A DNA stretch of 64,000 bases from an uncultured Pelagibacteraceae bacterium (GTDB taxonomy: Bacteria; Pseudomonadota; Alphaproteobacteria; Pelagibacterales; Pelagibacteraceae). Below are positions 1 to 64,000 of the stretch, piece by piece. Below the pieces are notes generated by a model. It was not told the DNA's origin. It made no database searches and saw nothing but the letters and a program-made list of their open reading frames with translations. The translations under genes and the position numbers were made by a program. The stretch spans positions 62,001 to 126,000 of the forward strand of contig CACOSU010000003.1 in the NCBI GenBank assembly GCA_902629935.1, in the 5' to 3' direction. Positions within the stretch are counted from its first letter, which is position 1. Each line of letters starts with the position of its first letter.

Positions 1-383
1 GTATTCTTAACCTCATATAAAATAGAAATTAAATTATTATTTCTATCATATACAAAAAAAATACTTAGTGGATTAAAAACATAACCTAGTATTCTTGGAT
101 AACATAAAAGTTTAACCTTTATATTATCTGTGCTGATTTCGTTATTAATTAGATTTTTTTTTACCCACTCAAAAAGAGATGAGCCATCACGATCACCATG
201 ATCTTTCTCATAAAAGCTAATAAGATTAAATTTATTTAATGAAAAAAATTTTAATTTATCATTAAGCTCATTTAGCTCTGATAAATCAATAAAAAGTGAA
301 AATACTTTATATTTAAAAAAATGTTTTTTTGGTTTAAATCTCTTATGGATTACATTTCCATTATATATACAAGAACTAATCAT
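1..383 (-). CDS. DUF1365 (COG3496) family protein, 3' end beyond the window
   Basis: This is an open frame on the minus strand that begins with ATG at 383-381 and runs off the window edge, giving about 127 residues. The translation carries the features of DUF1365: an early YNGNVIHKRF segment, a DHGDRDGSS motif near residue 60 and a PRILGYVFNPLSIFFVYD segment near residue 100. The biochemical role of the family is not established. It is usually found beside COG2907 FAD oxidoreductases and cyclopropane-fatty-acid synthases, so a role in lipid modification is the common guess. Its start overlaps the end of the upstream oxidoreductase by 8 bp, which implies co-translation and supports this start. 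The family call is strong; the function is unknown. Confidence 0.85.
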   Translation of the reverse strand, partial: MISSCIYNGNVIHKRFKPKKHFFKYKVFSLFIDLSELNELNDKLKFFSLNKFNLISFYEKDHGDRDGSSLFEWVKKNLINNEISTDNIKVKLLCYPRILGYVFNPLSIFFVYDRNNNLISILYEVKN

Positions 384-1614
384 TAAGGTTTTTCAGCATT
401 TCAATAGATGATTTTATTCCATCTTCATGAAATCCGTAACCAAAATAACTGCCACAAAAAAGTAAATCCTTTTGATTTTGTATTTTAATAAGCTCTGGTT
501 GAGCATCTAATGCCTTTTGATCATAATAAGGGTGTGTAAATTTCACTTTTCTCAATATTTTTTTCTCGTCAATGTTGAAATAAGGATTTAATGTTAAGAA
601 AATATTTTCATCACACTTTAAATTTTGTAACAAATTTAACCAGTATGTAATTGAGTTTTTTTCTAAATTCTTGTTATCTATTGATGAATTCCAAGAAGAC
701 CAAGCTTTTTTATTTTTTGGCATAGCCCACTGGTCTGTATGTATATAAGCTATATTTTCTTTATAACTAAAATTCGAAAGAACATTTTTCTCATCCTCAG
801 TTGGATTTTCAATTAACTTTAAGGCCTCATCAGCATGTGTTGCCAAAACTACTTTGTCATAATCAAAAAATTCGCTTTCTCCTCCATAATATAAATCTAA
901 TCCTGATGATTTTCTTTTTACTCTTGTGACTTTGTAATTTTTGTAATGTTCACCACTTATTTGAGAAAGTATTTTACCTACATAAGTTCTGCTTCTATTA
1001 GTTACTGTGTACCACTGTGGTCTATTTTTCAATTTAAACAAACCATGATTTTGAAAAAATCTAAGAAAAAAACTAATTGGCATTTTGCTTGCTTCATAAG
1101 GTGGCATAGACCAAATTGCAGATACCATTGGTATTATATGATAATCAATAAAAGTTTTAGATAATTTATTGATTTTTAAATATTCACCCAGGGTGATTTT
1201 ATCATTGGATATATTTACTTTATCACTTTTTTTATAGAATTTAATTATATCAAAAAACATCTTTAAGAAATCTATGCTAAATAGATTTGATTTATTAGAG
1301 AAAATACCACTCAACCCTTTTCCACAATATTCAAAATTTGTATTATCTACCGAAACTGAAAAAGACATATTGCTTTTTTCAATTTGAATATTATTTTCCT
1401 TAAAAAAATTAATTAAATTTGGATAAGTTTGGAAATTAAAAACAATAAAACCAATATCTACTGAAACTTTTTTTTCATCAAAAAACAAATCTATTGTATG
1501 AGAGTGTCCACCAAAATGATCCTCTCTCTCGTAAAGATCTACGTGATGTTTTTTAGATAAATAATAAGCAGCACTTAATCCAGAAATACCTGAGCCAACA
1601 ACAGCAATCTTCAT
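376..1614 (-). CDS. FAD/NAD(P)-binding amine oxidase-like protein (COG2907)
   Basis: This 412-residue flavoprotein opens with a Rossmann FAD motif (VVGSGISGLSAAYYLS, residues 5-20), followed by an acidic strand end (DLYEREDHFGGHSHT) and an amine-oxidase-like C-terminus (FCGSYFGYGFHEDGIKSS). This arrangement matches the COG2907 group of predicted NAD/FAD-binding proteins. The DUF1365 gene follows directly with an 8-bp overlap, the classical partner of this group. In many bacteria both accompany cyclopropane-fatty-acyl-phospholipid synthase, suggesting oxidation or desaturation of membrane lipid chains; that is inference. It starts 6 bp after the gcvP stop, so it may share the gcv transcript, although no functional tie to glycine cleavage is obvious. 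Confidence 0.82.
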   Translation of the reverse strand: MKIAVVGSGISGLSAAYYLSKKHHVDLYEREDHFGGHSHTIDLFFDEKKVSVDIGFIVFNFQTYPNLINFFKENNIQIEKSNMSFSVSVDNTNFEYCGKGLSGIFSNKSNLFSIDFLKMFFDIIKFYKKSDKVNISNDKITLGEYLKINKLSKTFIDYHIIPMVSAIWSMPPYEASKMPISFFLRFFQNHGLFKLKNRPQWYTVTNRSRTYVGKILSQISGEHYKNYKVTRVKRKSSGLDLYYGGESEFFDYDKVVLATHADEALKLIENPTEDEKNVLSNFSYKENIAYIHTDQWAMPKNKKAWSSWNSSIDNKNLEKNSITYWLNLLQNLKCDENIFLTLNPYFNIDEKKILRKVKFTHPYYDQKALDAQPELIKIQNQKDLLFCGSYFGYGFHEDGIKSSIEMLKNLND

Positions 1615-1620
1615 TAATTA

Positions 1621-4491
1621 TTATGCTGCATCTTCTTTAAACTCGTCCATACTTGGACAAGTACAAAAAATATTTTTATCTCCGTATACGTTATCAACTC
1701 TTGCAACTGGAGGCCAAAATTTGTTTGTCTTTAAAAATTTTGCTGGATATGCAGCTTGCTCTCTTGAATATTTATGATTCCATTCATCTGAAGCTAATTC
1801 AATATCTGTATGAGGGGCATTTTTAATTGGATTATCAATTTTATCGAATTTTCCTGATTTGATCATATCTATTTCTGATTTAATGCTAATCAAAGTATCA
1901 CAAAATCTATCTAGTTCAGATAAGCTTTCACTTTCAGTTGGTTCAATCATCATTGTGCCCGCTACTGGCCATGACATTGTTGGTGCATGAAAACCATAAT
2001 CGATCAATCTTTTAGCTATATCTTCTTCCGTAATCCCTGTTTCAGTTTTAATAGATCTAATATCAATAATACACTCATGAGCTACATTACCGTTTGAACC
2101 TTTATAAAGAATTGGATAATGATCTTTAAGTCTTTTAGCTATATAATTTGCATTTAGTATTGCAATTTGAGTAGCTAATTTTAAACCTTCAGAACCCATC
2201 ATTTTAATATACATCCAGGAAATTGATAAAATACTTGAACTTCCCCAAGGTGCTGCTGAAACTGCTCCTATTCCTGTGGCAGGTCCACAGTCCTTAACAA
2301 CTGGATGATTAGGTAAATAAACTTGTAAATGTCTTTTACATGCAATTGGTCCCATTCCTGGTCCCCCACCACCATGTGGAATACAGAATGTTTTGTGTAA
2401 GTTTATGTGACAAACATCTGGACCAAAATTTCCAGGTCTTGCTATACCAACAAGCGCATTCAAATTTGCACCATCCATATAAACTTGGCCACCGTGTTTA
2501 TGAATTAACTCACATATATCTGTAATTTTTTCCTCAAATACTCCGTGAGTGGATGGATAAGTGACCATTAATGCTCCAAGATTTTCAGAATGGATCTCTG
2601 CTTTTTTCTTTAAATCCTCAAAATCAACATTTCCTTCTTTATCACAATCAACAACAACTACTTTCATTCCAACCATTTGTGCACTAGCAGGATTAGTTCC
2701 ATGTGCTGAGCTTGGTATTAAACATATGTTTCTTTTTTCTTCACCTCTGTCTAAATGATATTTTCTAATTACCATTAATCCTGCATATTCTCCTTGAGCT
2801 CCAGCATTAGGCTGAAGCGAAACTCCAGAAAAACCAGTGATTGATCTAAGCCAATTTTTAAGATCAGTAAATAAATCTCTATATCCTTCCATCTGCTCTA
2901 CAGGCACAAACGGATGAGGCTCTGCTAACTCTCTCCATGAAATAGGTATCATTTCTGCAGTAGCATTTAATTTCATAGTACATGAGCCAAGAGCAATCAT
3001 GGTTCTATTAAGAGCTATATCTTTGTCTTCTAACTTTTTTAAATACCTAAGCATCTCAGTTTCCGAGTGATATGAGTTAAAAACAGGATGTTCTAAATAT
3101 TTTGAAGTTCTTAATAAATTTTTTGGTAAATTAGGTAAACTTACTGTTGGATCTTCTTTTTTAATTGATTCTGCTGCATTAAAAATTTTTAACAGCTGAT
3201 TTACTCTATAAACATTTTTCTTTTCATCGAAAGAAACTGCTAGCATTTCAGAATTTACTTTTCTGATATTTACTTTTTGATCTAAAGCATTTTTATATAT
3301 TTGATCAGTTTTATCCTTAGTTACAATTGTAACAGTATCAAAGAAATGATCTGAATAAATCTCATATCCCGATTGCTTTAATTTATCTGCAAAATTTTTA
3401 GCTAATTGAGAAACTCTTTCAGCAATAGTTCGGATCCCTTCTGGGCCATGATAAATAGCATATGCTGCTGATACAATTGCTAATAAAGCTTGAGCAGTAC
3501 AAATATTACTTGTGGCTTTGTCTCTTCTTATGTGCTGTTCTCTAGTTTGTAATGATAATCTATATGCTTTGTTTCCATGTCTATCAACAGATACTCCAAC
3601 AATTCTTCCTGGCATAGATCTTTTGTATTCGTCTTTAGTTGCAAAAAAGGCTGCGTGAGGTCCACCGTAACCCATTGGAATTCCAAATCTTTGAGAACTT
3701 CCGACAGCAATATCTGCTCCAAGTTCTCTTGGTGTTTTTAACTTAGCAAGTGTCAATAAATCACAAGCTAAAATTGCTTTACCATTTTTTTTATGAATTT
3801 TACTAATTGCTTCACTAGGATCTTTTATATCTCCTAATGTTCCCGGATATTGCAATATACCACAAACTAAATCTTCTTTTAATTGATCTAAAACTTTCTC
3901 TTCATCACCAACAAGTACTTTTAACCCCATTGGTTCTGCTCTTGTTTGAATTACATCTATTGTTTGTGGGTGACAATTTTCTGAGACAAAAACTAAATTA
4001 TTATCTTTTTTATTTAATCTGTGACTTAATCCCATCGCTTCTGCAGCTGCTGTTCCTTCGTCTAATAAAGATGCATTTGCGATATCCATTCCTGTGAAAT
4101 CAACTATCATTTGTTGAAAATTAAGCAGCATTTCCAATCTTCCTTGAGCTACCTCGGGTTGATAAGGTGTGTATGAAGTGTACCAACCTGGATTTTCTAA
4201 AATATTTCTCAGAATTACATATGGAGTGTAAGTGCCGTAGTAACCCATTCCTATAAAGTTAGAATAAATTTGATTTTTTTTTGAAATTACTTTTAATTTT
4301 CTTAATGCTTCATACTCTGAGTTTGACTCGCCAATATTTAATTTATCTTTCAATTGGATCTTTTCTGGAACTGTACTTTTAATTAAATCATCTAGAGATT
4401 TATAATTAAGTTCTTTAAGCATTTTGTTTTGATCTTCATCTGAAGGTCCAATGTGTCTTTTTAAAAAATCTTTTTGAGAATTATGTAACAT
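1621..4491 (-). CDS. gcvP: glycine dehydrogenase (decarboxylating), P-protein
   Basis: This 956-residue single-chain P-protein has the usual full length of the undivided family. It decarboxylates glycine with pyridoxal phosphate and passes the aminomethyl group to the lipoyl arm of GcvH. Visible landmarks are the N-terminal FLKRHIGPSDED, the glycine-rich PLP-binding segment around HKTFCIPHGGGGPGMGP (the Lys of HKTF is the Schiff-base residue), and the conserved end region. Its start codon overlaps the gcvH stop by one base, so T, H and P are translated as one operon under the upstream glycine riboswitch. No truncation or frameshift is seen. Confidence 0.98.
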   Translation of the reverse strand: MLHNSQKDFLKRHIGPSDEDQNKMLKELNYKSLDDLIKSTVPEKIQLKDKLNIGESNSEYEALRKLKVISKKNQIYSNFIGMGYYGTYTPYVILRNILENPGWYTSYTPYQPEVAQGRLEMLLNFQQMIVDFTGMDIANASLLDEGTAAAEAMGLSHRLNKKDNNLVFVSENCHPQTIDVIQTRAEPMGLKVLVGDEEKVLDQLKEDLVCGILQYPGTLGDIKDPSEAISKIHKKNGKAILACDLLTLAKLKTPRELGADIAVGSSQRFGIPMGYGGPHAAFFATKDEYKRSMPGRIVGVSVDRHGNKAYRLSLQTREQHIRRDKATSNICTAQALLAIVSAAYAIYHGPEGIRTIAERVSQLAKNFADKLKQSGYEIYSDHFFDTVTIVTKDKTDQIYKNALDQKVNIRKVNSEMLAVSFDEKKNVYRVNQLLKIFNAAESIKKEDPTVSLPNLPKNLLRTSKYLEHPVFNSYHSETEMLRYLKKLEDKDIALNRTMIALGSCTMKLNATAEMIPISWRELAEPHPFVPVEQMEGYRDLFTDLKNWLRSITGFSGVSLQPNAGAQGEYAGLMVIRKYHLDRGEEKRNICLIPSSAHGTNPASAQMVGMKVVVVDCDKEGNVDFEDLKKKAEIHSENLGALMVTYPSTHGVFEEKITDICELIHKHGGQVYMDGANLNALVGIARPGNFGPDVCHINLHKTFCIPHGGGGPGMGPIACKRHLQVYLPNHPVVKDCGPATGIGAVSAAPWGSSSILSISWMYIKMMGSEGLKLATQIAILNANYIAKRLKDHYPILYKGSNGNVAHECIIDIRSIKTETGITEEDIAKRLIDYGFHAPTMSWPVAGTMMIEPTESESLSELDRFCDTLISIKSEIDMIKSGKFDKIDNPIKNAPHTDIELASDEWNHKYSREQAAYPAKFLKTNKFWPPVARVDNVYGDKNIFCTCPSMDEFKEDAA

Positions 4492-4871
4492 TAGCTAGCA
4501 CTCTCCTTTGCAAATTTATCGTATTCTTCTTTATTCATAAGACTATCCATTTCAGATTGATCTTTCATTTTAAGTTTAAAAAACCATGCTGAACCCTCTG
4601 GGTCTTCATTAATTTTAGAAGGATCATCTACAATTGCTTGATTTGTATCTACCACCTCACCACTAACTGGGGTATAAACATCACTAGCAGCTTTCGTAGA
4701 CTCTACTACTCCCGCAGTACCATCTTTTTCAACATTAGATCCTTTTTCAGGAAGCTCTGCAAAAACTATGTCGCCAAGCATTTCCGTTGCATGTTTTGTA
4801 ATTCCAATTGTAGCTACATCTCCCTCCAAAGTAATCCACTCATGTTCTTTAGAAAATTTTACTTCACTCAT
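4491..4871 (-). CDS. gcvH: glycine cleavage system H protein
   Basis: This 126-residue lipoyl carrier shuttles the aminomethyl intermediate between GcvP, GcvT and lipoamide dehydrogenase. The lipoylation site is visible in [13 protein letters not shown], with Lys60 as the modified residue, and [16 protein letters not shown] is the typical N-terminal strand region. The length is normal for bacterial H proteins. It overlaps gcvT at its start by one base and gcvP at its stop by one base, so translational coupling is likely. No lipoyl-protein-ligase gene is present in the window. Confidence 0.98.
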
Positions 4872-5974
4872 TAGTTTACTCCTTTCACATAATTTTTTTT
4901 ATAAAATGGTAATGCACAAACATTTGCTGGATGTTTTTTTCCTCTTACCTCAAGCAAAATTTTAGTATCAACTTTTGAAAACTCTTTATCAACATAACCC
5001 ATCGCTATAGGACCGTTTACACTTGGTCCAAATGTGCCACTAGTTATCTCACCAATTTGTTTATCTGAGTCATTAAATATTTTAGTTTTTTCTCTTGCAA
5101 TCAGCCTACCTTCAGGTTTAATCCCTACTCTTATTTGGCTTGCTCCATCTTGCATTTGGTTCATAATTTTTTTTGATCCAATAAAATCTCCATTTGATAA
5201 TCTAGATTTTGAGATTGCCCATCTAAGGTTTGCCTCAACTGGTGTTTTGTTAATATCTAATTCGTGACCATATAAACATAACCCAGCTTCTAATCTCAAG
5301 GTATCTCTTGCCCCAAGTCCTATAAGTTGTGCTCCCTTTTCTATTAAATTTTCAACGAATTTTTCAGCTTTATCGTTAGAAATTGAAATTTCAAATCCAT
5401 CTTCCCCTGTATAACCTGATCTTGTGACAAATAATTTTTGATTATCAGAATCGAACCAACTTCCAGTCATAAAATTTAGTTGATCAACACCATTTATAAT
5501 TGAGTTTAAAATTTCAACAGACTTAGGTCCTTGAATTGCTATCAAAGATCTATGGTTATCTAAATTCATTTTAAATTTCGAACCCAGTAAATTAGATAAA
5601 ATCTCAAAATCTTTATCTTTACATGCAGCATTTAAGATAATTAAATACCCATCCTCTATTTTAGTAATAATTAAATCATCATAAATTCCAGCATCTTCAT
5701 TCATTAAAAAACTATATTTAGAGCAGTTTTGTTTTAAATTTTTTAAATCTAATGGAAAAATTTTTTCTAATTCTTTTGTTAAACTTTCATCACCATATAT
5801 GAATAGTTGACCCATATGAGATACATCAAATATTCCAGAATGCGATCTTGTGAATTTATGTTCTTCAATAATGCCTTTGCTATACTGAATAGGCATTTCA
5901 TAACCAGCAAACTCAACAAACTTAGCATTATTACTTTGATGAAGTTTATTTAGTGATGTTTTTTTAATTTCCAT
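4871..5974 (-). CDS. gcvT: glycine cleavage system aminomethyltransferase, T-protein
   Basis: This 367-residue T-protein transfers the aminomethyl carbon to tetrahydrofolate and releases ammonia. It shows the family segments [12 protein letters not shown] (about residues 44-55), [12 protein letters not shown] near residue 190 and [22 protein letters not shown] near residue 220. It is the first gene of gcvTHP and begins about 20 bp after the second aptamer of a tandem glycine riboswitch. The start codon lies inside a sequence that is exactly complementary to the inter-aptamer linker, so translation initiation is probably the regulated step. The length and start agree with the family. Confidence 0.97.
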
Positions 5975-6059
5975 ATTAACTCTTCTTTGCCCCCTCTGTC
6001 TTGGTGCCTGAGAGATTTGCTCCTTCGGCGAGAATAATTCTCTTTCCAGAGTTAATATG
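5972..6059 (-). promoter_or_regulatory. expression platform: 12-bp anti-start helix competing with aptamer-2 P1
   Basis: On the plus strand, 5972-5983 (catattaactct, containing the gcvT start codon) is the exact reverse complement of 6048-6059 (agagttaatatg, in the linker and the 5' side of aptamer 2). In the RNA this forms a 12-bp helix that covers the AUG and the bases just upstream. Bases 6048-6051 are also needed for the aptamer-2 P1 pairing (6047-6051 with 5994-5998), so the two helices exclude each other. Ligand-stabilised P1 would therefore free the start codon. The pairing is read directly; the switching mechanism is inferred. Confidence 0.75.
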
Positions 6060-6128
6060 TACGGTCCTTTTGCCTGAGAGTTTCCGGGGTGGTTGCTCCT
6101 TCGGCGCTACATCAGTAGTCTCTCCCGT
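5986..6128 (-). promoter_or_regulatory. tandem glycine riboswitch (two aptamers) upstream of gcvT
   Basis: Read on the minus strand there are two successive copies of the glycine aptamer core: GCGCCGAAGGAGCAA with CUCUCAGGCAAAAGGAC (first, about 6062-6128), and CUCGCCGAAGGAGCAA with CUCUCAGGCACCAAGAC (second, about 5986-6051). They are joined by a linker of roughly 10 nt. This is the standard arrangement of glycine riboswitches on gcvT leaders. No intrinsic terminator lies between the second aptamer and the start codon, which argues for translational rather than transcriptional control. High glycine would be expected to switch gcvTHP on. Confidence 0.96.
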
Positions 6129-6167
6129 ATAAAAGTTTATAACACATTTAAAATATTAATGTTAATT

Positions 6168-7043
6168 TTATTTGGGCAATTTTTTCACAACTAATGGAGA
6201 CAAAAATTGAATAACTACCGCTGTTATTACCACTGACCCCCCAATTAAAACTGAAAATGGTATATTTTCATTTACAAACATCCATGCCCAAAAAGGTCCT
6301 AAAACTGCTTCTGATAACATTATTATACCAACAAATGCAGATGGGGTAGACCTTGCACCAATTGTAATTAATATAAAGCCAAATCCAAGTTGAAAAAATC
6401 CTGCAATAAAGCCTAAAAATATATCATTTGATGAAATCATAATACTAGGGGACATATATAAACCGATTAAAGTAGCAAAAATTCCAGCAACAAGTTGTAA
6501 AGGTATCATGTCAACTTTTGGGTACTTCCTAACAATTAAAATTAATATTGCAAATGAGATTGGCATTATAAATGCAACTAAATTTCCAATCATTTGGCCT
6601 GGTGTCAAAGTATTTCCTAACATTAAAATAATTCCAGCTACAGCTAAAAAAATACAAGCTAATGTAAGTTTAGAAATTTTCTCTTTTAAAAATATATAGC
6701 CTAAAATAGCTAAAAATAATGTTTGGGTTTGTATGATAAAATTTGTGTTGGCAACAGTTGTTTCATACATTGCAAATACATAGCTAGCAAATCCAATAGA
6801 TAAAACTATACCTCCAATTAAACCTGGTATTCCAGATTTATAAATAACACTAAAAATATTTCCTTTGTAACTAAATATTAAAAAGATTATGACTACACAA
6901 ATAAAAAAAAGCGATCTCCAAAATAATATCTGCCAAAGTGTTGATCCCTCAAAAGATTTTACCAATAGACCTCCAAAACTCAACGAACATGCTCCAAAAA
7001 AAACTAAAAATGGGCCAGGTATTTTTATTAAAAAATTCATCAA
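6168..7043 (-). CDS. EamA/DMT-superfamily permease
   Basis: This 291-residue hydrophobic protein has about ten membrane segments in two repeated EamA halves, typical of drug/metabolite transporters. Its substrate cannot be read from sequence. The start overlaps the pxpC stop by 4 bp (ATGA-type), making it the last gene of a pxpB-pxpC-permease operon. Moving oxoproline or a glutamate-related compound is therefore a reasonable but unproven guess. DMT permeases are also often metabolite exporters, so relief of accumulation is equally possible. Confidence 0.85.
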   Translation of the reverse strand: MMNFLIKIPGPFLVFFGACSLSFGGLLVKSFEGSTLWQILFWRSLFFICVVIIFLIFSYKGNIFSVIYKSGIPGLIGGIVLSIGFASYVFAMYETTVANTNFIIQTQTLFLAILGYIFLKEKISKLTLACIFLAVAGIILMLGNTLTPGQMIGNLVAFIMPISFAILILIVRKYPKVDMIPLQLVAGIFATLIGLYMSPSIMISSNDIFLGFIAGFFQLGFGFILITIGARSTPSAFVGIIMLSEAVLGPFWAWMFVNENIPFSVLIGGSVVITAVVIQFLSPLVVKKLPK

Positions 7044-7984
7044 ATTTGTGATAGTAAATTTAGAGTTTCCATTTCATATAGTTTAAATAATGTTTCTGAA
7101 TCAGATAAACTAATCTCTTTAAATTTTATTTTTGAACCAGAAGATATTTGAACCAATCGATCATAATCAACACTTGCTACAACTGCTATTTTTGGATATC
7201 CACCAACGGTTCCATGATCTGATAGCATTATTATCGGATTTCCATCTGCTGGAACTTGAATTACCCCCTTAATTAATCCCTCTGATTTAATATTTGTATT
7301 TACAATATTCTCTATTTTAGGTCCTTCTAGTCTCATTCCCATTCTATCTGATAATTTTGAAACAATGAATTCTTTTTCATAAAATATTTTTTTTCCTTCC
7401 TCAGAAAAATAATCAAAATTTGTTCCTTTAATAACTCTTATGTTTTCAATTTTTGTATTTATGTAATTAATTTTTTTAACATCCTGATTTAGATTTATTT
7501 TTTTAAATTTAATATTTTGGCCAAAATCTAGTTTTTTTCCATTATTTGATCCAATATTTGCTTTTGTATTTATAGAACAACTATTCCATTGAAGTTTGAT
7601 ATCTAGCTCACCTCCAAATGCTAAATATCCATAAACAGATTTATTAGTAGAAATGATATTAATTTCATTGCCATTTTCTATTTGATAACTCTCATAACAT
7701 TTACCCTCAATTTCGGTATTATCTTTTTTTATCGAAAAAATCACATCTCCCGTTATTGCAAAATTAATTTTTTTTCCATAATACTTTACATGAGGGCCTT
7801 GATAGGCAAACTCAATAACTGCTGTATCTGAATTATTATTAACTAGCTTGTTAGCGATAAGATAATTTCTATTATCCATGACTCCACTAAATGGAATACC
7901 AATATGATAAAGATTATCTCTTCCTTTATCTTGAAAAGTAGTATTAACCCCAGGTCTAATTATTTCAAAATAGTTATCACTCAT
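7040..7984 (-). CDS. pxpC: 5-oxoprolinase subunit C (biotin-dependent carboxyltransferase/KipA family)
   Basis: This 314-residue protein belongs to the KipA/AHS2 family, now known as PxpC of the bacterial 5-oxoprolinase PxpABC, which uses ATP to open 5-oxoproline (pyroglutamate) to glutamate. It shows the conserved start FEIIRPGVNTTFQDKGR, the G-IPFSGVMDNRNYLIAN segment near residue 30 and SDRMGMRLEGP near residue 210. The SDHGTVGGYPKIAVVASVD segment follows near residue 255. It overlaps pxpB by 8 bp and the DMT permease by 4 bp. Together with pxpA across a 25-bp divergent gap this forms a full oxoprolinase set. Confidence 0.93.
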   Translation of the reverse strand: MSDNYFEIIRPGVNTTFQDKGRDNLYHIGIPFSGVMDNRNYLIANKLVNNNSDTAVIEFAYQGPHVKYYGKKINFAITGDVIFSIKKDNTEIEGKCYESYQIENGNEINIISTNKSVYGYLAFGGELDIKLQWNSCSINTKANIGSNNGKKLDFGQNIKFKKINLNQDVKKINYINTKIENIRVIKGTNFDYFSEEGKKIFYEKEFIVSKLSDRMGMRLEGPKIENIVNTNIKSEGLIKGVIQVPADGNPIIMLSDHGTVGGYPKIAVVASVDYDRLVQISSGSKIKFKEISLSDSETLFKLYEMETLNLLSQI

Positions 7985-8651
7985 TATAGTTATTATATTG
8001 ATCTAGAGTAATTTCTTTGAAAGTTACTGTATCTCCAGGATTTATTAAGGTTGGTTTATTCTCTTCTGAACTGTTAAATACATTTACAGGTGTATTTCCT
8101 AAAATATTCCATCCACCAGGACTTTCAAAAGTATAAATATTTGCAAATTGCTCCGTTAGTCCTACAGATCCTTTGGGAACTTTTACCCTTGGAGTTTCTA
8201 AACGTTGAGCTCTCATATTTTCATTTAGATCACCCAAAAAAGGCATACCAGCAATAAATCCGGTCATGTAACAAAAATATTCCTTATTAAAAAAATTTTC
8301 TAAAATTTTATCTACAGTTAAATTTAAAATTTTTTCTAACCGTTTGACATCGAGTGAAAAACTTTCATGACAGCATACTGGAATTTCTAATTTCTTAGTA
8401 TTAAATTTTAAAGAAGTTTCAATATCAAGATTTTCAATATAACTTTTAACCTTATTAAAATTTATTTGTCTTAGATCATATGAAATAATAAGTTTATTAT
8501 ATGATGGTGTTAAATTATTAATTCCTTTTAATTTTTTTTCTTTGATAGTTTTGAAATATTTTATTACTTGTGAATTAACTGATTTATTTACTTCGTTACC
8601 AAAATCACAGTATAAAGCTGAATCACCAAGATTTGATATATTTTTTATCAT
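7977..8651 (-). CDS. pxpB: 5-oxoprolinase subunit B (KipI family)
   Basis: This 224-residue KipI/AHS1-family protein is the partner of PxpC. Family features include the N-terminal LGDSALYCDFG segment, the central CYMTGFIAGMPFLGDL motif near residue 130, and TPRVKVPKGSVGLTEQFANIYTFESPGGWNILG near the C-terminal third. Bacillus KipI was first named as a kinase inhibitor, but the conserved role in most bacteria is oxoproline hydrolysis with PxpA and PxpC. It is the first gene of the leftward operon, and its start codon lies 25 bp from the divergent pxpA start. Confidence 0.92.
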   Translation of the reverse strand: MIKNISNLGDSALYCDFGNEVNKSVNSQVIKYFKTIKEKKLKGINNLTPSYNKLIISYDLRQINFNKVKSYIENLDIETSLKFNTKKLEIPVCCHESFSLDVKRLEKILNLTVDKILENFFNKEYFCYMTGFIAGMPFLGDLNENMRAQRLETPRVKVPKGSVGLTEQFANIYTFESPGGWNILGNTPVNVFNSSEENKPTLINPGDTVTFKEITLDQYNNYNE

Positions 8652-8676
8652 GTTATGTTATACTTAGCATTATACT

Positions 8677-9450
8677 ATGGAAATTAATATAAATTGTGAT
8701 TTAGGAGAAAAATCTAAACATCATTCAAACAAATATGACCCAGATTTACTTAACATCGTAAATTCAGCAAATGTAGCTTGTGGTTATCATGCGGGCGATG
8801 ATGAGTCGATGAAACAAGTAGTTCAAATTTCAAAAGAAAATGGTGTAAGTATTGGAGCACACCCGTCGTTTAATGATCCTGAAAATTTTGGAAGACAAAG
8901 AATTAATCTTCCTCCAAGTGATGTAAGGCAACTAATTATTGATCAATATGAAATTCTTCAAAAAATTGCTCAAGATTATGGAGAAAATGTTACACATATA
9001 AAACCTCATGGTGCCTTAAACAACATGGCATGCGAAGATATAGATTTAGCAACTACACTCGCAAAAGTAATAAGTGAAATCAGTAAAGATTTGATTTATT
9101 TGGTACCTACCGGATCTAAAATGGAAGTAGCAGCCAAAAAACTAAATATGCGTATAGCTTGTGAAATATTTGCTGATCGAAATTATGAAGATGATGGAAA
9201 TTTGGTTTCTAGAAAAAAATCAAATGCATTAATTACAGATCCTTTGGAAGCTCAAAAACACGTGTTAAATATGGTTAAAAATCAGTCACTTAATTGTCAC
9301 AGTGGAAAGCAAATACCTTGTGAAATCGACTCTGTGTGCATACATGGAGATAATATGAGCTCGCTGGCTACTGCAAAATCAATAAGAGATAACTTAGTGG
9401 AAAACGGGCTTATTTTGAAACCTTTAACACAAATGGAGAAATTTAGTTAA
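8677..9450 (+). CDS. pxpA: 5-oxoprolinase subunit A (LamB/YcsF family)
   Basis: This 257-residue protein matches the LamB/YcsF family, subunit A of ATP-dependent 5-oxoprolinase. Its landmarks are INCDLGEK (residues 4-11), NVACGYHAGDD near residue 33, IGAHPSFNDPENFGRQ near residue 57 and the HIKPHGALNN metal/active-site region near residue 107. VCIHGDN lies towards the end. It is divergent from pxpBC with only 25 bp between start codons, so the two transcripts must have closely packed or overlapping promoters. Its last base overlaps the next gene's ATG. Confidence 0.94.
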   Translation: MEININCDLGEKSKHHSNKYDPDLLNIVNSANVACGYHAGDDESMKQVVQISKENGVSIGAHPSFNDPENFGRQRINLPPSDVRQLIIDQYEILQKIAQDYGENVTHIKPHGALNNMACEDIDLATTLAKVISEISKDLIYLVPTGSKMEVAAKKLNMRIACEIFADRNYEDDGNLVSRKKSNALITDPLEAQKHVLNMVKNQSLNCHSGKQIPCEIDSVCIHGDNMSSLATAKSIRDNLVENGLILKPLTQMEKFS

Positions 9451-9950
9451 TGATAAAAAACACTTTAATAACATTTTTTTTATTAGTTCTTTTATCGGTC
9501 AGTTCATATTCCGCTGGTACTAGCTCTAGCTCAGGTTCGGATTCTAGTGAAACTATTACTAATTATAGTAAAGCTGTAAAATTAGTGAAAGCAGCAAAAA
9601 AATATGAAAAAAAAGGAAAGACAGATAAAGCTAATAATAGATATATGAAAGCTTTAAAGCTTTTAATTAAATCAAATAAAAGCAAACCAAATAAAGCTGA
9701 TACTTTAAATTACTTAGGTTTTACTACTAGGAAACTAGGAGATTTTGAAACTGGAGAAAAATATTATCTACAAGGTCTTGCAATTGAACCAAATCACATA
9801 GGTATTAATGAATATTTAGGTGAGCTTTATGTTGCTACAAACAGAATTGATTTAGCTAATGAAAGACTAAAAATTCTGGAAAATTGTAATTGTAAAGAAT
9901 ATGATAGTTTAAAAGATATAATTGCGGGCACAAAGAAATCAAAATATTAA
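9450..9950 (+). CDS. exported TPR-repeat protein
   Basis: This 166-residue protein has an N-terminal signal peptide (hydrophobic residues 6-20, likely cleaved near SYSAG), then a serine-rich linker and a helical region. The repeats around residues 70-150 (ADTLNYLGFTTRKLGDFETGEKYY, then HIGINEYLGELYVATNRIDLA) fit tetratricopeptide repeats. It is probably periplasmic and mediates protein-protein contacts. The start overlaps the pxpA stop by one base, so it is likely co-transcribed, but no link to oxoproline metabolism is evident. It ends 4 bp into the convergent TRAP permease gene. The specific role is unknown. Confidence 0.8.
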   Translation: MIKNTLITFFLLVLLSVSSYSAGTSSSSGSDSSETITNYSKAVKLVKAAKKYEKKGKTDKANNRYMKALKLLIKSNKSKPNKADTLNYLGFTTRKLGDFETGEKYYLQGLAIEPNHIGINEYLGELYVATNRIDLANERLKILENCNCKEYDSLKDIIAGTKKSKY

Positions 9951-11257
9951 TTAATATTTTGAACCATCTGTTGTGGCATCCATAAAGCTATTTCAGGAAA
10001 AATGACCACAAGGATTACTGCAAGGATCATTAACATGAACAATGGAAATGCGCTCCTTGCAATAAATCCCATATCTTTATTAGCCATTCCTTGTAATACA
10101 AATAAATTAAATCCTACAGGTGGTGTAATTTGAGCCATCTCTACTACAATGACTAAAAATATTCCAAACCAAATCATATCAAAACCTGCTTGTCTAATCA
10201 TTGGCTCAATTATTGCCATAGTTAGCACTACTGCTGAAATTCCATCAAGAAACATTCCAAGAATAATATAAAAAATCATTAATACAAAAATTAATACATA
10301 GGGTGATAGCTCCATATTTTGTATCCATATAGCTAAATTTCTCGGTAAACCAGTAAAGCCCATGGCTAATGATAAAAATGTAGAGCCAGCTAAAATAAAA
10401 GCAATCATGCAAGATGTTTTGGTTGCTCCTAACAAGGATTGTTTAAATGTTTCAATAGTTAAACTCTTTTGAAAGTAGGATAAAATTAAAGCTCCAACTA
10501 CACCTAAAGAAGCAGCCTCAGTTGCTGTCGCAACTCCAGTGTATATTGATCCGATTACAGCAGAAATTAAAATAATTACAGGTAATAATTGTTTTGATTT
10601 TTTTAATTTTTCTAAAAAGGAAAAGTTTTCTACATAACTAGGCATTATTTTTTTGTTTATTAAAGACCATATGATCACATAAGACATAAATATAAGTGCA
10701 ATCATTATTCCAGGAATAATTCCTGCAATAAATAGTTTTGCTATAGACTCTTGAACTGTAACTCCATAAATAATTAATATAATGGAAGGAGGTATAAGAA
10801 GTCCTAAAGTACCTGAGCCAGCCAAACTACCTAACAAAATTTTTTCTGGGTATTTTCTTTTCCTTAGTTCAGGGATAGACATCTTCCCTACTGTTGCAAC
10901 AGTAGCTGCTGAAGAACCTGATATTGCTGCAAAAAGTGCACATCCAACAACATTTACATGAATTAATCCCCCAGGTAATTTTTGCATCCATGGTGATAGT
11001 CCAGCAAATAAATTTTCAGACAACTTGGTCCTAAATAATATTTCACCCATCCAAACAAATAATGGCAAAGCTGTTAATGTCCATGATGATGAGGTTCCCC
11101 ATATTATAGTTGCCATTGCATCCCCAACTGGTCTTGAGGTAAACAACATCATACCAATTGTTGAAACTCCTATCATGCTTATTGCCACCCAAACTCCTGA
11201 TCCTAGGAAGAATAAAAGCACACTTATGAAAAAAATTATAAGAAATATCTCAGTCAT
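9947..11257 (-). CDS. dctM: TRAP transporter large permease (DctM type)
   Basis: This 436-residue integral membrane protein has about twelve membrane helices and family segments such as GSSAATVATVGKMSIPELRKRKY and GTLGLLIPPSIILIIYG. It forms the transport channel of a tripartite ATP-independent periplasmic transporter, which uses a sodium or proton gradient. It overlaps the small permease gene by 8 bp. The carboxylate or other anion substrate cannot be assigned from this subunit. Its 3' end overlaps the convergent TPR gene by 4 bp. Confidence 0.94.
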   Translation of the reverse strand: MTEIFLIIFFISVLLFFLGSGVWVAISMIGVSTIGMMLFTSRPVGDAMATIIWGTSSSWTLTALPLFVWMGEILFRTKLSENLFAGLSPWMQKLPGGLIHVNVVGCALFAAISGSSAATVATVGKMSIPELRKRKYPEKILLGSLAGSGTLGLLIPPSIILIIYGVTVQESIAKLFIAGIIPGIMIALIFMSYVIIWSLINKKIMPSYVENFSFLEKLKKSKQLLPVIILISAVIGSIYTGVATATEAASLGVVGALILSYFQKSLTIETFKQSLLGATKTSCMIAFILAGSTFLSLAMGFTGLPRNLAIWIQNMELSPYVLIFVLMIFYIILGMFLDGISAVVLTMAIIEPMIRQAGFDMIWFGIFLVIVVEMAQITPPVGFNLFVLQGMANKDMGFIARSAFPLFMLMILAVILVVIFPEIALWMPQQMVQNIN

Positions 11258-11738
11258 TATTATAAAAAATTGTTAAAATAAATTTATGTAAAACAGCTAT
11301 AAATAGTATTAAAGATCCAATTGCTAAACTTGTCTGAGGAATCCAAATCAATATCTCATCTGCACCTTCACTTCTCTCTTGAAAATCATAAGAGATTAAT
11401 AACATTTTCCACAAGTAAAAAGACAAATAGCCTGAAAAAATTGTTGCTACAATCAGACACCATATTTCTAAAAATCTTCTATATGATGAAGAGGCTTTTT
11501 CTAGGAAAAGGGTAATTCGAATATGTCCATCTTCAACAAAAGTAAAGGCTAAAGCATAAAAAGAAGCCGCAGCCATGCAGTAACCTGAATACTCAGCCAA
11601 ACCTCTTATATAAAAACCAAAAATTCTTGAAGAAATTCCAATTAAAATAAAAACTGCAACAAGTATTAAAAAAAAAGCAGCTAAATATCCTGAAAATTTA
11701 TAGAGCTTATTTAGATTATTATTTATTGATTGAAACAT
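11250..11738 (-). CDS. dctQ: TRAP transporter small permease (DctQ type)
   Basis: This 162-residue protein has four predicted membrane helices and the central DGHIRITLFLE motif near residue 70, which is diagnostic of DctQ. It pairs with the large permease in the inner membrane. The gene lies between dctP and dctM, starts about 6 nt after a hairpin with a U-run, and has no obvious Shine-Dalgarno sequence. Translation is therefore probably weaker than that of the binding protein. Confidence 0.92.
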   Translation of the reverse strand: MFQSINNNLNKLYKFSGYLAAFFLILVAVFILIGISSRIFGFYIRGLAEYSGYCMAAASFYALAFTFVEDGHIRITLFLEKASSSYRRFLEIWCLIVATIFSGYLSFYLWKMLLISYDFQERSEGADEILIWIPQTSLAIGSLILFIAVLHKFILTIFYNND

Positions 11739-11743
11739 TTGGT

Positions 11744-11776
11744 AAAAAGGCCAACTTACTACAAGTTGACCTTTTT
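11744..11776 (-). terminator. intra-operon terminator/attenuator between dctP and dctQ
   Basis: On the minus strand a 9-bp stem (GGUCAACUU / AAGUUGGCC, one G-U pair) with a 5-nt loop is followed by CCUUUUUACC. It sits between the dctP stop and the dctQ start. Partial termination here would make binding protein in excess over permease. The structure also reads as a weaker terminator on the plus strand. Confidence 0.75.
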
Positions 11777-11786
11777 TTTAGACTTT

Positions 11787-12758
11787 TTATTTATAAGAAG
11801 ATAAAACTGCAGCACCTCTGTCTCCAGCTTTTGCTTTCCATTCTTCAGACATTGTTGCTCCAACTTTTTCAAAATGTTTTTTCAAAGATGAATTAACTTC
11901 GCCTACTTCCATTCCAGCATCTGCTAAAGCTTTCTTATCTCCGGTATTACCTTGTTTAGATAATTCCCAACCTTTTTCTTCGGCAATTGCTGCTTGGTTC
12001 ATAACTAAATCTTGAGTTGCTTTATCTAGTTTATTCCAAGCTGCTTTATTCGCAATGATCATATTTTTTGGAAACCATGCTGCTATATCATAAAAATATT
12101 TAACTCCATTTTCCCAAATCTTACTATTTTTCCCAGTTGTAGGAGACGTAATCATACTTTCAACTGCACCTGTAGAAAATGCTTGGCTAATTTCAGCCGC
12201 CTCAATTTTAGTTGGCGCCATACCTGTTAACTCTGCAATTCTAATTGTCGCTGAGTTATATGCTCTAAATTTTAATCCATTTAGATCACCTACTTTGCCA
12301 ATTTGTTTTTTACTATACAAACCTTGAGCTGGCCATGGAACTGCATAAAGAAATACCAAACCTTTTTCGTCAAGACTTTTAACAATATATGGCTTTGATG
12401 CTTGATATAATTTCATAGCATCATCGTATGTTGTTGCTAAGAATGGTAATGAGTCAATTTCGTACAAAGGATCTTCTTTTCCTAAGGCTGACATAAATCT
12501 TTCACCGATAGGTGCTTGACCTGTTCTTACAGCTCTAAAAATTTCTCCACCTTTAAATAATGACCCACCTGGGTGAGTAACAATTGTAAGTTTCCCCCCA
12601 CTTTTTTCAGTTACATTCTTTGCAAATTCTGTTGCATTAGCTGAATGAAAATTTCCAGCACCATAAGCAAGTGCCATATCCCATTTTTCTGCCAAAGAAA
12701 CATTAGCAAACAATAAAACTGAAGTAATAATAGAAATAAGTAATTTAATTAATTTCAT
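11787..12758 (-). CDS. dctP: TRAP transporter solute-binding protein (DctP type)
   Basis: This 323-residue periplasmic protein has a signal peptide (hydrophobic residues 4-23, cleavage near SLAEKW). The DctP fold is recognised from EFAKNVTEKSGGKLTI, GGEIFRAVRTGQAPIGE and DLNGLKFRAYNSATIRIAE, the last including the conserved Arg that normally contacts the substrate carboxylate. It delivers the ligand to the DctQM permease encoded downstream. The substrate is not determined; a carboxylic acid is most likely from the family. It is transcribed away from the TerC-like gene out of a shared 110-bp spacer with a perfect palindrome. Confidence 0.94.
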   Translation of the reverse strand: MKLIKLLISIITSVLLFANVSLAEKWDMALAYGAGNFHSANATEFAKNVTEKSGGKLTIVTHPGGSLFKGGEIFRAVRTGQAPIGERFMSALGKEDPLYEIDSLPFLATTYDDAMKLYQASKPYIVKSLDEKGLVFLYAVPWPAQGLYSKKQIGKVGDLNGLKFRAYNSATIRIAELTGMAPTKIEAAEISQAFSTGAVESMITSPTTGKNSKIWENGVKYFYDIAAWFPKNMIIANKAAWNKLDKATQDLVMNQAAIAEEKGWELSKQGNTGDKKALADAGMEVGEVNSSLKKHFEKVGATMSEEWKAKAGDRGAAVLSSYK

Positions 12759-12806
12759 CTATCCTCCTTTTTAAAATTGTTATTAAAATATCTCTCTGAA
12801 ACAAAA

Positions 12807-12827
12807 TCAATAAAAATATTTTATTGA
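12807..12827. promoter_or_regulatory. palindrome in divergent dctP/terC-like spacer, operator candidate
   Basis: A perfect 9-bp inverted repeat (tcaataaaa / ttttattga) with a 3-bp centre lies about 50 bp upstream of dctP and 43 bp upstream of the divergent gene. Its position between two divergent starts fits a regulator site. No regulator gene is adjacent, so this is a candidate only. Confidence 0.35.
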
Positions 12828-12869
12828 GCTCATTGAAAATTTGACAGATTAGACTAATATAAAGATATC

Positions 12870-13481
12870 TTGATTGAAGAACTCATAATTTTAACTAATA
12901 TAATTTTTATCACTATTATATTAACTGCCGATAATGCTGTGATTGTTGGATCTATTGCTTCGAATTTTGTTCCAAAAAATAGAAAGCAAATAATTCTTTG
13001 GGGTGTAATTGGTGCCTTTGTTTTTAAAATCTTTTTTGCAATTTTCGCAACTTTTTTATTTGAATTTTATTTTATAAAGATTTTAGGGGGCTTATTATTA
13101 ATTTGGATAGTAAATGATTTAAGAAAAGATTTATTAGATATCAAGAGAGTGAAACCTAATATAAAAAAAGGTAAAGAGCCTTCATATATCAGCAGTATTG
13201 GAAAAGTCTTGTTTGCAGATATAATGATTAGTTTTGATAATGTAATTGGTGTGGTTGCTGCAGCGAAAGGATATTTTGGATTTATGATATTTGGACTGAT
13301 GTTGTCAGTTGTTCTAACTGGAGCATTAGCAACATATATGGCAAATTATATTCAAAAACATATTTGGATTGCTTATGTTGGATTGATATTTATTTTAATT
13401 GTTGGACTGCAGTTGGTAATTGGTGGATTGGTTGATTTAGAAATACTTAAAATAAATGAGGAATTTAAAAAATATTTTTAA
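12870..13481 (+). CDS. TerC-family integral membrane protein
   Basis: This 203-residue membrane protein has about seven helices and the paired TerC signatures TADNAVIVGSIA (residues 19-30) and SFDNVIGVVAAAKG (near residue 120), whose acidic residues are proposed to bind metal. TerC/YjbE/Alx relatives have been linked to manganese export and to metal loading of secreted enzymes. The only in-frame start is TTG at 12870, because a TAA codon lies a few codons upstream and no ATG is available. It faces away from dctP. Metal specificity cannot be read here. Confidence 0.82.
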   Translation: MIEELIILTNIIFITIILTADNAVIVGSIASNFVPKNRKQIILWGVIGAFVFKIFFAIFATFLFEFYFIKILGGLLLIWIVNDLRKDLLDIKRVKPNIKKGKEPSYISSIGKVLFADIMISFDNVIGVVAAAKGYFGFMIFGLMLSVVLTGALATYMANYIQKHIWIAYVGLIFILIVGLQLVIGGLVDLEILKINEEFKKYF

Positions 13482-13495
13482 AATCAAGGTAATAG

Positions 13496-13570
13496 TATAA
13501 AATGTTCATTAAAGGGGTGTTTATTCAATACAAAACAGGACTATTTTGTCATTGAATATTGATCATATTC
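13496..13570 (+). promoter_or_regulatory. livK leader: -10-like box and overlapping hairpins
   Basis: A TATAAA box (13496-13501) follows the TerC-like gene. The leader then has a hairpin at 13522-13558: 8 bp (tattcaat/attgaata) plus 6 bp (acaaaa/ttttgt), with one bulged C and an 8-nt loop. Bases 13554-13559 (gaatat) can alternatively pair with 13565-13570 (atattc). A hairpin plus an alternative helix in a 100-nt leader suggests control or stabilisation of the livK mRNA. No known riboswitch was recognised. Confidence 0.45.
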
Positions 13571-13618
13571 ATAATTAAATTACCTTTTTATAAATTGTTA
13601 ACAATATAGAGGAAGATA

Positions 13619-14809
13619 ATGAGAAAACTATTTATCGCTGCATTTATGTTTGTATCAAGCTTTGGTTCGAACGTAATGGCAGATGGACATGCTATCAAAG
13701 TAGGGATTATATTAGGATTTACTGGTCCTATTGAATCTCTAACTCCAGCAATGGCTGCTTCAGCTGAGCTTGCTTTTAAAGAAGCATCAGATTCTGGTTC
13801 GCTATTAGGTGGAAAATATATTAAAGCTGAAAGAGCAGACTCAACTTGTGTTGACTCGGCGGCAGCAACAGCTGCAGCTGAAGGATTAATTTCAGGTGGT
13901 GTAACTGCAATTATGGGAGCAGACTGTTCAGGTGTAACTGGTGCGATCGCATCAAACGTTGCTGTACCAAATGGTGTAGTAATGATATCACCTTCAGCAA
14001 CTTCTCCAGGATTAACTACTTTAGATGATAATGGGTATTTCTTTAGAACTGCTCCATCAGATGCTAGAGGTGGTCAAATTTTAGCTGACATTACAAAAGA
14101 TAGAAAAGTTAAAAGTGTAGCAATAACTTACACCAACAACGACTATGGAAAAGGTTTGGCTGATGTTTACAAAGCAGCAGTTGAAGCTCATGGTATTAAA
14201 GTTACAACTGTAACTGCTCACGAAGATGGAAAAGCAGATTACTCATCTGAAGTAGCAACACTCGCTTCTGCTGGCGGTGATGCTGTAGCAGTTATTGGTT
14301 ATCTTGACCAAGGAGGAAAAGGAATTATACAAGCTTCTTTAGACTCTGGTGCGTTTGACAAATTTATTTTATCAGATGGAATGATTGGTCAATCTTTAGT
14401 TGATGCTTTTGGTAAAGATTTAAGTAAGTCATTTGGATCAATGCCAGGTTCTACTGGTAAAGGTGCTGGTGTATTTGCAGAAGTTGCAAAAGCTGGTGGT
14501 ATTGACTCATCAGGTCCATATACAGGTGAGTCCTATGATGCAGCTGCTTTAATCGTATTAGCAATGCAAGCAGGTAATTCTGCTGACAGAGCTTCTATTG
14601 CAAAACATGTAATGGAAGTTGCTAACGGACCTGGAAAAAAGATTTACCCAGGTGAGCTTAAGAAAGGTTTAGACTTATTAGCGAAAGGTAAAAAGATAAA
14701 TTACGAAGGTGCTACTGGAGTAACTTTTACTGAAGTTGGTGAAGCTGAAGGTTCTTTCTTAGAACAAGAAGTTAAAGGCGGAAAATTTAAAACAAAAAAA
14801 CAAAGATAA
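13619..14809 (+). CDS. livK: branched-chain amino acid-type ABC transporter binding protein (LivK family)
   Basis: This 396-residue periplasmic binding protein has a signal peptide (residues 1-22, ending near VMADG) and family features KVGIILGFTGPIESLTP, GAITAIMGADCSG-type ligand-pocket loops and SPSATSPGLTTLDDNGYFFRTAPSDARGGQ. It should capture a hydrophobic or other amino acid for the livMHFG machinery, which lies about 2 kb away on the opposite strand. It has a good Shine-Dalgarno (gaggaag) 6 nt before ATG and a strong terminator after the stop, as expected for a highly expressed binding protein. The true ligand is unknown. Confidence 0.92.
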   Translation: MRKLFIAAFMFVSSFGSNVMADGHAIKVGIILGFTGPIESLTPAMAASAELAFKEASDSGSLLGGKYIKAERADSTCVDSAAATAAAEGLISGGVTAIMGADCSGVTGAIASNVAVPNGVVMISPSATSPGLTTLDDNGYFFRTAPSDARGGQILADITKDRKVKSVAITYTNNDYGKGLADVYKAAVEAHGIKVTTVTAHEDGKADYSSEVATLASAGGDAVAVIGYLDQGGKGIIQASLDSGAFDKFILSDGMIGQSLVDAFGKDLSKSFGSMPGSTGKGAGVFAEVAKAGGIDSSGPYTGESYDAAALIVLAMQAGNSADRASIAKHVMEVANGPGKKIYPGELKKGLDLLAKGKKINYEGATGVTFTEVGEAEGSFLEQEVKGGKFKTKKQR

Positions 14810-14825
14810 TTTTATATCTTAATTC

Positions 14826-14864
14826 AAAAAACCCCAGTAATATTAATATTACTGGGGTTTTTTT
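14826..14864. terminator. strong bidirectional intrinsic terminator
   Basis: A perfect 13-bp palindrome (14832-14857, arms ccccagtaatatt) is flanked by an A-run on the left and a T-run on the right. It ends livK on the plus strand and the TauE-like gene on the minus strand, whose stop lies within the T-run. Confidence 0.95.
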
Positions 14865-15624
14865 ATAAACCGCTTATTATTCTTATTATTCCAAATATAG
14901 AAATAATAATTAAAAAATAAAAAACTACCTTTCTGTAAAGAGCTTCTTTGCTTTTAACAAAAAATTTATCACCAATAAAAACACCTATTGGCAAAACTAA
15001 TATTAAAGGAAGAGTTCTATAAATAGTGGTAATGTCTACTATATCTGCAAAAAAGCTTAGCACGAATGCATAAATATCAGTTAAAAAAAACAAAGCGGTT
15101 AAAGTTCCTCTAATGACAGCAGGTTGAATGCAGGTAATTAACAAAAATAAAGCAGCAGGCATTCCTCCAAGAGTAGTTAAACCATTAAGAGCACCTGAGC
15201 CTATTCCTGTAGAAACTTTTATAGAATTATTGTTTAATTGCTTATTTGTGTATCCTTTCATCAGTAATATTGAGAAAAAAATTATAATTATGCAAACTGA
15301 TAAGTGCGTAATTTCAGGAGAAAGAAATTTGAGTAAATATATACCAATCGGTGAACCAATTACCATTCCAATTAAAATTTTAAAAACCATATTCCAGTCT
15401 ATTTTACTCCAAACATATGGTGCCATAAAAATACTAATTAGAACTTCTAGAATTAAAATAATTGGAACTATCTCAATTGCTGGAATTACAAAAGAAAAAC
15501 CAGAAATACAAGTTGCTGAGAATCCAAATCCATTAAATCCTCTTATAATCGATGCAATAAAAACTGTGAAAATTATAAAAGAAAATTCTAGTAAACTTAA
15601 TTCAAAATAAGCTAGCCAATTCAT
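14863..15624 (-). CDS. TauE/SafE family (DUF81) membrane anion exporter
   Basis: This 253-residue protein has about eight membrane helices and the TauE/SafE pattern of two related halves (FIASIIRGFNGFGFSATCISG near the start, GIGSGALNGLTTLGGMPAALFLL in the second half). Family members export sulfite, sulfoacetate or other small organic anions. It follows the MFS gene with a TAATG overlap. In SAR11-type genomes such genes are often near sulfonate or taurine use, but no such enzymes are beside it here, so the substrate is open. Confidence 0.85.
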   Translation of the reverse strand: MNWLAYFELSLLEFSFIIFTVFIASIIRGFNGFGFSATCISGFSFVIPAIEIVPIILILEVLISIFMAPYVWSKIDWNMVFKILIGMVIGSPIGIYLLKFLSPEITHLSVCIIIIFFSILLMKGYTNKQLNNNSIKVSTGIGSGALNGLTTLGGMPAALFLLITCIQPAVIRGTLTALFFLTDIYAFVLSFFADIVDITTIYRTLPLILVLPIGVFIGDKFFVKSKEALYRKVVFYFLIIISIFGIIRIISGL

Positions 15625-16787
15625 TAGGTATTTATTTTAGAATCTGCTCTTATAGTTGAAAGAGCTATGATTATTAAAAAAATTAGACAAATTAAATTCA
15701 TAGTCTTCCAACTTGTTAAACTTAAGAATACTCCAGCAGATAAACTGGCTATTGCTTGGATAGAATAAACTATTAAATCGTTATAGCCTTGTGCTCTAAA
15801 TTTTTCTTCTTCTCTATAACACAAAACAAGTAAACTTGTTCCAGATATAAATAAAAAATTCCAACCTAGTCCAAGGAAAATGAGGGCAATCAAATAGTTA
15901 ATATAACTCTGTTCAAATAAACTTGTAATAATTGTTACTAAAAAAAATAAAACCCCCACATGCATAATTTTGCTATGCCCAAACTTTTTAATCAAATTTC
16001 CTGTAACTAGTGAAGGTAAAAACATGGCTGCTATATGAAGCTGAATAACAAATCCAGTCTTTGACAAACTTATTTTCTCCATCAAATGCATGCTTATAGG
16101 GGTCGCTGTCATTAAAAAGGTCATTACAGCATAGGCAAAAGCTGAAGCTACAAGTGCCTGTAGAAATCTTGGTTGTGATATAAGTTCAAAAAAACTTCTT
16201 CCAGTTTTATATTGATTGCTAGATGTCTTTTTTGGTTCCTGATAAAAAAATAAAAATATAGTTGATGAAATTGCTAATGTAGCAAGAGCAAAATAAGATC
16301 CTGCATACATGTGATCTGAAATAAATCCTTTTGAAATGTTTGCAATGTTTGGACCAATAAAGGCAGAGCCTATACCTGCTAATAAAATGATAGAAATTGC
16401 TTTTGGTGCATAATTCTTATCCACAACCTCGACTGCTGCAAAACGATATTGATGACTGAAAGCTATTCCTCCACCAATTAAAAAGCATCCTAAATTATAT
16501 AGAACAAAGCTTTCTATAATTATAGAGTATGCGGTTAAAAGTGAAGAAAGACATGTGCCGATTGATGCATAAATAAATCCTAATTTCCTTCCTATTAAAC
16601 TCATTAACTTTGCAGCAAAATATGCAAATAACGCAATTCCTACAACCGACAAAGCCATTGGAAGAGTTGCTAAAGATTTAATTGGACTAAATTTCGAACC
16701 AATTATACCACTTAAAAAAACAGTGACTGGGGCAGCTGTAAAAGCAAAAATCTGGCTTAAAATGAGTAACGAAAGATTTTTATTCAT
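15624..16787 (-). CDS. major facilitator superfamily transporter
   Basis: This 387-residue protein has twelve predicted helices and an MFS loop between helices 2 and 3 (KLMSLIGRKLGFIYAS, residues 64-79). The substrate is unknown. It is coupled by TAATG overlaps to a 23-codon mini-ORF upstream and to the TauE-like gene downstream, placing it in the livFGHM-linked transcript. Export of metabolites or uptake of a small organic compound are both possible. Confidence 0.85.
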   Translation of the reverse strand: MNKNLSLLILSQIFAFTAAPVTVFLSGIIGSKFSPIKSLATLPMALSVVGIALFAYFAAKLMSLIGRKLGFIYASIGTCLSSLLTAYSIIIESFVLYNLGCFLIGGGIAFSHQYRFAAVEVVDKNYAPKAISIILLAGIGSAFIGPNIANISKGFISDHMYAGSYFALATLAISSTIFLFFYQEPKKTSSNQYKTGRSFFELISQPRFLQALVASAFAYAVMTFLMTATPISMHLMEKISLSKTGFVIQLHIAAMFLPSLVTGNLIKKFGHSKIMHVGVLFFLVTIITSLFEQSYINYLIALIFLGLGWNFLFISGTSLLVLCYREEEKFRAQGYNDLIVYSIQAIASLSAGVFLSLTSWKTMNLICLIFLIIIALSTIRADSKINT

Positions 16788-16858
16788 TAAAAGAATAAAT
16801 ACTTGTCAGCTATATATAAAGCCCAAGCAGCAGCAGCACCTAATATAATATATTTCAT
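16787..16858 (-). CDS. 23-residue membrane micropeptide candidate
   Basis: Between livM and the MFS gene there is an ATG-initiated frame of 23 codons. It starts 5 bp after the livM stop and ends in TAATG with the MFS start. The peptide (MKYIILGAAAAWALYIADK, then YLFF) is almost entirely hydrophobic with one acidic and two basic residues, and would span the membrane once. Perfect end-to-start coupling on the downstream side and tight spacing upstream support translation. It could be a transporter-associated small protein or simply a coupling leader for the MFS gene. Confidence 0.5.
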   Translation of the reverse strand: MKYIILGAAAAWALYIADKYLFF

Positions 16859-16863
16859 TTAAG

Positions 16864-18234
16864 TTACTTTATTTCTATTTTTTCAGGAAGTATACCTTTA
16901 GGTCTATACCTCATTATAAACAACAAACCTAATCCCATCATTAAAAATCTAAAATAAGGAACGCTTTCTATTAAGTGAGCTTTAAGTGCATTTGTTTCAG
17001 GAATTCCAGCAGTGAAAAAGTTTATTAAGAATAATGATATTGGTGCAGCTTCAATCCATAAGAACCAAACAACAAATCCTCCTAGAATTGCTCCAAAATT
17101 ATTTCCACTACCTCCAACAATTACCATTACCCAAATTAAGAAAGTATATCTCATAGGTCTATAACTTCCTGGGGTAAACAAACCATCTTGTGTAACAAGC
17201 ATTGCACCTGCAATTCCAACTATTGCTGAACCTAAAATAAAAATTAATAAATGTTGTTTAACAACATTTTTACCCATTGCATTTGCAGCTTCCTCATTGT
17301 CTCTTATTGCTCTCATCATTCTTCCCCAAGGAGAATAAAGTGCTTTTTGAGTCAGGATTAAAAGAATTATAACTACTACTAAAAATAATCCTGAGTAACA
17401 TAATTTTACAAATACTGATGAACCTTCGATCACAAGTTGATTTAAGGCAGCTTGTCGATCAGCCAAATTCTCAATTATACTTAATTTTCCTGAATTAAAC
17501 TTTTCAACTAATTTTATAAACCAATCTGTTGTTTGAAGATCTACCTCATAAGGCGCAGGTCGTTTTAATCCAATAACGTTTTTCACACCTCTTGTTAACC
17601 AATCTTCATGTTTGATAATCGCAATAACAATTTCAGAAATAAGAAGAGTGGCGATAGCTAAATAATCTGCTCTAAGACCAAGCGCAACTTTTCCAACTAT
17701 GAAAGCTAAACCACCAGCAAAAAGAGCTCCTACTATCCAAGAAAATATAATTGGTAATCCAAATCCTCCTAGGAAACCAGTTTTAGCTGGATCAACTGCT
17801 TCAATAGCTTCTATGCCTGGCTCTGCAGAAAATCTAATAAGTAAAATACCTGAAATTATTATTGCAGCTATGCTGTATGTTCTTATTTTTGATTTTTCAA
17901 ATCTTTTTAAAACAAAGCGTATAACTAATACCATTACTACTATCAGCCATAACGACATTAGAATATCGAAACCTCCTGCCCGCCAAGCTTCTTGAACAGG
18001 GTCGACAGATATTAATACTGCAGCTAAACCACCTAAAGCTGTATAACCCATAATTCCAAAATTAATTAAACCAGCGTATCCCCATTGAATATTTGCACCC
18101 ATCGTCATTACTGCAGATATCAAACAAAGATTAAATATTGATAAAGCTATATTCCAAGATTGAAATATACCAACCATAAGAATAAGCACCATCATGATAC
18201 TATAAGCTGCAATTACATTTAAATTTTTTCTCAC
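16864..18234 (-). CDS. livM: branched-chain amino acid-type ABC permease (LivM)
   Basis: This 456-residue permease is longer than usual for LivM because of an insertion between about residues 130 and 280. The family core is clear: GYAGLINFGIMGYTALGG near residue 50, LGLRADYLAIATLLISEI near residue 185, and the ATPase-contact loop GRMMRAIRDNEEAANAMGKNV near residue 305. It forms the transmembrane channel with LivH. It overlaps livH by 4 bp. The long insertion is typical of a SAR11 subfamily by my recollection; that is inference. Confidence 0.93.
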   Translation of the reverse strand: MRKNLNVIAAYSIMMVLILMVGIFQSWNIALSIFNLCLISAVMTMGANIQWGYAGLINFGIMGYTALGGLAAVLISVDPVQEAWRAGGFDILMSLWLIVVMVLVIRFVLKRFEKSKIRTYSIAAIIISGILLIRFSAEPGIEAIEAVDPAKTGFLGGFGLPIIFSWIVGALFAGGLAFIVGKVALGLRADYLAIATLLISEIVIAIIKHEDWLTRGVKNVIGLKRPAPYEVDLQTTDWFIKLVEKFNSGKLSIIENLADRQAALNQLVIEGSSVFVKLCYSGLFLVVVIILLILTQKALYSPWGRMMRAIRDNEEAANAMGKNVVKQHLLIFILGSAIVGIAGAMLVTQDGLFTPGSYRPMRYTFLIWVMVIVGGSGNNFGAILGGFVVWFLWIEAAPISLFLINFFTAGIPETNALKAHLIESVPYFRFLMMGLGLLFIMRYRPKGILPEKIEIK

Positions 18235-19241
18235 AATACTTTCCCCTTAAATATTCCCGAAGGTCGATAAATTAAAACAATTACAAGAATAGAGAATGAG
18301 ACTGCAAACTTGTAATCTGTGGACAGTAACTGAACTAAACTACTTGGTTCCATACTTTCTGGTAAAACATACATAAAAAATTTCTTATAGGCATAAGTGA
18401 GTAGTATTTCTGAAAAAGCAATTACATATCCACCTAAAAAAGCACCAAAAGGATTACCAATTCCTCCAACAATTGCAGCAGCAAAAATAGGAAGCATATT
18501 GTTAAAATAAGTAAATGGTTTAAAACTTTTATCTAAACCATACAAAGCTCCACCAATTGTAGCTAAAATACCAGCAATGACCCATGTAACTAAAACTATT
18601 TTTTTTGGATCAATACCTGATAGCAAAGCAAGGTCTTCATTATCAGAATAAGCTTTCATACTTTTTCCAGTTTTGGTTCTATTTAAGAACCAGAATAAAA
18701 GAGATACTAAAACTATTGTTACAAAAATAGTTATTACTTGCGTAGATTTTAATGCAAGACCTTCGTTTAATCCTGTTATCTCTTTGAATTCACGAGCTTT
18801 GATAATAAATTTTTCTCCGTCAAAAAATCTTCTATCAGCAGGTCCAATGACTATTCTTACTACAGCTTGCGTTACAAACATTACACCTATACTTACCATT
18901 GCAAATTGGACTGGAGGGCTCTTTTGGTATCTATAATATTTAAAGACAAATTTATCTATTAAAAGCATATAAAGAATCATAAAAATAATTCCAAATGGAA
19001 TAGCCAATAGAGCAGTCGGCAAAACACCCAAAGAGACACCTAAAGATTGAAAATACCATGTAAATAATATTGTTGCCATGGTACCAAAAGACATCATGTC
19101 ACCAGTTGCAAAATTAGCAAACCTTAAAATTCCATAAATGAGAGTAACAAAGATCGCACCTAGCGCTAACTGTGAACCATAGGTTAATGCTGGAATAAAA
19201 ATATAATTTAATAAAAGAATTATTGCATTTATAAAATCCAT
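18231..19241 (-). CDS. livH: branched-chain amino acid-type ABC permease (LivH)
   Basis: This 336-residue permease has the family motifs YGILRFANFATGDMMSFGTM near residue 35 and the coupling loop TKTGKSMKAYSDNEDLALLSGID near residue 190. GGIGNPFGAFLGGYVIAFSE follows near residue 260. It partners LivM and the LivG/LivF ATPases. It begins 1 bp after the livF stop and overlaps livM by 4 bp. The gene order livG-livF-livH-livM on one strand gives a complete import machine that probably works with the livK-like protein encoded at 13.6 kb. Confidence 0.93.
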   Translation of the reverse strand: MDFINAIILLLNYIFIPALTYGSQLALGAIFVTLIYGILRFANFATGDMMSFGTMATILFTWYFQSLGVSLGVLPTALLAIPFGIIFMILYMLLIDKFVFKYYRYQKSPPVQFAMVSIGVMFVTQAVVRIVIGPADRRFFDGEKFIIKAREFKEITGLNEGLALKSTQVITIFVTIVLVSLLFWFLNRTKTGKSMKAYSDNEDLALLSGIDPKKIVLVTWVIAGILATIGGALYGLDKSFKPFTYFNNMLPIFAAAIVGGIGNPFGAFLGGYVIAFSEILLTYAYKKFFMYVLPESMEPSSLVQLLSTDYKFAVSFSILVIVLIYRPSGIFKGKVL

Positions 19242-19242
19242 A

Positions 19243-19950
19243 TTAACCTCCCAAAAAAGAACTTCTTACTCTTGGATCGTCTAATAATTCTTTTCCACTT
19301 CCTGAATAACGATTTTCTCCAGTAACTAATACGTAACCTCTATCTGAAATGCTTAAGGCTTGTTTTGCATTTTGTTCTACCATTAAGATAGCAACGTTTG
19401 TTCTTTTTACTTTTACAATATGATCGAATAATTCATCCATAACGATTGGAGATACCCCAGCTGTTGGCTCATCTAACATTAATACAGTAGGCTTAATCAT
19501 TAATGCTCGACCTAACGCAACTTGTTGTCTTTGACCACCAGAAAGTTCACCAACCACCTGATTTCTTTTCTCTCTTAAAATTGGAAACAATTCATAAATT
19601 TCTTCAATTATATTTATTATTTCATCTTCAACAAGAAATGCACCCATTTCTAAATTTTCTTCAACAGTCATTCCTGCAAAAACATTTTTAGTCTGTGGCA
19701 CAAATGAAATGCCTTGTTTAACTCTATCTTGAGGAGATAAATTTGAAATATCCTTGCCATCAATCTTTACTGATCCAGATTTTAAATTAAGTAAACCCAA
19801 CATTGCTTTCATAGCAGTCGATTTGCCGGCACCATTAGGGCCTAGAATAGAAACTATTTCACCCTTATTTACATTTACAGAACAAGAACTAATGATATCG
19901 GGACCATTACCATAACCACCTGTCATTTCTATTCCCTCAAAATATGCCAT
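19243..19950 (-). CDS. livF: branched-chain amino acid-type ABC ATP-binding protein (LivF)
   Basis: This 235-residue ATPase shows Walker A GPNGAGKST (residues 38-46), the ABC signature ELSGGQRQQVALGRALM, Walker B VLMLDEPTAGVSP and the switch His region (VEQNAKQALSISDRGYVL) characteristic of LivF. It powers LivHM with LivG. Its start overlaps the livG stop by one base. Confidence 0.94.
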   Translation of the reverse strand: MAYFEGIEMTGGYGNGPDIISSCSVNVNKGEIVSILGPNGAGKSTAMKAMLGLLNLKSGSVKIDGKDISNLSPQDRVKQGISFVPQTKNVFAGMTVEENLEMGAFLVEDEIINIIEEIYELFPILREKRNQVVGELSGGQRQQVALGRALMIKPTVLMLDEPTAGVSPIVMDELFDHIVKVKRTNVAILMVEQNAKQALSISDRGYVLVTGENRYSGSGKELLDDPRVRSSFLGG

Positions 19951-20738
19951 TAGTTTGTATCCTTTAATTTTGATCCTCTGCCAAGATAACTTTCGATAAC
20001 TTTTTCATCTTTTTTTGCCTCTTCAACACTTCCTTCAAATAAAACTGATCCTTCAGCCATTACAATCACTGGATCACACAATCTACCAATAAAATCCATA
20101 TCATGTTCAATCATGCAAAAAGTATAACCTTTTTCTTTATTTAGCTTTTCTATTGCAGTTCCAAGATCTTTTAATAAAGTTCTGTTAACTCCAGCCCCTA
20201 CTTCGTCTAATAGTACTAATTTTGCATCAACCATCATGGTTCTTCCAAGTTCTAATAATTTCTTTTGTCCGCCTGAAAGATTTCCAGCAAGCTCATTTGA
20301 TAAGTGCCCTAGATTTAAAAATTCAACAACTTCTCTTGCTTTTTCTTTAACCACAGCTTCTTCTTGTGCAACTAAACTTGGTTTAAATAATGCTGTCATT
20401 ATTTTTTCCCCAGATTGATTTCCAGGAACCATCATTAAATTTTCTAAAACAGATAAGTTTGAAAACTCATGTGCAATTTGAAATGTTCTTAACAATCCTT
20501 TAGAAAATAATTCATATGATGGTACATCTGTAATGTTTTCATCATCAAAAATTACATTTCCACCTGATGATTTTAAGTTTCCAGCAATTAAATTAAATAA
20601 AGTTGTTTTTCCAGATCCATTTGGTCCAATGATACCAGTGATTGTTCCTCTTTTGACTTTTATTGAACAATCTGAAACTGCAGCCAAACCACCAAAATAT
20701 TTACTTAAATTATTAATCTCTAAAATATTTTTGGACAT
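19950..20738 (-). CDS. livG: branched-chain amino acid-type ABC ATP-binding protein (LivG)
   Basis: This 262-residue ATPase has Walker A GPNGSGKTT (residues 37-45), the LivG-typical LLRTFQIAHEFSNLSVLENLM segment, the signature NLSGGQKKLLELGRTMM and Walker B LVLLDEVGAGVN. The usual LDEP is LDEV here, a mild deviation that keeps the catalytic Glu. It starts 5 bp downstream of the P5C-reductase-like gene and overlaps livF by one base. Confidence 0.93.
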   Translation of the reverse strand: MSKNILEINNLSKYFGGLAAVSDCSIKVKRGTITGIIGPNGSGKTTLFNLIAGNLKSSGGNVIFDDENITDVPSYELFSKGLLRTFQIAHEFSNLSVLENLMMVPGNQSGEKIMTALFKPSLVAQEEAVVKEKAREVVEFLNLGHLSNELAGNLSGGQKKLLELGRTMMVDAKLVLLDEVGAGVNRTLLKDLGTAIEKLNKEKGYTFCMIEHDMDFIGRLCDPVIVMAEGSVLFEGSVEEAKKDEKVIESYLGRGSKLKDTN

Positions 20739-20743
20739 TTGAT

Positions 20744-21511
20744 CTATTTTTTTAGTCTTCTGTGAATACTATTTAAAGTTTTTTCTAAAGATTTATAAAA
20801 TCCAGCTCTAGTTAATTCTTTGACACCTTGTTCATTTAATCCTTTTGGGGTTTGAGAGTTTTTTACTAATTTTTTTAAATTTTCTTTTGAATTTATAACT
20901 GCATCTTGAGACAATGCTAAAAATAAAGAAGTAATATACTTTTGAGCACTGTTTCTTTTTACTCCTCTTTTTACAAGCCAATCAGTCATTACTCTTAAAA
21001 CCTCGTAAAAAGGTGCCATCATCCCTGAAGTTGACCAAAAATTAATAGAGGATTTTTCATTTTTAATTTCTACAGTTGTTCCTAAATTATTAAAAAAAGC
21101 TTTTACTTTTTGATCAGGAGGACAAATAGGCACAGGACCTTTTCTCAGTGAAATTGGGGGCAATGGTATTGCTCTAACAATTTTTGCTTTTACTTTGACC
21201 GCTTTTCTTAATTCAGATAAAGCTATTGTAGATATAAAGCTTACAATAGTTTGACTTGGTTTAAATTTAAGATCCTTTATAATTTTATTTCCAACATCTG
21301 GTGTAATTGCTAAAAAAACCCAATTAGATTTATCTATTAAATCTTGGTTGTTTTTAGCAATATCAATTTTCTTGAATTTTTTTTTTAAATTTTTGGAAAT
21401 TTTTTTATTTCTTGGAGAAAGAATTATTTTTTTAAATTTAATTGAGGAATTAAAAATGCCATTCACAACAGATGAAGTTATTTTTCCAACTCCAATAAAA
21501 CCTAAAATCAT
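20744..21511 (-). CDS. pyrroline-5-carboxylate reductase-like NADP oxidoreductase
   Basis: This 255-residue protein opens with a Rossmann nucleotide motif (LGFIGVGKITSSVVNGI, residues 3-19) and has the ProC/F420-type layout, including an RAIPLPPISLRKGP segment near residue 115 in place of the classical RxMPNxP loop. Canonical ProC makes proline from P5C. The divergent motif and its place at the head of a transporter operon suggest a related imine or keto reductase acting on an imported compound. Family membership is solid; calling it proC would be over-specific. Confidence 0.75.
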   Translation of the reverse strand: MILGFIGVGKITSSVVNGIFNSSIKFKKIILSPRNKKISKNLKKKFKKIDIAKNNQDLIDKSNWVFLAITPDVGNKIIKDLKFKPSQTIVSFISTIALSELRKAVKVKAKIVRAIPLPPISLRKGPVPICPPDQKVKAFFNNLGTTVEIKNEKSSINFWSTSGMMAPFYEVLRVMTDWLVKRGVKRNSAQKYITSLFLALSQDAVINSKENLKKLVKNSQTPKGLNEQGVKELTRAGFYKSLEKTLNSIHRRLKK

Positions 21512-21533
21512 GCAATTATTATATCAGCGTGTA

Positions 21534-21563
21534 AAAAAAAAGCCTCCATAAATGGAGGCTTTA
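21534..21563 (-). terminator. intrinsic terminator after the outer-membrane protein gene
   Basis: On the minus strand a 9-bp stem (AGCCUCCAU / AUGGAGGCU) with a 2-nt centre is followed by a U-run of about nine bases. It lies 26 bp past the stop of the gene at 21586-22242. Confidence 0.92.
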
Positions 21564-21585
21564 AATTTTTGAATTATTTTAAGTA

Positions 21586-22242
21586 TTAAAATGATTTAAC
21601 GATTGAAATTTTACCTATTCCTCCAATCATATCTTTCACTTTAATTACGTTTTTGTTTGTATTACCGTTATTTACTTCTACGTCACTATAATCAGATGCA
21701 GAGATTTCAGCTCTAATTGAAACACCTCCAGCAACTTCATGATTATAACCTAAGCCAACTGTATAACCACTTGTTGTGTCGTTACCATATGAATTACCTG
21801 AATTCATGTTTTCAATAGATGTAACATCTGCATGTACGTATCCTATTTTAAGATAAGTTCCACCTAGTGGTACGTTTATCTTAGCATATAATGTAGTCAG
21901 ATCCTCGATATGAGCCTCTACAGTGTTTTGGTTAGATTGATCCTCTTGTGAAATGTTTTGAGGAGTCTCAAGTGTTTGTGGAACGTAATCCACACCAATA
22001 GAAACTACATCAGAAAGTGCCATTTCAACGAAAATAGATCCAAACTCAGCTGTAAATGCACCGTACTCTTTTGTTGTTGTATCAATAGAAGATCCAGCTT
22101 CGTTAAAGTTTTCCTCAATACCAGTTGCAGCGAATGCACCGTAATTTCCAGAAATACCTATAGCGGGTCTCAGCTCCATGCTCATAGCACTAGTTGCTAA
22201 AAACATAAAAACTGAACTTATTGCAATAATTAATTTTTTCAT
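21586..22242 (-). CDS. outer-membrane beta-barrel protein
   Basis: This 218-residue protein has a signal peptide (residues 1-21, ending near SAMSM) followed by alternating short strands rich in aromatic, Gly and Thr residues, and it ends in a C-terminal Phe (KISIVKSF), the classical BAM recognition feature. It fits a small eight-to-ten-stranded porin-like barrel. It stands alone, with its own 200-bp upstream region and its own terminator, as expected for an abundant envelope protein. The transported solute, if any, is unknown. Confidence 0.75.
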   Translation of the reverse strand: MKKLIIAISSVFMFLATSAMSMELRPAIGISGNYGAFAATGIEENFNEAGSSIDTTTKEYGAFTAEFGSIFVEMALSDVVSIGVDYVPQTLETPQNISQEDQSNQNTVEAHIEDLTTLYAKINVPLGGTYLKIGYVHADVTSIENMNSGNSYGNDTTSGYTVGLGYNHEVAGGVSIRAEISASDYSDVEVNNGNTNKNVIKVKDMIGGIGKISIVKSF

Positions 22243-22363
22243 TTTTAAACCTATCTTAATTGTTTAGTTAACTATCGACATTTATAACGAATAAATTAAT
22301 GAAATGAACAAAAAATGATAACTTGTAAAATTTTAATTTAATTGTTGCAAATATATCACTAAA

Positions 22364-22373
22364 TTAGGCCTAA
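22364..22373. promoter_or_regulatory. short palindrome upstream of the outer-membrane protein gene
   Basis: The perfect 10-bp palindrome ttaggcctaa is a GC-containing island in the 204-bp spacer at 22243-22446, about 120 bp from the gene start. It could be an operator. Nothing else recognisable was seen in this spacer. Confidence 0.2.
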
Positions 22374-22446
22374 ATTTACTTGCTTTTATTCATTCTAGCT
22401 TTAATTGTATCTGATTTATAAAAACCTAACTAATATAAGGATAATT

Positions 22447-23349
22447 TTAAAAAACACCTCTGATTCTTAGTAATTCTCTACTTAATTCTTTATTTTCAAA
22501 AAAAGGCTTTCTTCCATGCAGCCAAAAATAATTATTTGCAACTACAGAGGAACCTACAGGAAGTTTAGTGATTATTTTGTTTTCACTCCCCTCAAGCGCA
22601 TCTGACAATCTTTGTAAAAAATTACCTTGCTTCATATTTTTTGGCTCAGGAAATTGATCTATATAAGAAATATTAGGTCTCATATTATCATCAAAGAAAA
22701 ATACTGGGTGCTCTACTTTATAATCTATATTTTTGCTTTTAGGGGAGCCCCAAACAAAGTTTTGTCTTCCAATTGGATCTTCTGCTAGATCCTTGCAATG
22801 CTCCCAATCGTCTAAATGAAGCATTACTGTCTCGCCACCTTTGACATTTTTCTCCTCTAATTTAGTCATTATTAACCAATCAGTAATTTCTTTCACGTAA
22901 GTTCCGTCTGTATGTAAATCCATATTTCTATATGCTTTTCTTAAATATGAGTCGCTTTTATCTTCATGCTTTATGTGAAATCTTGCATAATATTTTCCAG
23001 CCATGGAATCATAATTAGGCAAACCAATCAAATGTGCGACTGCAGTAGACAATTTAACTAAAAATTTATCATTTATTTTTGAAGAAATATTCTGTGGACC
23101 TATAATAAAGCAACCAGTTGATCTATCCCTAATTATTGAATTCATTAACTTACTTAGTTTATTTTCTGTTAAATCATCCAAACTTTTAGCAATGGTAAAT
23201 CTTGTAAACGGTTTTAGTTCTAATGCAGTTAAATCAAATTTATTAAAAGGGAAGATTAATTTATCAATAATCTCGTTTTCCAAACTTATTGTTATAATTC
23301 TATCAGATTTATTATGTTTATTTATTTTTATCCCTTTAATATTTTCCAT
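22447..23349 (-). CDS. glaH: glutarate 2-hydroxylase (CsiD/GlaH, Fe(II)/2-oxoglutarate dioxygenase)
   Basis: This 300-residue protein resembles E. coli CsiD/GlaH along its length: STAVAHLIGLPNYDSMAGKYYARF near residue 100, the iron-binding pair in DLHTDGTYV (His146, Asp148), LHLDDWEH near residue 180, YIDQF near residue 225, and the distal iron ligand in FWLHGRKPF (His278). ELLRIRG near the end supplies the 2-oxoglutarate Arg. The enzyme converts glutarate to L-2-hydroxyglutarate with O2 and 2-oxoglutarate. The usual partner oxidase LhgO is not in the window. It lies 40 bp after azlD on the same strand with no terminator between, so it may be the last gene of the transporter operon. Confidence 0.92.
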   Translation of the reverse strand: MENIKGIKINKHNKSDRIITISLENEIIDKLIFPFNKFDLTALELKPFTRFTIAKSLDDLTENKLSKLMNSIIRDRSTGCFIIGPQNISSKINDKFLVKLSTAVAHLIGLPNYDSMAGKYYARFHIKHEDKSDSYLRKAYRNMDLHTDGTYVKEITDWLIMTKLEEKNVKGGETVMLHLDDWEHCKDLAEDPIGRQNFVWGSPKSKNIDYKVEHPVFFFDDNMRPNISYIDQFPEPKNMKQGNFLQRLSDALEGSENKIITKLPVGSSVVANNYFWLHGRKPFFENKELSRELLRIRGVF

Positions 23350-23389
23350 TATAAATTTTAATTTATCTTTTTCTATAAATCAATTTTAA

Positions 23390-23713
23390 TTAAACGTAAT
23401 TAGTTATAACTGTCATACAAATAGCTGAGAAAATAGTTGGGTAAACGAAGTTTTTCTTGAAAATAAAAAATACAAATATAGATAATAAAACAACTACTAA
23501 TCTACTAGAATAGCTTGCGTCCATCAAAATGCCAGCAGGAAAAATTATGGTTCTTGCAATTAATGCTGCTAAAGTTGCATAAGCTAAACAGTTAAACCAT
23601 TTAAATAATTTCGATTTTTCCTTTATACCTTGAGATGTAATAGCACCTAAAAATCTTGATAAAAAAGTTGCTAAAGATGTAACTAAAATTGCATATACGA
23701 TATTAACTGACAT
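23390..23713 (-). CDS. azlD: AzlD-family branched-chain amino acid export subunit
   Basis: This 107-residue membrane protein has about four helices and the AzlD pattern (FLSRFLGAI near the start; LAYATLAALIARTIIFPAG in the middle). AzlD works with AzlC to export branched-chain amino acids or their analogues. It overlaps azlC by 11 bp. Confidence 0.87.
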   Translation of the reverse strand: MSVNIVYAILVTSLATFLSRFLGAITSQGIKEKSKLFKWFNCLAYATLAALIARTIIFPAGILMDASYSSRLVVVLLSIFVFFIFKKNFVYPTIFSAICMTVITNYV

Positions 23714-24407
23714 TATATTCTCCTAATAAATAAGCTACAGTTCCACCTATAATACCTGCTAGTAAAATAGACCATTCAGGTGATAATAAATAAATAATTG
23801 GACCTAAAATTAAGCCAAGCGCAACTGACAAAGTAATCTGAGTAGTTTTTGCGGCCCCAACCATCATGCATAGAAAGTAAACTGGATTAAGAATAGCTAA
23901 ACCCATCATCATATCTTTGTTTAAATATTCAGAAAAAGAAAATCCAATAAATGTACCGATCACAGATACACTGACTGTGGCGCTTCCTATTCCAATCCAA
24001 TAATCAATCCTATGTTGTTTTGGTATTTTTTTATAATTACTTTTCATTATTAACCACGCCGATACAGCAATAAAATGACATGAAAAGTAATATTTCCACT
24101 TAGGTTGACTTTTATGCATCATCAAAGGAAACAGAGATACGGCCATAGGATAGAGACGGGCGTTAACAAACCAAACAGCTAAAAAAATATTCAATAGTGA
24201 TGCTCCTATCAACATAGACTCAGCCATAACTAAAGAGCCAGGTAAAGCATAGGTTAAAACGGTAGAAAAGATACTTTCTTGAATATTAAAACCTAGGTTT
24301 TTAAAAAGAGCTCCAATTGCAATAAAGCAACAGGTAAGAGCAATTGCTGGACTATCATAAGCAAGGATAGACCTGTATCCTTTAAAATAATATTTTTTGC
24401 TGACCAT
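23703..24407 (-). CDS. azlC: AzlC-family branched-chain amino acid permease
   Basis: This 234-residue membrane protein matches AzlC, with DSPAIALTCCFIAIGALFKNLGF near residue 14 and the WFVNARLYPMAVSLFPLM segment near residue 78. It is the main exporter subunit paired with AzlD. Its start overlaps the livF stop of the upstream ABC importer by one base. An importer and an exporter therefore share one transcript, which could balance intracellular amino-acid pools. Confidence 0.88.
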   Translation of the reverse strand: MVSKKYYFKGYRSILAYDSPAIALTCCFIAIGALFKNLGFNIQESIFSTVLTYALPGSLVMAESMLIGASLLNIFLAVWFVNARLYPMAVSLFPLMMHKSQPKWKYYFSCHFIAVSAWLIMKSNYKKIPKQHRIDYWIGIGSATVSVSVIGTFIGFSFSEYLNKDMMMGLAILNPVYFLCMMVGAAKTTQITLSVALGLILGPIIYLLSPEWSILLAGIIGGTVAYLLGEYNVS

Positions 24408-25192
24408 TAACCACCAAGAAAGAGTCTTCCAACATCAGGGTTTTGAAGTAAATCGTCACCTTTTCCAGCTATTGCAGTTTGACCAGATACTAGAACGTAT
24501 CCAATATCAGCAAACTCTAAACCTTTTTTTGCATTTTGCTCTACAAGTATAATTGTTTTTTTTTCACTCTCCTGAAGATCTCTCAATATTTCAAAAACCA
24601 TTTCAATATATCTTGGTTCAAGTCCTATTGATGGTTCATCTACTAAAAGTATTGAAGGCTTCATTACTAAGGCTCTTGAAATTTCTAATAGTCTCCTTTC
24701 TCCACCTGACAAAACCTTCGCAGGTTGGTTTCGTCTATTTCTTAACCTTTCGTATTTTTCAAAAATTCTTTCAGCCTCTTCATAAGACTCATCTGTTTTT
24801 TCTTTAATGTATCCTCCCATTAACAAATTTTCTTCCACCGTCATATCTGGAAATACTGAATTATCCTGCAAAATATAAGCTATACCAACAGACTTTAATT
24901 TTTCAGCAGGTGTAAGATTTGTAATTTCTTTTCCTTCAAGTTCAATTCGACCAGAAAAAATATTTGTAAAACCATATATTGAGTGAAGAATAGTAGACTT
25001 TCCAGCGCCATTTGGACCAATCAAACATAATGATTGAGCTTTATTTACGAATAAATCAAAATTATGCAGAATTTCCATTTTACCATAACCTGCATTTAAA
25101 TTTTTAATTGTTAAATGAATTTCGTTAGGAGATAACTTTTTTAAATCATCTGCAGTTGGAGCCTTACCTAAAACTTCATATTGATTTGACAT
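24407..25192 (-). CDS. livF: branched-chain amino acid-type ABC ATP-binding protein (LivF, second system)
   Basis: This 261-residue ATPase has Walker A GPNGAGKST (about residues 57-65), the signature VLSGGERRLLEISRALV, Walker B ILLVDEPSIGLEP and the LivF-type VEQNAKKGLEFADIGYVL switch region. An N-terminal extension of about 25 residues precedes the core. It overlaps livG by one base and azlC by one base. Confidence 0.93.
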   Translation of the reverse strand: MSNQYEVLGKAPTADDLKKLSPNEIHLTIKNLNAGYGKMEILHNFDLFVNKAQSLCLIGPNGAGKSTILHSIYGFTNIFSGRIELEGKEITNLTPAEKLKSVGIAYILQDNSVFPDMTVEENLLMGGYIKEKTDESYEEAERIFEKYERLRNRRNQPAKVLSGGERRLLEISRALVMKPSILLVDEPSIGLEPRYIEMVFEILRDLQESEKKTIILVEQNAKKGLEFADIGYVLVSGQTAIAGKGDDLLQNPDVGRLFLGG

Positions 25193-25932
25193 TACTGTGC
25201 TCCTAAATAGGCGTCGATTACACGCTTATCATTTTTAATTTCCTCAGGTGTTCCATTTGCTAACATTTTACCATGAGCTAAACAGAATATATTTTCTGCT
25301 AATTGCATAATTACTCTCATATTATGCTCTATTACTAAAAGAGTAATCCCAAATTCTTTATTTACCTTAATAAGCCTATCAATAATTCCATTAATTAATG
25401 TCGGATTAATACCTGCAGTGGGCTCATCTAATAAAAGCATTTCGGGTTCATTCATTAAAGCCATTGCTAGTTCTAATAACTTTTGTTGGCCAAACGAAAG
25501 ATCGCCGGCTCTTAGTTTTCTTTTTTGATATAATCCAACAAAGTTTAATAAATTCTCAGCTTTTTCTGTTAATTCTTGGGGAATTTTTGAGAAAATCTTC
25601 ATTAAATTTGCATCACTACCTTTGTGGCTGATAAGCATATTTTCAATGCAATTTAATTTTCCATAAATTCTAGTTTGCTGGAATGTTCTTAATAGACCTA
25701 ATTTTGCAATAACAGGCACTGGCAATTCTGAAACTTCTTTACCATTAAATTTAATAGACCCTTGATCAATTGGATAAGTTCCTACAATGGAGTTAAATAA
25801 AGTTGTTTTGCCTGACCCATTTGGGCCAATTAAACCAACTATCTTGCCTTTTTCAACATTCATAGAAATATCAACATTAGCTTTAACGCCACCAAATGAT
25901 TTACTTACATTATTAACTTCTAAAATACTCAT
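25192..25932 (-). CDS. livG: branched-chain amino acid-type ABC ATP-binding protein (LivG, second system)
   Basis: This 246-residue ATPase has Walker A GPNGSGKTT (residues 36-44), the LLRTFQQTRIYGKLNCIENM segment typical of LivG, the signature DLSFGQQKLLELAMALM (Phe in place of the second position Gly) and Walker B MLLLDEPTAGIN. It starts inside the 3' end of livM with a 4-bp overlap and ends overlapping livF by one base. Confidence 0.93.
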   Translation of the reverse strand: MSILEVNNVSKSFGGVKANVDISMNVEKGKIVGLIGPNGSGKTTLFNSIVGTYPIDQGSIKFNGKEVSELPVPVIAKLGLLRTFQQTRIYGKLNCIENMLISHKGSDANLMKIFSKIPQELTEKAENLLNFVGLYQKRKLRAGDLSFGQQKLLELAMALMNEPEMLLLDEPTAGINPTLINGIIDRLIKVNKEFGITLLVIEHNMRVIMQLAENIFCLAHGKMLANGTPEEIKNDKRVIDAYLGAQ

Positions 25933-26981
25933 TTAAGCTCTACCTGTGCCTTACGATCTTTTTCATCAACTACCTCGCCGAACCGCTCTGGATATTTTTC
26001 CCTCAACCATCCCATAATTCCTTCTGGGAAATAAATTACGATTACTACAATTAATACTCCTAAAGCAACGTACTGCCATCCTAAGAAGAAAGTCCAAAAA
26101 CCTTCTTTAAAAATATGAAATACAGTTGCTCCAATAATTGGACCCCAAAGTGTACCTTTACCACCCAATATTGCCATTAACACCATGAAGACTCCCATCT
26201 CTCTACCATCAAATGCAACATCAGTAGAGTCAATGTATCCAACTAATCCCCCCATTATTCCACCAGCTAATCCACAGAAGAAAGCTGAGATCATCCATCC
26301 AATGATTTTATATTTCATTGTTTCAATTCCCATAGCTTCGGCTTTATCTTCATTATCTCTGATAGCATTAAGTATTAACTTAAATCTAGTAGTGTAAATT
26401 CCTTTAACAGTTATGAAGGTTAGAACTAAAACAAAAAAACTTAGAAAATAAAAAAATTCACCTCTTGAATCTAAACTACCAACTTCGGGAAATGGTGGTG
26501 TTGTGAAACCTTGTCCGGCTCCAATGATTTCAATTCCACCGGAAATTTCACCTGCTGCAACTCCCAACCCTAATGTACAAATTGCAAAATAATGCCCTCG
26601 AAGTCCTAGAATGGAGTAACCAATTAAACCTGCTACAATGGTTGGTACAACTGCTGCTACTATAAGCCCAACAGCCATCCCTTGAAAAAATTGAGCAGGA
26701 GTATGTACGAATGTTTTCTCACCACCACTTTCAGTCCACTCAGCTAGTGGGAAAAACATCCCAACTTGTACGGAGGCACATAAATACATTCCAAGACCAT
26801 AAAAGAGAATATTTCCAAATGAATTATATCCCATTTCACCACCTTGAATATTCCAAGTAGTTGCAAGAACAATCAATACACACAGTATTGATAACTGAAC
26901 TTTAAAAGCAGGAAACAAGAATGGAGCAGCTAAACCAAAAATTAATATACCAGAATATAAAATTAAATTATTCTTTTTCAT
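25929..26981 (-). CDS. livM: branched-chain amino acid-type ABC permease (LivM, second system)
   Basis: This 350-residue permease shows GGEMGYNSFGNILFYGLGMYL near residue 47, LGLRGHYFAICTLGLGVAAGE near residue 127, the coupling loop ILNAIRDNEDKAEAMGIE near residue 205, and GGKGTLWGPIIGATVF near residue 270. It has the ordinary LivM length, unlike the longer copy at 16.9 kb. Its start overlaps the end of a 60-codon gene by 14 bp. Confidence 0.93.
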   Translation of the reverse strand: MKKNNLILYSGILIFGLAAPFLFPAFKVQLSILCVLIVLATTWNIQGGEMGYNSFGNILFYGLGMYLCASVQVGMFFPLAEWTESGGEKTFVHTPAQFFQGMAVGLIVAAVVPTIVAGLIGYSILGLRGHYFAICTLGLGVAAGEISGGIEIIGAGQGFTTPPFPEVGSLDSRGEFFYFLSFFVLVLTFITVKGIYTTRFKLILNAIRDNEDKAEAMGIETMKYKIIGWMISAFFCGLAGGIMGGLVGYIDSTDVAFDGREMGVFMVLMAILGGKGTLWGPIIGATVFHIFKEGFWTFFLGWQYVALGVLIVVIVIYFPEGIMGWLREKYPERFGEVVDEKDRKAQVELK

Positions 26982-27150
26982 ATAAACTATTTATTTTATT
27001 TCTAAATTTTTGATTAACTGTAAAGTAATGTCCATTCTCTTCGTGTATACTTAATCCCTCTAAGTGATACTCGTCTAAGTGTTTTTTAAATTTTTTAATA
27101 TCAACCTTTATTTTATTTCCAGTATCGTCTGTAATTTCAACTTTTTTCAT
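26968..27150 (-). CDS. small conserved-looking protein between livH and livM
   Basis: This 60-residue, charged, soluble protein (MKKVEITDDTGNKIKVDIKK start, KFRNKINSLYEKE end) fills the gap between livH and livM. It overlaps livH by 4 bp (ATGA-type) and livM by 14 bp, so it is probably translated. There is no signal peptide or membrane segment, and I recognise no family. The position suggests an accessory or regulatory role for this transporter, or translational coupling of the two permeases. Confidence 0.7.
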   Translation of the reverse strand: MKKVEITDDTGNKIKVDIKKFKKHLDEYHLEGLSIHEENGHYFTVNQKFRNKINSLYEKE

Positions 27151-28040
27151 TTTAAATACTCTCTTTTTCTTGAAAGTTTAAATCTTCTATAAACTAAAAT
27201 TAATACTAGTAGTAAAAATACAGAACCAATTCTAAATTCTGTACCTAAAATATAATCTGCAAATTCTTCAAATACGCCTAACCCCATACCTGACATAGCA
27301 ACCCCTGGTAAATTTCCAAGGCCTGCAACTATAACGATCATAAAAGATCTTATTGTGTAAGGTAAACCCATATAAGGATGTATTGTAAATGTTATAGATA
27401 TTAATGCGCCAGCAACACCACAAAGCGCTGCATTAATTCCAAATGTTGCTGCATAAACTTTTTCTGTATCAACTCCTAAAATCTTTGCAGCTCTTGCATT
27501 TTGTGCTGTAGCTCTAATTGCTCGACCAAGCTTAGATTTTTTCATATAAATAACTAAACAAATTGCAAATAAAATACTTATAAAAGCTGAAAATATTTTT
27601 GAATTCGGTAACACAACATTATTATTAAATAACATAGTTGTTCCGTAATCTGAGTTTGCAAGAACAACATCAGCTCCAAATGCGAAATTCATTAATTGCA
27701 TGAAAAGAATACTTATCCCAAAAGTTGCTAAAATAGAGATAAATAAATCCCTATCTACTACTTTATTAATTACAAGTTTGTAAATTACTATACCAACAAA
27801 ATACATTATTACTGGAGCGACTATTACTCCCCAGGCTGGATGAATACCGTATAGATACATAAAATAAGCAATGTATCCTCCTAAAATAACAAGATCACCT
27901 TGAGCAATATTGATAATATTCATTACTCCCCATTGAAGAGCCATACCATAAGCAATCAATGCAAATAAAATTCCAAGAAGAATTCCATCCAAGCATGCTT
28001 GAACAGAAATCATTGGATATTGGAAGACCATGAAATCCAT
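27147..28040 (-). CDS. livH: branched-chain amino acid-type ABC permease (LivH, second system)
   Basis: This 297-residue permease has LQWGVMNIINIAQGDLVILGGYIAY near residue 30, the coupling loop SKLGRAIRATAQNARAAKILGVD near residue 173 and VAGLGNLPGVAMSGMGLGVFEEF near residue 240, all typical of LivH. It is the first permease gene after the binding-protein gene and is separated from it by a terminator-like hairpin. It begins the tight run of LivH, a 60-residue protein, LivM, LivG, LivF and AzlCD. Confidence 0.93.
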   Translation of the reverse strand: MDFMVFQYPMISVQACLDGILLGILFALIAYGMALQWGVMNIINIAQGDLVILGGYIAYFMYLYGIHPAWGVIVAPVIMYFVGIVIYKLVINKVVDRDLFISILATFGISILFMQLMNFAFGADVVLANSDYGTTMLFNNNVVLPNSKIFSAFISILFAICLVIYMKKSKLGRAIRATAQNARAAKILGVDTEKVYAATFGINAALCGVAGALISITFTIHPYMGLPYTIRSFMIVIVAGLGNLPGVAMSGMGLGVFEEFADYILGTEFRIGSVFLLLVLILVYRRFKLSRKREYLK

Positions 28041-28049
28041 ATTGAACCC

Positions 28050-28095
28050 TTTAAAAAAATACCCCCTATATAAATTATATAAGGGGGTATTTATA
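28050..28095 (-). terminator. intra-operon terminator/attenuator between binding protein and livH
   Basis: On the minus strand the arms aauacccccu... and ...agggggtatt form a stem of about 15 bp with one bulge, followed by a run of seven U (plus-strand aaaaaaa at 28053-28059). It lies just after the binding-protein stop and before livH. It should limit read-through so that permease is made in smaller amounts. Confidence 0.85.
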
Positions 28096-28103
28096 GAATT
28101 GAT

Positions 28104-29342
28104 TTATCTTTCAGACCACGAAGGAATTGGGTGAATTAACTTAGCTGATGCCCATTTAGTTGGAGCAACAACTTTGTTTTCACATTTTCCTGCATCATCA
28201 CACATAACTTGGAAAAGTACCATTGGTTTGTCAACATTCTGACCACCTTCAGCAAATTTTATATTTCCATAGAAAGTTTGCATGTTTGTAGCTGCAAGAG
28301 CATCTCTTACTTTCTTTTGATCAAAAGAATTAGCTCTCTCAAATGCATCTTTAAATACCAATAGAGCAGCTGAAGACTCTGCTGCTTGATATGGAGGTGC
28401 ATAACCAAACTCTTTAGTAAAGTCTGCATCATAAGTCATACCATCTTTAAAGAAATCATCTTTATAGGTAAGTGTTTTGTGCCACTGAGAAGCGCATAAA
28501 GCATACTGTGAGTTTTTACCGTGTTGCTTTGATAATTTAGCTGCATCGCAGTGTGTCATTGCTAACATTGGAACATCAACTTTCATCTCAGATATTTGTC
28601 TGATTGCAGTAAGAGCACCTTTAGTGTGACCTGAAACAACTAAAACATCTGGTTTCATTTGTTTCACTTTTACTAGGGTAGCGGCCATGTCATTTAGCTC
28701 TTTTGGTAACTTATCGTCTATTACTTTTTTAGAGCCAGTTCTCTTAATTGCATCTAAAACACCTAGTCTTACGTCCTGGGAGAATGCATCTTGTTCAAAC
28801 GCCATAGCAACAGTAACTCCTTTTCCATTATTCTTTTCAACTGCTAGATCTATAGCAACATCAAGATATAGATTTGCTGGAGCTAAAACTGCAAATAGAT
28901 ATTTGTAACCTTTCGTAAACAAAGATCTAGATGCACCATTTGCTTCAACCATTGGAACACCATATTTTTCAGTTACTGGTGCAATCGCTTTAGTTAAACC
29001 AGAACTGTAAGGGCCAAGCATAAACTCAACACCATCTTGTGATATTAATCTTTCTGCAAGCTGTGCAGCTCTCTTAGGGTTTGATTCATCATCGTAATAA
29101 ATAATATCAAACTTGTAAGTCTTTCCTCCAACTTTAACACCACCCATACTGTTAATTCTATCAACGGCCATGTTATAACCATTTTGAGTATGAACACCAT
29201 TAGATGAGTATTTACCTGTTAGGGAAATTGCGGCACCTAAAATAATCTTATCACCAACAACTTTTGCAAAAGATGCAATTGATGTTGAAAATAAAATTAC
29301 TAATGCAGAAATAAAACTTAAAAGTATTTTATTTAACCTCAT
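28104..29342 (-). CDS. branched-chain amino acid-type ABC binding protein (second system)
   Basis: This 412-residue periplasmic binding protein has a signal peptide (residues 1-26, ending near ASFAK) and the LivK-family fold: IILGAAISLTGKYSSNGVHTQNGYN, GGVKVGGKTYKFDIIYYDDESNPKRAAQ, and FMLGPYSSGLTKAIAPVTEKYGVPMVEANGASRS spread over residues 30-140. These families bind amino acids, amides, urea or aromatic acids, so the ligand is open. Co-transcription with azlCD and perhaps glaH hints at an amino acid or C5 acid; this is inference. Confidence 0.92.
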   Translation of the reverse strand: MRLNKILLSFISALVILFSTSIASFAKVVGDKIILGAAISLTGKYSSNGVHTQNGYNMAVDRINSMGGVKVGGKTYKFDIIYYDDESNPKRAAQLAERLISQDGVEFMLGPYSSGLTKAIAPVTEKYGVPMVEANGASRSLFTKGYKYLFAVLAPANLYLDVAIDLAVEKNNGKGVTVAMAFEQDAFSQDVRLGVLDAIKRTGSKKVIDDKLPKELNDMAATLVKVKQMKPDVLVVSGHTKGALTAIRQISEMKVDVPMLAMTHCDAAKLSKQHGKNSQYALCASQWHKTLTYKDDFFKDGMTYDADFTKEFGYAPPYQAAESSAALLVFKDAFERANSFDQKKVRDALAATNMQTFYGNIKFAEGGQNVDKPMVLFQVMCDDAGKCENKVVAPTKWASAKLIHPIPSWSER

Positions 29343-29428
29343 TTTATTTCCTCTTTAATTAATTAATTATAAATTTATTAAATAATAAATTTAATTTATT
29401 GCAAGTAACAATAAAACCGCGATTAGAT

Positions 29429-30043
29429 CTAATATTGTTGCATTACGCCAATAATACAGGCAATAATTACTAAAACACTCGCTGAAATTGTATTAATAGT
29501 TTTTGGATTTGCAGTAATCCATTTGATTAATTTTTGCGCAAGCAATGCATAACCTATCAAAGATAAAAAATCTAAAACAATATAAGTTGAAATTAAAATT
29601 ATAAATTGTGCCAATAAATTTGAGTTAAAATCAATAAATTGAGGAAAAATAAAAGGAAAAAACATCCAAGCTTTAGGGCTTGTTCCAGCAACTAAGAAAC
29701 CATCTCGAAAAAAAGACAAGTTGCTTTTTTTTATTTCACTTTCACTTAAAATAGTTTTTGGAAGTGATTTATAGATATCGTAAGCAAGATATAAAATATA
29801 TATTACTCCTATCCATTTAAATATATTTAAGATTATTGAGTTCTCAGAAAAAAAAGATCCAATTACAAAAATAACTAAAGTTGCCTGAATTAAATTTGCA
29901 GTTACATCACCTAATGCTGACCAAACACATTTTCCGACTCCATAATTCATTGAATAAGAGATAATTACAACTCTAGGAGTTCCAGGTGTGATGAATAGAA
30001 AAATTATAATTTGAAGATAAAGTATAAAATCCAGGGGGAGCAT
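29429..30043 (-). CDS. LysE/RhtB-family amino-acid exporter
   Basis: This 204-residue membrane protein has about six helices and the LysE/RhtB pattern (FLFITPGTPRVVIISYSMNYGVGKCVWSALGDVTANL, residues 16-52; DGFLVAGTSPKAWMFFPFIFPQF near residue 112). Family members export amino acids or derivatives. The start codon is preceded by a long hairpin leader that may control translation. It is transcribed away from the DUF2805 gene. Confidence 0.87.
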   Translation of the reverse strand: MLPLDFILYLQIIIFLFITPGTPRVVIISYSMNYGVGKCVWSALGDVTANLIQATLVIFVIGSFFSENSIILNIFKWIGVIYILYLAYDIYKSLPKTILSESEIKKSNLSFFRDGFLVAGTSPKAWMFFPFIFPQFIDFNSNLLAQFIILISTYIVLDFLSLIGYALLAQKLIKWITANPKTINTISASVLVIIACIIGVMQQY

Positions 30044-30049
30044 AAAAGA

Positions 30050-30098
30050 AGATAGTCCTTAAAAACCGGGAGCTAAAGATGGCTAAGAAGGACTATCT
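30050..30098 (-). promoter_or_regulatory. long hairpin in the leader of the LysE-family gene
   Basis: Plus-strand 30050-30060 (agatagtcctt) and 30088-30098 (aaggactatct) are perfect 11-bp complements. After a 3x3 internal loop a further AGCC/GGUU helix closes a 13-nt loop. On the minus strand the 3' arm, which contains AAGGA, ends 6 nt before the exporter ATG, so the structure could hide the ribosome-binding site. It matches no riboswitch I recognise. It could also belong to the plus-strand leader of the next gene. Confidence 0.5.
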
Positions 30099-30160
30099 AA
30101 TACATAATATCAGAGGCTAAAAAAAATGCATTAAATTTTTTTTTAAAATATAAAGGATTT

Positions 30161-30457
30161 ATGAAAAAAAAAGGTCACAGGCCGGTTACTAAAGTCAAAA
30201 ATCCAGAACCCAAAATGGACGATCCAGATTGGATCATTTGGGCGGCTTGGGCAGATCGGATAACTTTTGAGGAAATTGAAAAAAAAACAGGAAAGAGAGA
30301 ATCTGATGTTATAAAAATAATGCGAAGATCACTTAAACCATCTTCTTTCAGATTATGGAGAAAAAGAGTAAATCAAAAAAGTATTAAACATCGAAAAAAG
30401 TTTGAATATTCCCGAAAAAAAATAACTAGTAAAATTAAAAAAGGTGACTATCTATAG
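30161..30457 (+). CDS. DUF2805 (TIGR03643) family protein
   Basis: This 98-residue basic protein carries the DUF2805 core: DPDWIIWAAWADRITFEEIEKKTG, ESDVIKIMRRSLKPSSFRLWRKRV (residues 22-70). The fold looks like a helix-turn-helix with a strongly basic tail, so nucleic-acid binding is plausible, but no function is established for the family. It starts with ATG after an A/T-rich leader and is followed 3 bp later by a glutaredoxin gene, a pairing that suggests one operon. Confidence 0.85.
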   Translation: MKKKGHRPVTKVKNPEPKMDDPDWIIWAAWADRITFEEIEKKTGKRESDVIKIMRRSLKPSSFRLWRKRVNQKSIKHRKKFEYSRKKITSKIKKGDYL

Positions 30458-30460
30458 GCT

Positions 30461-30718
30461 ATGAAAAAAATTACAATGTATACAGGTCCACTATGTAATT
30501 ATTGTGAAGCTGCAAAAAGATTATTAACTAGAAATAACGCACCATATAATGAAATTGATATCTCAAAAATTGATGGAGCAATGAATGAAATGATTAAAAA
30601 AGCTGGTGGAAAAAAGACAATTCCACAAATTTTTTTTGATGACCAGCATATTGGTGGTTATGATGAAGTAAGAGCACTAGAAAAAGAAAATAAACTTCAA
30701 GATCTATTAAATAATTAA
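30461..30718 (+). CDS. grxC: glutaredoxin (GrxC type)
   Basis: This 85-residue thioredoxin-fold protein has the redox motif CNYC (residues 12-15 of TGPLCNYCEAAKRLL), the cis-Pro region KKTIPQIFFDDQHIGGYDE and the usual C-terminal helix. It reduces disulfides or deglutathionylates proteins using glutathione. The active site has Asn where GrxC normally has Pro (CPYC), which may shift its redox potential. It lies directly after the DUF2805 gene. Confidence 0.92.
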   Translation: MKKITMYTGPLCNYCEAAKRLLTRNNAPYNEIDISKIDGAMNEMIKKAGGKKTIPQIFFDDQHIGGYDEVRALEKENKLQDLLNN

Positions 30719-30729
30719 CACAAGATAAT

Positions 30730-31104
30730 CTATTTTTTTGGTTTAAAAACTAAACAATTACCATTATTACAAAAACGTTTTCCCGAGGGCTCAGGACCAT
30801 CATCAAAAATATGACCATGATGACCTCCACATTTTTTACAATGATATTCGGTTCTTGCATAACCTATATGATGATCTGTTTTTGTTTCAAATACATCTGG
30901 CAAGGATTCATAGAAAGAAGGCCAGCCTGATCCACTCTCATATTTTGTTTTTGAATCAAATAATTTCTCTCCACAATTTACACAATGAAAACTCCCTTCT
31001 CTTTTTTCATGATTAAGTTCACTCGAACCAGCACGCTCAGTTCCCTCTTCAAACAAAATTAATTTTTGCTCTGCAGTTAATTTTGGATTTATTTTTTTTG
31101 TCAT
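30730..31104 (-). CDS. msrB: peptide-methionine (R)-S-oxide reductase
   Basis: This 124-residue MsrB repairs oxidised methionine. It has two zinc-binding CxxC pairs (HCVNCGEKLF near residue 40 and HCKKCGGHHGHIF near residue 90), the ESGSGWPSFYE substrate segment and the catalytic Cys in RFCNNGNCLVF near the C-terminus. It overlaps the HDAC-like gene by 4 bp at its start. It is convergent with the glutaredoxin gene, and both are redox-repair functions. Confidence 0.95.
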   Translation of the reverse strand: MTKKINPKLTAEQKLILFEEGTERAGSSELNHEKREGSFHCVNCGEKLFDSKTKYESGSGWPSFYESLPDVFETKTDHHIGYARTEYHCKKCGGHHGHIFDDGPEPSGKRFCNNGNCLVFKPKK

Positions 31105-32000
31105 GATCCAATATATTTAGCACAAGACTGATGTAATATTGAATGTAATTCAACAAGTTTATTAAAATCTTTATTATAACCACCACCTAAAACCCCGCAA
31201 ATTGGTATTCGTCTAGAAAAAAAGTTTTCTATCACTAGCTCATCTCTCAATTTAATACCCTCATCAGAAATTTTTAGTTTACCTAATCTGTCATTAAAAT
31301 GAATATCCACACCAGCTACATAAAAAATAAAATCAAAATTTTCTTGATTTAACTCATTCAGATAGTGTTTAAGTGTTTTAATGTAAGCATTATCCTCTAA
31401 ATTATCTTCAAGCTCCACATCTAAATCGCTATTAGATTTTTTTGCTGGATAATTAGTTTTTGAATGCATACTAAATGTAAATACATTTCTATTATCTTTA
31501 AAAATTTCAGAATTTCCATTTCCCTGATGAACATCTAAATCTACAATTAAAATTTTGTTAGCTAAACCTCTGTTAAGTAAGTAATGCGATGCGACTGCTA
31601 CATCATTAAATACACAATATCCTGCTCCTCCGTCATAGCTTGCGTGATGACTACCACCTGCAGTATTACATGAAATACCATAATTGATAGCGAGTTTAGA
31701 TGCTAAAACAGTACCACCTGTAGCAACTAACGATCTTTGAACAACGCTATCAATGAGTGGAAATCCAATTTTTTTTATTCCCTCTTTATTTAGTGTTTTG
31801 TTTTGAATATCCAAAATATAATTTTTTGAATGTGCGTAGCTTAATGTTTCAAATGAACAAGCTGATGGTTTATGAAATTTATCTACAATTTTATTTTTAA
31901 TTAAATAACTAGCTAATTCTCCAAATTTATTAATTGGGAATTTATGATCATCACCAATTTTGGCAAAATAATCATCATGATTGACAACTGGCAGTTTCAT
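31101..32000 (-). CDS. histone deacetylase-superfamily amidohydrolase
   Basis: This 299-residue protein belongs to the HDAC/acetoin-utilisation/APAH superfamily. It has the HHASYDGGAGYCVFNDVAVA active-site region near residue 117, and the zinc ligands in ILIVDLDVHQGNG (Asp-x-His, near residue 155). A second metal Asp lies in AGVDIHFNDRLGKL near residue 225. Bacterial members hydrolyse acetylated polyamines or other N-acyl compounds; the substrate here is unknown. It overlaps msrB and the FkbM gene by 4 bp each. Confidence 0.9.
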   Translation of the reverse strand: MKLPVVNHDDYFAKIGDDHKFPINKFGELASYLIKNKIVDKFHKPSACSFETLSYAHSKNYILDIQNKTLNKEGIKKIGFPLIDSVVQRSLVATGGTVLASKLAINYGISCNTAGGSHHASYDGGAGYCVFNDVAVASHYLLNRGLANKILIVDLDVHQGNGNSEIFKDNRNVFTFSMHSKTNYPAKKSNSDLDVELEDNLEDNAYIKTLKHYLNELNQENFDFIFYVAGVDIHFNDRLGKLKISDEGIKLRDELVIENFFSRRIPICGVLGGGYNKDFNKLVELHSILHQSCAKYIGS

Positions 32001-32719
32001 ATTTTTTTATAAATATAATTAAAATCAAATTTTTTTACTACCTTGTATTGATTTTCAGTTAGATATGAATGTATTTTTTTTCCTTTTTCAATTGAATCTT
32101 CATTATGGTTTATCATTTCTACACATAAGAAATTAATATTAATTTTACTAAAATTTATAGTAGATAAAATTTCAATTTCATGTCCCTCAACATCAAGGTT
32201 CATAAAATCAATATTTTTTAAATTAAATTTTTCTAGTACTGAGTTAATATTTTGTGTTTGAATTTTTTTTTCTAAAATATCTTCTTCTTTTACATTATGA
32301 TGATTTTTTAAATAATTTAGTTGATTATAATCTAAAGTGTTTTGAGTATTTAGATCTCCTAAAAAATAAACTGTTTTTTCTGAATTATTGTTTGAAATAG
32401 CTAAATTTAAATTTGTGTCTCTTGATCTACAGAAGTTAAATAACTCAATTGATAAAGGATTCATGTCAATATTAATTCCTTTCCATCCTTTTTTATATAA
32501 AGAATAAGTATTATTATGCCTGGTAGGGTGAAAGCATCCAATATCTAAATATGATCCTTTAAATTTTTCTGGAAAATTTTGTAAAATAAATTTGTCTTCT
32601 TGAAATTGAGAACCATTTTTTAAAAATTTGAAATTTCGGATATAAACATTGTAAGTAAAATATAACTTTTTTAAAAAAGGATATTTTTTAGAAAAATTTA
32701 AAAACTTTGATTTTGACAT
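31997..32719 (-). CDS. FkbM-family SAM methyltransferase
   Basis: This 240-residue protein has the FkbM methyltransferase pattern: EDKFILQNFPEKFKGSYLDIGCFHPTRHNNTYSLYKKGWKG (SAM-binding loop around DIGCFHP, residues 48-80) and the DFMNLDVEGHEIEIL motif near residue 172. Such enzymes O-methylate sugars or other surface or secondary metabolites. No glycan cluster surrounds it, so the target is unclear. It starts 3 bp after the hydroxyacid dehydrogenase stop. Confidence 0.85.
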   Translation of the reverse strand: MSKSKFLNFSKKYPFLKKLYFTYNVYIRNFKFLKNGSQFQEDKFILQNFPEKFKGSYLDIGCFHPTRHNNTYSLYKKGWKGINIDMNPLSIELFNFCRSRDTNLNLAISNNNSEKTVYFLGDLNTQNTLDYNQLNYLKNHHNVKEEDILEKKIQTQNINSVLEKFNLKNIDFMNLDVEGHEIEILSTINFSKININFLCVEMINHNEDSIEKGKKIHSYLTENQYKVVKKFDFNYIYKKI

Positions 32720-32722
32720 TGA

Positions 32723-33676
32723 TTAAGAAGAAATAACTCTTATTGGCTTACCATTAACACATGCCTCTAATCCTTCGACCATTTGGTTATAAAAAATACT
32801 ATAATTTTCTGCGGTTACATAACCTATATGTGGGGTAAGTAATGCATTTGGTAAAAATCTTAATTTATTATTTTCAGGCAAAGGTTCTTTATCATAAACA
32901 TCTATGCCAGCTCCAGCAATTACATTTGTTGATAAAGCAATAATTAAATCATCCTCATTAACTATAGGGCCCCTAGAGGTGTTAATCAAAAATGCTGTTT
33001 TTTTCATCTGATCTAATTCTTTTAATTTTATACAATCTTTGTATCTTTCGCCTCCCTGAACATGAATTGATAGGACATCTGAGTTTTTTATTAAGTCCTC
33101 TTTGCTACAAGGGAGAACACCAAGGTCTTTGCAGGTATCAAGATTCAAATTTTCACTCCAGGCCATTAGTTGCATACCAAAAGCTTTTCCAATTTTAGCA
33201 ACCTCTGACCCTACTCTACCTAGCCCAATTAAACCTAGAATCTTTCCTTTTAACTCAACACCCAAAGTCGTTTGCCAGTATCCTTGGTACATATTATCAA
33301 ATTCCTCTTTAAAATTTCTAGCTAAACCAAGAATTAATGCCCAAGTTAATTCGGGTGTTGGGTTAATATTTATATCTGTTCCACAAACTATTATTTTTCT
33401 TTTCTTTGCAGCCTCTAAATCAATAGATTTATTTCGTAATCCACTTGTTATGACAAATTTCAAGTCATTTAAATTTTCAATTAAATTTTTTGTAATTGGA
33501 GTTCTCTCTCTCATTATTAAAAGAGCCTCAAAATCTGCTAACTGCTCAATTGTATCTGCCTCATCTAAAAAAGGTTCACTAAAAATCTTAAACTCATATT
33601 TTCCAGAAAGTTTTTCTAAATCTACAAATTGTTGTGCAACATTTTGATAATCATCTAGTATAGCGACTTTAAGCAT
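32723..33676 (-). CDS. D-2-hydroxyacid dehydrogenase (NAD-dependent)
   Basis: With the ATG at 33676 this is a 317-residue D-isomer 2-hydroxyacid dehydrogenase. It has the Rossmann motif GLIGLGRVGSEVAKIGKAFGM, the catalytic Arg region NTSRGPIVNEDDL, the Glu in the DKEPLPENN segment and the His in LLTPHIGYVT. It interconverts a 2-keto acid and a D-hydroxyacid; the exact acid is unknown. I chose the internal start MLKVAILDDYQ because family homology begins there and it overlaps the upstream permease gene by 8 bp, whereas the 17 extra residues possible upstream (start 33727) look non-homologous. Confidence 0.88.
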   Translation of the reverse strand: MLKVAILDDYQNVAQQFVDLEKLSGKYEFKIFSEPFLDEADTIEQLADFEALLIMRERTPITKNLIENLNDLKFVITSGLRNKSIDLEAAKKRKIIVCGTDININPTPELTWALILGLARNFKEEFDNMYQGYWQTTLGVELKGKILGLIGLGRVGSEVAKIGKAFGMQLMAWSENLNLDTCKDLGVLPCSKEDLIKNSDVLSIHVQGGERYKDCIKLKELDQMKKTAFLINTSRGPIVNEDDLIIALSTNVIAGAGIDVYDKEPLPENNKLRFLPNALLTPHIGYVTAENYSIFYNQMVEGLEACVNGKPIRVISS

Positions 33677-34571
33677 TTTTAACTTTCTTATTTGATAGCA
33701 GTATTCCTGTAATAATAAAACAAGCACCTAAAATATGATAAAACATAAATTTTTCATTAAAAAAAGTCATCGCCATTACTGCACTTATAATTGGCATTAA
33801 ATGTAAAAAAACACCAGATCGATTAGCCCCAATCATTGATATTCCTTTTATCCATAAAAGAAAAGATGCCAGACCTGGAAATAAAACTACATATGATAAA
33901 ATTAAAATAAAAGGTAATTCTAAATTAATTCTAAAACCAATTTGATATTCAATAAAATATATTGGTATTAAAAATATCAAACCAAAAGTTATAACTACTT
34001 GAAGTAAAGATATTTGACTTAATTCATATTTTTTACCTTTTAATAAAGTAGAATATAATGCCCATGAAAACATTGCTATAACCATAGTAATATCACCTTT
34101 ATTAAAATCTAAATTCTTTAATATCTCTAAATTTGCTTTAGTAATAATTACAATTACACCAGCAAAAGAAAAAATTACTCCTATAATTTGAAATATGTTT
34201 GTCTTCTCAATTTTTAAAATTGATGAAAACAACATGATCATCACAGGTATAGTAGAAATCATTAAGACTCCACTAATAACTTGAGTAAAATTTAATGAAT
34301 AGTAAACAATAGAATTAAATATTGTTATACTAGTTACTCCTAAAACAATGAAAAGCTTGTAATTTTTAATTATATAATTCTTCTTCTCTAAAATTTCAGG
34401 AATTGTGAAAGGTGCTAAAATTAGCCAAGCAAAGAACCAACGATAAAAATTTAAAGAGAAAGGCGGGACTTGATAGAAACTTGCAAGTTTACCTATTACA
34501 AAATTTCCTGCCCAGAAAGTTACTGTTAAAAATAAATATACGTATGCTAAAAAATTATTTTCTTTTGTCAC
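33669..34571 (-). CDS. EamA/DMT-superfamily permease
   Basis: This 300-residue membrane protein has about ten helices and two EamA repeats (FWAGNFVIGKLASFYQVPPFSLNFYRWFFAW near the start, GDITMVIAMFSWALYSTLLKG in the second half). It lies directly between the DadA-like oxidase (0-bp gap) and the hydroxyacid dehydrogenase (8-bp overlap). It probably moves the amino or keto acid that these enzymes handle, but the direction and substrate are not readable. Confidence 0.87.
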   Translation of the reverse strand: MTKENNFLAYVYLFLTVTFWAGNFVIGKLASFYQVPPFSLNFYRWFFAWLILAPFTIPEILEKKNYIIKNYKLFIVLGVTSITIFNSIVYYSLNFTQVISGVLMISTIPVMIMLFSSILKIEKTNIFQIIGVIFSFAGVIVIITKANLEILKNLDFNKGDITMVIAMFSWALYSTLLKGKKYELSQISLLQVVITFGLIFLIPIYFIEYQIGFRINLELPFILILSYVVLFPGLASFLLWIKGISMIGANRSGVFLHLMPIISAVMAMTFFNEKFMFYHILGACFIITGILLSNKKVKNA

Positions 34572-35828
34572 TTAACTAAATCTAAGCGAGCTATAAGGTT
34601 TTAAATCTAAATTTGTGTTTTCGTTCGCTATCATTCCAGAAACAATCTTTCCAGAAATTGGTCCCAAAGTCCATCCTAAATGATGATGTCCAAAACAATA
34701 ATAAACATTTTTATAATTTCTTGATGGTCCCATAACAGGCAAAAAGTCAGGTAAAGTTGGTCTAAATCCTAACCACTCATCTTCATGATCAGGTAAATCC
34801 CCAAGCATATATTTCGCGTTGTTTATTAAATTTTTTATTCTTGATTTAGATAATGGATTATTTAAACCACCGAACTCTACAGTTCCAACAACTCTTAAAC
34901 CTTGTTCCATTGGTGTTATTCCAAATCCACGGTTAGAAAATATTACTGGCCTGCTTAATAAATGATCACAATTTTTGAAATGTACATGATACCCACGCTC
35001 TGTATCTAAAGGTATTTTTTCACCAAGATTATCAGTTAATTTTTTTGAAAAAGCACCACAGGCTATTACTGCTTTATCAAAAGCGTAACTTTGGGTTTCA
35101 CTCTTAAAGACTGGTTTTTCCTCATCAAAACTTATATCTTTAATGTTAACTCTATTAAATTTTCCACCTTTCTGTAAAAATAATTCAAATAATTTTAAAA
35201 GTATTCTTTTTGGATTTCTTGCGTGTCTTGCATAAGGATAAAATACACCTGCATGATAGAATGGTTTGATATGTGGTTCAAGATCGTGAATTTCAGCTTT
35301 ATTTACTAATTGTTGTTTAACTCCTAGTTCATCTCTAACTTTTATCTCTAATTCTCTACTTTTTAAATCTTTATCATTCCATATATATAAAATACCTTTG
35401 TTTTCAACTAAACCTTCTAAGTCTATATCCTCAAATAATTCATCGTATGCAGGTAAAGCTAAATCTAAAATTTGATGCATATTTCTTGCTGTATGCATCA
35501 TTTTAATTTTAGTTGTGTTCATTATAAACTTAATAAACCATGGAATCATTTTAGGAACGTAGTTCCATTTCAGTGCAAGCGGACCAGTAGAACTGAGCAA
35601 CATTGCTGGTACATCAGCCAGAACATCTGTTCTATTTAAAGAAAGTGATGCATAAGGTGAGAAGTGACCTGCATTGCCATAAGAAGCAGCTTGGCTACCT
35701 GGATTATCTCTATCAAATATCGTTACATCAAAACCTTTTTTTTGAAGGAATAAAGCATTAGATATACCCTGTATCCCAGCTCCAACAATTCCTATTTTAA
35801 AATTTTTATTCACCAAATTCTTATACAT
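34572..35828 (-). CDS. FAD-dependent D-amino-acid dehydrogenase-like oxidoreductase
   Basis: This 418-residue flavoprotein has the FAD motif IGIVGAGIQGISNALFLQ (residues 13-30), an acidic FDRDNPG loop, GNAGHFSPYA typical of DadA-like enzymes, and the C-terminal block EDEWLGFRPTLPDFLPVMGP followed by a GHHHLGWTLGP flavin-contact region. It should oxidatively deaminate an amino acid to a 2-keto acid, passing electrons to the respiratory chain or oxygen. With the adjacent permease and hydroxyacid dehydrogenase it may form a small amino-acid oxidation and reduction module. Calling it dadA outright is not justified. Confidence 0.85.
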   Translation of the reverse strand: MYKNLVNKNFKIGIVGAGIQGISNALFLQKKGFDVTIFDRDNPGSQAASYGNAGHFSPYASLSLNRTDVLADVPAMLLSSTGPLALKWNYVPKMIPWFIKFIMNTTKIKMMHTARNMHQILDLALPAYDELFEDIDLEGLVENKGILYIWNDKDLKSRELEIKVRDELGVKQQLVNKAEIHDLEPHIKPFYHAGVFYPYARHARNPKRILLKLFELFLQKGGKFNRVNIKDISFDEEKPVFKSETQSYAFDKAVIACGAFSKKLTDNLGEKIPLDTERGYHVHFKNCDHLLSRPVIFSNRGFGITPMEQGLRVVGTVEFGGLNNPLSKSRIKNLINNAKYMLGDLPDHEDEWLGFRPTLPDFLPVMGPSRNYKNVYYCFGHHHLGWTLGPISGKIVSGMIANENTNLDLKPYSSLRFS

Positions 35829-35878
35829 TTAAAAAATTAAAATATTAAAGTGACAAATTATGCAAATTTAAGTTTTTA

Positions 35879-37003
35879 TTATGCAATTATTTGTTTATGA
35901 TTAATTTTTGCACTTAATACTATGCCAAAACCAATCATTGTTGCTAACATAGATGAACCACCATATGACATTATTGGAAGTGGAGAACCAACTATAGGTA
36001 GTAATCCCAGAACCATTGATAAGTTTACTACAATATAAATAAAAATAGCAAAAGCGTATCCAAAACAAAAAAGTCTAGCAAAATTACTTCTTGAAATTGA
36101 TCCTATTCTAACAATTCGTAAAATTATGATAGAATATAATATTAAAAGACCAACCGATCCTATAAAGCCAAACTCTTCCGAAAATAATGTGAAGATAAAG
36201 TCGGTATGTTTTTCTGGTAAAAAATCTAAATAACTTTGAGTTCCCTTTAAAAAACCTTTTCCATTTAGTCCACCTGACCCTATAGCTATTTTAGATTGAA
36301 TTATTTGATATCCCGCTCCCAATGGGTCTCTATCTGGATCTAAGAAAGTCAGTATCCTTAATTTTTGATAAGGTTTTAAAAATGAAATTATAAAAGGGAG
36401 TGAAATTAAGAAAGTAAAAAAAGAATAAATAAAATATTTAATTTTTACTCCTCCCAACCACAGAATAATTAATCCACTAAGAGCTATTAATATTGAGGTG
36501 CCTAGATCAGGTTGTGAGATTACAAATATAATTGGAATTATTATAATTGTTAATACAACTATAATACTTGTAAATGTATTTACACTTTCAATTTTCAATC
36601 TGTGATAATATTTTGCAAGACACAATATAATTGCAACTTTCATCAATTCAGATGGTTGTAGTACAAACAAATATAAATTCATCCATCTTTGTGAACCAGA
36701 AGATTTTATTCCAAAAAACGAAACGTAAATTAACAAAAGTATTACAAGTAAATAAATTATATAAGAAATGCTGTGCCAAAATTTTATGTTAAAAAAAGCT
36801 AAAAATATCATTAAAGGAAAAAAAACCATAAGTTTTACAAAATGGTTTTTAGTATGAAAAAGTATTTCACCTCCGTCGGTGGAATACATTACAAACAAAC
36901 TAATAATAGAGAGTAAAATTACAGAAATTAGTAAAATATAATCTAGATTTTTAATTTTTTGAAAAATTGTAATCTCATTATTTAATCTGTCATGTTGAAA
37001 CAT
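35879..37003 (-). CDS. mrdB: rod-shape SEDS glycosyltransferase RodA
   Basis: This 374-residue SEDS protein has about ten helices and family motifs: GSQRWMNLYLFVLQPSELMKVAIIL near residue 110, ISQPDLGTSILIALSG near residue 165, TQSYLDFLPEKHTDFIFTLFSEEFG (catalytic loop) near residue 252, and PLPIMSYGGSSMLATM near the end. It polymerises peptidoglycan glycan strands with PBP2 during elongation. It follows mrdA with no gap, as in most bacteria. Confidence 0.97.
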   Translation of the reverse strand: MFQHDRLNNEITIFQKIKNLDYILLISVILLSIISLFVMYSTDGGEILFHTKNHFVKLMVFFPLMIFLAFFNIKFWHSISYIIYLLVILLLIYVSFFGIKSSGSQRWMNLYLFVLQPSELMKVAIILCLAKYYHRLKIESVNTFTSIIVVLTIIIIPIIFVISQPDLGTSILIALSGLIILWLGGVKIKYFIYSFFTFLISLPFIISFLKPYQKLRILTFLDPDRDPLGAGYQIIQSKIAIGSGGLNGKGFLKGTQSYLDFLPEKHTDFIFTLFSEEFGFIGSVGLLILYSIIILRIVRIGSISRSNFARLFCFGYAFAIFIYIVVNLSMVLGLLPIVGSPLPIMSYGGSSMLATMIGFGIVLSAKINHKQIIA

Positions 37004-38908
37004 TTAAATACTAATTTCCTCAAAATTTGGTTGTTTGTTTCTTAAATCATGTCTGTCAATTATTAATTTGAATAATTTTTTTGCAATTGGTGCTGCTGCC
37101 TTACTTCCAGATCCACCATGCTCAACAATTATGCTAAGTGCATATCTTGGGTTAGCATAAGGACCATAAGCTACATATAATGCGTGATCTCTATCTTTAT
37201 ATGGTATTTGTTCTAATTCCAAATCAAGCTCACGTTCTCTTTTGCTAATTCTTTTTACTTGAGCGGTACCAGTTTTTCCTGCAAATTGATATTTAGGATC
37301 ATCAATTCTGGACCTATAAGATGTTCCAAACCTTTCATTTGTAGAACTGAACATCGCTTCTTGAATTATCTTAATATTTTTTTCATCTTTAAAAAGTTTC
37401 TTACCAAAACCTTCTAAAATATCTTCTTGCATTAACGCTTTTGCATCTTCTAAGCTTATAGGCTTGTCATCAACTATTATTTTTGGTTTTATCGCATATC
37501 CACCATTCGCAATTTGTGCAGTCATCATACAAAGCTGCAAAGGTGTAGACTGTATGTATCCTTGACCAATGCCTGTAATTAATGTTTCTCCTAAAACCCA
37601 GCCTCGACCAAGATTATTTTTTTTCCATTTTGTGTTTGGAAAAAGTCCTTTTTTTTCATTATCAAAATAATCACCAAGTACTTTTTTTCCTAAGCCAAAC
37701 TTTTCAGCTGTAATATTCAGCCTATCAACCCCTAAAAGTCTTGCAACCTCATAAAAATAAGTGTCACAAGATTGTTTCATTGCATTGTTTAGGCTAACCC
37801 AGCCATGACCTTTTTCTTTCCAACAGTGAAATGTTTGACCATATAATTCAATCTTCCCTGTGCACTTAACTTTAAATTTAGTATCAACGACATTATTTTC
37901 TAGAGCTGATAAAGCAACTATTGGTTTAATTGTTGATCCTGGAGAGTAAAGACCTGATAAAGTTTTATTTATTAAGGGTTTTAATGGATTATTTCTAATT
38001 AGTTGCCACTCATCTTTACTTATTCCAAAAAGAAATGAATTTGGATCATAGGATGGAGATGAATACATTGCAATTATGTCTCCAGTATAAATATCCATTA
38101 CACTTATAGATCCTGCTTTATCGCTTAACAATTCTCCACATGTTTTTTGTATCTCTGTATCAACGGTTAAACGTATTTTTGCTCCTTGCTTACCTTTTTG
38201 GTGCTCTAACTGATTAATTCTTTTACCGTAAGCATTAACCTCATATCTTTGAATTGCATTTGTACCTATTAAATAATTTTCAAGTTTCTTTTCTAAACCT
38301 AATTTTCCGATTTTCATACCTGGTACAAATCTTTCCTGGACAGTTTGATTATTTAGAATTTCTTGTTCGCTAGGTTGACTTACGTATCCAAGCACATGAG
38401 TATATACATCTTTAAATGGGTAATTTCTTGAGATTGTCATAACTGGTTTAGCACCAACTAAGTCGTATAAATAATTGTTAATTTTTACAAATTGACTCCA
38501 GGTTAAATTTTCTGAAACGATTATACTATCCCATGGTTTTAACTCTGCTTTTAATTTATTTATTCTTGCAATTTTTTTCTCACTAAGATTTAAAAGATTT
38601 TTTAACCTAACCAATAAATAATTGAAATTTTCTACCTGCTCTGGAATAATATGCAGTTGATAAACTTTCAAGTTGCCAGCAATTATATTTCCGAAATAAT
38701 CAACAATATTTCCTCTTGTAGGTGGAAGTTTCCATTCTCTTATTCTATTTTTATCTGAAAGTGTGAGATATTTTTTATTTTCATTTATCTGTAGGGAAAA
38801 TAAACGAGCAACGATAGCAGCAAATACTATAATTTTTGCAGCCCCAATAATGAACATCCTCCTGTTAATTACATCAGCTTTTCTTATTCCTGAACTAGAT
38901 TTAATCAT
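37004..38908 (-). CDS. mrdA: penicillin-binding protein 2 (elongation transpeptidase)
   Basis: This 634-residue class B PBP has an N-terminal membrane anchor (residues 17-37), a dimerisation domain starting at LPPTRGNIVDYFGN, and the transpeptidase motifs SxxK in YSPGSTIKPI, SxN-type SCDTYFYE and KTG in FAGKTGTAQ. It crosslinks peptidoglycan together with RodA. It overlaps mreD by 8 bp and abuts mrdB. The length matches the family. Confidence 0.97.
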   Translation of the reverse strand: MIKSSSGIRKADVINRRMFIIGAAKIIVFAAIVARLFSLQINENKKYLTLSDKNRIREWKLPPTRGNIVDYFGNIIAGNLKVYQLHIIPEQVENFNYLLVRLKNLLNLSEKKIARINKLKAELKPWDSIIVSENLTWSQFVKINNYLYDLVGAKPVMTISRNYPFKDVYTHVLGYVSQPSEQEILNNQTVQERFVPGMKIGKLGLEKKLENYLIGTNAIQRYEVNAYGKRINQLEHQKGKQGAKIRLTVDTEIQKTCGELLSDKAGSISVMDIYTGDIIAMYSSPSYDPNSFLFGISKDEWQLIRNNPLKPLINKTLSGLYSPGSTIKPIVALSALENNVVDTKFKVKCTGKIELYGQTFHCWKEKGHGWVSLNNAMKQSCDTYFYEVARLLGVDRLNITAEKFGLGKKVLGDYFDNEKKGLFPNTKWKKNNLGRGWVLGETLITGIGQGYIQSTPLQLCMMTAQIANGGYAIKPKIIVDDKPISLEDAKALMQEDILEGFGKKLFKDEKNIKIIQEAMFSSTNERFGTSYRSRIDDPKYQFAGKTGTAQVKRISKRERELDLELEQIPYKDRDHALYVAYGPYANPRYALSIIVEHGGSGSKAAAPIAKKLFKLIIDRHDLRNKQPNFEEISI

Positions 38909-39419
38909 TTGCTTGATATGAAATTCTTTCGTTTAAAAAATTAAAGATTAAAAAAAATATTGGGTAAAATAAAAATGTAAATCCTGAGTTAATTAAATAG
39001 TTTGTATAATCAACTTTAATTAAAAAAACTAAATCTAAAATAATTACTTGAATTGAATTTATTAATAAAATTGTAAACAACAATGAAATCCAATCCTTCA
39101 TAAAATTTGGTGTTAAAGTAATATTTCTTATATATGCTGTTACTGTACAGAGGATTAGATAACAAAAACTACTAATTCCCATTGGTATTCCTACAACAAC
39201 GTCGTTAATAATACCTGCAAAAAAAATTGACATGTACCCCAATTTATCGGGGTTTCTTAAAGTCCAAAAAAAAATTAATAAATGTACAAAATTAAAAGCA
39301 AAATAATCAAGTTTTAGGTAATTAAAATCAAATTCGTTAAATACAGAAAAAAATAAAATAATCAAAGGTATATAAGATAAGAATATTCTTAAAAAAGGAC
39401 TTTTGTTAAGTGAAGACAT
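38901..39419 (-). CDS. mreD: rod-shape-determining protein MreD
   Basis: This 172-residue membrane protein has about five helices. The sequence is poorly conserved, as is normal for MreD, but FFAGIINDVVVGIPMGISSFCYL is the recognisable family segment. Its position between mreC (1-bp overlap) and mrdA (8-bp overlap) settles the call. It links the cytoplasmic MreB filaments to the elongation synthases. Confidence 0.9.
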   Translation of the reverse strand: MSSLNKSPFLRIFLSYIPLIILFFSVFNEFDFNYLKLDYFAFNFVHLLIFFWTLRNPDKLGYMSIFFAGIINDVVVGIPMGISSFCYLILCTVTAYIRNITLTPNFMKDWISLLFTILLINSIQVIILDLVFLIKVDYTNYLINSGFTFLFYPIFFLIFNFLNERISYQAND

Positions 39420-40267
39420 TATTTATCCCCACCATATTTAAAAGAAACTATTTTTACATAATTCAATTGAGTAAAATCGGAAAAAAAATTAATTTTTCCT
39501 TCTGATATGTTGTCAATTTTTCCAATTGGAATACCAGGTTTAAATAATCCACCTAGACCTGAAGTGTATGCAATAATTTCTTTATTTTTAAAATCTTCTT
39601 CGAAATCCTGTTGAGTATGTTCAATTATTCCAAAATCATTACCAGTCCCGGAAACAACAGCCTGGATATCATCTGGCTCTAAAACAGATGGTATTTTGCT
39701 ATTTAGATCAGATAATAACAATGCTCTAGAATTAGTATAATTAACCTCAATTATTTGACCCACCAAGTAAACTTCATCAATTACAGCCATTCCAAGTTTT
39801 ACTTTATCTTTTGTACCTTTGTTTAAAACAATAGATTTTAAATATGGACTATCTTTATCAATTAAAACTCTAGCAAATATTTCCTCTGAACTTATGCTTT
39901 CATCAAGTAAATCTCTAAGTTTTTTATTTTCTATAGTTAAAAAATTATTCAGTAATTTAATTTGCTCATTGTTTTCTATTTTTATCAATTCTTTTTTATT
40001 AATTTCATATAAATCCATATGTGAATCTATTTCAAATATTAATTCTCTGATTTTATTTTCTGGGATTGATGAAATATAAGAAGATCTATAAATTATTTCA
40101 TTTATTGCTAATTTTATTATTTGAATTGCTTTAAAATTAAAATTACTTAAGACTATTACAAAAATTGATAAAAAAATCAAAGTTAGTAAAGAAAATTTTT
40201 GTTTATCTTTTTTTTTTAAAAAAGCTGATCTAATGGCAATTACAAAATCATCTCTGCCGGTAGCCAT
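39419..40267 (-). CDS. mreC: rod-shape-determining protein MreC
   Basis: This 282-residue protein has one N-terminal membrane helix (residues 24-44), a coiled-coil stretch (about residues 70-120) and the beta-domain with KDSPYLKSIVLNKGTKDKVKLGMAVIDE and SRALLLSDLNSKIPSVL, as in MreC. It scaffolds the elongasome in the periplasm. It is encoded 5 bp after mreB and overlaps mreD by one base. Confidence 0.95.
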   Translation of the reverse strand: MATGRDDFVIAIRSAFLKKKDKQKFSLLTLIFLSIFVIVLSNFNFKAIQIIKLAINEIIYRSSYISSIPENKIRELIFEIDSHMDLYEINKKELIKIENNEQIKLLNNFLTIENKKLRDLLDESISSEEIFARVLIDKDSPYLKSIVLNKGTKDKVKLGMAVIDEVYLVGQIIEVNYTNSRALLLSDLNSKIPSVLEPDDIQAVVSGTGNDFGIIEHTQQDFEEDFKNKEIIAYTSGLGGLFKPGIPIGKIDNISEGKINFFSDFTQLNYVKIVSFKYGGDK

Positions 40268-40272
40268 TTTTT

Positions 40273-41307
<1,035 letters not shown>

Positions 41308-42885
41308 TTAAACTCCCCCTTTTACCTTTTGATGTTCAATATTTTCTGAAAGAGATTTTTTTTCTCTCTTAATAAGCATTTTATTTAATGCATTTAAATA
41401 AGCTTTTGCAGAAGCTACTAAAGTATCTGTATCTGCAGATTGTCCTACAGTTGTTCTATCATTCTCTTCAATTTTTACACTTACAGTTGCTTGAGCATCG
41501 GTACCTTCCGTTACAGCGTGTACTTGATATAAAGATAATTTTACATCATGCTCGTAAAGTTCTTTTATACATTTAAAAATTGCGTCTACTGGACCGTCTC
41601 CAGTTTGAGTAGTTTGTTTAATATCTCCAAAAACATCTAATGTCATTTCTGCTCTTTGAGGTTCTCCAGTACCTGCAAAAACTTTTAATGATTTTAAATT
41701 TATAGCATTAATTTTATTATCGACAATTAAGCTATCATCAACTAAAGCGATTATATCTTCATCATATATTTGTTTTTTCTTATCTGCTAAGATTTTAAAT
41801 TTTCCAAATGCCTCTTGTATAACGTCATCTGTTACATCTGTGTATCCTAAGTCACTTAATTTGTCTTTAAAAGCATGCCTTCCTGAATGTTTTCCCATGA
41901 CTAATGATGTTTTTTTTACACCAACACTTTCTGGAGACATAATTTCATAAGTTTCTCTATTCTTTAACATTCCGTCTTGATGAATACCTGACTCGTGTGC
42001 AAAAGCATTTTTACCAACAATTGCTTTATTAAACTGAACAGGAAAACCAGTTGCATTTGAAACCATTTTTGATGCTTTACTAATTAATTCTGTTTTTATC
42101 CCAGTATCATATGGCATTAAATCATTTCTTGTTTTAATTGCCATCACAATTTCTTCAAGGGCAGCGTTCCCAGCTCTTTCACCGATACCATTTATTGTAC
42201 ATTCAATTTGTCTCACACCTGCTGATAATCCAGCTAATGCGTTTGCAACCGCTAATCCTAAATCATTGTGACAATGTGCAGAAATTATTGCCTTATCAAT
42301 ATTAGGAACATTATTTTTTATATGTGTAATTGTTTTTGCAAATTCCTCAGGAATAGAATATCCAACTGTATCAGGAATATTAATAGTTGTTGCTCCACAT
42401 TTAATTGCAAGTTCAATTGTTTTACACATAAAATCTAGAGTTGTTCTTGTTCCATCCTCACAAGACCACTCAACATCGTCAGTAAATTTTTTTGCGTAAG
42501 TTACGCTTTCTTTTACTGCATCTATAACCTGCTCATCACTCATATTAAGTTTATGCTTCATATGGACTGGGCTAGTAGAAATAAAAGTATGAATTCTAAA
42601 TCTTTTTGCAAATTTTAGTGACTCATAACATGCATCAATATCTTTCTTTTTTGCCCTTGCTAAACCACAGGGAATTGAATTTTTTAAACCTTTACTGATT
42701 GCTGAGACAGCCTCAAAATCTCCTGGTGATGTAATTGGAAAACCAGCTTCAATAATATCAATTCCCATATCGTCAAATACTCTTGATATTTGAATTTTTT
42801 CTTCAACACTCATTGATGCACCTGGTGATTGCTCACCATCTCTCATTGTAGTATCAAAAATGTATACCTTATCTTTATTGCTCAT
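41308..42885 (-). CDS. leuA: 2-isopropylmalate synthase
   Basis: This 525-residue enzyme condenses acetyl-CoA with 2-oxoisovalerate in the first committed step of leucine synthesis. It has the TIM-barrel start FDTTMRDGEQSPGASM (residues 10-25), the metal His pair in SAHCHNDLGLAVAN and GIGERAGNAALEEIVMA. AFAHESGIHQDGML follows near residue 297, and a C-terminal LeuA regulatory domain occupies about residues 380-510. It directly precedes mreB on the same strand. Leucine feedback is expected from the regulatory domain. Confidence 0.97.
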   Translation of the reverse strand: MSNKDKVYIFDTTMRDGEQSPGASMSVEEKIQISRVFDDMGIDIIEAGFPITSPGDFEAVSAISKGLKNSIPCGLARAKKKDIDACYESLKFAKRFRIHTFISTSPVHMKHKLNMSDEQVIDAVKESVTYAKKFTDDVEWSCEDGTRTTLDFMCKTIELAIKCGATTINIPDTVGYSIPEEFAKTITHIKNNVPNIDKAIISAHCHNDLGLAVANALAGLSAGVRQIECTINGIGERAGNAALEEIVMAIKTRNDLMPYDTGIKTELISKASKMVSNATGFPVQFNKAIVGKNAFAHESGIHQDGMLKNRETYEIMSPESVGVKKTSLVMGKHSGRHAFKDKLSDLGYTDVTDDVIQEAFGKFKILADKKKQIYDEDIIALVDDSLIVDNKINAINLKSLKVFAGTGEPQRAEMTLDVFGDIKQTTQTGDGPVDAIFKCIKELYEHDVKLSLYQVHAVTEGTDAQATVSVKIEENDRTTVGQSADTDTLVASAKAYLNALNKMLIKREKKSLSENIEHQKVKGGV

Positions 42886-42987
42886 ATTCCTAATTTTTAG
42901 AAAATCTATAATACAATCTATAAGAGAGATTGCAAAATAATAAGTAAATTTTATATTTAAAATAGACCATTTTGGGATGCTGTTAAA

Positions 42988-44670
42988 TTAATTGTAAATA
43001 GACTCTATTTTTGGCATCAAGCGTAGAAGTTCTTTTGTGTATTCGTTTTGTGGCTTTAAAAATAAGTCTTCAGTATTTGTAACCTCACACAATTTACCGT
43101 CTTTTAAGACACCAATTCTATCACACATCTGTCTCACAACTGGTAGATCATGACTAATAAACAATATTGTTAAATTTAATTGCTCTTGGAGATCTTTTAA
43201 TAAATTTAAAATTTGCGCTTGAATACTTACATCTAAAGCAGAAGTTGGTTCATCACAGACTAAAAGTCTTGGTTGTGTTGCTAAAGCTCTTGCAATTGAG
43301 ATTCTTTGTCTTTGTCCACCTGAAAATTCATGAGGATATCTATCTGCAGATTTTTGAATTAATTCAACCGACTCTAATAAATCAAAAATATATCTATTTA
43401 AATCAGAATTCGAAATTAACGGATTATGAAGTTTAATTGGTTCTGCAATTATATCTTTAACTTTAAGTCTACCATTCAAAGAAGAATAAGGATCTTGAAA
43501 TATCATTTGTATTTGCTTTCTGAATTTCATCAGTTCAGATTTTTGTTTAATTTTTGTTATACAAACTTTATCAAAATATATATCGCCAGAAGATGGTTTG
43601 AATAAATTTACAATCATTTTAGCAATCGTAGATTTACCGCTCCCACTTTCACCCACTAAACCAAAAGTTTCTCCTTCTTTTATTTCAAACGAAACATCGT
43701 TAACTGCCATTATAGAATTTTTAGAATTTTCTGTAAAAAAATTATCATCAAAACTTTTATCTAGATTTTTTACTTGCACTAAATCTTGAGTTTTAATTTC
43801 TCTTTTTTGCCATCTGTTTAAAATTTTAATATTATTTGGTTTATCGTTTTTATTTTCATTTTCGATAATTACAAATCTTGATATTTTTTTATTTGTTGGT
43901 GGTACAGAACTTACTAGACTTTTGGTATAATTTTTTTGTGGATTAGTTAAAATCTCTTTAGTGATTCCTATTTCAACTAGATCTCCACTTTTCATTACTG
44001 CAACACGATCAGTAGTTTCAGCTATAACACCCATATCGTGTGTAATTAAAATTACTGCAAGATTTCTCTCTTTTGTTAATCTTTTAATTAATTCAAGAAT
44101 TTGTGATTGAATTGAAACATCTAAAGCAGTTGTTGGCTCGTCTGCTATAAGTAACTCAGGCTCACAACACAATGCGAGTGATATTACTACTCTTTGCCTC
44201 ATTCCTCCTGAAAACTGATGAGGATAATTATTAAATCTTTTCTCAGCATCTTTAATTCCAACTTCTTTTAATAAGTTAATTGATTTATTTTTCGCCTCTT
44301 CTTTGCTCAACTGGAGATGCGTTTGAATTGTTTCTATTAACTGTTCGCCAACTGTAAGAATTGGATTTAAAGATGTTTGCGGGTCTTGAAATATCAATCC
44401 AATTTTATTTCCTCTATAATTAACTAAGCTTTCAGAATTTTTATGAATATTTAGATCTCCTAATATTACAGATCCACCTGAAACTTTACCAGGTTCATCA
44501 ATTAAATTTATTATTGCGTTTCCTACAGTACTTTTCCCAGACCCTGACTCTCCAACTAAACCTAATATTTCACCTTTGTTTACTTCAATATTTATATTTT
44601 TAGCTGCATAAACAGTTTCTTTTCTCATTTGATAATCCACGCTCAAGTTATTAATTTTTAAAAAACTCAT
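42988..44670 (-). CDS. fused peptide-type ABC ATPase (two nucleotide-binding domains, YejF-like)
   Basis: This 560-residue protein carries two complete OppD/OppF-type ATPase domains. Domain 1 has Walker A GESGSGKST (about residue 39) and signature QFSGGMRQRVVISLAL. Domain 2 has Walker A GESGSGKST (about residue 348) and signature EFSGGQRQRISIARAL, with Walker B LLVCDEPTSALD. The fused form is typical of the Yej and related dipeptide/oligopeptide importers. It overlaps the permease gene by 4 bp and is the last gene of the operon. Confidence 0.93.
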   Translation of the reverse strand: MSFLKINNLSVDYQMRKETVYAAKNINIEVNKGEILGLVGESGSGKSTVGNAIINLIDEPGKVSGGSVILGDLNIHKNSESLVNYRGNKIGLIFQDPQTSLNPILTVGEQLIETIQTHLQLSKEEAKNKSINLLKEVGIKDAEKRFNNYPHQFSGGMRQRVVISLALCCEPELLIADEPTTALDVSIQSQILELIKRLTKERNLAVILITHDMGVIAETTDRVAVMKSGDLVEIGITKEILTNPQKNYTKSLVSSVPPTNKKISRFVIIENENKNDKPNNIKILNRWQKREIKTQDLVQVKNLDKSFDDNFFTENSKNSIMAVNDVSFEIKEGETFGLVGESGSGKSTIAKMIVNLFKPSSGDIYFDKVCITKIKQKSELMKFRKQIQMIFQDPYSSLNGRLKVKDIIAEPIKLHNPLISNSDLNRYIFDLLESVELIQKSADRYPHEFSGGQRQRISIARALATQPRLLVCDEPTSALDVSIQAQILNLLKDLQEQLNLTILFISHDLPVVRQMCDRIGVLKDGKLCEVTNTEDLFLKPQNEYTKELLRLMPKIESIYN

Positions 44671-45605
44671 TTTTTTAATTTTGGATTAAGTGTATCCCTC
44701 ATCCAATCTCCTAACAAATTAATTGAAAATGCCAAAATAACCAAAAATATTGCTGGAAAAAAAGTAATCCACCATTCTCCTGAAAATAAGAAATCATTAC
44801 CCAATCTTATTAAAGTACCTAAAGAAGGTGTTGTTGGTGGTACACCAACTCCCAAAAAACTTAATGTGGACTCTGCTATTATTGCTAATGCTAAACCAAT
44901 TGTTCCTATAACTAATACTGGTCTTAAAATATTTGGCAAAATGTGCTTAAACATAATTATTAAATTAGGAACACCAATAATTGTTGATGCAGAGATATAA
45001 TCCTTATTCTTTTCAACTAATGTTGCGGCTCTAGATACTCTTGCAAATTGCGGCCATTCAGAAATTCCAATTGCAAATATTAAAACATAGATTGCCATTT
45101 CGTCGTGCATTTCTCTTGATATCAATCCTCTTGCTATACCATCAACTAATAATGCCATTAAAATACTTGGAACTGTTAACTGAACATCAGTTAATCTCAT
45201 TACTATCATTTCATATTTGCCACCGAAAAAACCTGCTGTTAATCCTAGCCCAACACCAAGCACTAAGCTGAAAATTATTGCTGAAAATCCAACTATAAGT
45301 GAAATTCTAGATCCATATAAAATTGTTGATAACATATCTCTACCTTGACCATCTGTTCCTAAAATAAATTTAGCAAGTCCATCTTCAGTCCAAGAAGGTG
45401 GTGTGAAAGCATCCATAAGTGATAACGAGGATGGATCAAAAGGATTATAAGGTGTTATTAATTCTACAAAAAAAGAGCAGAAAAAAATTATAAATAATAT
45501 TACTGAAGACGCTATTGCAGTTGGTGACTTTATAAAACTGTGATAAATATCACTGTCTTTTATTCTAACCCATGTGGTTAAAGAATTATTATCCACTTGC
45601 AACAT
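44667..45605 (-). CDS. peptide-type ABC permease (DppC/OppC-like)
   Basis: This permease of about 312 residues has the OppC-type N-terminal domain, GTDGQGRDMLSTILYGSRISL near residue 95, and the coupling motif EWPQFARVSRAATLVEKNKDYI near residue 190. I prefer the ATG at 45605 (MLQVDNNSL) over the possible 45653 start, because the extra residues lack family character and lie inside the upstream permease gene. A purine-rich AAAGGAG abuts this ATG, so translation might begin a few codons further in. The reading frame overlaps the upstream gene by about 17 bp. Confidence 0.88.
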   Translation of the reverse strand: MLQVDNNSLTTWVRIKDSDIYHSFIKSPTAIASSVILFIIFFCSFFVELITPYNPFDPSSLSLMDAFTPPSWTEDGLAKFILGTDGQGRDMLSTILYGSRISLIVGFSAIIFSLVLGVGLGLTAGFFGGKYEMIVMRLTDVQLTVPSILMALLVDGIARGLISREMHDEMAIYVLIFAIGISEWPQFARVSRAATLVEKNKDYISASTIIGVPNLIIMFKHILPNILRPVLVIGTIGLALAIIAESTLSFLGVGVPPTTPSLGTLIRLGNDFLFSGEWWITFFPAIFLVILAFSINLLGDWMRDTLNPKLKK

Positions 45606-46572
45606 CTCCTTTAACTCTAATTCTTGGATCAATAAAATAATATAAAATATCAACTATAAAATTTATCATAACAAACACAAAAGCAATAAAAACCAAATAT
45701 GCAGACATAATTGGAATATCTACAAATTGTACTGCTTGTATAAATAGGAAACCCATTCCAGGCCACTGGAAAACTGTTTCAGTAATAATAGAAAATGCAA
45801 TTAAAGTTCCAATGTTTATTCCTGCAATAGTAATTACTGGTATTAATCCATTTTTTAGTGCGTGTTTATATTTTATACTTTTTTCGTCAATTCCACGTGC
45901 ACGTGCAAATTTTATATAGTCAGTTTGCAAGATTTCCATCATCTCAGCTCTTACCAATCTAATTATATATGTCATTTGAAAAAGACTTAGAGTAACTGAA
46001 GGAAGTATAATTGCTTTAAGTCCAGAGATTGTCAAAAAACCTGTGGTCCAAAAACCAAGATCAACAACTTCTCCTCTACCAAAAGATGGTAAAATTCCTA
46101 AAATAACGGCAAATAGGTATATAAACAAAATACCAATTACAAATGTAGGGAGTGATACTCCTAGTAACGAAACGGCTAAGATAACATCACTTAAAAATCC
46201 CTTCCGATTAATACCAGTATAAACACCTAATAAAGTCCCTGAAATTAGAGCAATTAATGCAGAAATAACAACTAGTTCAATAGTTGCAGGAAGTCTCTCC
46301 ACTATTAGCTCAGAAACAGGTCGTCTTAATTGGTAAGATATACCAAATTCACCTTTAGAGGCATTTATAACAAATCTTGTAAATTGAACATGAATTGGAT
46401 CCATTAATCCCAGTGTATCTCTCAATTCAGCTCTTTCTTCATCTGAAGTTTCCTCTCCAACCATATTGTTAATTGGATCTCCAACAAAATTGAATAAAGA
46501 GAAAGATACAAAGGCAACAACTAGCATTACCAAGGCTGATTGAAACAGTCTTTTAAAAAAATATTTAATCAA
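45589..46572 (-). CDS. peptide-type ABC permease (DppB/OppB-like)
   Basis: This 327-residue permease has the DppB start (KRLFQSALVMLVVAFVSFSLFNFVGDP), the GEFGISYQLRRPVSELI segment near residue 72 and the ATPase-contact loop RLVRAEMMEILQTDYIKFARARGIDE near residue 205. It pairs with the DppC-like subunit to form the channel. It is preceded by the binding-protein gene and an intergenic hairpin. Confidence 0.93.
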   Translation of the reverse strand: MIKYFFKRLFQSALVMLVVAFVSFSLFNFVGDPINNMVGEETSDEERAELRDTLGLMDPIHVQFTRFVINASKGEFGISYQLRRPVSELIVERLPATIELVVISALIALISGTLLGVYTGINRKGFLSDVILAVSLLGVSLPTFVIGILFIYLFAVILGILPSFGRGEVVDLGFWTTGFLTISGLKAIILPSVTLSLFQMTYIIRLVRAEMMEILQTDYIKFARARGIDEKSIKYKHALKNGLIPVITIAGINIGTLIAFSIITETVFQWPGMGFLFIQAVQFVDIPIMSAYLVFIAFVFVMINFIVDILYYFIDPRIRVKGDVASG

Positions 46573-46587
46573 TTTGTGAAAGTTTAA

Positions 46588-46621
46588 TTTTACAAGCCCT
46601 TTACAAAAAGGGCTTGTAAAA
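46588..46621 (-). other. stable intergenic hairpin between binding-protein and permease genes
   Basis: A perfect 14-bp inverted repeat (arms ttttacaagccctt and aagggcttgtaaaa, 6-nt loop) lies between the binding-protein stop and the permease start. The minus-strand 3' side continues AAUUAAAC rather than a clean U-run, so it is more likely a 3'-end stabiliser or leaky terminator than a strong one. Confidence 0.8.
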
Positions 46622-46628
46622 ATTTAAT

Positions 46629-48191
46629 TTAATTAAAGCTAGCAGTTCGGAATAACGGTTCGTTATTCGGTCTGATAGGAACATTAACATTGCTCTTAGC
46701 TGCCCAGGAAATTACTTGGTGATGTAAAGGAAGATATGAAATATCATCTTTTACAATTTTCCAAGCCTTTGCAATTGCAGCGTTTCTTTTATCTAGATCA
46801 ACTTCACCTTCCATAACTCTAATTGCAGCATCTACTTCTGAATTACTGAAATTTACTTTATTCCAGCTAGCTCCGCTTTCATATAAGTAATGGAAAACAT
46901 AGTGACTATCCAAAGTTGGAACACCCCATCCTAGCATATAGAAATCACCTTGATTGTCTTTTAGCTCTTTGAAGTGTTTACTTTTAGTCTGTGCAAACAA
47001 ATTAACATTAACGCCGATCTTTCCTAACATACCAACAACAGCTGTACAAATTGCTTCGTCATTTACGTATCTGTCATTTGGACATCTTAGTTCAACATCA
47101 AAACCATTAGGATATCCAGCACTAGCTAAAAGATTTTTTGCAGCATCAACATCATAAGGTAATCTTTTATCAAGATCTGCTGTGTAACCATTTACACCAG
47201 GGAAAGTTATAATACCCGCAGGTTCACTTAAACCTCTCATAACTTTTTTCTTAATTGCTTCAATATCAATTGCTTGATAAAGTGCTTGTCTTACCTCTTT
47301 TTTCTTAAATGGATTATCTCCTGTATTTCCAGTTCTAAGCTTGTCAGCTGCTTGATCCATACCCAAGAAAATTGTTCTCATTTGAGCTGTACTTTCAACT
47401 TTATGACCAGAAGAAGATCCAATTCTTTTTAAATCTTGAACTGGTGCATCAGTAACTAAATCTATCTCTCCCGATAATAAAGCTGCAACTCTGGTAGCTG
47501 CATTTTTAATAGGAAGTAATTCAATTTGGGTAACTTTTTTATCTTTCATCTCACCCCACCAGTGTTTATTTCTTTTAAACACTGTTTTAGTGTTAGGCTC
47601 TCTTAAAGTGATTTTAAAAGGACCAGTTCCCATAGCATTAGTAGCTGAAAAAGTTTCTTGTCCTGCATCCCAATTTTGTGGAGACATAGCAAAGTTTTTC
47701 TCTGACCAAGCTTTAGACATGATGAAAATATTTGATAATTGGTTTAAAAGTATTGGATTTGGTTTACTTGTTGTGATCTTAACTGAGTAATCACCAATTG
47801 CCGTAACATCAGATACTGTGCTTATATACTCTTTAAAATCTGACGTTCTTTGCTTAGCTCTTAATATACTAAAGACAACATCAGCAGATGTCATTCCAGT
47901 ACCATCAGAAAACTTTGCATCTTTTCTCAAATCAAATATCCAAGTGTTTGGATCCGTAGTTCTCCATTTTGTTGCTAATGCAGGACCTATTTTCATATCC
48001 AATCCTCTTTGAACTAAAGCCTCATAAACTTGTCTTGAAACCTGAGTAGTTGGGCCTTCGTTTTGTGCATGTGGATCTAGTGTTAAACTATCTCCTTGCA
48101 TAGACCATTTAATGGTTTTTGCCCATGCTGAAGAAAATCCAAATACTAGAACTAATGACAAAAGTATTCTTACTATATTTTTAGTCTTCAT
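46629..48191 (-). CDS. peptide-type ABC solute-binding protein (family 5)
   Basis: This 520-residue periplasmic protein has a signal peptide (residues 1-24, ending near SAWAK) and the SBP family 5 layout: LTLDPHAQNEGPTTQVSRQVYEALV near residue 36, KFSDGTGMTSADVVFSI near residue 92 and NPFKKKEVRQALYQAID near residue 293. Ligands of the family include di- and oligopeptides, nickel, glutathione and opines. This one cannot be narrowed further. It heads an operon with two permeases and a fused ATPase. Confidence 0.93.
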   Translation of the reverse strand: MKTKNIVRILLSLVLVFGFSSAWAKTIKWSMQGDSLTLDPHAQNEGPTTQVSRQVYEALVQRGLDMKIGPALATKWRTTDPNTWIFDLRKDAKFSDGTGMTSADVVFSILRAKQRTSDFKEYISTVSDVTAIGDYSVKITTSKPNPILLNQLSNIFIMSKAWSEKNFAMSPQNWDAGQETFSATNAMGTGPFKITLREPNTKTVFKRNKHWWGEMKDKKVTQIELLPIKNAATRVAALLSGEIDLVTDAPVQDLKRIGSSSGHKVESTAQMRTIFLGMDQAADKLRTGNTGDNPFKKKEVRQALYQAIDIEAIKKKVMRGLSEPAGIITFPGVNGYTADLDKRLPYDVDAAKNLLASAGYPNGFDVELRCPNDRYVNDEAICTAVVGMLGKIGVNVNLFAQTKSKHFKELKDNQGDFYMLGWGVPTLDSHYVFHYLYESGASWNKVNFSNSEVDAAIRVMEGEVDLDKRNAAIAKAWKIVKDDISYLPLHHQVISWAAKSNVNVPIRPNNEPLFRTASFN

Positions 48192-48216
48192 ATTTCCCTC
48201 TTTTTTTAAATTTATT

Positions 48217-48267
48217 TAAAAAAGTATAAGTGAAATAATTGAATTATTGTAGCAATAATTTACTTAT
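48217..48267 (-). terminator. probable intrinsic terminator after ilvC
   Basis: Minus-strand sequence just past the ilvC stop forms an imperfect stem (outer ATAAGT/ACTTAT, inner ATTG/CAAT) followed by ACUUUUUU. It separates ilvIHC from the peptide transporter operon. The stem is AU-rich, so confidence is moderate. Confidence 0.5.
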
Positions 48268-48272
48268 AAAAT

Positions 48273-49313
<1,041 letters not shown>

Positions 49314-49862
49314 TTAATTAAATATTTTAGCACCTCTAGTCATAGCAACTGCCCCTGTTCTCGAAGTACTTATAAGTCCCAAAGGCTTTAATTTTTTATT
49401 CATCAAATCTATCTCTCTTCTAAGTGCAGTTATTTGAATTACTGCTGAATTTTTTGTTTCATCTAATATTATGGGATTAAATTTTTTACAAGCATTTAAA
49501 CATTTTTCAATTTTATTTCTTTTTCCTAATATTTTAAATAAAGCCATTTCCTTAAATATCACGTCCTTATCCTCTCTTTTAAACTCTGCAACTTTGTGAA
49601 CAGGCACTAATTTGGTTAATTGTAGTCTTATTTGATCAATCACTTGGGGTGTACCGGTAGTAACAATTGTTATTCTAGAAATATTTTTAATTGCATCAAC
49701 CTCAGCAACCGCTAATGACTCAATATTATAACCTCGACCTGAAAAGAGACCAACTACTCTTGCAAGAACTCCAGCCTCATTATCTACCCAAACCACAAAG
49801 ATATATGTATCTGGTTTTTCTTTTTTCGTAGCTACGCTATAAGCTGATTTTGATTTAGGCAT
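49314..49862 (-). CDS. ilvH: acetolactate synthase small (regulatory) subunit
   Basis: This 182-residue protein begins with an ACT domain (VVWDNEAGVLARVVGLFSGRGYNIESLAVAEVD spans residues 24-56 with one residue difference) that binds valine for feedback inhibition. A C-terminal regulatory domain follows. It pairs with the IlvI catalytic subunit encoded 5 bp upstream. Confidence 0.96.
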   Translation of the reverse strand: MPKSKSAYSVATKKEKPDTYIFVVWVDNEAGVLARVVGLFSGRGYNIESLAVAEVDAIKNISRITIVTTGTPQVIDQIRLQLTKLVPVHKVAEFKREDKDVIFKEMALFKILGKRNKIEKCLNACKKFNPIILDETKNSAVIQITALRREIDLMNKKLKPLGLISTSRTGAVAMTRGAKIFN

Positions 49863-49867
49863 TATAA

Positions 49868-51634
49868 TTATACTAAGGCCTTGCCTTTTCCTTTAATTTT
49901 ATTTTCCTCTTGATCATTTGGACCCAATATCATTTGGTTATGAGGTTTTCCAGATGGGATCATTGGGAAACAATTCTCGTTTGGATCAACATGACAATCG
50001 AATATAACTGGTCCATTATAATCAATCATTTCTTGAATTTTATCATCAAGATCAGCAGGGTTATCTGCTTTAATTCCTTTACACCCATACGCTTCAGCCA
50101 TTTTCATAAAATCTGGTAATGCTTCAGAATAACTTTCAGAATAATTTTTTTCATGAAGTAATTCCTGCCATTGTCTAACCATTCCCATGTATTGATTATT
50201 TAAGATAAATATTTTTATAGGAAGATTATATTGAACTGCTGTAGACATTTCTTGCATAGTCATCAGTACTGAAGCTTCTCCAGCAATATCAATTACAAGT
50301 TTTTCAGGATGGGCAATTTGTACACCAACCGCTGCTGGCAATCCATACCCCATAGTTCCCAAGCCACCAGATGTCATCCATCTGTTTGGTTTATTGAATT
50401 TATAATGCTGTGCAGCCCACATTTGATGTTGCCCAACTTCGGTAGTAACATAAGCGTCTTGTTCCTTAGTTAATTCATAAAGTCTTTGAACAGCATATTG
50501 GGGTTTAATACTCTCAGTGCTGTTCGTGAAATTTAGAGAATTTTTTTCTCTCCATTTTTCAATTTGTTCCCACCACTTAGCAATATTTGATTTGTTTGAT
50601 TTGCTATGACCATTTTTATTTTTTGAGATAGTTTTATTAATTTTACTTATTACACTTGATACATCTCCCACTATTGCAAGATCAACTTTGATTATTTTAT
50701 TAATTGAAGATGGATCAATATCTATATGAACTTTTTTTGATTTTGGCGAAAACTCGTCTATCTTACCAGTTATACGATCATCAAATCTAGCACCAATATT
50801 TATTAAAAGATCACAATCGTGCATTGCATTGTTAGCTTCATAAGTGCCATGCATACCAAGCATTCCTAAAAACTGATTATCATCTCCAGGATACGCGCCC
50901 AAACCCTGAAGTGTAGAAGTTATTGGAAATCCAGTTAGTTCGACAAATTCTCTTAAAACCTGACTTGCTTTTGGTCCAGAATTAATCACTCCTCCACCAC
51001 TATAAATTATTGGTTTTTTAGATTTGTTTATTAATTTTATTAATTCATCAATTTGAACTTGTGAAAATTTATTGTGAGATTTTCCATTTAAACTTTTTTC
51101 TTTATTTAGTTTTTTATATTTTGTTTTTGCGAACTGAATATCTTTTGGAATATCAATTAAAACTGGTCCAGGTCTTCCTGTTGTTGCAACTCTAAAAGCT
51201 TCATGCATAACTTTAGAAAGATCATTTATATCTTTGACTAACCAATTATGTTTCGTACAAGGTCTTGTTATTCCTGTGGTATCACATTCCTGAAAAGCAT
51301 CTGTTCCAATTAGGTGTGTTGGAACTTGACCAGAAATACAAACCAATGGGACCGAATCCATATAAGCATCAGTTAAAGCTGTAACAACATTAGTGGCTCC
51401 AGGACCTGATGTAACTAAAACTACCCCTGGTTTTCCAGATGATCTTGCATAACCTTCAGCTGCATGTCCCGCACCTTGTTCATGTCTAACTAAAATATGT
51501 TTAATGGAAGGGTGATTTTTTAATTCATCATAAATTGGTAACACTGCACCACCAGGATAACCGAAGATATGTTCTACCTTTTGGTCTTCAAGACATTTAA
51601 ATACAATTTCTGCTCCAGTTAATAATTTTGACAT
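49868..51634 (-). CDS. ilvI: acetolactate synthase large (catalytic) subunit
   Basis: This 588-residue thiamine-diphosphate enzyme condenses two pyruvates, or pyruvate with 2-oxobutyrate. It shows the [15 protein letters not shown] segment near residue 23 and the catalytic Glu in [14 protein letters not shown] near residue 50. The ThDP motif starts at [14 protein letters not shown] and runs to NNQYMGMV near residue 460. The motif begins GEAS rather than the common GDGS/GDAS, with Glu in place of the metal-binding Asp. It is first in the ilvI-ilvH-ilvC operon. Confidence 0.96.
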
Positions 51635-51686
51635 TATGCAATCTAGCTGAAGTTGTACTCATTGGTCAAGTTTAAGAATGAAAATT

Positions 51687-52595
51687 TTAAATTTTTTTTA
51701 AATATTTATTTATGTCCTGTGGCTTAAGCTTTATCCAACTAGTCATGTTACCTCTAGCCCAAGTGCTCTGCCTTTTGGCGTATTGTCTAGTTTTTATAGC
51801 AATTTTTTCTATAGTCTCATTCAAATCTTTTTGTTTTTTTAAATATTCTCTAATTTCATTTACTCCTATGGCTTTGTTAGCACTTTTATCTTTTCTAACC
51901 CTTAGCTTTATGAAATCTTTGACTTCTTTTATTGCTCCATTTTCTATCATCTCTCTTGTTCTTACATCGATACGCTCAATTAATTCTTGTCTAGGAAAAT
52001 CAATATAAACTTTGAAAAAATCATCTTCCACAAAGTTTGATTTTGTGTTTTTAAACCATTCACTTAGAGATTTTTTTGTAAACTTTTTAACTTCATAAGC
52101 TCTGATAGATCTTTGAGTGTCTGTAGGATTTATTTTTACTCTTGAGGATGGATCTAATTTTAATAGTTTTTCATAAAACTTCTTTTGTCCAAGTTTTTTT
52201 TGTAAATTTCTAATTTGATTTCTTAATTTTAATGAAATATTTGGTATTTTAACTAAACCATTGGTTAAAGCTTTAAAGTATAAACCTGTCCCTCCTACAA
52301 GAATTGGGGTTTTTTTTCTTTTTTGAACTACCTTAATTTTTTTAATTACTAGCTTAAGCCAATCACCTGTGGAGAAGTTTTTTGTTACACTATGAAAACC
52401 ATATAAGTGATGTTTTATTTTCTGATGCTTTTTTGGATCAGGTCTAGCCGACAAGATTTTAAGCTCTTTGTATACTTGCATGCTATCTGCGTTAATAATT
52501 TCTCCATCAACTTTTTTTGCAACTTTAATTGCAAAACTTGATTTTCCTGATGCTGTAGGTCCAGATATTAATATTATCTTGGATTTTAAATCCAT
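51687..52595 (-). CDS. miaA: tRNA dimethylallyltransferase
   Basis: This 302-residue enzyme isopentenylates A37 of tRNAs that read UNN codons. It has the P-loop ISGPTASGKSSFAIKVA (residues 9-25), the NADSMQVYKELKILSARP segment near residue 35 and the GGTGLYFKAL motif near residue 101. It starts 2 bp after the degP stop and ends before ilvI on the same strand, so it may feed into the ilv transcript. Confidence 0.95.
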   Translation of the reverse strand: MDLKSKIILISGPTASGKSSFAIKVAKKVDGEIINADSMQVYKELKILSARPDPKKHQKIKHHLYGFHSVTKNFSTGDWLKLVIKKIKVVQKRKKTPILVGGTGLYFKALTNGLVKIPNISLKLRNQIRNLQKKLGQKKFYEKLLKLDPSSRVKINPTDTQRSIRAYEVKKFTKKSLSEWFKNTKSNFVEDDFFKVYIDFPRQELIERIDVRTREMIENGAIKEVKDFIKLRVRKDKSANKAIGVNEIREYLKKQKDLNETIEKIAIKTRQYAKRQSTWARGNMTSWIKLKPQDINKYLKKI

Positions 52596-52597
52596 TA

Positions 52598-54013
52598 TTA
52601 GTCTAGCTTAACACCAATGTATCTTCTTTGATTTTGATTATTATAGATTGCGAGTAAAACTGTCTTTTGATTTGAATTAAGAACTTCTTTAGTAATATCT
52701 CTTAAGTCATTAGCTGATCTAACTTTTTTCTTTTGGGCTTCAATAATAATACTATTAAGCTCTATTGAATTAGCTAAAGGGCTGTTGTTTGCAATTTTTG
52801 TGATCACAAGTCCTGTTGTCTGATTTGGTAAATTTCTATTTTTAATATCTTCTTTAGTTAACGGTCTTACTGCAATTCTTAAACTTTCAATTATTTCCTC
52901 ATTATTTTGTTTTTGAGTCTCTTGATTTTTGCTTACTTTAAAATCATCCGAAGTTTCTAACCTTCCTAAAATAACATTTTTAGTAATCTCTTTCTTATCT
53001 CTCCAAACTTTAACTTCAACTTTTTTTCCAACTTCTGTTCTTGCTACAATAGCTGGAAGTTCTTTCATTTGGTTTATTTTTTCTCCATTAAATTCTAAAA
53101 TAATATCGCCAGCTAGTATTCCTGCTTTTTCTGATGGACTATTTTCTGCAACACTAGCAACTAATGCTCCCCGAGGTTTGTCTAATTTTTCAACTTCAGC
53201 AATTTCTTTAGTTACATCTTGAATTCTTACACCAAGCCAACCTCTCTTTGTTTCACCAAATTCAATTAATTGTTTAATTACAATTTGAGCACTGTTTGAT
53301 GGTATTGAAAATCCAATTCCGATAGAACCATTACGTCCAAGAATTGCTGTATTAATTCCAATTACATTTCCATCCATATCAAATAGAGGGCCACCTGAAT
53401 TTCCTGAATTAATAGAAGCGTCTGTTTGTATAAAATCTTCATACCTTGATAAACCAATTGATCTGTTTCTGGCTGATATAATTCCAGCGGTTACAGTTCC
53501 ACCTAGACCAAATGGATTTCCAATTGCTAAAACCCAATCACCTATTCTTGCTTTATCAGAGTCTCCAAATGATACTGGGATAAACTTTTCGTCTGTTTCT
53601 AATTGTAAAACAGCAATATCCATAAGCGGGTCAGCGCCTAAAACCTTTGCTTTAAATTCTTGATCGCCATTTACTCTAACAATAATATCGTCAGCATCTT
53701 GAATTACGTGATTATTTGTAATTACAATTCCTTTCTCGTCAATTATAAATCCAGAACCTAGTGCAGCTGATTGTCTTTCTTGAGGTGTCCCAAATTCTTT
53801 AAACATATCTTCAAAAGGAGATCCTGGAGGAAATTGAAAAGGAAATGGATTGGTATTAGTTACAACAGTTGTTGTAGTAGAAATATTGACCACAGATGGC
53901 ATTAATTTTTCTGCAAGGTCTGCAAATGAAGCAGGTACTGGTTTAGAATTTACACTAAATGAAAAAGTTAATGATAGAACTATTGTTAAAAATATTATTT
54001 TAATTTTTCTCAT
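52598..54013 (-). CDS. degP: periplasmic serine protease Do/DegP family
   Basis: This 471-residue HtrA protease has a signal peptide (residues 1-23), the catalytic triad in TNNHVIQ (His), DPLMDIAVLQ (Asp) and INSGNSGGPLF (Ser), then two PDZ domains (starting near residues 255 and 370). It degrades or refolds damaged envelope proteins. It sits downstream of hflKC and DUF2065, the arrangement common in alphaproteobacteria, so these genes probably act together in membrane and periplasm quality control. Confidence 0.95.
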   Translation of the reverse strand: MRKIKIIFLTIVLSLTFSFSVNSKPVPASFADLAEKLMPSVVNISTTTTVVTNTNPFPFQFPPGSPFEDMFKEFGTPQERQSAALGSGFIIDEKGIVITNNHVIQDADDIIVRVNGDQEFKAKVLGADPLMDIAVLQLETDEKFIPVSFGDSDKARIGDWVLAIGNPFGLGGTVTAGIISARNRSIGLSRYEDFIQTDASINSGNSGGPLFDMDGNVIGINTAILGRNGSIGIGFSIPSNSAQIVIKQLIEFGETKRGWLGVRIQDVTKEIAEVEKLDKPRGALVASVAENSPSEKAGILAGDIILEFNGEKINQMKELPAIVARTEVGKKVEVKVWRDKKEITKNVILGRLETSDDFKVSKNQETQKQNNEEIIESLRIAVRPLTKEDIKNRNLPNQTTGLVITKIANNSPLANSIELNSIIIEAQKKKVRSANDLRDITKEVLNSNQKTVLLAIYNNQNQRRYIGVKLD

Positions 54014-54014
54014 A

Positions 54015-54200
54015 TTAGCTCTTAATGTAATAAATAATTATAAAACCTATCACTGCAAAAATCAGACCACCTGATCTTAATTGACTATCTTTAACAAGTT
54101 CTAATTTCTTCAACATACTTTTCATTTTTGCTGGAAATAAGGCGTATAAAATTCCTTCAATAAACAAGAATAAACCAAAAGCTATGACTAGCTCACGCAT
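54015..54200 (-). CDS. DUF2065 small membrane protein
   Basis: This 61-residue protein has two membrane helices (residues 4-24 and 42-59) around a basic loop (FPAKMKSMLKKLEL). It matches DUF2065, which is repeatedly encoded beside hflC. No function has been assigned. It lies 7 bp after hflC and 1 bp before degP. Confidence 0.85.
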   Translation of the reverse strand: MRELVIAFGLFLFIEGILYALFPAKMKSMLKKLELVKDSQLRSGGLIFAVIGFIIIYYIKS

Positions 54201-54207
54201 TTAAGAT

Positions 54208-55080
54208 TTACTGTTGGATTTCAGGTTTTATATTTCCAAAAAATTTAAAAAATTCACTATCTGGAGACAAGATTAATGAAGTTTCACCACCAATTAACGC
54301 TTTTTCATAAGCTTGCATGGCTCTATAGAAAGCAAAAAATTCAGGGTCTTGACCAAAAGCATCAGCAAATATTTTGTTTCTTAAACCGTCACCCTCTCCT
54401 TTCATAATCTCAGATTGTTTTTGAGCATCTGCTAAAATTACTGTTACCTCTTTATCTGCAGTTGAAGTTATAGTGACAGCCATTTCTGCACCCTTAGCTC
54501 TGAATTCTTTTGCTTCTCTCTCCCTTTCAGTCTGCATTCTTCTATAAATAGCATCACTGTTTGCTTGAGGAAGATCTGCTCTTTTAATTCTTACATCTAC
54601 AATATTAATCCCAAAGTTTTGTGCTTCATTGTTGACTCCTTCTTTAATTAAAGCCATTTGTTTGGATCTATCTTTAGATAATAATGTTTGTAATTCTTCT
54701 TGTCCCAATACGTTTCTAATTCTGGAATTTATAATTGTTGATAATCTTGATCTTGCAACTCTTTCATTTCCAACTGAGATATAAAATTTTAGTGGATCTA
54801 TTATTTGAAACCTTGCAAATGCGTCAACAATTAAACGTTTCTGATCTGATGCAATAACTTCTTCGGGTGGAGCGTCCAAATTTAAAATTCTTTTATCTAA
54901 ATATACAACGTTTTGGATGAAAGGAATTTTAAAATTTAATCCTGGCTTCATGATTATTCTTTTTGGATCACCAAATTGAAGAATAATTGCTTGGTTAACT
55001 TCTTTAACTATTATTACTGATAAATAAGCTACAACTCCAATTGCAACTAATATTCCTACTAATACTTTTCCAGCTTTCAT
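54208..55080 (-). CDS. hflC: HflC, SPFH-domain modulator of FtsH protease
   Basis: This 290-residue protein has an N-terminal membrane anchor (residues 5-25) and an SPFH/band-7 domain (EVNQAIILQFGDPKRIIMKPGLNFKIPF, residues 27-54). An Ala/Glu-rich coiled coil and a C-terminal FYRAMQAYEKAL segment complete it. With HflK it builds a large cage around FtsH at the inner membrane. It overlaps nothing but follows hflK by 1 bp. Confidence 0.95.
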   Translation of the reverse strand: MKAGKVLVGILVAIGVVAYLSVIIVKEVNQAIILQFGDPKRIIMKPGLNFKIPFIQNVVYLDKRILNLDAPPEEVIASDQKRLIVDAFARFQIIDPLKFYISVGNERVARSRLSTIINSRIRNVLGQEELQTLLSKDRSKQMALIKEGVNNEAQNFGINIVDVRIKRADLPQANSDAIYRRMQTEREREAKEFRAKGAEMAVTITSTADKEVTVILADAQKQSEIMKGEGDGLRNKIFADAFGQDPEFFAFYRAMQAYEKALIGGETSLILSPDSEFFKFFGNIKPEIQQ

Positions 55081-55081
55081 T

Positions 55082-56185
55082 TTAGTTTGTCGCTTTCTTT
55101 TTTAATTCAGGTAAAGGCAAGTAAGGAACAACTCCTGAGCCCGCATTCTTTTCGATAATCACTTTATCTATATCTGCTAAAACTTTTTCCATAGTTTCCA
55201 AATACATTCTCTCTTGAGTTACAGCTTTTGCATTTTTATACTCACTATAAATAGCAATAAATCTACTTGCTTCACCCTCTGCTTTTGCAACAACTTCTTT
55301 TTTATAAGCTTCTGCTGCTTGTAAAATTTTTTGTGCCTCTCCTCGCGCTCTTGGAATTACGTCATTTGCATAGGCTTCAGCCTCGTTTTTTGATCTTTCC
55401 ATATCTGCTCTTGCAGCTTGCACGTCTCTAAATGCATCAATAACTTGATCTGGTGGATCGGCTTTCTGGGTTTGTACTTGTGTAATTTGAATTCCACTCT
55501 CATAATCATCAAGAATAGTTTGAATTATAGCTTGAGTTTCAACCTCAATTTTAGATCTTCCCTCAGTTAAAATTGGTTGGATTGCACTTTTAGCAATCAC
55601 TTCTCTCATAGCAGTTTCTGCTGCAGCTTTTACAGTTCCCTCTGGATCTTGGATTTTAAATAAAAAATTTCCTGCGTCTTTAATTACCCAAAACACAGAA
55701 AAGTCTATATTAACTATATTTTCGTCACCAGTTAACATCAGGCTTTCTTGTGGTACATCAGCAACACCACCACCTGTTGAGAAACCACTATCTCTTTCAG
55801 ATCTAAAACCTATATCCATTCTATTAACTTTTGTAACCTTTGGTGTTTGAACAGTCTCTACTGGAAAAGGAATATGATAATTCAAACCTGGTTGAGTAGT
55901 TTTAACAAACTTACCAAATCTAAGAACAACCCCTTGCTCATCTGGAAGAACTCTATAAAGGCCGCTTGCCAGCCATACAAAAGCTAAAACTAATAAAATT
56001 AAGCTTATTGATTTCCCACCTGAACTTTTACCTCCAGGTAAAAATTTTTTTATTTTATCCTGCAGGTCTCTTATTAATTCATCAATATTTGGTGGTGTCG
56101 GTCCTCTACCTGATCCATTGCCGCTGCCACTTCCAGGAGGCGCACCCCATGGACTTCCTCCTCTTTCTTTGAAATCGTCTGACAT
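55082..56185 (-). CDS. hflK: HflK, SPFH-domain modulator of FtsH protease
   Basis: This 367-residue partner of HflC has a Gly/Pro-rich cytoplasmic N-terminus (residues 6-40) and one membrane helix (about residues 61-80). The SPFH domain starts at YRVLPDEQGVVLRFGKF, and a long helical region follows (AEAYANDVIPRARGEAQKI). It is first in the hflK-hflC-DUF2065-degP-miaA series. Its start codon is immediately beside the longest possible mrp frame on the opposite strand. Confidence 0.95.
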   Translation of the reverse strand: MSDDFKERGGSPWGAPPGSGSGNGSGRGPTPPNIDELIRDLQDKIKKFLPGGKSSGGKSISLILLVLAFVWLASGLYRVLPDEQGVVLRFGKFVKTTQPGLNYHIPFPVETVQTPKVTKVNRMDIGFRSERDSGFSTGGGVADVPQESLMLTGDENIVNIDFSVFWVIKDAGNFLFKIQDPEGTVKAAAETAMREVIAKSAIQPILTEGRSKIEVETQAIIQTILDDYESGIQITQVQTQKADPPDQVIDAFRDVQAARADMERSKNEAEAYANDVIPRARGEAQKILQAAEAYKKEVVAKAEGEASRFIAIYSEYKNAKAVTQERMYLETMEKVLADIDKVIIEKNAGSGVVPYLPLPELKKKATN

Positions 56186-56236
56186 ATGCGAACTTATATA
56201 GTGTCTTTATTGGAAAAAACAAGTAATGATAGTTTT

Positions 56237-57061
56237 ATGACTGATAAAAAGCCAGAACTAAGTGCCGCAATGAGAAAGAAGCTACAGCCTAAAAAATTCA
56301 CTAAAAATCCAATTCTAGGAACAAAATTTACTTTAGCTATCTCAAGTGCAAAAGGCGGCGTCGGAAAATCTACATTTGCAACGAATCTTGCTATAGCTCT
56401 TAAAAAAGTTGGATGTAAAGTTGGTCTATTAGATGCTGATATTTATGGACCTTCAATACCTAAAATGTTCAATATAAATGAAAAACCAAAAAGTGATGGT
56501 CAAAAATTAGAACCTATTACCAAATATGATATTCAATGTATGTCAATTGGTTTTTTAACTGATCAACAAACTCCCATGATATGGCGTGGTCCGATGGTAA
56601 CAAGTGCAATTAAAACATTTACTCAAAAAGTAAACTGGAAGGATTTAGACTTTATAATAGTTGATATGCCACCTGGTACTGGTGATACTCAACTAACATT
56701 TTCACAAGAAATAAAAATGGATGGAGCAATAATAGTATCAACTCCGCAAGAAGTGGCTCTTTTAGATGTTAAAAGAGGTATTAGAATGTTTGATAAACTT
56801 GGAGTTAAAATTTTAGGTTTAGTAGATAATATGAGTTTTTTTACTGGAGACGATGGAAAGAGATATAAAATTTTTGGTGAAGGAGGAGTAAAAAAGACAG
56901 CAGAAGAATTTAAAAAAGAATTTTTAGGTGAAATACCAATTAACCCTGAAGTTGGTACAACTGGAGACGCAGGAAAGCCAATAGTGGAGGCTAACCCTGA
57001 ACATGAAATTTCAAAAATATATTTAAATTTTGCTGAAAGGGTTAAATCAACTTATCTTTAA
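56237..57061 (+). CDS. apbC: Mrp/ApbC-family iron-sulfur carrier ATPase
   Basis: This P-loop protein of 274 residues has the deviant Walker [18 protein letters not shown], the switch segments [15 protein letters not shown] and [12 protein letters not shown], and the [20 protein letters not shown] helix. The family assembles and transfers Fe-S clusters. Like other short Mrp proteins it lacks the N-terminal DUF59 domain. I start at ATG 56237 (MTDKKPELS) because the longer frame from 56186 would abut the divergent hflK start and leave no promoter space; the 17 extra residues have no family character. Confidence 0.88.
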
Positions 57062-57989
57062 GATCAAAAGCAACCATTAATTCATTCCACTCTCTTTTAG
57101 ACAGCCCTGAACTTTCAACTTCTACATTTTCACCTTTAATTAGTTTTTGTATGATTACTTTTCCTTTTGCAGAAACCTCTGTTCCACCTACCCTATAATC
57201 CATAAAAGCATCATATGTAATAGGAACCCATTTTTTTAAAGTATCAAGCATTATATCAGCATAAACTCTTATTTCATATTGAGCGTGACTATCTGCTCTT
57301 AATCTTAAAAAGTTCATCAAGTTTAATAAATCTGTTTTCCAATACCACTGAGTGTAAGTATTAAGCGTTAAATTCATTCTTGCTAATTCTCTTGCTAATC
57401 CCTTTTTATTTTCATCGATTTTTGAACCATCAAACCTTTCATTAAGCATAGTCTCATAATTATCATAAGTTCTCTCTGCATCACATTTTAAAAGTTCTAA
57501 AACTTCCTCTGCCTGTTTTCCTTCCAAAACGTCTCCTCTACCCTGTCGGTTACTAGTTGATTGAGCAGCTAAATTTTCTTGTGATGGCAAATAAAATTCT
57601 TTATCTAAAATAGAGTATCTTGCAGAATACTCATTAACATTTGCAGTTCTATGTCTAATCCATTGTCTTGCAATAAATATTGGAAGCTTAACATGATATT
57701 TAATTTCACACATTTCAAATGGAGTGCTGTGCCAATGTCTCATTAGATATTTTATTAAACCTTTGTCAGTTGAAACTTGTTTAGTTCCTTTGCCGTACGA
57801 TACTCTGGCTGATTGAACTATGGATGTGTCATCACCCATATAATCAACAACTCTTACAAAACCATGATCTAAAGCTGGAATTGCTTCATATAGGATTTTT
57901 TCAAGCTCAGGAGCAGTAACTCTCTTTGTTTGATTGCTTTGAGATTGTTGATTTTTTATTTCTTCTTGTTGTTCTTTAGTTAATTTCAT
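57042..57989 (-). CDS. thyX: flavin-dependent thymidylate synthase
   Basis: This 315-residue ThyX makes dTMP with FAD and methylene-THF. The ThyX motif is present as [14 protein letters not shown], preceded by [22 protein letters not shown] and followed by a long helical C-terminal domain with [22 protein letters not shown]. An open frame extends another 41 codons upstream to 58112, but that part is antisense to the tmRNA acceptor piece and is not protein. ATG at 57989 ([10 protein letters not shown]) is therefore taken. Its 3' end overlaps the convergent mrp gene by 20 bp. Confidence 0.93.
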
Positions 57990-57997
57990 GATTGTTA

Positions 57998-58025
57998 TTG
58001 AATCTGTTGTAATTACTTTTATATT
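57998..58025 (+). promoter_or_regulatory. candidate ssrA promoter
   Basis: TTGAAT (57998-58003) and TATATT (58020-58025) are separated by 16 bp and point into the tmRNA acceptor piece. Transcription would begin near 58032. The elements also fall in the thyX upstream region on the other strand. Confidence 0.4.
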
Positions 58026-58031
58026 AATAAC

Positions 58032-58111
58032 GTTGGTTTTCCAACTACGACGATAAACGAATTTCGTAATAACCATTGCGGACGTGGGGGCAGTACCCAC
58101 CACCTCCACCA
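58032..58111 (+). ncRNA. ssrA: two-piece tmRNA, acceptor piece
   Basis: The segment ends in CACCUCC-A-CCA (58101-58111), a complete tRNA-like acceptor 3' strand with encoded CCA. A T-arm precedes it: stem GUGGG/CCCAC (58084-58088 with 58096-58100) closing a 7-nt loop GGCAGUA that lacks the usual TTC. Upstream are a GUUGG/CCAAC hairpin and a UACGA/UCGUA hairpin. The acceptor strand pairs with GGGGGUG at 58123-58129 in seven pairs, including G3-U70, the alanine identity element. The acceptor part precedes the coding part, the permuted order of alphaproteobacterial tmRNA. The 5' end is approximate. Confidence 0.92.
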
Positions 58112-58122
58112 TTACAACTTAT
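58112..58122 (+). other. intervening segment joining the two tmRNA pieces
   Basis: Eleven nucleotides lie between the encoded CCA and the GGGGGUG of the coding piece. In permuted tmRNA genes this linker is removed by processing to give two RNAs. It is short compared with what I recall for many alphaproteobacteria. Confidence 0.75.
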
Positions 58123-58290
58123 GGGGGTGAACTAGATTCGACGGGTGACTAAAGGTTATTCTTTCGTTCGGGATTGTTCCACCGTAACGGGCTATTTTAT
58201 AATTGCTAACGAAAGTTATGCACTTGCTGCCTAATTAACCTAGTTAATTAAGCAAACGGGGTTCGGGGCACCTGGCAACAGAACGCCCCT
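58123..58290 (+). ncRNA. ssrA: two-piece tmRNA, coding piece
   Basis: The segment starts with GGGGGUGAACUAGAUUCGACGG, the conserved tmRNA 5' acceptor strand and D-arm region (shown here only to its 20th base in 58123-58142 plus context). An in-frame tag follows: GCU AAC GAA AGU UAU GCA CUU GCU GCC UAA at 58205-58234, encoding ANESYALAA, whose ALAA end matches the classical proteolysis tag. A GGGG/CCCC-based hairpin (58258-58264 with 58281-58289) marks the 3' end. With the charged Ala the appended tag would be AANESYALAA. Ribosome rescue is the function. Confidence 0.92.
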
Positions 58291-58330
58291 AAAAAACAAT
58301 TACCCTTTATTTTTCAATAATAATTTTTTT

Positions 58331-58372
58331 ATAACTTCAACGAAGTTTTCAACGAAGTTTCAACGAAGTTAT
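58331..58372. repeat. three near-tandem 12-bp repeats with inverted 8-bp ends
   Basis: TTCAACGAAGTT occurs at 58336-58347, 58348-58359 and 58359-58370, and the array is bounded by ATAACTTC (58331-58338) and GAAGTTAT (58365-58372), which are exact inverses. Each unit can itself fold as a small hairpin. Short iterons at about 11-12-bp spacing fit a protein-binding array such as an origin or a recombinase accessory site. Confidence 0.85.
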
Positions 58373-58492
58373 AAACACGAAAACTGCCCGTCCAGAGTAG
58401 ATATGATACATACTACTCAAAAGTGATTTAACCCTATCCTACACATCTTAAAACAAGTTCTACAAATAGAACATTTCTACTCTTAAACTGAC

Positions 58493-58513
58493 CTTTACGC
58501 CACTAGCGTAAAG
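58493..58513. repeat. perfect 8-bp inverted repeat
   Basis: ctttacgc (58493-58500) and gcgtaaag (58506-58513) flank a 5-bp loop. A related acgcc/ggcgt pair lies about 25 bp further on. It could be a hairpin in a transcript or a protein site. Confidence 0.8.
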
Positions 58514-58572
58514 ATAATCAAACTTTACGAAAGTTATACGCCACAAGATAATCTCTGGCGTAAAACTTCTTC

Positions 58573-58748
58573 TTTTATAAATACTAATGAAGATATGAGA
58601 TTACTTCATTTTAAATAGTAAAAAAAATAGGTTAGCGGGAGTGGTATAAGTGAAACATTTATCGGTAAAAAGAAATCTCTAAAATAAGTTTATATCACTC
58701 CGTTAAAATCACTACCTAATTTTTATAAATATAAATGAAGATATGAGA
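58573..58748. repeat. pair of 28-bp direct repeats
   Basis: Copies at 58573-58600 and 58721-58748 start ttttataaata and end aatgaagatatgaga, and differ at two adjacent central positions. They are 148 bp apart start to start. Direct repeats of this length in an intergenic region next to a recombinase-bearing island could be binding sites or remnants of duplication. Confidence 0.85.
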
Positions 58749-58770
58749 AGATAATATTTTCACTTTAAAA

Positions 58771-58847
58771 TGCTCACGGCAATTAAAGTTAATTAACATA
58801 AACTTATTTCTATTTAGAAATAGGTTTGGTCGCTGTTTGAGTGAGCA
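58771..58847 (+). repeat. nested hairpin just upstream of the first island gene
   Basis: tgctcac (58771-58777) and gtgagca (58841-58847) form an outer stem enclosing a 13-bp hairpin (58800-58827, arms aaacttatttcta and its complement, with one G-U pair) and the palindrome gttaattaac. The structure ends 28 bp before the next ATG. It could be a double-strand origin for rolling-circle replication or an mRNA leader; neither is shown. Confidence 0.6.
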
Positions 58848-58875
58848 CGAACAGAAATGAATAGAAGGAAAAGTA

Positions 58876-59682
58876 ATGAATATAATTACAAAAGATATAA
58901 AGACAATTAAAGATTTACGAAAGTATGTAAATTCAATTGATTGGTATAACAAAAAGTGGAACGAAAAAGATGCTGACGAAATCAATGAACAATCTGCTAA
59001 TAACTTGCTAGTTAGAAGAGATGATGAAAAAACATTTGGGTTAGCAGAGGCATTTTTCAAATCCACAATCAGTAAAAAACTACAAGCGAAAACTTATAAG
59101 TTGCCTTGGGGAACATCACAAGTTTCGTTAGATAGAAGATACAGATATAGTGAAGTAGCAGAAAGATTGGGTAAAGAGATACACAAAGAATATAAAGATA
59201 GTGACCAATCATTAAGATGTTATTACCTAAAAAATAAAGCAGGGTATTCTACTTATGATATTAGCGATGTTTTTATCTATGCCAACGAATATACAGATGA
59301 AATAGTATATGTGTCATACGATAGAAAAGATATTTGGTGGAATAATTTTTTCAAAGAATGTTTAGACGCTACAATTCCAAATAACTTTGATGAATTAAAC
59401 CGAATTAAGAAATTTAATCTTGTATTAAGAAAAGACGAGTTCAAAACAATTTCTTGTGAAGGTAAAACTTTCAAAGAGGCATTAGATAATTTTTATAACA
59501 CTAATAAAGATTTTAATGCTGAACACGAAAGTGAATATCAAAGAATGCCTAATACTTGGTTTGTTTGGGGAACAACTGCTTTAGAGAAGTTGCCTGAAAA
59601 TGAAAGTATCGTCGGTCATAAAGACATAAAAGAAAAAAGATATGTTTATGAAGACGCTAGAGAGATTGGCGATTTACGATAA
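58876..59682 (+). CDS. island protein of unknown function
   Basis: This 268-residue soluble protein has no signal peptide or membrane helix, and I recognise no family. It is charged, with many aromatic residues (SIDWYNKKWNE near residue 20, KDIWWNNFFKECLD near residue 150, MPNTWFVWGTTALEKLPE near residue 230). A good Shine-Dalgarno (gaaggaaaag) precedes the ATG. It is the first gene after the repeat-rich region and is joined stop-to-start (TAAATG) to a gene with a nuclease-type motif. A replication or DNA-processing role is therefore plausible but unproven. Confidence 0.75.
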   Translation: MNIITKDIKTIKDLRKYVNSIDWYNKKWNEKDADEINEQSANNLLVRRDDEKTFGLAEAFFKSTISKKLQAKTYKLPWGTSQVSLDRRYRYSEVAERLGKEIHKEYKDSDQSLRCYYLKNKAGYSTYDISDVFIYANEYTDEIVYVSYDRKDIWWNNFFKECLDATIPNNFDELNRIKKFNLVLRKDEFKTISCEGKTFKEALDNFYNTNKDFNAEHESEYQRMPNTWFVWGTTALEKLPENESIVGHKDIKEKRYVYEDAREIGDLR

Positions 59683-60156
59683 ATGACTAAAGAAGAGTTA
59701 AAGAATGCTCTTCTCAAAAAAGATAATAAGTTCGCCACCGATTACATTGTGGTGGCGAACACTTATATGAATATTAGTTTTAAGGAACTTACACGAAAAC
59801 TAGATTTGCTTAACGCTAAAGTGAATAAAAAACTTTTTAGATACTTTAGAAAGTATCCAGAGAAGAGAATACAATTTGCTTATAATCATCAAAGAGTGAT
59901 TAACAACACTCACTCTCATTTGATTTTAAAAGTGCCAGATGAGTATTACCAACCTCATACTGAACTTTGTCATTTAAGAGATTTGATGTGGTTTAATTGG
60001 TGGCAATTAGACGACAGACACAACAGAAAATTTAGATTGTGGTTTCAAAAAGTTGATGATGAACCAACGAGTAAATTTTTTAATGTTAATTACGCTGTGA
60101 GAGAAAATAAAAAAGACACAGCACAGAATGACGAATTTCAATATGGAATTTTATAG
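59683..60156 (+). CDS. candidate HUH-type replication/relaxase protein
   Basis: This 157-residue protein contains INNTHSHLILKVP (residues 73-85), in which H77-S-H79-L-I-L fits the HUH metal-binding motif (His-x-His followed by hydrophobics). Further on, NVNYAVRENKKD (residues 134-145) places Tyr137 where rolling-circle Rep proteins have the catalytic Tyr-x-x-Lys/Arg motif. Trp-rich spacing between the two (MWFNWWQLDD) also recalls small phage and plasmid Rep endonucleases. It follows the 268-residue gene without a gap. The small size and divergence make this a motif-based inference, not a firm family assignment. Confidence 0.55.
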   Translation: MTKEELKNALLKKDNKFATDYIVVANTYMNISFKELTRKLDLLNAKVNKKLFRYFRKYPEKRIQFAYNHQRVINNTHSHLILKVPDEYYQPHTELCHLRDLMWFNWWQLDDRHNRKFRLWFQKVDDEPTSKFFNVNYAVRENKKDTAQNDEFQYGIL

Positions 60157-60169
60157 AAGAGAGGAAAAA

Positions 60170-60412
60170 ATGAATAAATGTATAACGAGAAAACAAGGTA
60201 GTGAGGGAGTAATTAAAATCTCTCATTATTATATGAGTGAGATTGTTAGGTTATGTCTTTACACAATTAAAACGACAGACGAAACAAACTTACAAAATAT
60301 AAGAAGTAAAAAGATATTAGCAAGAATACAGAAATACTTAATTCAGACAGGAAAGAATAAAGAAATTTTTGAAAAGTATAACGAAGAACCAAAAGGAAGA
60401 TTACCGATATGA
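60170..60412 (+). CDS. small island protein, unknown
   Basis: Taken from ATG 60170, which has AGAGAGG seven bases upstream, this is an 80-residue basic protein with no recognised family. A longer frame from 60128 would overlap the HUH-motif gene and lacks a ribosome site, so I reject it. The stop overlaps the next gene's start as ATGA. It belongs to the same tight rightward operon. Confidence 0.65.
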   Translation: MNKCITRKQGSEGVIKISHYYMSEIVRLCLYTIKTTDETNLQNIRSKKILARIQKYLIQTGKNKEIFEKYNEEPKGRLPI

Positions 60413-60570
60413 TAACACAAAAAATAAGAACAATGATGTCCGAAGTAGATAGACACATTTCAAAAAAAGAACGACTAAAGGCAATGACAAAGATTGAGGA
60501 CATTGTTGAGGAGTTCAATAAAGTCAAACAAGAACAAATGACCAAAGCAAAACAGGAGAAAAAAATATGA
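60409..60570 (+). CDS. 53-residue island protein with coiled-coil character
   Basis: An ATG at 60409, inside the ATGA overlap with the preceding gene, opens 53 codons ending in an ATGA overlap with the next gene at 60567. The peptide (MITQKIRTMMSEVDRHISKK start) is very rich in Lys, Glu and Gln and is predicted helical. Double coupling on both ends strongly supports translation. Function unknown. Confidence 0.65.
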   Translation: MITQKIRTMMSEVDRHISKKERLKAMTKIEDIVEEFNKVKQEQMTKAKQEKKI

Positions 60571-60950
60571 GTTTAATACCAATGAATGTTGAGCAGATGA
60601 GAAGAAAGGCATTAGAAAACTCAAAAGCAAAACAACAACAACAAAAAGATTTTGAAAATCAAGTTAATCAAATGTCAAAGCACAATGTTGGTGGTTTATA
60701 TGATGTAAGACAAATAATGAAATCACAGCAATTCAAAGAGCAAAAGAACCATTACAATATTGAACAAGCAAGAAGTGAGTTAGAGGATTTATTACAAGCA
60801 AATCGTCTATACAAATTCTCACACGATACAGAGGAATTTATTAAAAAGATTTCTGGTAGAGAGGCAGATAGTTATACTATTAGAGAAACTGGTAAATTCA
60901 TTTCTGAATTGATTAACGAAATAAAAGCAAAATACGAAGTAAAAGAATAA
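60567..60950 (+). CDS. island protein of unknown function, helical and Gln/Lys-rich
   Basis: This 127-residue protein has a Gln/Lys-rich helical N-terminus (RRKALENSKAKQQQQKDFEN) and a charged C-terminal half with no recognised domain. An AGGAG Shine-Dalgarno lies 7 nt before ATG, inside the preceding gene. It is the last clear member of the coupled rightward group 58876-60950. It could be a scaffold, a DNA-binding accessory or a virion-related protein; the sequence does not decide. Confidence 0.7.
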   Translation: MSLIPMNVEQMRRKALENSKAKQQQQKDFENQVNQMSKHNVGGLYDVRQIMKSQQFKEQKNHYNIEQARSELEDLLQANRLYKFSHDTEEFIKKISGREADSYTIRETGKFISELINEIKAKYEVKE

Positions 60951-61000
60951 TCTCTCCCTAGAATGAATAAATTCAAAACAAATAACTAGAGGATAAAAAT

Positions 61001-61174
61001 ATGTTTATTAACAATACACAAACACCAATAAGACAATTCAAAACTAAAGTGAATTTAACAATTAACCCTAAAATCTATGAGCAATTTAAACAAGTTGCCG
61101 AGAAAAGATTACAACCTAAATCGTGGGTGATTGAGAATATGATGAAATCTTACATTTTAGAAACGAATAAATAG
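61001..61174 (+). CDS. small ribbon-helix-helix-like (CopG/Arc) protein
   Basis: A 57-residue frame begins at ATG 61001 with tagaggat upstream. Its middle reads TKVNLTINPKIYEQFKQVAE followed by a segment like KSWVIENMMKSYI. An N-terminal beta strand (KVNLTI) followed by two short helices is the pattern of ribbon-helix-helix regulators such as CopG. In rolling-circle plasmids CopG represses rep, which fits a nearby candidate Rep gene. The assignment rests on pattern only. Confidence 0.55.
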   Translation: MFINNTQTPIRQFKTKVNLTINPKIYEQFKQVAEKRLQPKSWVIENMMKSYILETNK

Positions 61175-61210
61175 TAATAAGAACGAATTTATTCATTCAC
61201 TTCTAGCAAT

Positions 61211-61268
61211 GGGGCAGTATTCTTCAAAGTCTTCATATCTTTAAACTTTGTATCGTTAAAACTGCCCC
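61211..61268. terminator. inverted repeat between convergent island genes
   Basis: ggggcagt (61211-61218) and actgcccc (61261-61268) are exact complements, enclosing an inner caaag/ctttg pair (61225-61229 with 61246-61250). It lies between the rightward CopG-like gene and the stop of the leftward lipoprotein gene. There is no long U-run, so it may be a transcript end, or a small structured RNA. Confidence 0.5.
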
Positions 61269-61276
61269 TTTGTGAT

Positions 61277-61717
61277 TTAAGAGATTTTATATTCTAAAAG
61301 AACCATTGTTCGCCAACCATTCTTCTCTTTTAAAACTTTCTTATGAACGATTTTATAACCAGCGATAGATACTTCTTCTAATTTACTATCAGCAGTTAAG
61401 TCGTAAGTTTTAGTAATACCCTTTCCATTTTCTTTATGAGTTATTACCTCATTACTTACTAATGAGTGTTGAGTAATATCCGCTATTTTTATCTTGGCAC
61501 TCAACACTGCTTTGGATTCGGAAATATTTAAATCCTTACTCCAACCATTTCCACACACCTTGATAACTCTATCTGTCTGTTTGTTTTTATTACAATACAA
61601 GTTAATGAATTTTTGTAAGTCATCTGGACTTGTAATTGTTTTCTTATTCTTAACATATGAACTATTGGTACAATTACTCATCATTAACCCAATAATCATT
61701 ATTAGTATTATTCTCAT
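61277..61717 (-). CDS. putative island lipoprotein
   Basis: This 146-residue protein begins with a short hydrophobic signal ending in MMSNC (Cys16), a lipobox-like site although Asn before Cys is unusual. The mature part is charged, with a helix around SESKAVLSAKIKIADITQHS and a C-terminal strand region. The layout recalls small LPP20-type outer-membrane lipoproteins, but I cannot confirm the family. It is the last gene of the leftward recombinase operon, directly abutting the preceding gene. A surface or exclusion role is possible. Confidence 0.6.
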   Translation of the reverse strand: MRIILIMIIGLMMSNCTNSSYVKNKKTITSPDDLQKFINLYCNKNKQTDRVIKVCGNGWSKDLNISESKAVLSAKIKIADITQHSLVSNEVITHKENGKGITKTYDLTADSKLEEVSIAGYKIVHKKVLKEKNGWRTMVLLEYKIS

Positions 61718-61960
61718 TTAACCTCCTGTTATTGAGAAAACAAAAATCACAGCATTCCAAAACAATTCATTACCTTGTTCCGAATACATTAAGTCGTGCC
61801 AGAAACCATTACTCATATGAACGGTTTCATTACACACTTTGATTTCTTTTGTTGAAACGATTACTCCATTTTCTGTAATCGTTTCTGTTTTGTAGGAACA
61901 TTCATCAGCATTTACTGATTGAATGAATATGAAAAGAAAAATTATAATTCGTTTGACCAT
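61718..61960 (-). CDS. small secreted or membrane island protein
   Basis: This 80-residue protein has a hydrophobic N-terminus (residues 3-17, cleavage near VNADE), a middle with two Cys residues (ECSYKTETI, EIKVCNE) and a hydrophobic C-terminal end (LFWNAVIFVFSITGG). It may be anchored in the inner membrane and face the periplasm. It overlaps the preceding gene by 19 bp and abuts the lipoprotein gene. No family recognised. Confidence 0.6.
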   Translation of the reverse strand: MVKRIIIFLFIFIQSVNADECSYKTETITENGVIVSTKEIKVCNETVHMSNGFWHDLMYSEQGNELFWNAVIFVFSITGG

Positions 61961-62196
61961 AACTTCTCTTTCTTCTTTTGACTTAACTCAAATTGTAATT
62001 GATTAAGAATGGCGTCCATTAAATTAAAGAAAGCAATATGAACTTCTTGTTCAAAAATAGATTTTCTACATTCGTCAGTTTTACAATTAGTTAAAACATT
62101 TGTTATTACCATTTGATAATACTCGTTTGATTTACCAAAGGCGTGAGTTGTAAAAGTTAATAGAAACAAAAATACTATCGTCTTAATTAACTTCAT
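61942..62196 (-). CDS. small secreted island protein
   Basis: This 84-residue protein has a clear signal peptide (residues 1-20, cleavage near THAFG). A short mature part follows, containing a Cys pair (NCKTDECRK) and a helical, charged C-terminus ending SQKKKEKLWSNEL. It overlaps its neighbours by 4 bp (ATGA) upstream and 19 bp downstream. No family recognised. Its export and its place after a recombinase suggest an envelope function for the element. Confidence 0.62.
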   Translation of the reverse strand: MKLIKTIVFLFLLTFTTHAFGKSNEYYQMVITNVLTNCKTDECRKSIFEQEVHIAFFNLMDAILNQLQFELSQKKKEKLWSNEL

Positions 62197-62408
62197 TTCA
62201 ATTTACCCCCTTTCTTAAAATCATAAAAATCCAAATCATCAGCAACACTTTGAGAAATTTCTTTTATGATTTTCTCTTCTCTTCTTTTTTCACATTGAGA
62301 ACACAAGGTATAACCAAGAGTGTTAGGATATTTTCTATTCAGAAATCTATCCCAATTAGACAACTCTTCATTACAATCGTAGCAAATAGGAATTATTTCT
62401 ATACTCAT
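62193..62408 (-). CDS. small zinc-ribbon-like protein
   Basis: Starting at ATG 62408, which overlaps the recombinase stop as TAATG, this is a 71-residue protein. It has two CxxC knuckles (CYDC near residue 9 and CSQC near residue 39), a likely zinc-binding pair, and a charged helical tail. A longer frame from 62453 would lie inside the recombinase gene and is not preferred. It overlaps the secreted-protein gene by 4 bp. Function unknown; a DNA- or protein-binding accessory is plausible. Confidence 0.62.
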   Translation of the reverse strand: MSIEIIPICYDCNEELSNWDRFLNRKYPNTLGYTLCSQCEKRREEKIIKEISQSVADDLDFYDFKKGGKLK

Positions 62409-63085
62409 TAAGCAACTCCTTGTAATTCTCGTTGAATTATTTTGTGTGTCCAAGACAAAGGAAACTTTTTACGAGTTGATTTAGAAATTTCTGACGAGAT
62501 TGTCCGATAACTCTTACCTTTCTTTCTCATCAAAACCATTTCTCTAATTATTTCTTGTTCTTTTTCTACAGGAACAAAAAAACCATTCTCATCTTTGTCA
62601 TAACCAAAAGTCATCTTTCCACCAGAAAACTTATTTTCAGTTTTCATTCTTTCCTTATAACTTTTAATTTTTTGTGAAGTTTGTTCTGCCTGAAATTGAG
62701 CAAAACAAGACAACATAGTTAAGAACACATTACCAATAGCGTCTGAACCAGTTGTTTCACAATTCAAATCAACGAAATGTAAATAGATTTTCTTCTTCTT
62801 AAATTTCTGAATAGTTTGAAGTAAAGACAAAGTGTTTCTACAAAATCTATCTAAATGAGAACAAATAATATGGTCATTTGTTTTAAGTTTTCTTAATAAC
62901 TCATATGCCTTTTCTCTTCTTTCAAAAGGTATTTGACCACTACATTGTTCCTCTATTACTTCATCAACTATCAAATCTTTAATAGAGGCATAGTTTCTAC
63001 ATTTTTTGATTTGTGTTTCTCTACTACTGCCTTTTTCAAACGCTTCAGCATTACTATTTCTAGTATAAACATAAACTTTAGACAT
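62408..63085 (-). CDS. serine recombinase (resolvase/invertase family)
   Basis: This 225-residue enzyme has the resolvase N-terminal domain: VYVYTRNSNAEAFEKGSSRETQ with nucleophile Ser11 flanked by Tyr7 and Arg9, the SHLDRFCRNTLSLL arginine region near residue 80, and the long E-helix (CFAQFQAEQTSQKIKSYKERM). A short C-terminal DNA-binding part follows (KKGKSYRTISSEISKSTRKKFPLSWTHKII). It is of resolvase/invertase size, so it may resolve or invert DNA rather than act as a large integrase. An AAAGGAG Shine-Dalgarno lies 6 nt before ATG. It heads the leftward island operon. Confidence 0.9.
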   Translation of the reverse strand: MSKVYVYTRNSNAEAFEKGSSRETQIKKCRNYASIKDLIVDEVIEEQCSGQIPFERREKAYELLRKLKTNDHIICSHLDRFCRNTLSLLQTIQKFKKKKIYLHFVDLNCETTGSDAIGNVFLTMLSCFAQFQAEQTSQKIKSYKERMKTENKFSGGKMTFGYDKDENGFFVPVEKEQEIIREMVLMRKKGKSYRTISSEISKSTRKKFPLSWTHKIIQRELQGVA

Positions 63086-63177
63086 AAATTACTCCTTTCT
63101 TTAGGTGTTCAAGTTTATCAATCAATGAGAACACGCTAACAGGAAACCTTTAGGACACAAGGGAATTACCTTAACTT

Positions 63178-63206
63178 TTGACTATATTAGTGTTGGAAGT
63201 TAATAT
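63178..63206 (+). promoter_or_regulatory. sigma70-like promoter for the last island gene
   Basis: TTGACT (63178-63183) and TAATAT (63201-63206) are separated by 17 bp, a near-consensus promoter pointing right. Transcription would start near 63213. This rules out the possible TTG start at 63178 for the downstream gene. Confidence 0.6.
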
Positions 63207-63249
63207 TTTTTTAGTTTATATTCATCTGGAAAGAGATATTTTAACGAAA

Positions 63250-63969
63250 ATGAAATTAACCTTTAGAGAACAACAACCAGTAAGATTGTGGTTTCTATAT
63301 CTTCAAACTTGTTTAAGAGATGAAGTATTAAGTAAGAAAGTTAATAGAAACTTTTACAAAGATTGGCATTTAAATTCGGTTAAAACTCAAAAATTCAATA
63401 CTTGGATTAAATCTCATCAACATCTATTTACAAAAGAGTTTGAAAGTAAAATAAAACTATATCAAGGCAAGAGAACACCTAATTCATTACTTGTTGAAAT
63501 ACCTTTAGATTACACCGTTCAAAAAATACAAAGAGATATTGGTAAAGTAGTAAAAGGTAAGATAGCACAAAAACAAACTAATCAACGATTTCAAATAACA
63601 GCGAAACAAAATCTTAAAATAGCACCATTTGATTACTTTCTTTATGCTTGGCAAACAAAGAGAAAATATGATGTGAGAAAAAAGAAAATTAAACTAGAGG
63701 ATATTTGGCATATTGTAGATAGACACATTAGAGCAAGACAAAGCAGAGTTAAATCTTGGTTAAAAGATAGAGAAGTTATTGACAAAAAAACAGGTAGAAA
63801 AAAATTCATTAAAGGCACAATAAAAAGAAGAGAGTTAAGTCGTTTTCATAATGAAGAACGAGGTGTAGTCAAAGCAAAAGCAATTGTAATTTCAAAAAAT
63901 ATTAAAAAGGCACAATCACTTTTAGAGAATGTATGTAAAGGTGTTTTTCCTGGTGACTATTCAATTTAA
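63250..63969 (+). CDS. island protein of unknown function, basic
   Basis: From ATG 63250 this is a 239-residue, strongly basic protein with no signal peptide. It starts MKLTFREQQPVRLWFLYLQ, has a central LLVEIPLDYTVQKIQRDIG segment near residue 85 and a Lys/Arg-rich C-terminal part with many predicted helices. I recognise no family. The charge suggests nucleic-acid contact. The start choice follows from the promoter at 63178-63206, which would lie inside any longer frame. It is transcribed away from the recombinase operon and may continue the element beyond the window. Confidence 0.72.
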   Translation: MKLTFREQQPVRLWFLYLQTCLRDEVLSKKVNRNFYKDWHLNSVKTQKFNTWIKSHQHLFTKEFESKIKLYQGKRTPNSLLVEIPLDYTVQKIQRDIGKVVKGKIAQKQTNQRFQITAKQNLKIAPFDYFLYAWQTKRKYDVRKKKIKLEDIWHIVDRHIRARQSRVKSWLKDREVIDKKTGRKKFIKGTIKRRELSRFHNEERGVVKAKAIVISKNIKKAQSLLENVCKGVFPGDYSI

Positions 63970-64000
63970 TACTTTCCATTTAGAAATATCCATATCAGTT

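Follow-up and report, generated by a model that had tools for sequence, protein, structure and literature searches.

Nicking enzymes of the HUH Rep type are well known, and they include proteins as small as the Rep of the rudivirus SIRV, which consists of 119 aa. Rep_1 (PF01446) is the family of rolling-circle initiators of the pC194/pUB110 type. In Reps, the HUH motif precedes the tyrosine motif, and the order is reversed in relaxases (PMC5714925). Integrated plasmids that carry HUH Reps are known in bacterial chromosomes (PMC6668415), and in the SNJ2 provirus, excision joins the ends of the element into a functional replication operon (PMC13107129). In a literature search, no description of a rolling-circle initiator in SAR11 was found; the compact SAR11 rep family analyzed here, and the element that carries it, appear to be undescribed. 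The locus lies in a 64,000-nucleotide stretch of genomic DNA from an uncultured Pelagibacteraceae (SAR11) bacterium (hereafter, the window).

The candidate initiator is encoded by an ORF at 59683-60156 of the plus strand, with an ATG start and a product of 157 aa. The initial annotation pointed to H77-S-H79 followed by L-I-L, and to Tyr137, all of which were reproduced exactly from the sequence: H77 (codon 59911-59913) and H79 (59917-59919) flank S78, L80-I81-L82 follow directly after H79, and Y137 (60091-60093) is located in the context N-V-N-Y-A-V-R-E. With IVVANTY (residues 22-28) as motif I, H77-S-H79 as motif II and Y137-A-V-R as motif III, the motifs are arranged in the I-II-III order of Reps, not in that of relaxases. 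Under a loose definition (HxH, two hydrophobic residues, and Y-x-x-[K/R/H] 30-70 residues downstream), the motif turned up in 0.57% of 100,000 shuffled versions of this protein, and 2 of the 81 stop-to-stop frames of at least 100 aa in the window carry it. The motif alone is thus only mildly unusual, so that homology evidence is required. Comparison of the 157-aa gene with its homologue from freshwater SAR11 (LD12) yields dN of 0.11 and dS of 0.90 (dN/dS ~0.12), which points to a real gene under clear purifying selection.

Rep_1 is the best Pfam match of the window protein (E=0.0026), and it is also matched by the homologues from AG-422-F10 (E=0.0011), LD12 (E=0.0034, with an alignment that extends into the Tyr region) and G832 (E=0.0036), that is, by four of the six family members, with E-values between 0.0011 and 0.0036. 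All these matches are below the gathering threshold, at 17.2-19.0 bits compared to the Rep_1 cut-off of 33.2, and no match of the rep proteins to any family reaches the curated Pfam cut-off. The REP_ORF2-G2P family (PF23343) is matched, below its cut-off and over the region of the HUH strand, by two of the six members (G832, E=0.037, and G199, E=0.036); the window protein itself has no match to this family. When compared with a reference set of 13 Rep_1 plasmid initiators, including those of pC194 and pUB110, the family aligns with P=7e-5 in hhalign, with HxH placed on HxH and THSHLILKVP over NPHFHLIMAVP. A profile of the 13 Reps assigns 14.9 bits to the window protein and 16.6 bits to the LD12 protein, compared with 10.2 bits for the best of 5000 shuffles, and ranks the rep family first among 585 local ORFs. 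A tblastn search of 72,556 plasmids matched four records, all of them Enterococcus plasmids (E 0.8-9); in three of these, the match falls in an annotated rep gene. Searches of the rep family against NCBIfam and PHROGs gave no match at a meaningful score, a tblastn search of the phage collection gave no match to rep, and sequence searches of the PDB returned nothing relevant. No relatives were found in viral contigs with rep-family proteins or alignments, with the integrase, or with the 263-aa protein as queries.

Searches of SAR11 whole genomes recovered more distant homologues in G832 (140 aa, 42-44% identity), G199 (167 aa, ~21-22% identity) and G149 (151 aa, ~15-21% identity, no Pfam match). 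A profile built from the G199 and G149 proteins finds G832 at E=2.5e-7; its direct match to the window protein lies within shuffle noise. By these comparisons, G832 bridges the two halves of the predicted family, and the neighboring core genes are common to G199 and G149. Weak genome matches in G288, G166, G047, G132, G340, G178, G196 and G018 (E 0.002-0.009), as well as in G004, were set aside as noise because of their weak scores and, in several cases, in-frame stops. Across the six sequences, with identity down to ~15-22%, only 12 columns are invariant, and these include H77, H79, I81, P85 and Y137. Conservation of the His and Tyr residues among homologues had been set in advance as one of two checks of the HUH endonuclease assignment, and all three residues are invariant in the six homologues; together with the Rep_1 and REP_ORF2-G2P profile evidence, this supports the assignment.

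The tyrosine motif was originally described as Y-x-x-K-like. The tyrosine itself is indeed invariant, and YxxK is found in relatives, but the window protein has YxxR (the variants in the family are YAVR, YSLK, YSSK and YMTK). The Tyr region of the G199 protein, IATRYSSKEF, is very like IAKYSAKDF of plasmid Reps. In the local alignment of the window protein with the Rep_1 profile, E141 falls at the Rep_1 Glu register and no Tyr occupies the Tyr position; at low identity, the G832, G199 and G149 homologues favor Y137 over the E141 register as the probable active-site tyrosine. In the alignment of the 13 Reps, E224, K227 and Y228 are invariant and an N-terminal Cys is nearly so. The invariant Rep_1 Glu (ExxKY, four residues before Tyr) is missing from the 157-aa protein, where F133 is found at that place, and the region of the N-terminal Cys cluster is absent. 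Given these two differences and the sub-gathering scores, the 157-aa protein does not appear to be a strict member of Rep_1. It resembles this family in the I-II-III motif order, in the HxH, hydrophobic residues and VP-x-Y/F stretch, in the YxxK-like Tyr motif, and in an alignment that spans residues 18-152, but is about half as long and lacks, in addition to the Cys cluster and the Glu, the C-terminal domain. The missing catalytic Glu, the YxxR version of the Tyr motif, and the lack of a helicase or oligomerisation domain would all be compatible with an origin-binding or regulatory protein that has an HUH-like fold and has lost, or never possessed, nicking activity. We regard this as very unlikely, because the His pair and the Tyr belong to the best conserved positions in the family, most others of which drift.

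An AlphaFold2 model built from three sequences is of low confidence (pLDDT 50, pTM 0.48). It contains strands at residues 21-29, 64-72, 75-83 (the HUH strand) and 117-123, and helices at 33-55 and 93-109; at this pLDDT of 50, the resulting beta-alpha-beta-beta-alpha-beta succession is the one seen in Reps, and the HUH strand occupies its expected position. A Foldseek search with this low-confidence model gave no significant match, to HUH folds or otherwise. The list consists of generic ferredoxin-like folds, and IS200-type TnpA and AAV Rep appear only among the insignificant matches, so that the predicted HUH fold is suggestive only. A Y1 transposase, IS200/IS605-like or REP-associated, acting by single-strand cut and paste, would be of similar size, would have one catalytic Tyr, and would agree with the presence of IS200-type TnpA among the weak fold matches. 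However, there is no family match to such enzymes at E<=1, the rep gene is present in a single copy in the genome, and it is invariably found with one set of core genes that belong to a larger element with its own integrase and recombinase, which makes a transposase highly improbable. That the motif arose by coincidence in an unrelated protein with a ferredoxin-like fold would be in line with the occurrence of the motif in 2 of the 81 window frames and with the generic nature of the weak fold matches, but is extremely unlikely given the significance of the profile comparisons and the fact that the three residues do not vary among homologues of 15-44% identity.

Thus, the 157-aa protein is very probably a minimal Rep-type HUH endonuclease that consists of a single domain. 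It was initially thought to be among the smallest Reps; it is small, but not a record, as the SIRV Rep is smaller. The Rep of SIRV, which belongs to an orphan HUH cluster (PMC6668415), and the TnpA proteins of IS200/IS605 are likewise very small single-domain HUH enzymes, but we detected no sequence relationship between either of them and the 157-aa protein, and their genetic setting differs. With the SAR11 proteins, the HUH initiators would gain a family of very small members encoded by a bacterial element.

The rep gene resides in an integrative mobile element of ~9.4 kb inserted at the 3' end of ssrA (tmRNA, 57994-58293). An exact 13-nt repeat inside the 3' end of ssrA, AACAGAACGCCCC (58277-58289, plus strand), is the attL core, and the repeat recurs outside the window, at L010 11691-11703 (67690-67702 on the window scale), which sets the size of the element. 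Three direct repeats of TCAACGAAGTT (58337-58370, plus strand) were considered as the attachment core and rejected, the duplicated 13-nt end of ssrA being the better core; they occur a fourth time at the right end (L010 11621) and are more likely to be arm-type sites of the integrase. No empty insertion site could be demonstrated, as in the relatives examined, the gene that flanks the element on the right was not located next to ssrA. Next to the insertion site, the thyX frame, when taken from its first ATG (57042-58112), extends antisense into ssrA, and its actual start probably lies close to 57990.

The first gene in the order of the element is a 268-aa ORF (58876-59682, plus strand) that has no family match and an AlphaFold model too weak for use (pLDDT 48). 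As initially noted, this ORF ends with TAA and the ATG of the rep gene begins at the very next base (TAAATG). The proposed link between the two products did not prove general: the 268-aa protein is only 28% identical in the LD12 element, and the ORF is absent beside Rep in G832, G199 and G149, so that this partner is dispensable rather than an obligate subunit. Rep is followed on the plus strand by a small ORF that overlaps its end (60128-60412, with a counterpart in the G259 element), a 53-aa ORF (60409-60570, with counterparts of 49-54 aa in related elements), a 127-aa protein belonging to the core of this family of elements (60567-60950, 73% identical in G259 and with counterparts of ~121 aa in G199 and G149) and a predicted 57-aa ribbon-helix-helix (RHH, Arc-like), repressor-like DNA-binding protein (61001-61174; phrog_3180, E=2.3e-8). 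Then come putative lipoproteins, including one of 146 aa on the minus strand that is conserved in related elements (61277-61717), a serine recombinase of the resolvase/integrase type (62408-63085, minus strand; PF00239, E=1.8e-24; phrog_95, E=1.9e-41), and a basic protein with no assigned function that is common to related elements (63250-63969, plus strand, with 63250 as the likely start). The right part of the element, beyond the window, encodes a 251-aa protein, a sliding clamp of the T4 gp45 type and a tyrosine integrase, which has the same orientation as rep at the opposite end of the element.

The sliding clamp (L010 9637-10374, or 65636-66373 on the window scale) matches phrog_223 with E=1.5e-41 and the gp45 C-terminal family of Pfam above the cut-off. 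Its nearest counterparts are the clamps of cyanophages (~28% identity), and it is unexpected for a small integrative element to carry a processivity factor of phages.

PADLOC found no defence-system match for seven element proteins, and no phage structural genes were recognized among the element proteins searched. The element, which is bounded by att sites and encodes an integrase and a T4-type clamp, might be a satellite that depends on a helper phage. It resembles integrated plasmids, which also have a Rep in a site-specifically integrated element devoid of capsid genes, but the ones described carry nuclease-helicase Reps (PMC6668415), whereas the SAR11 element has the nuclease only, together with the phage-type sliding clamp. 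Like PICMIs (PMC10803314), it is a small marine integrative element with few genes; PICMIs are found in Vibrionaceae. The mobility of the element, and the chemistry that relaxases share with Reps, raise the question of whether the HUH protein nicks an origin of transfer for conjugative mobilization, all the more so as pC194 and pUB110 encode Rep_1 proteins that interact with the transfer system of ICEBs1 (PMC5714925). Such a role is quite unlikely: the position of the Tyr after the HUH motif is the opposite of that in relaxases (PMC5714925), there is no match to a relaxase/MOB family, and no conjugation genes are recognizable among the ORFs of the element.

The ~540 bp that precede the operon show good alignment with LD12 at 58723-58851 alone (130 bp, 84% identity). 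This non-coding block (plus strand) contains three potential hairpins; one 7-bp stem shows a two-sided T-A to C-G change relative to LD12, and the folding z-score is -2.1. The paired change is weak evidence for the stem, being a single compensatory change between two lineages only. The block could be a double-strand origin containing the nick region, for which it is the best candidate, or else a leader of the operon or its RNA. No nick site of the pC194 type (CTTGATA) was found near the rep gene. A 28-nt direct repeat (58573-58600 and 58721-58748, 93% identical), the second copy of which overlaps the conserved block, represents possible iterons. SAR11 bacteria rank among the most numerous of ocean cells, and to our knowledge, almost no genetic tools exist for them; this compact candidate pair of Rep and origin, if functional, could become the basis of a replicating SAR11 vector.

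If the 157-aa protein is a Rep, the anatomy of the element suggests a possible life cycle. The tyrosine integrase would release the element from its site at the 3' end of ssrA. As in other HUH Reps (PMC5714925), H77 and H79 would hold a metal ion, and Y137 would nick one strand at an origin in front of the operon, for which 58723-58851 is the most likely location. Y137 would then stay on the 5' end, and host or helper-phage enzymes would extend the 3' end around the circle; the 157-aa protein has no helicase domain, and unwinding would therefore have to be supplied by the host or by a helper phage. Because the integrase and rep are co-oriented at opposite ends, excision would place the integrase directly upstream of rep. 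We tentatively propose that excision of this satellite-like element might switch on rolling-circle replication, with the integrase then located upstream of the origin and the Rep operon, and that its own T4-type clamp might load on the circle or compete for the polymerase of a T4-like phage. The SNJ2 provirus/Rep-Arvir system (PMC13107129) is similar in having the integrase at one end and a hairpin-bearing origin near rep, but differs in the archaeal host and in a Rep_trans-related, non-HUH fold.

Related elements in G259, LD12, G832 and G199 have parts of the core in common, whereas their insertion sites and integrases differ, which suggests that a set of elements in SAR11 exchange their integrases and insertion sites but retain a replication core. 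The G259 element also occupies ssrA, with the same duplication of the ssrA end, but lacks both Rep and the 268-aa partner; Rep is thus not always needed by the element. A long non-coding stretch in G259 (L024 11590-12424) shares 88% identity, over 204 bp, with the DNA that precedes Rep in G832, as if the rep-less element might replicate in trans. G832 itself contains a 71-bp segment identical to the ssrA end of G259 (L039 10106-10176), which lies beside pnp and the element core, with the rest of ssrA absent, and may be either a secondary insertion or an assembly join. In G199, Rep, the 52-aa and 121-aa proteins, the RHH protein, lipoproteins and the serine recombinase are packed into less than 4 kb (L041 7668-11354), and this compact core module adjoins tRNA-Leu, with a different tyrosine integrase beyond.
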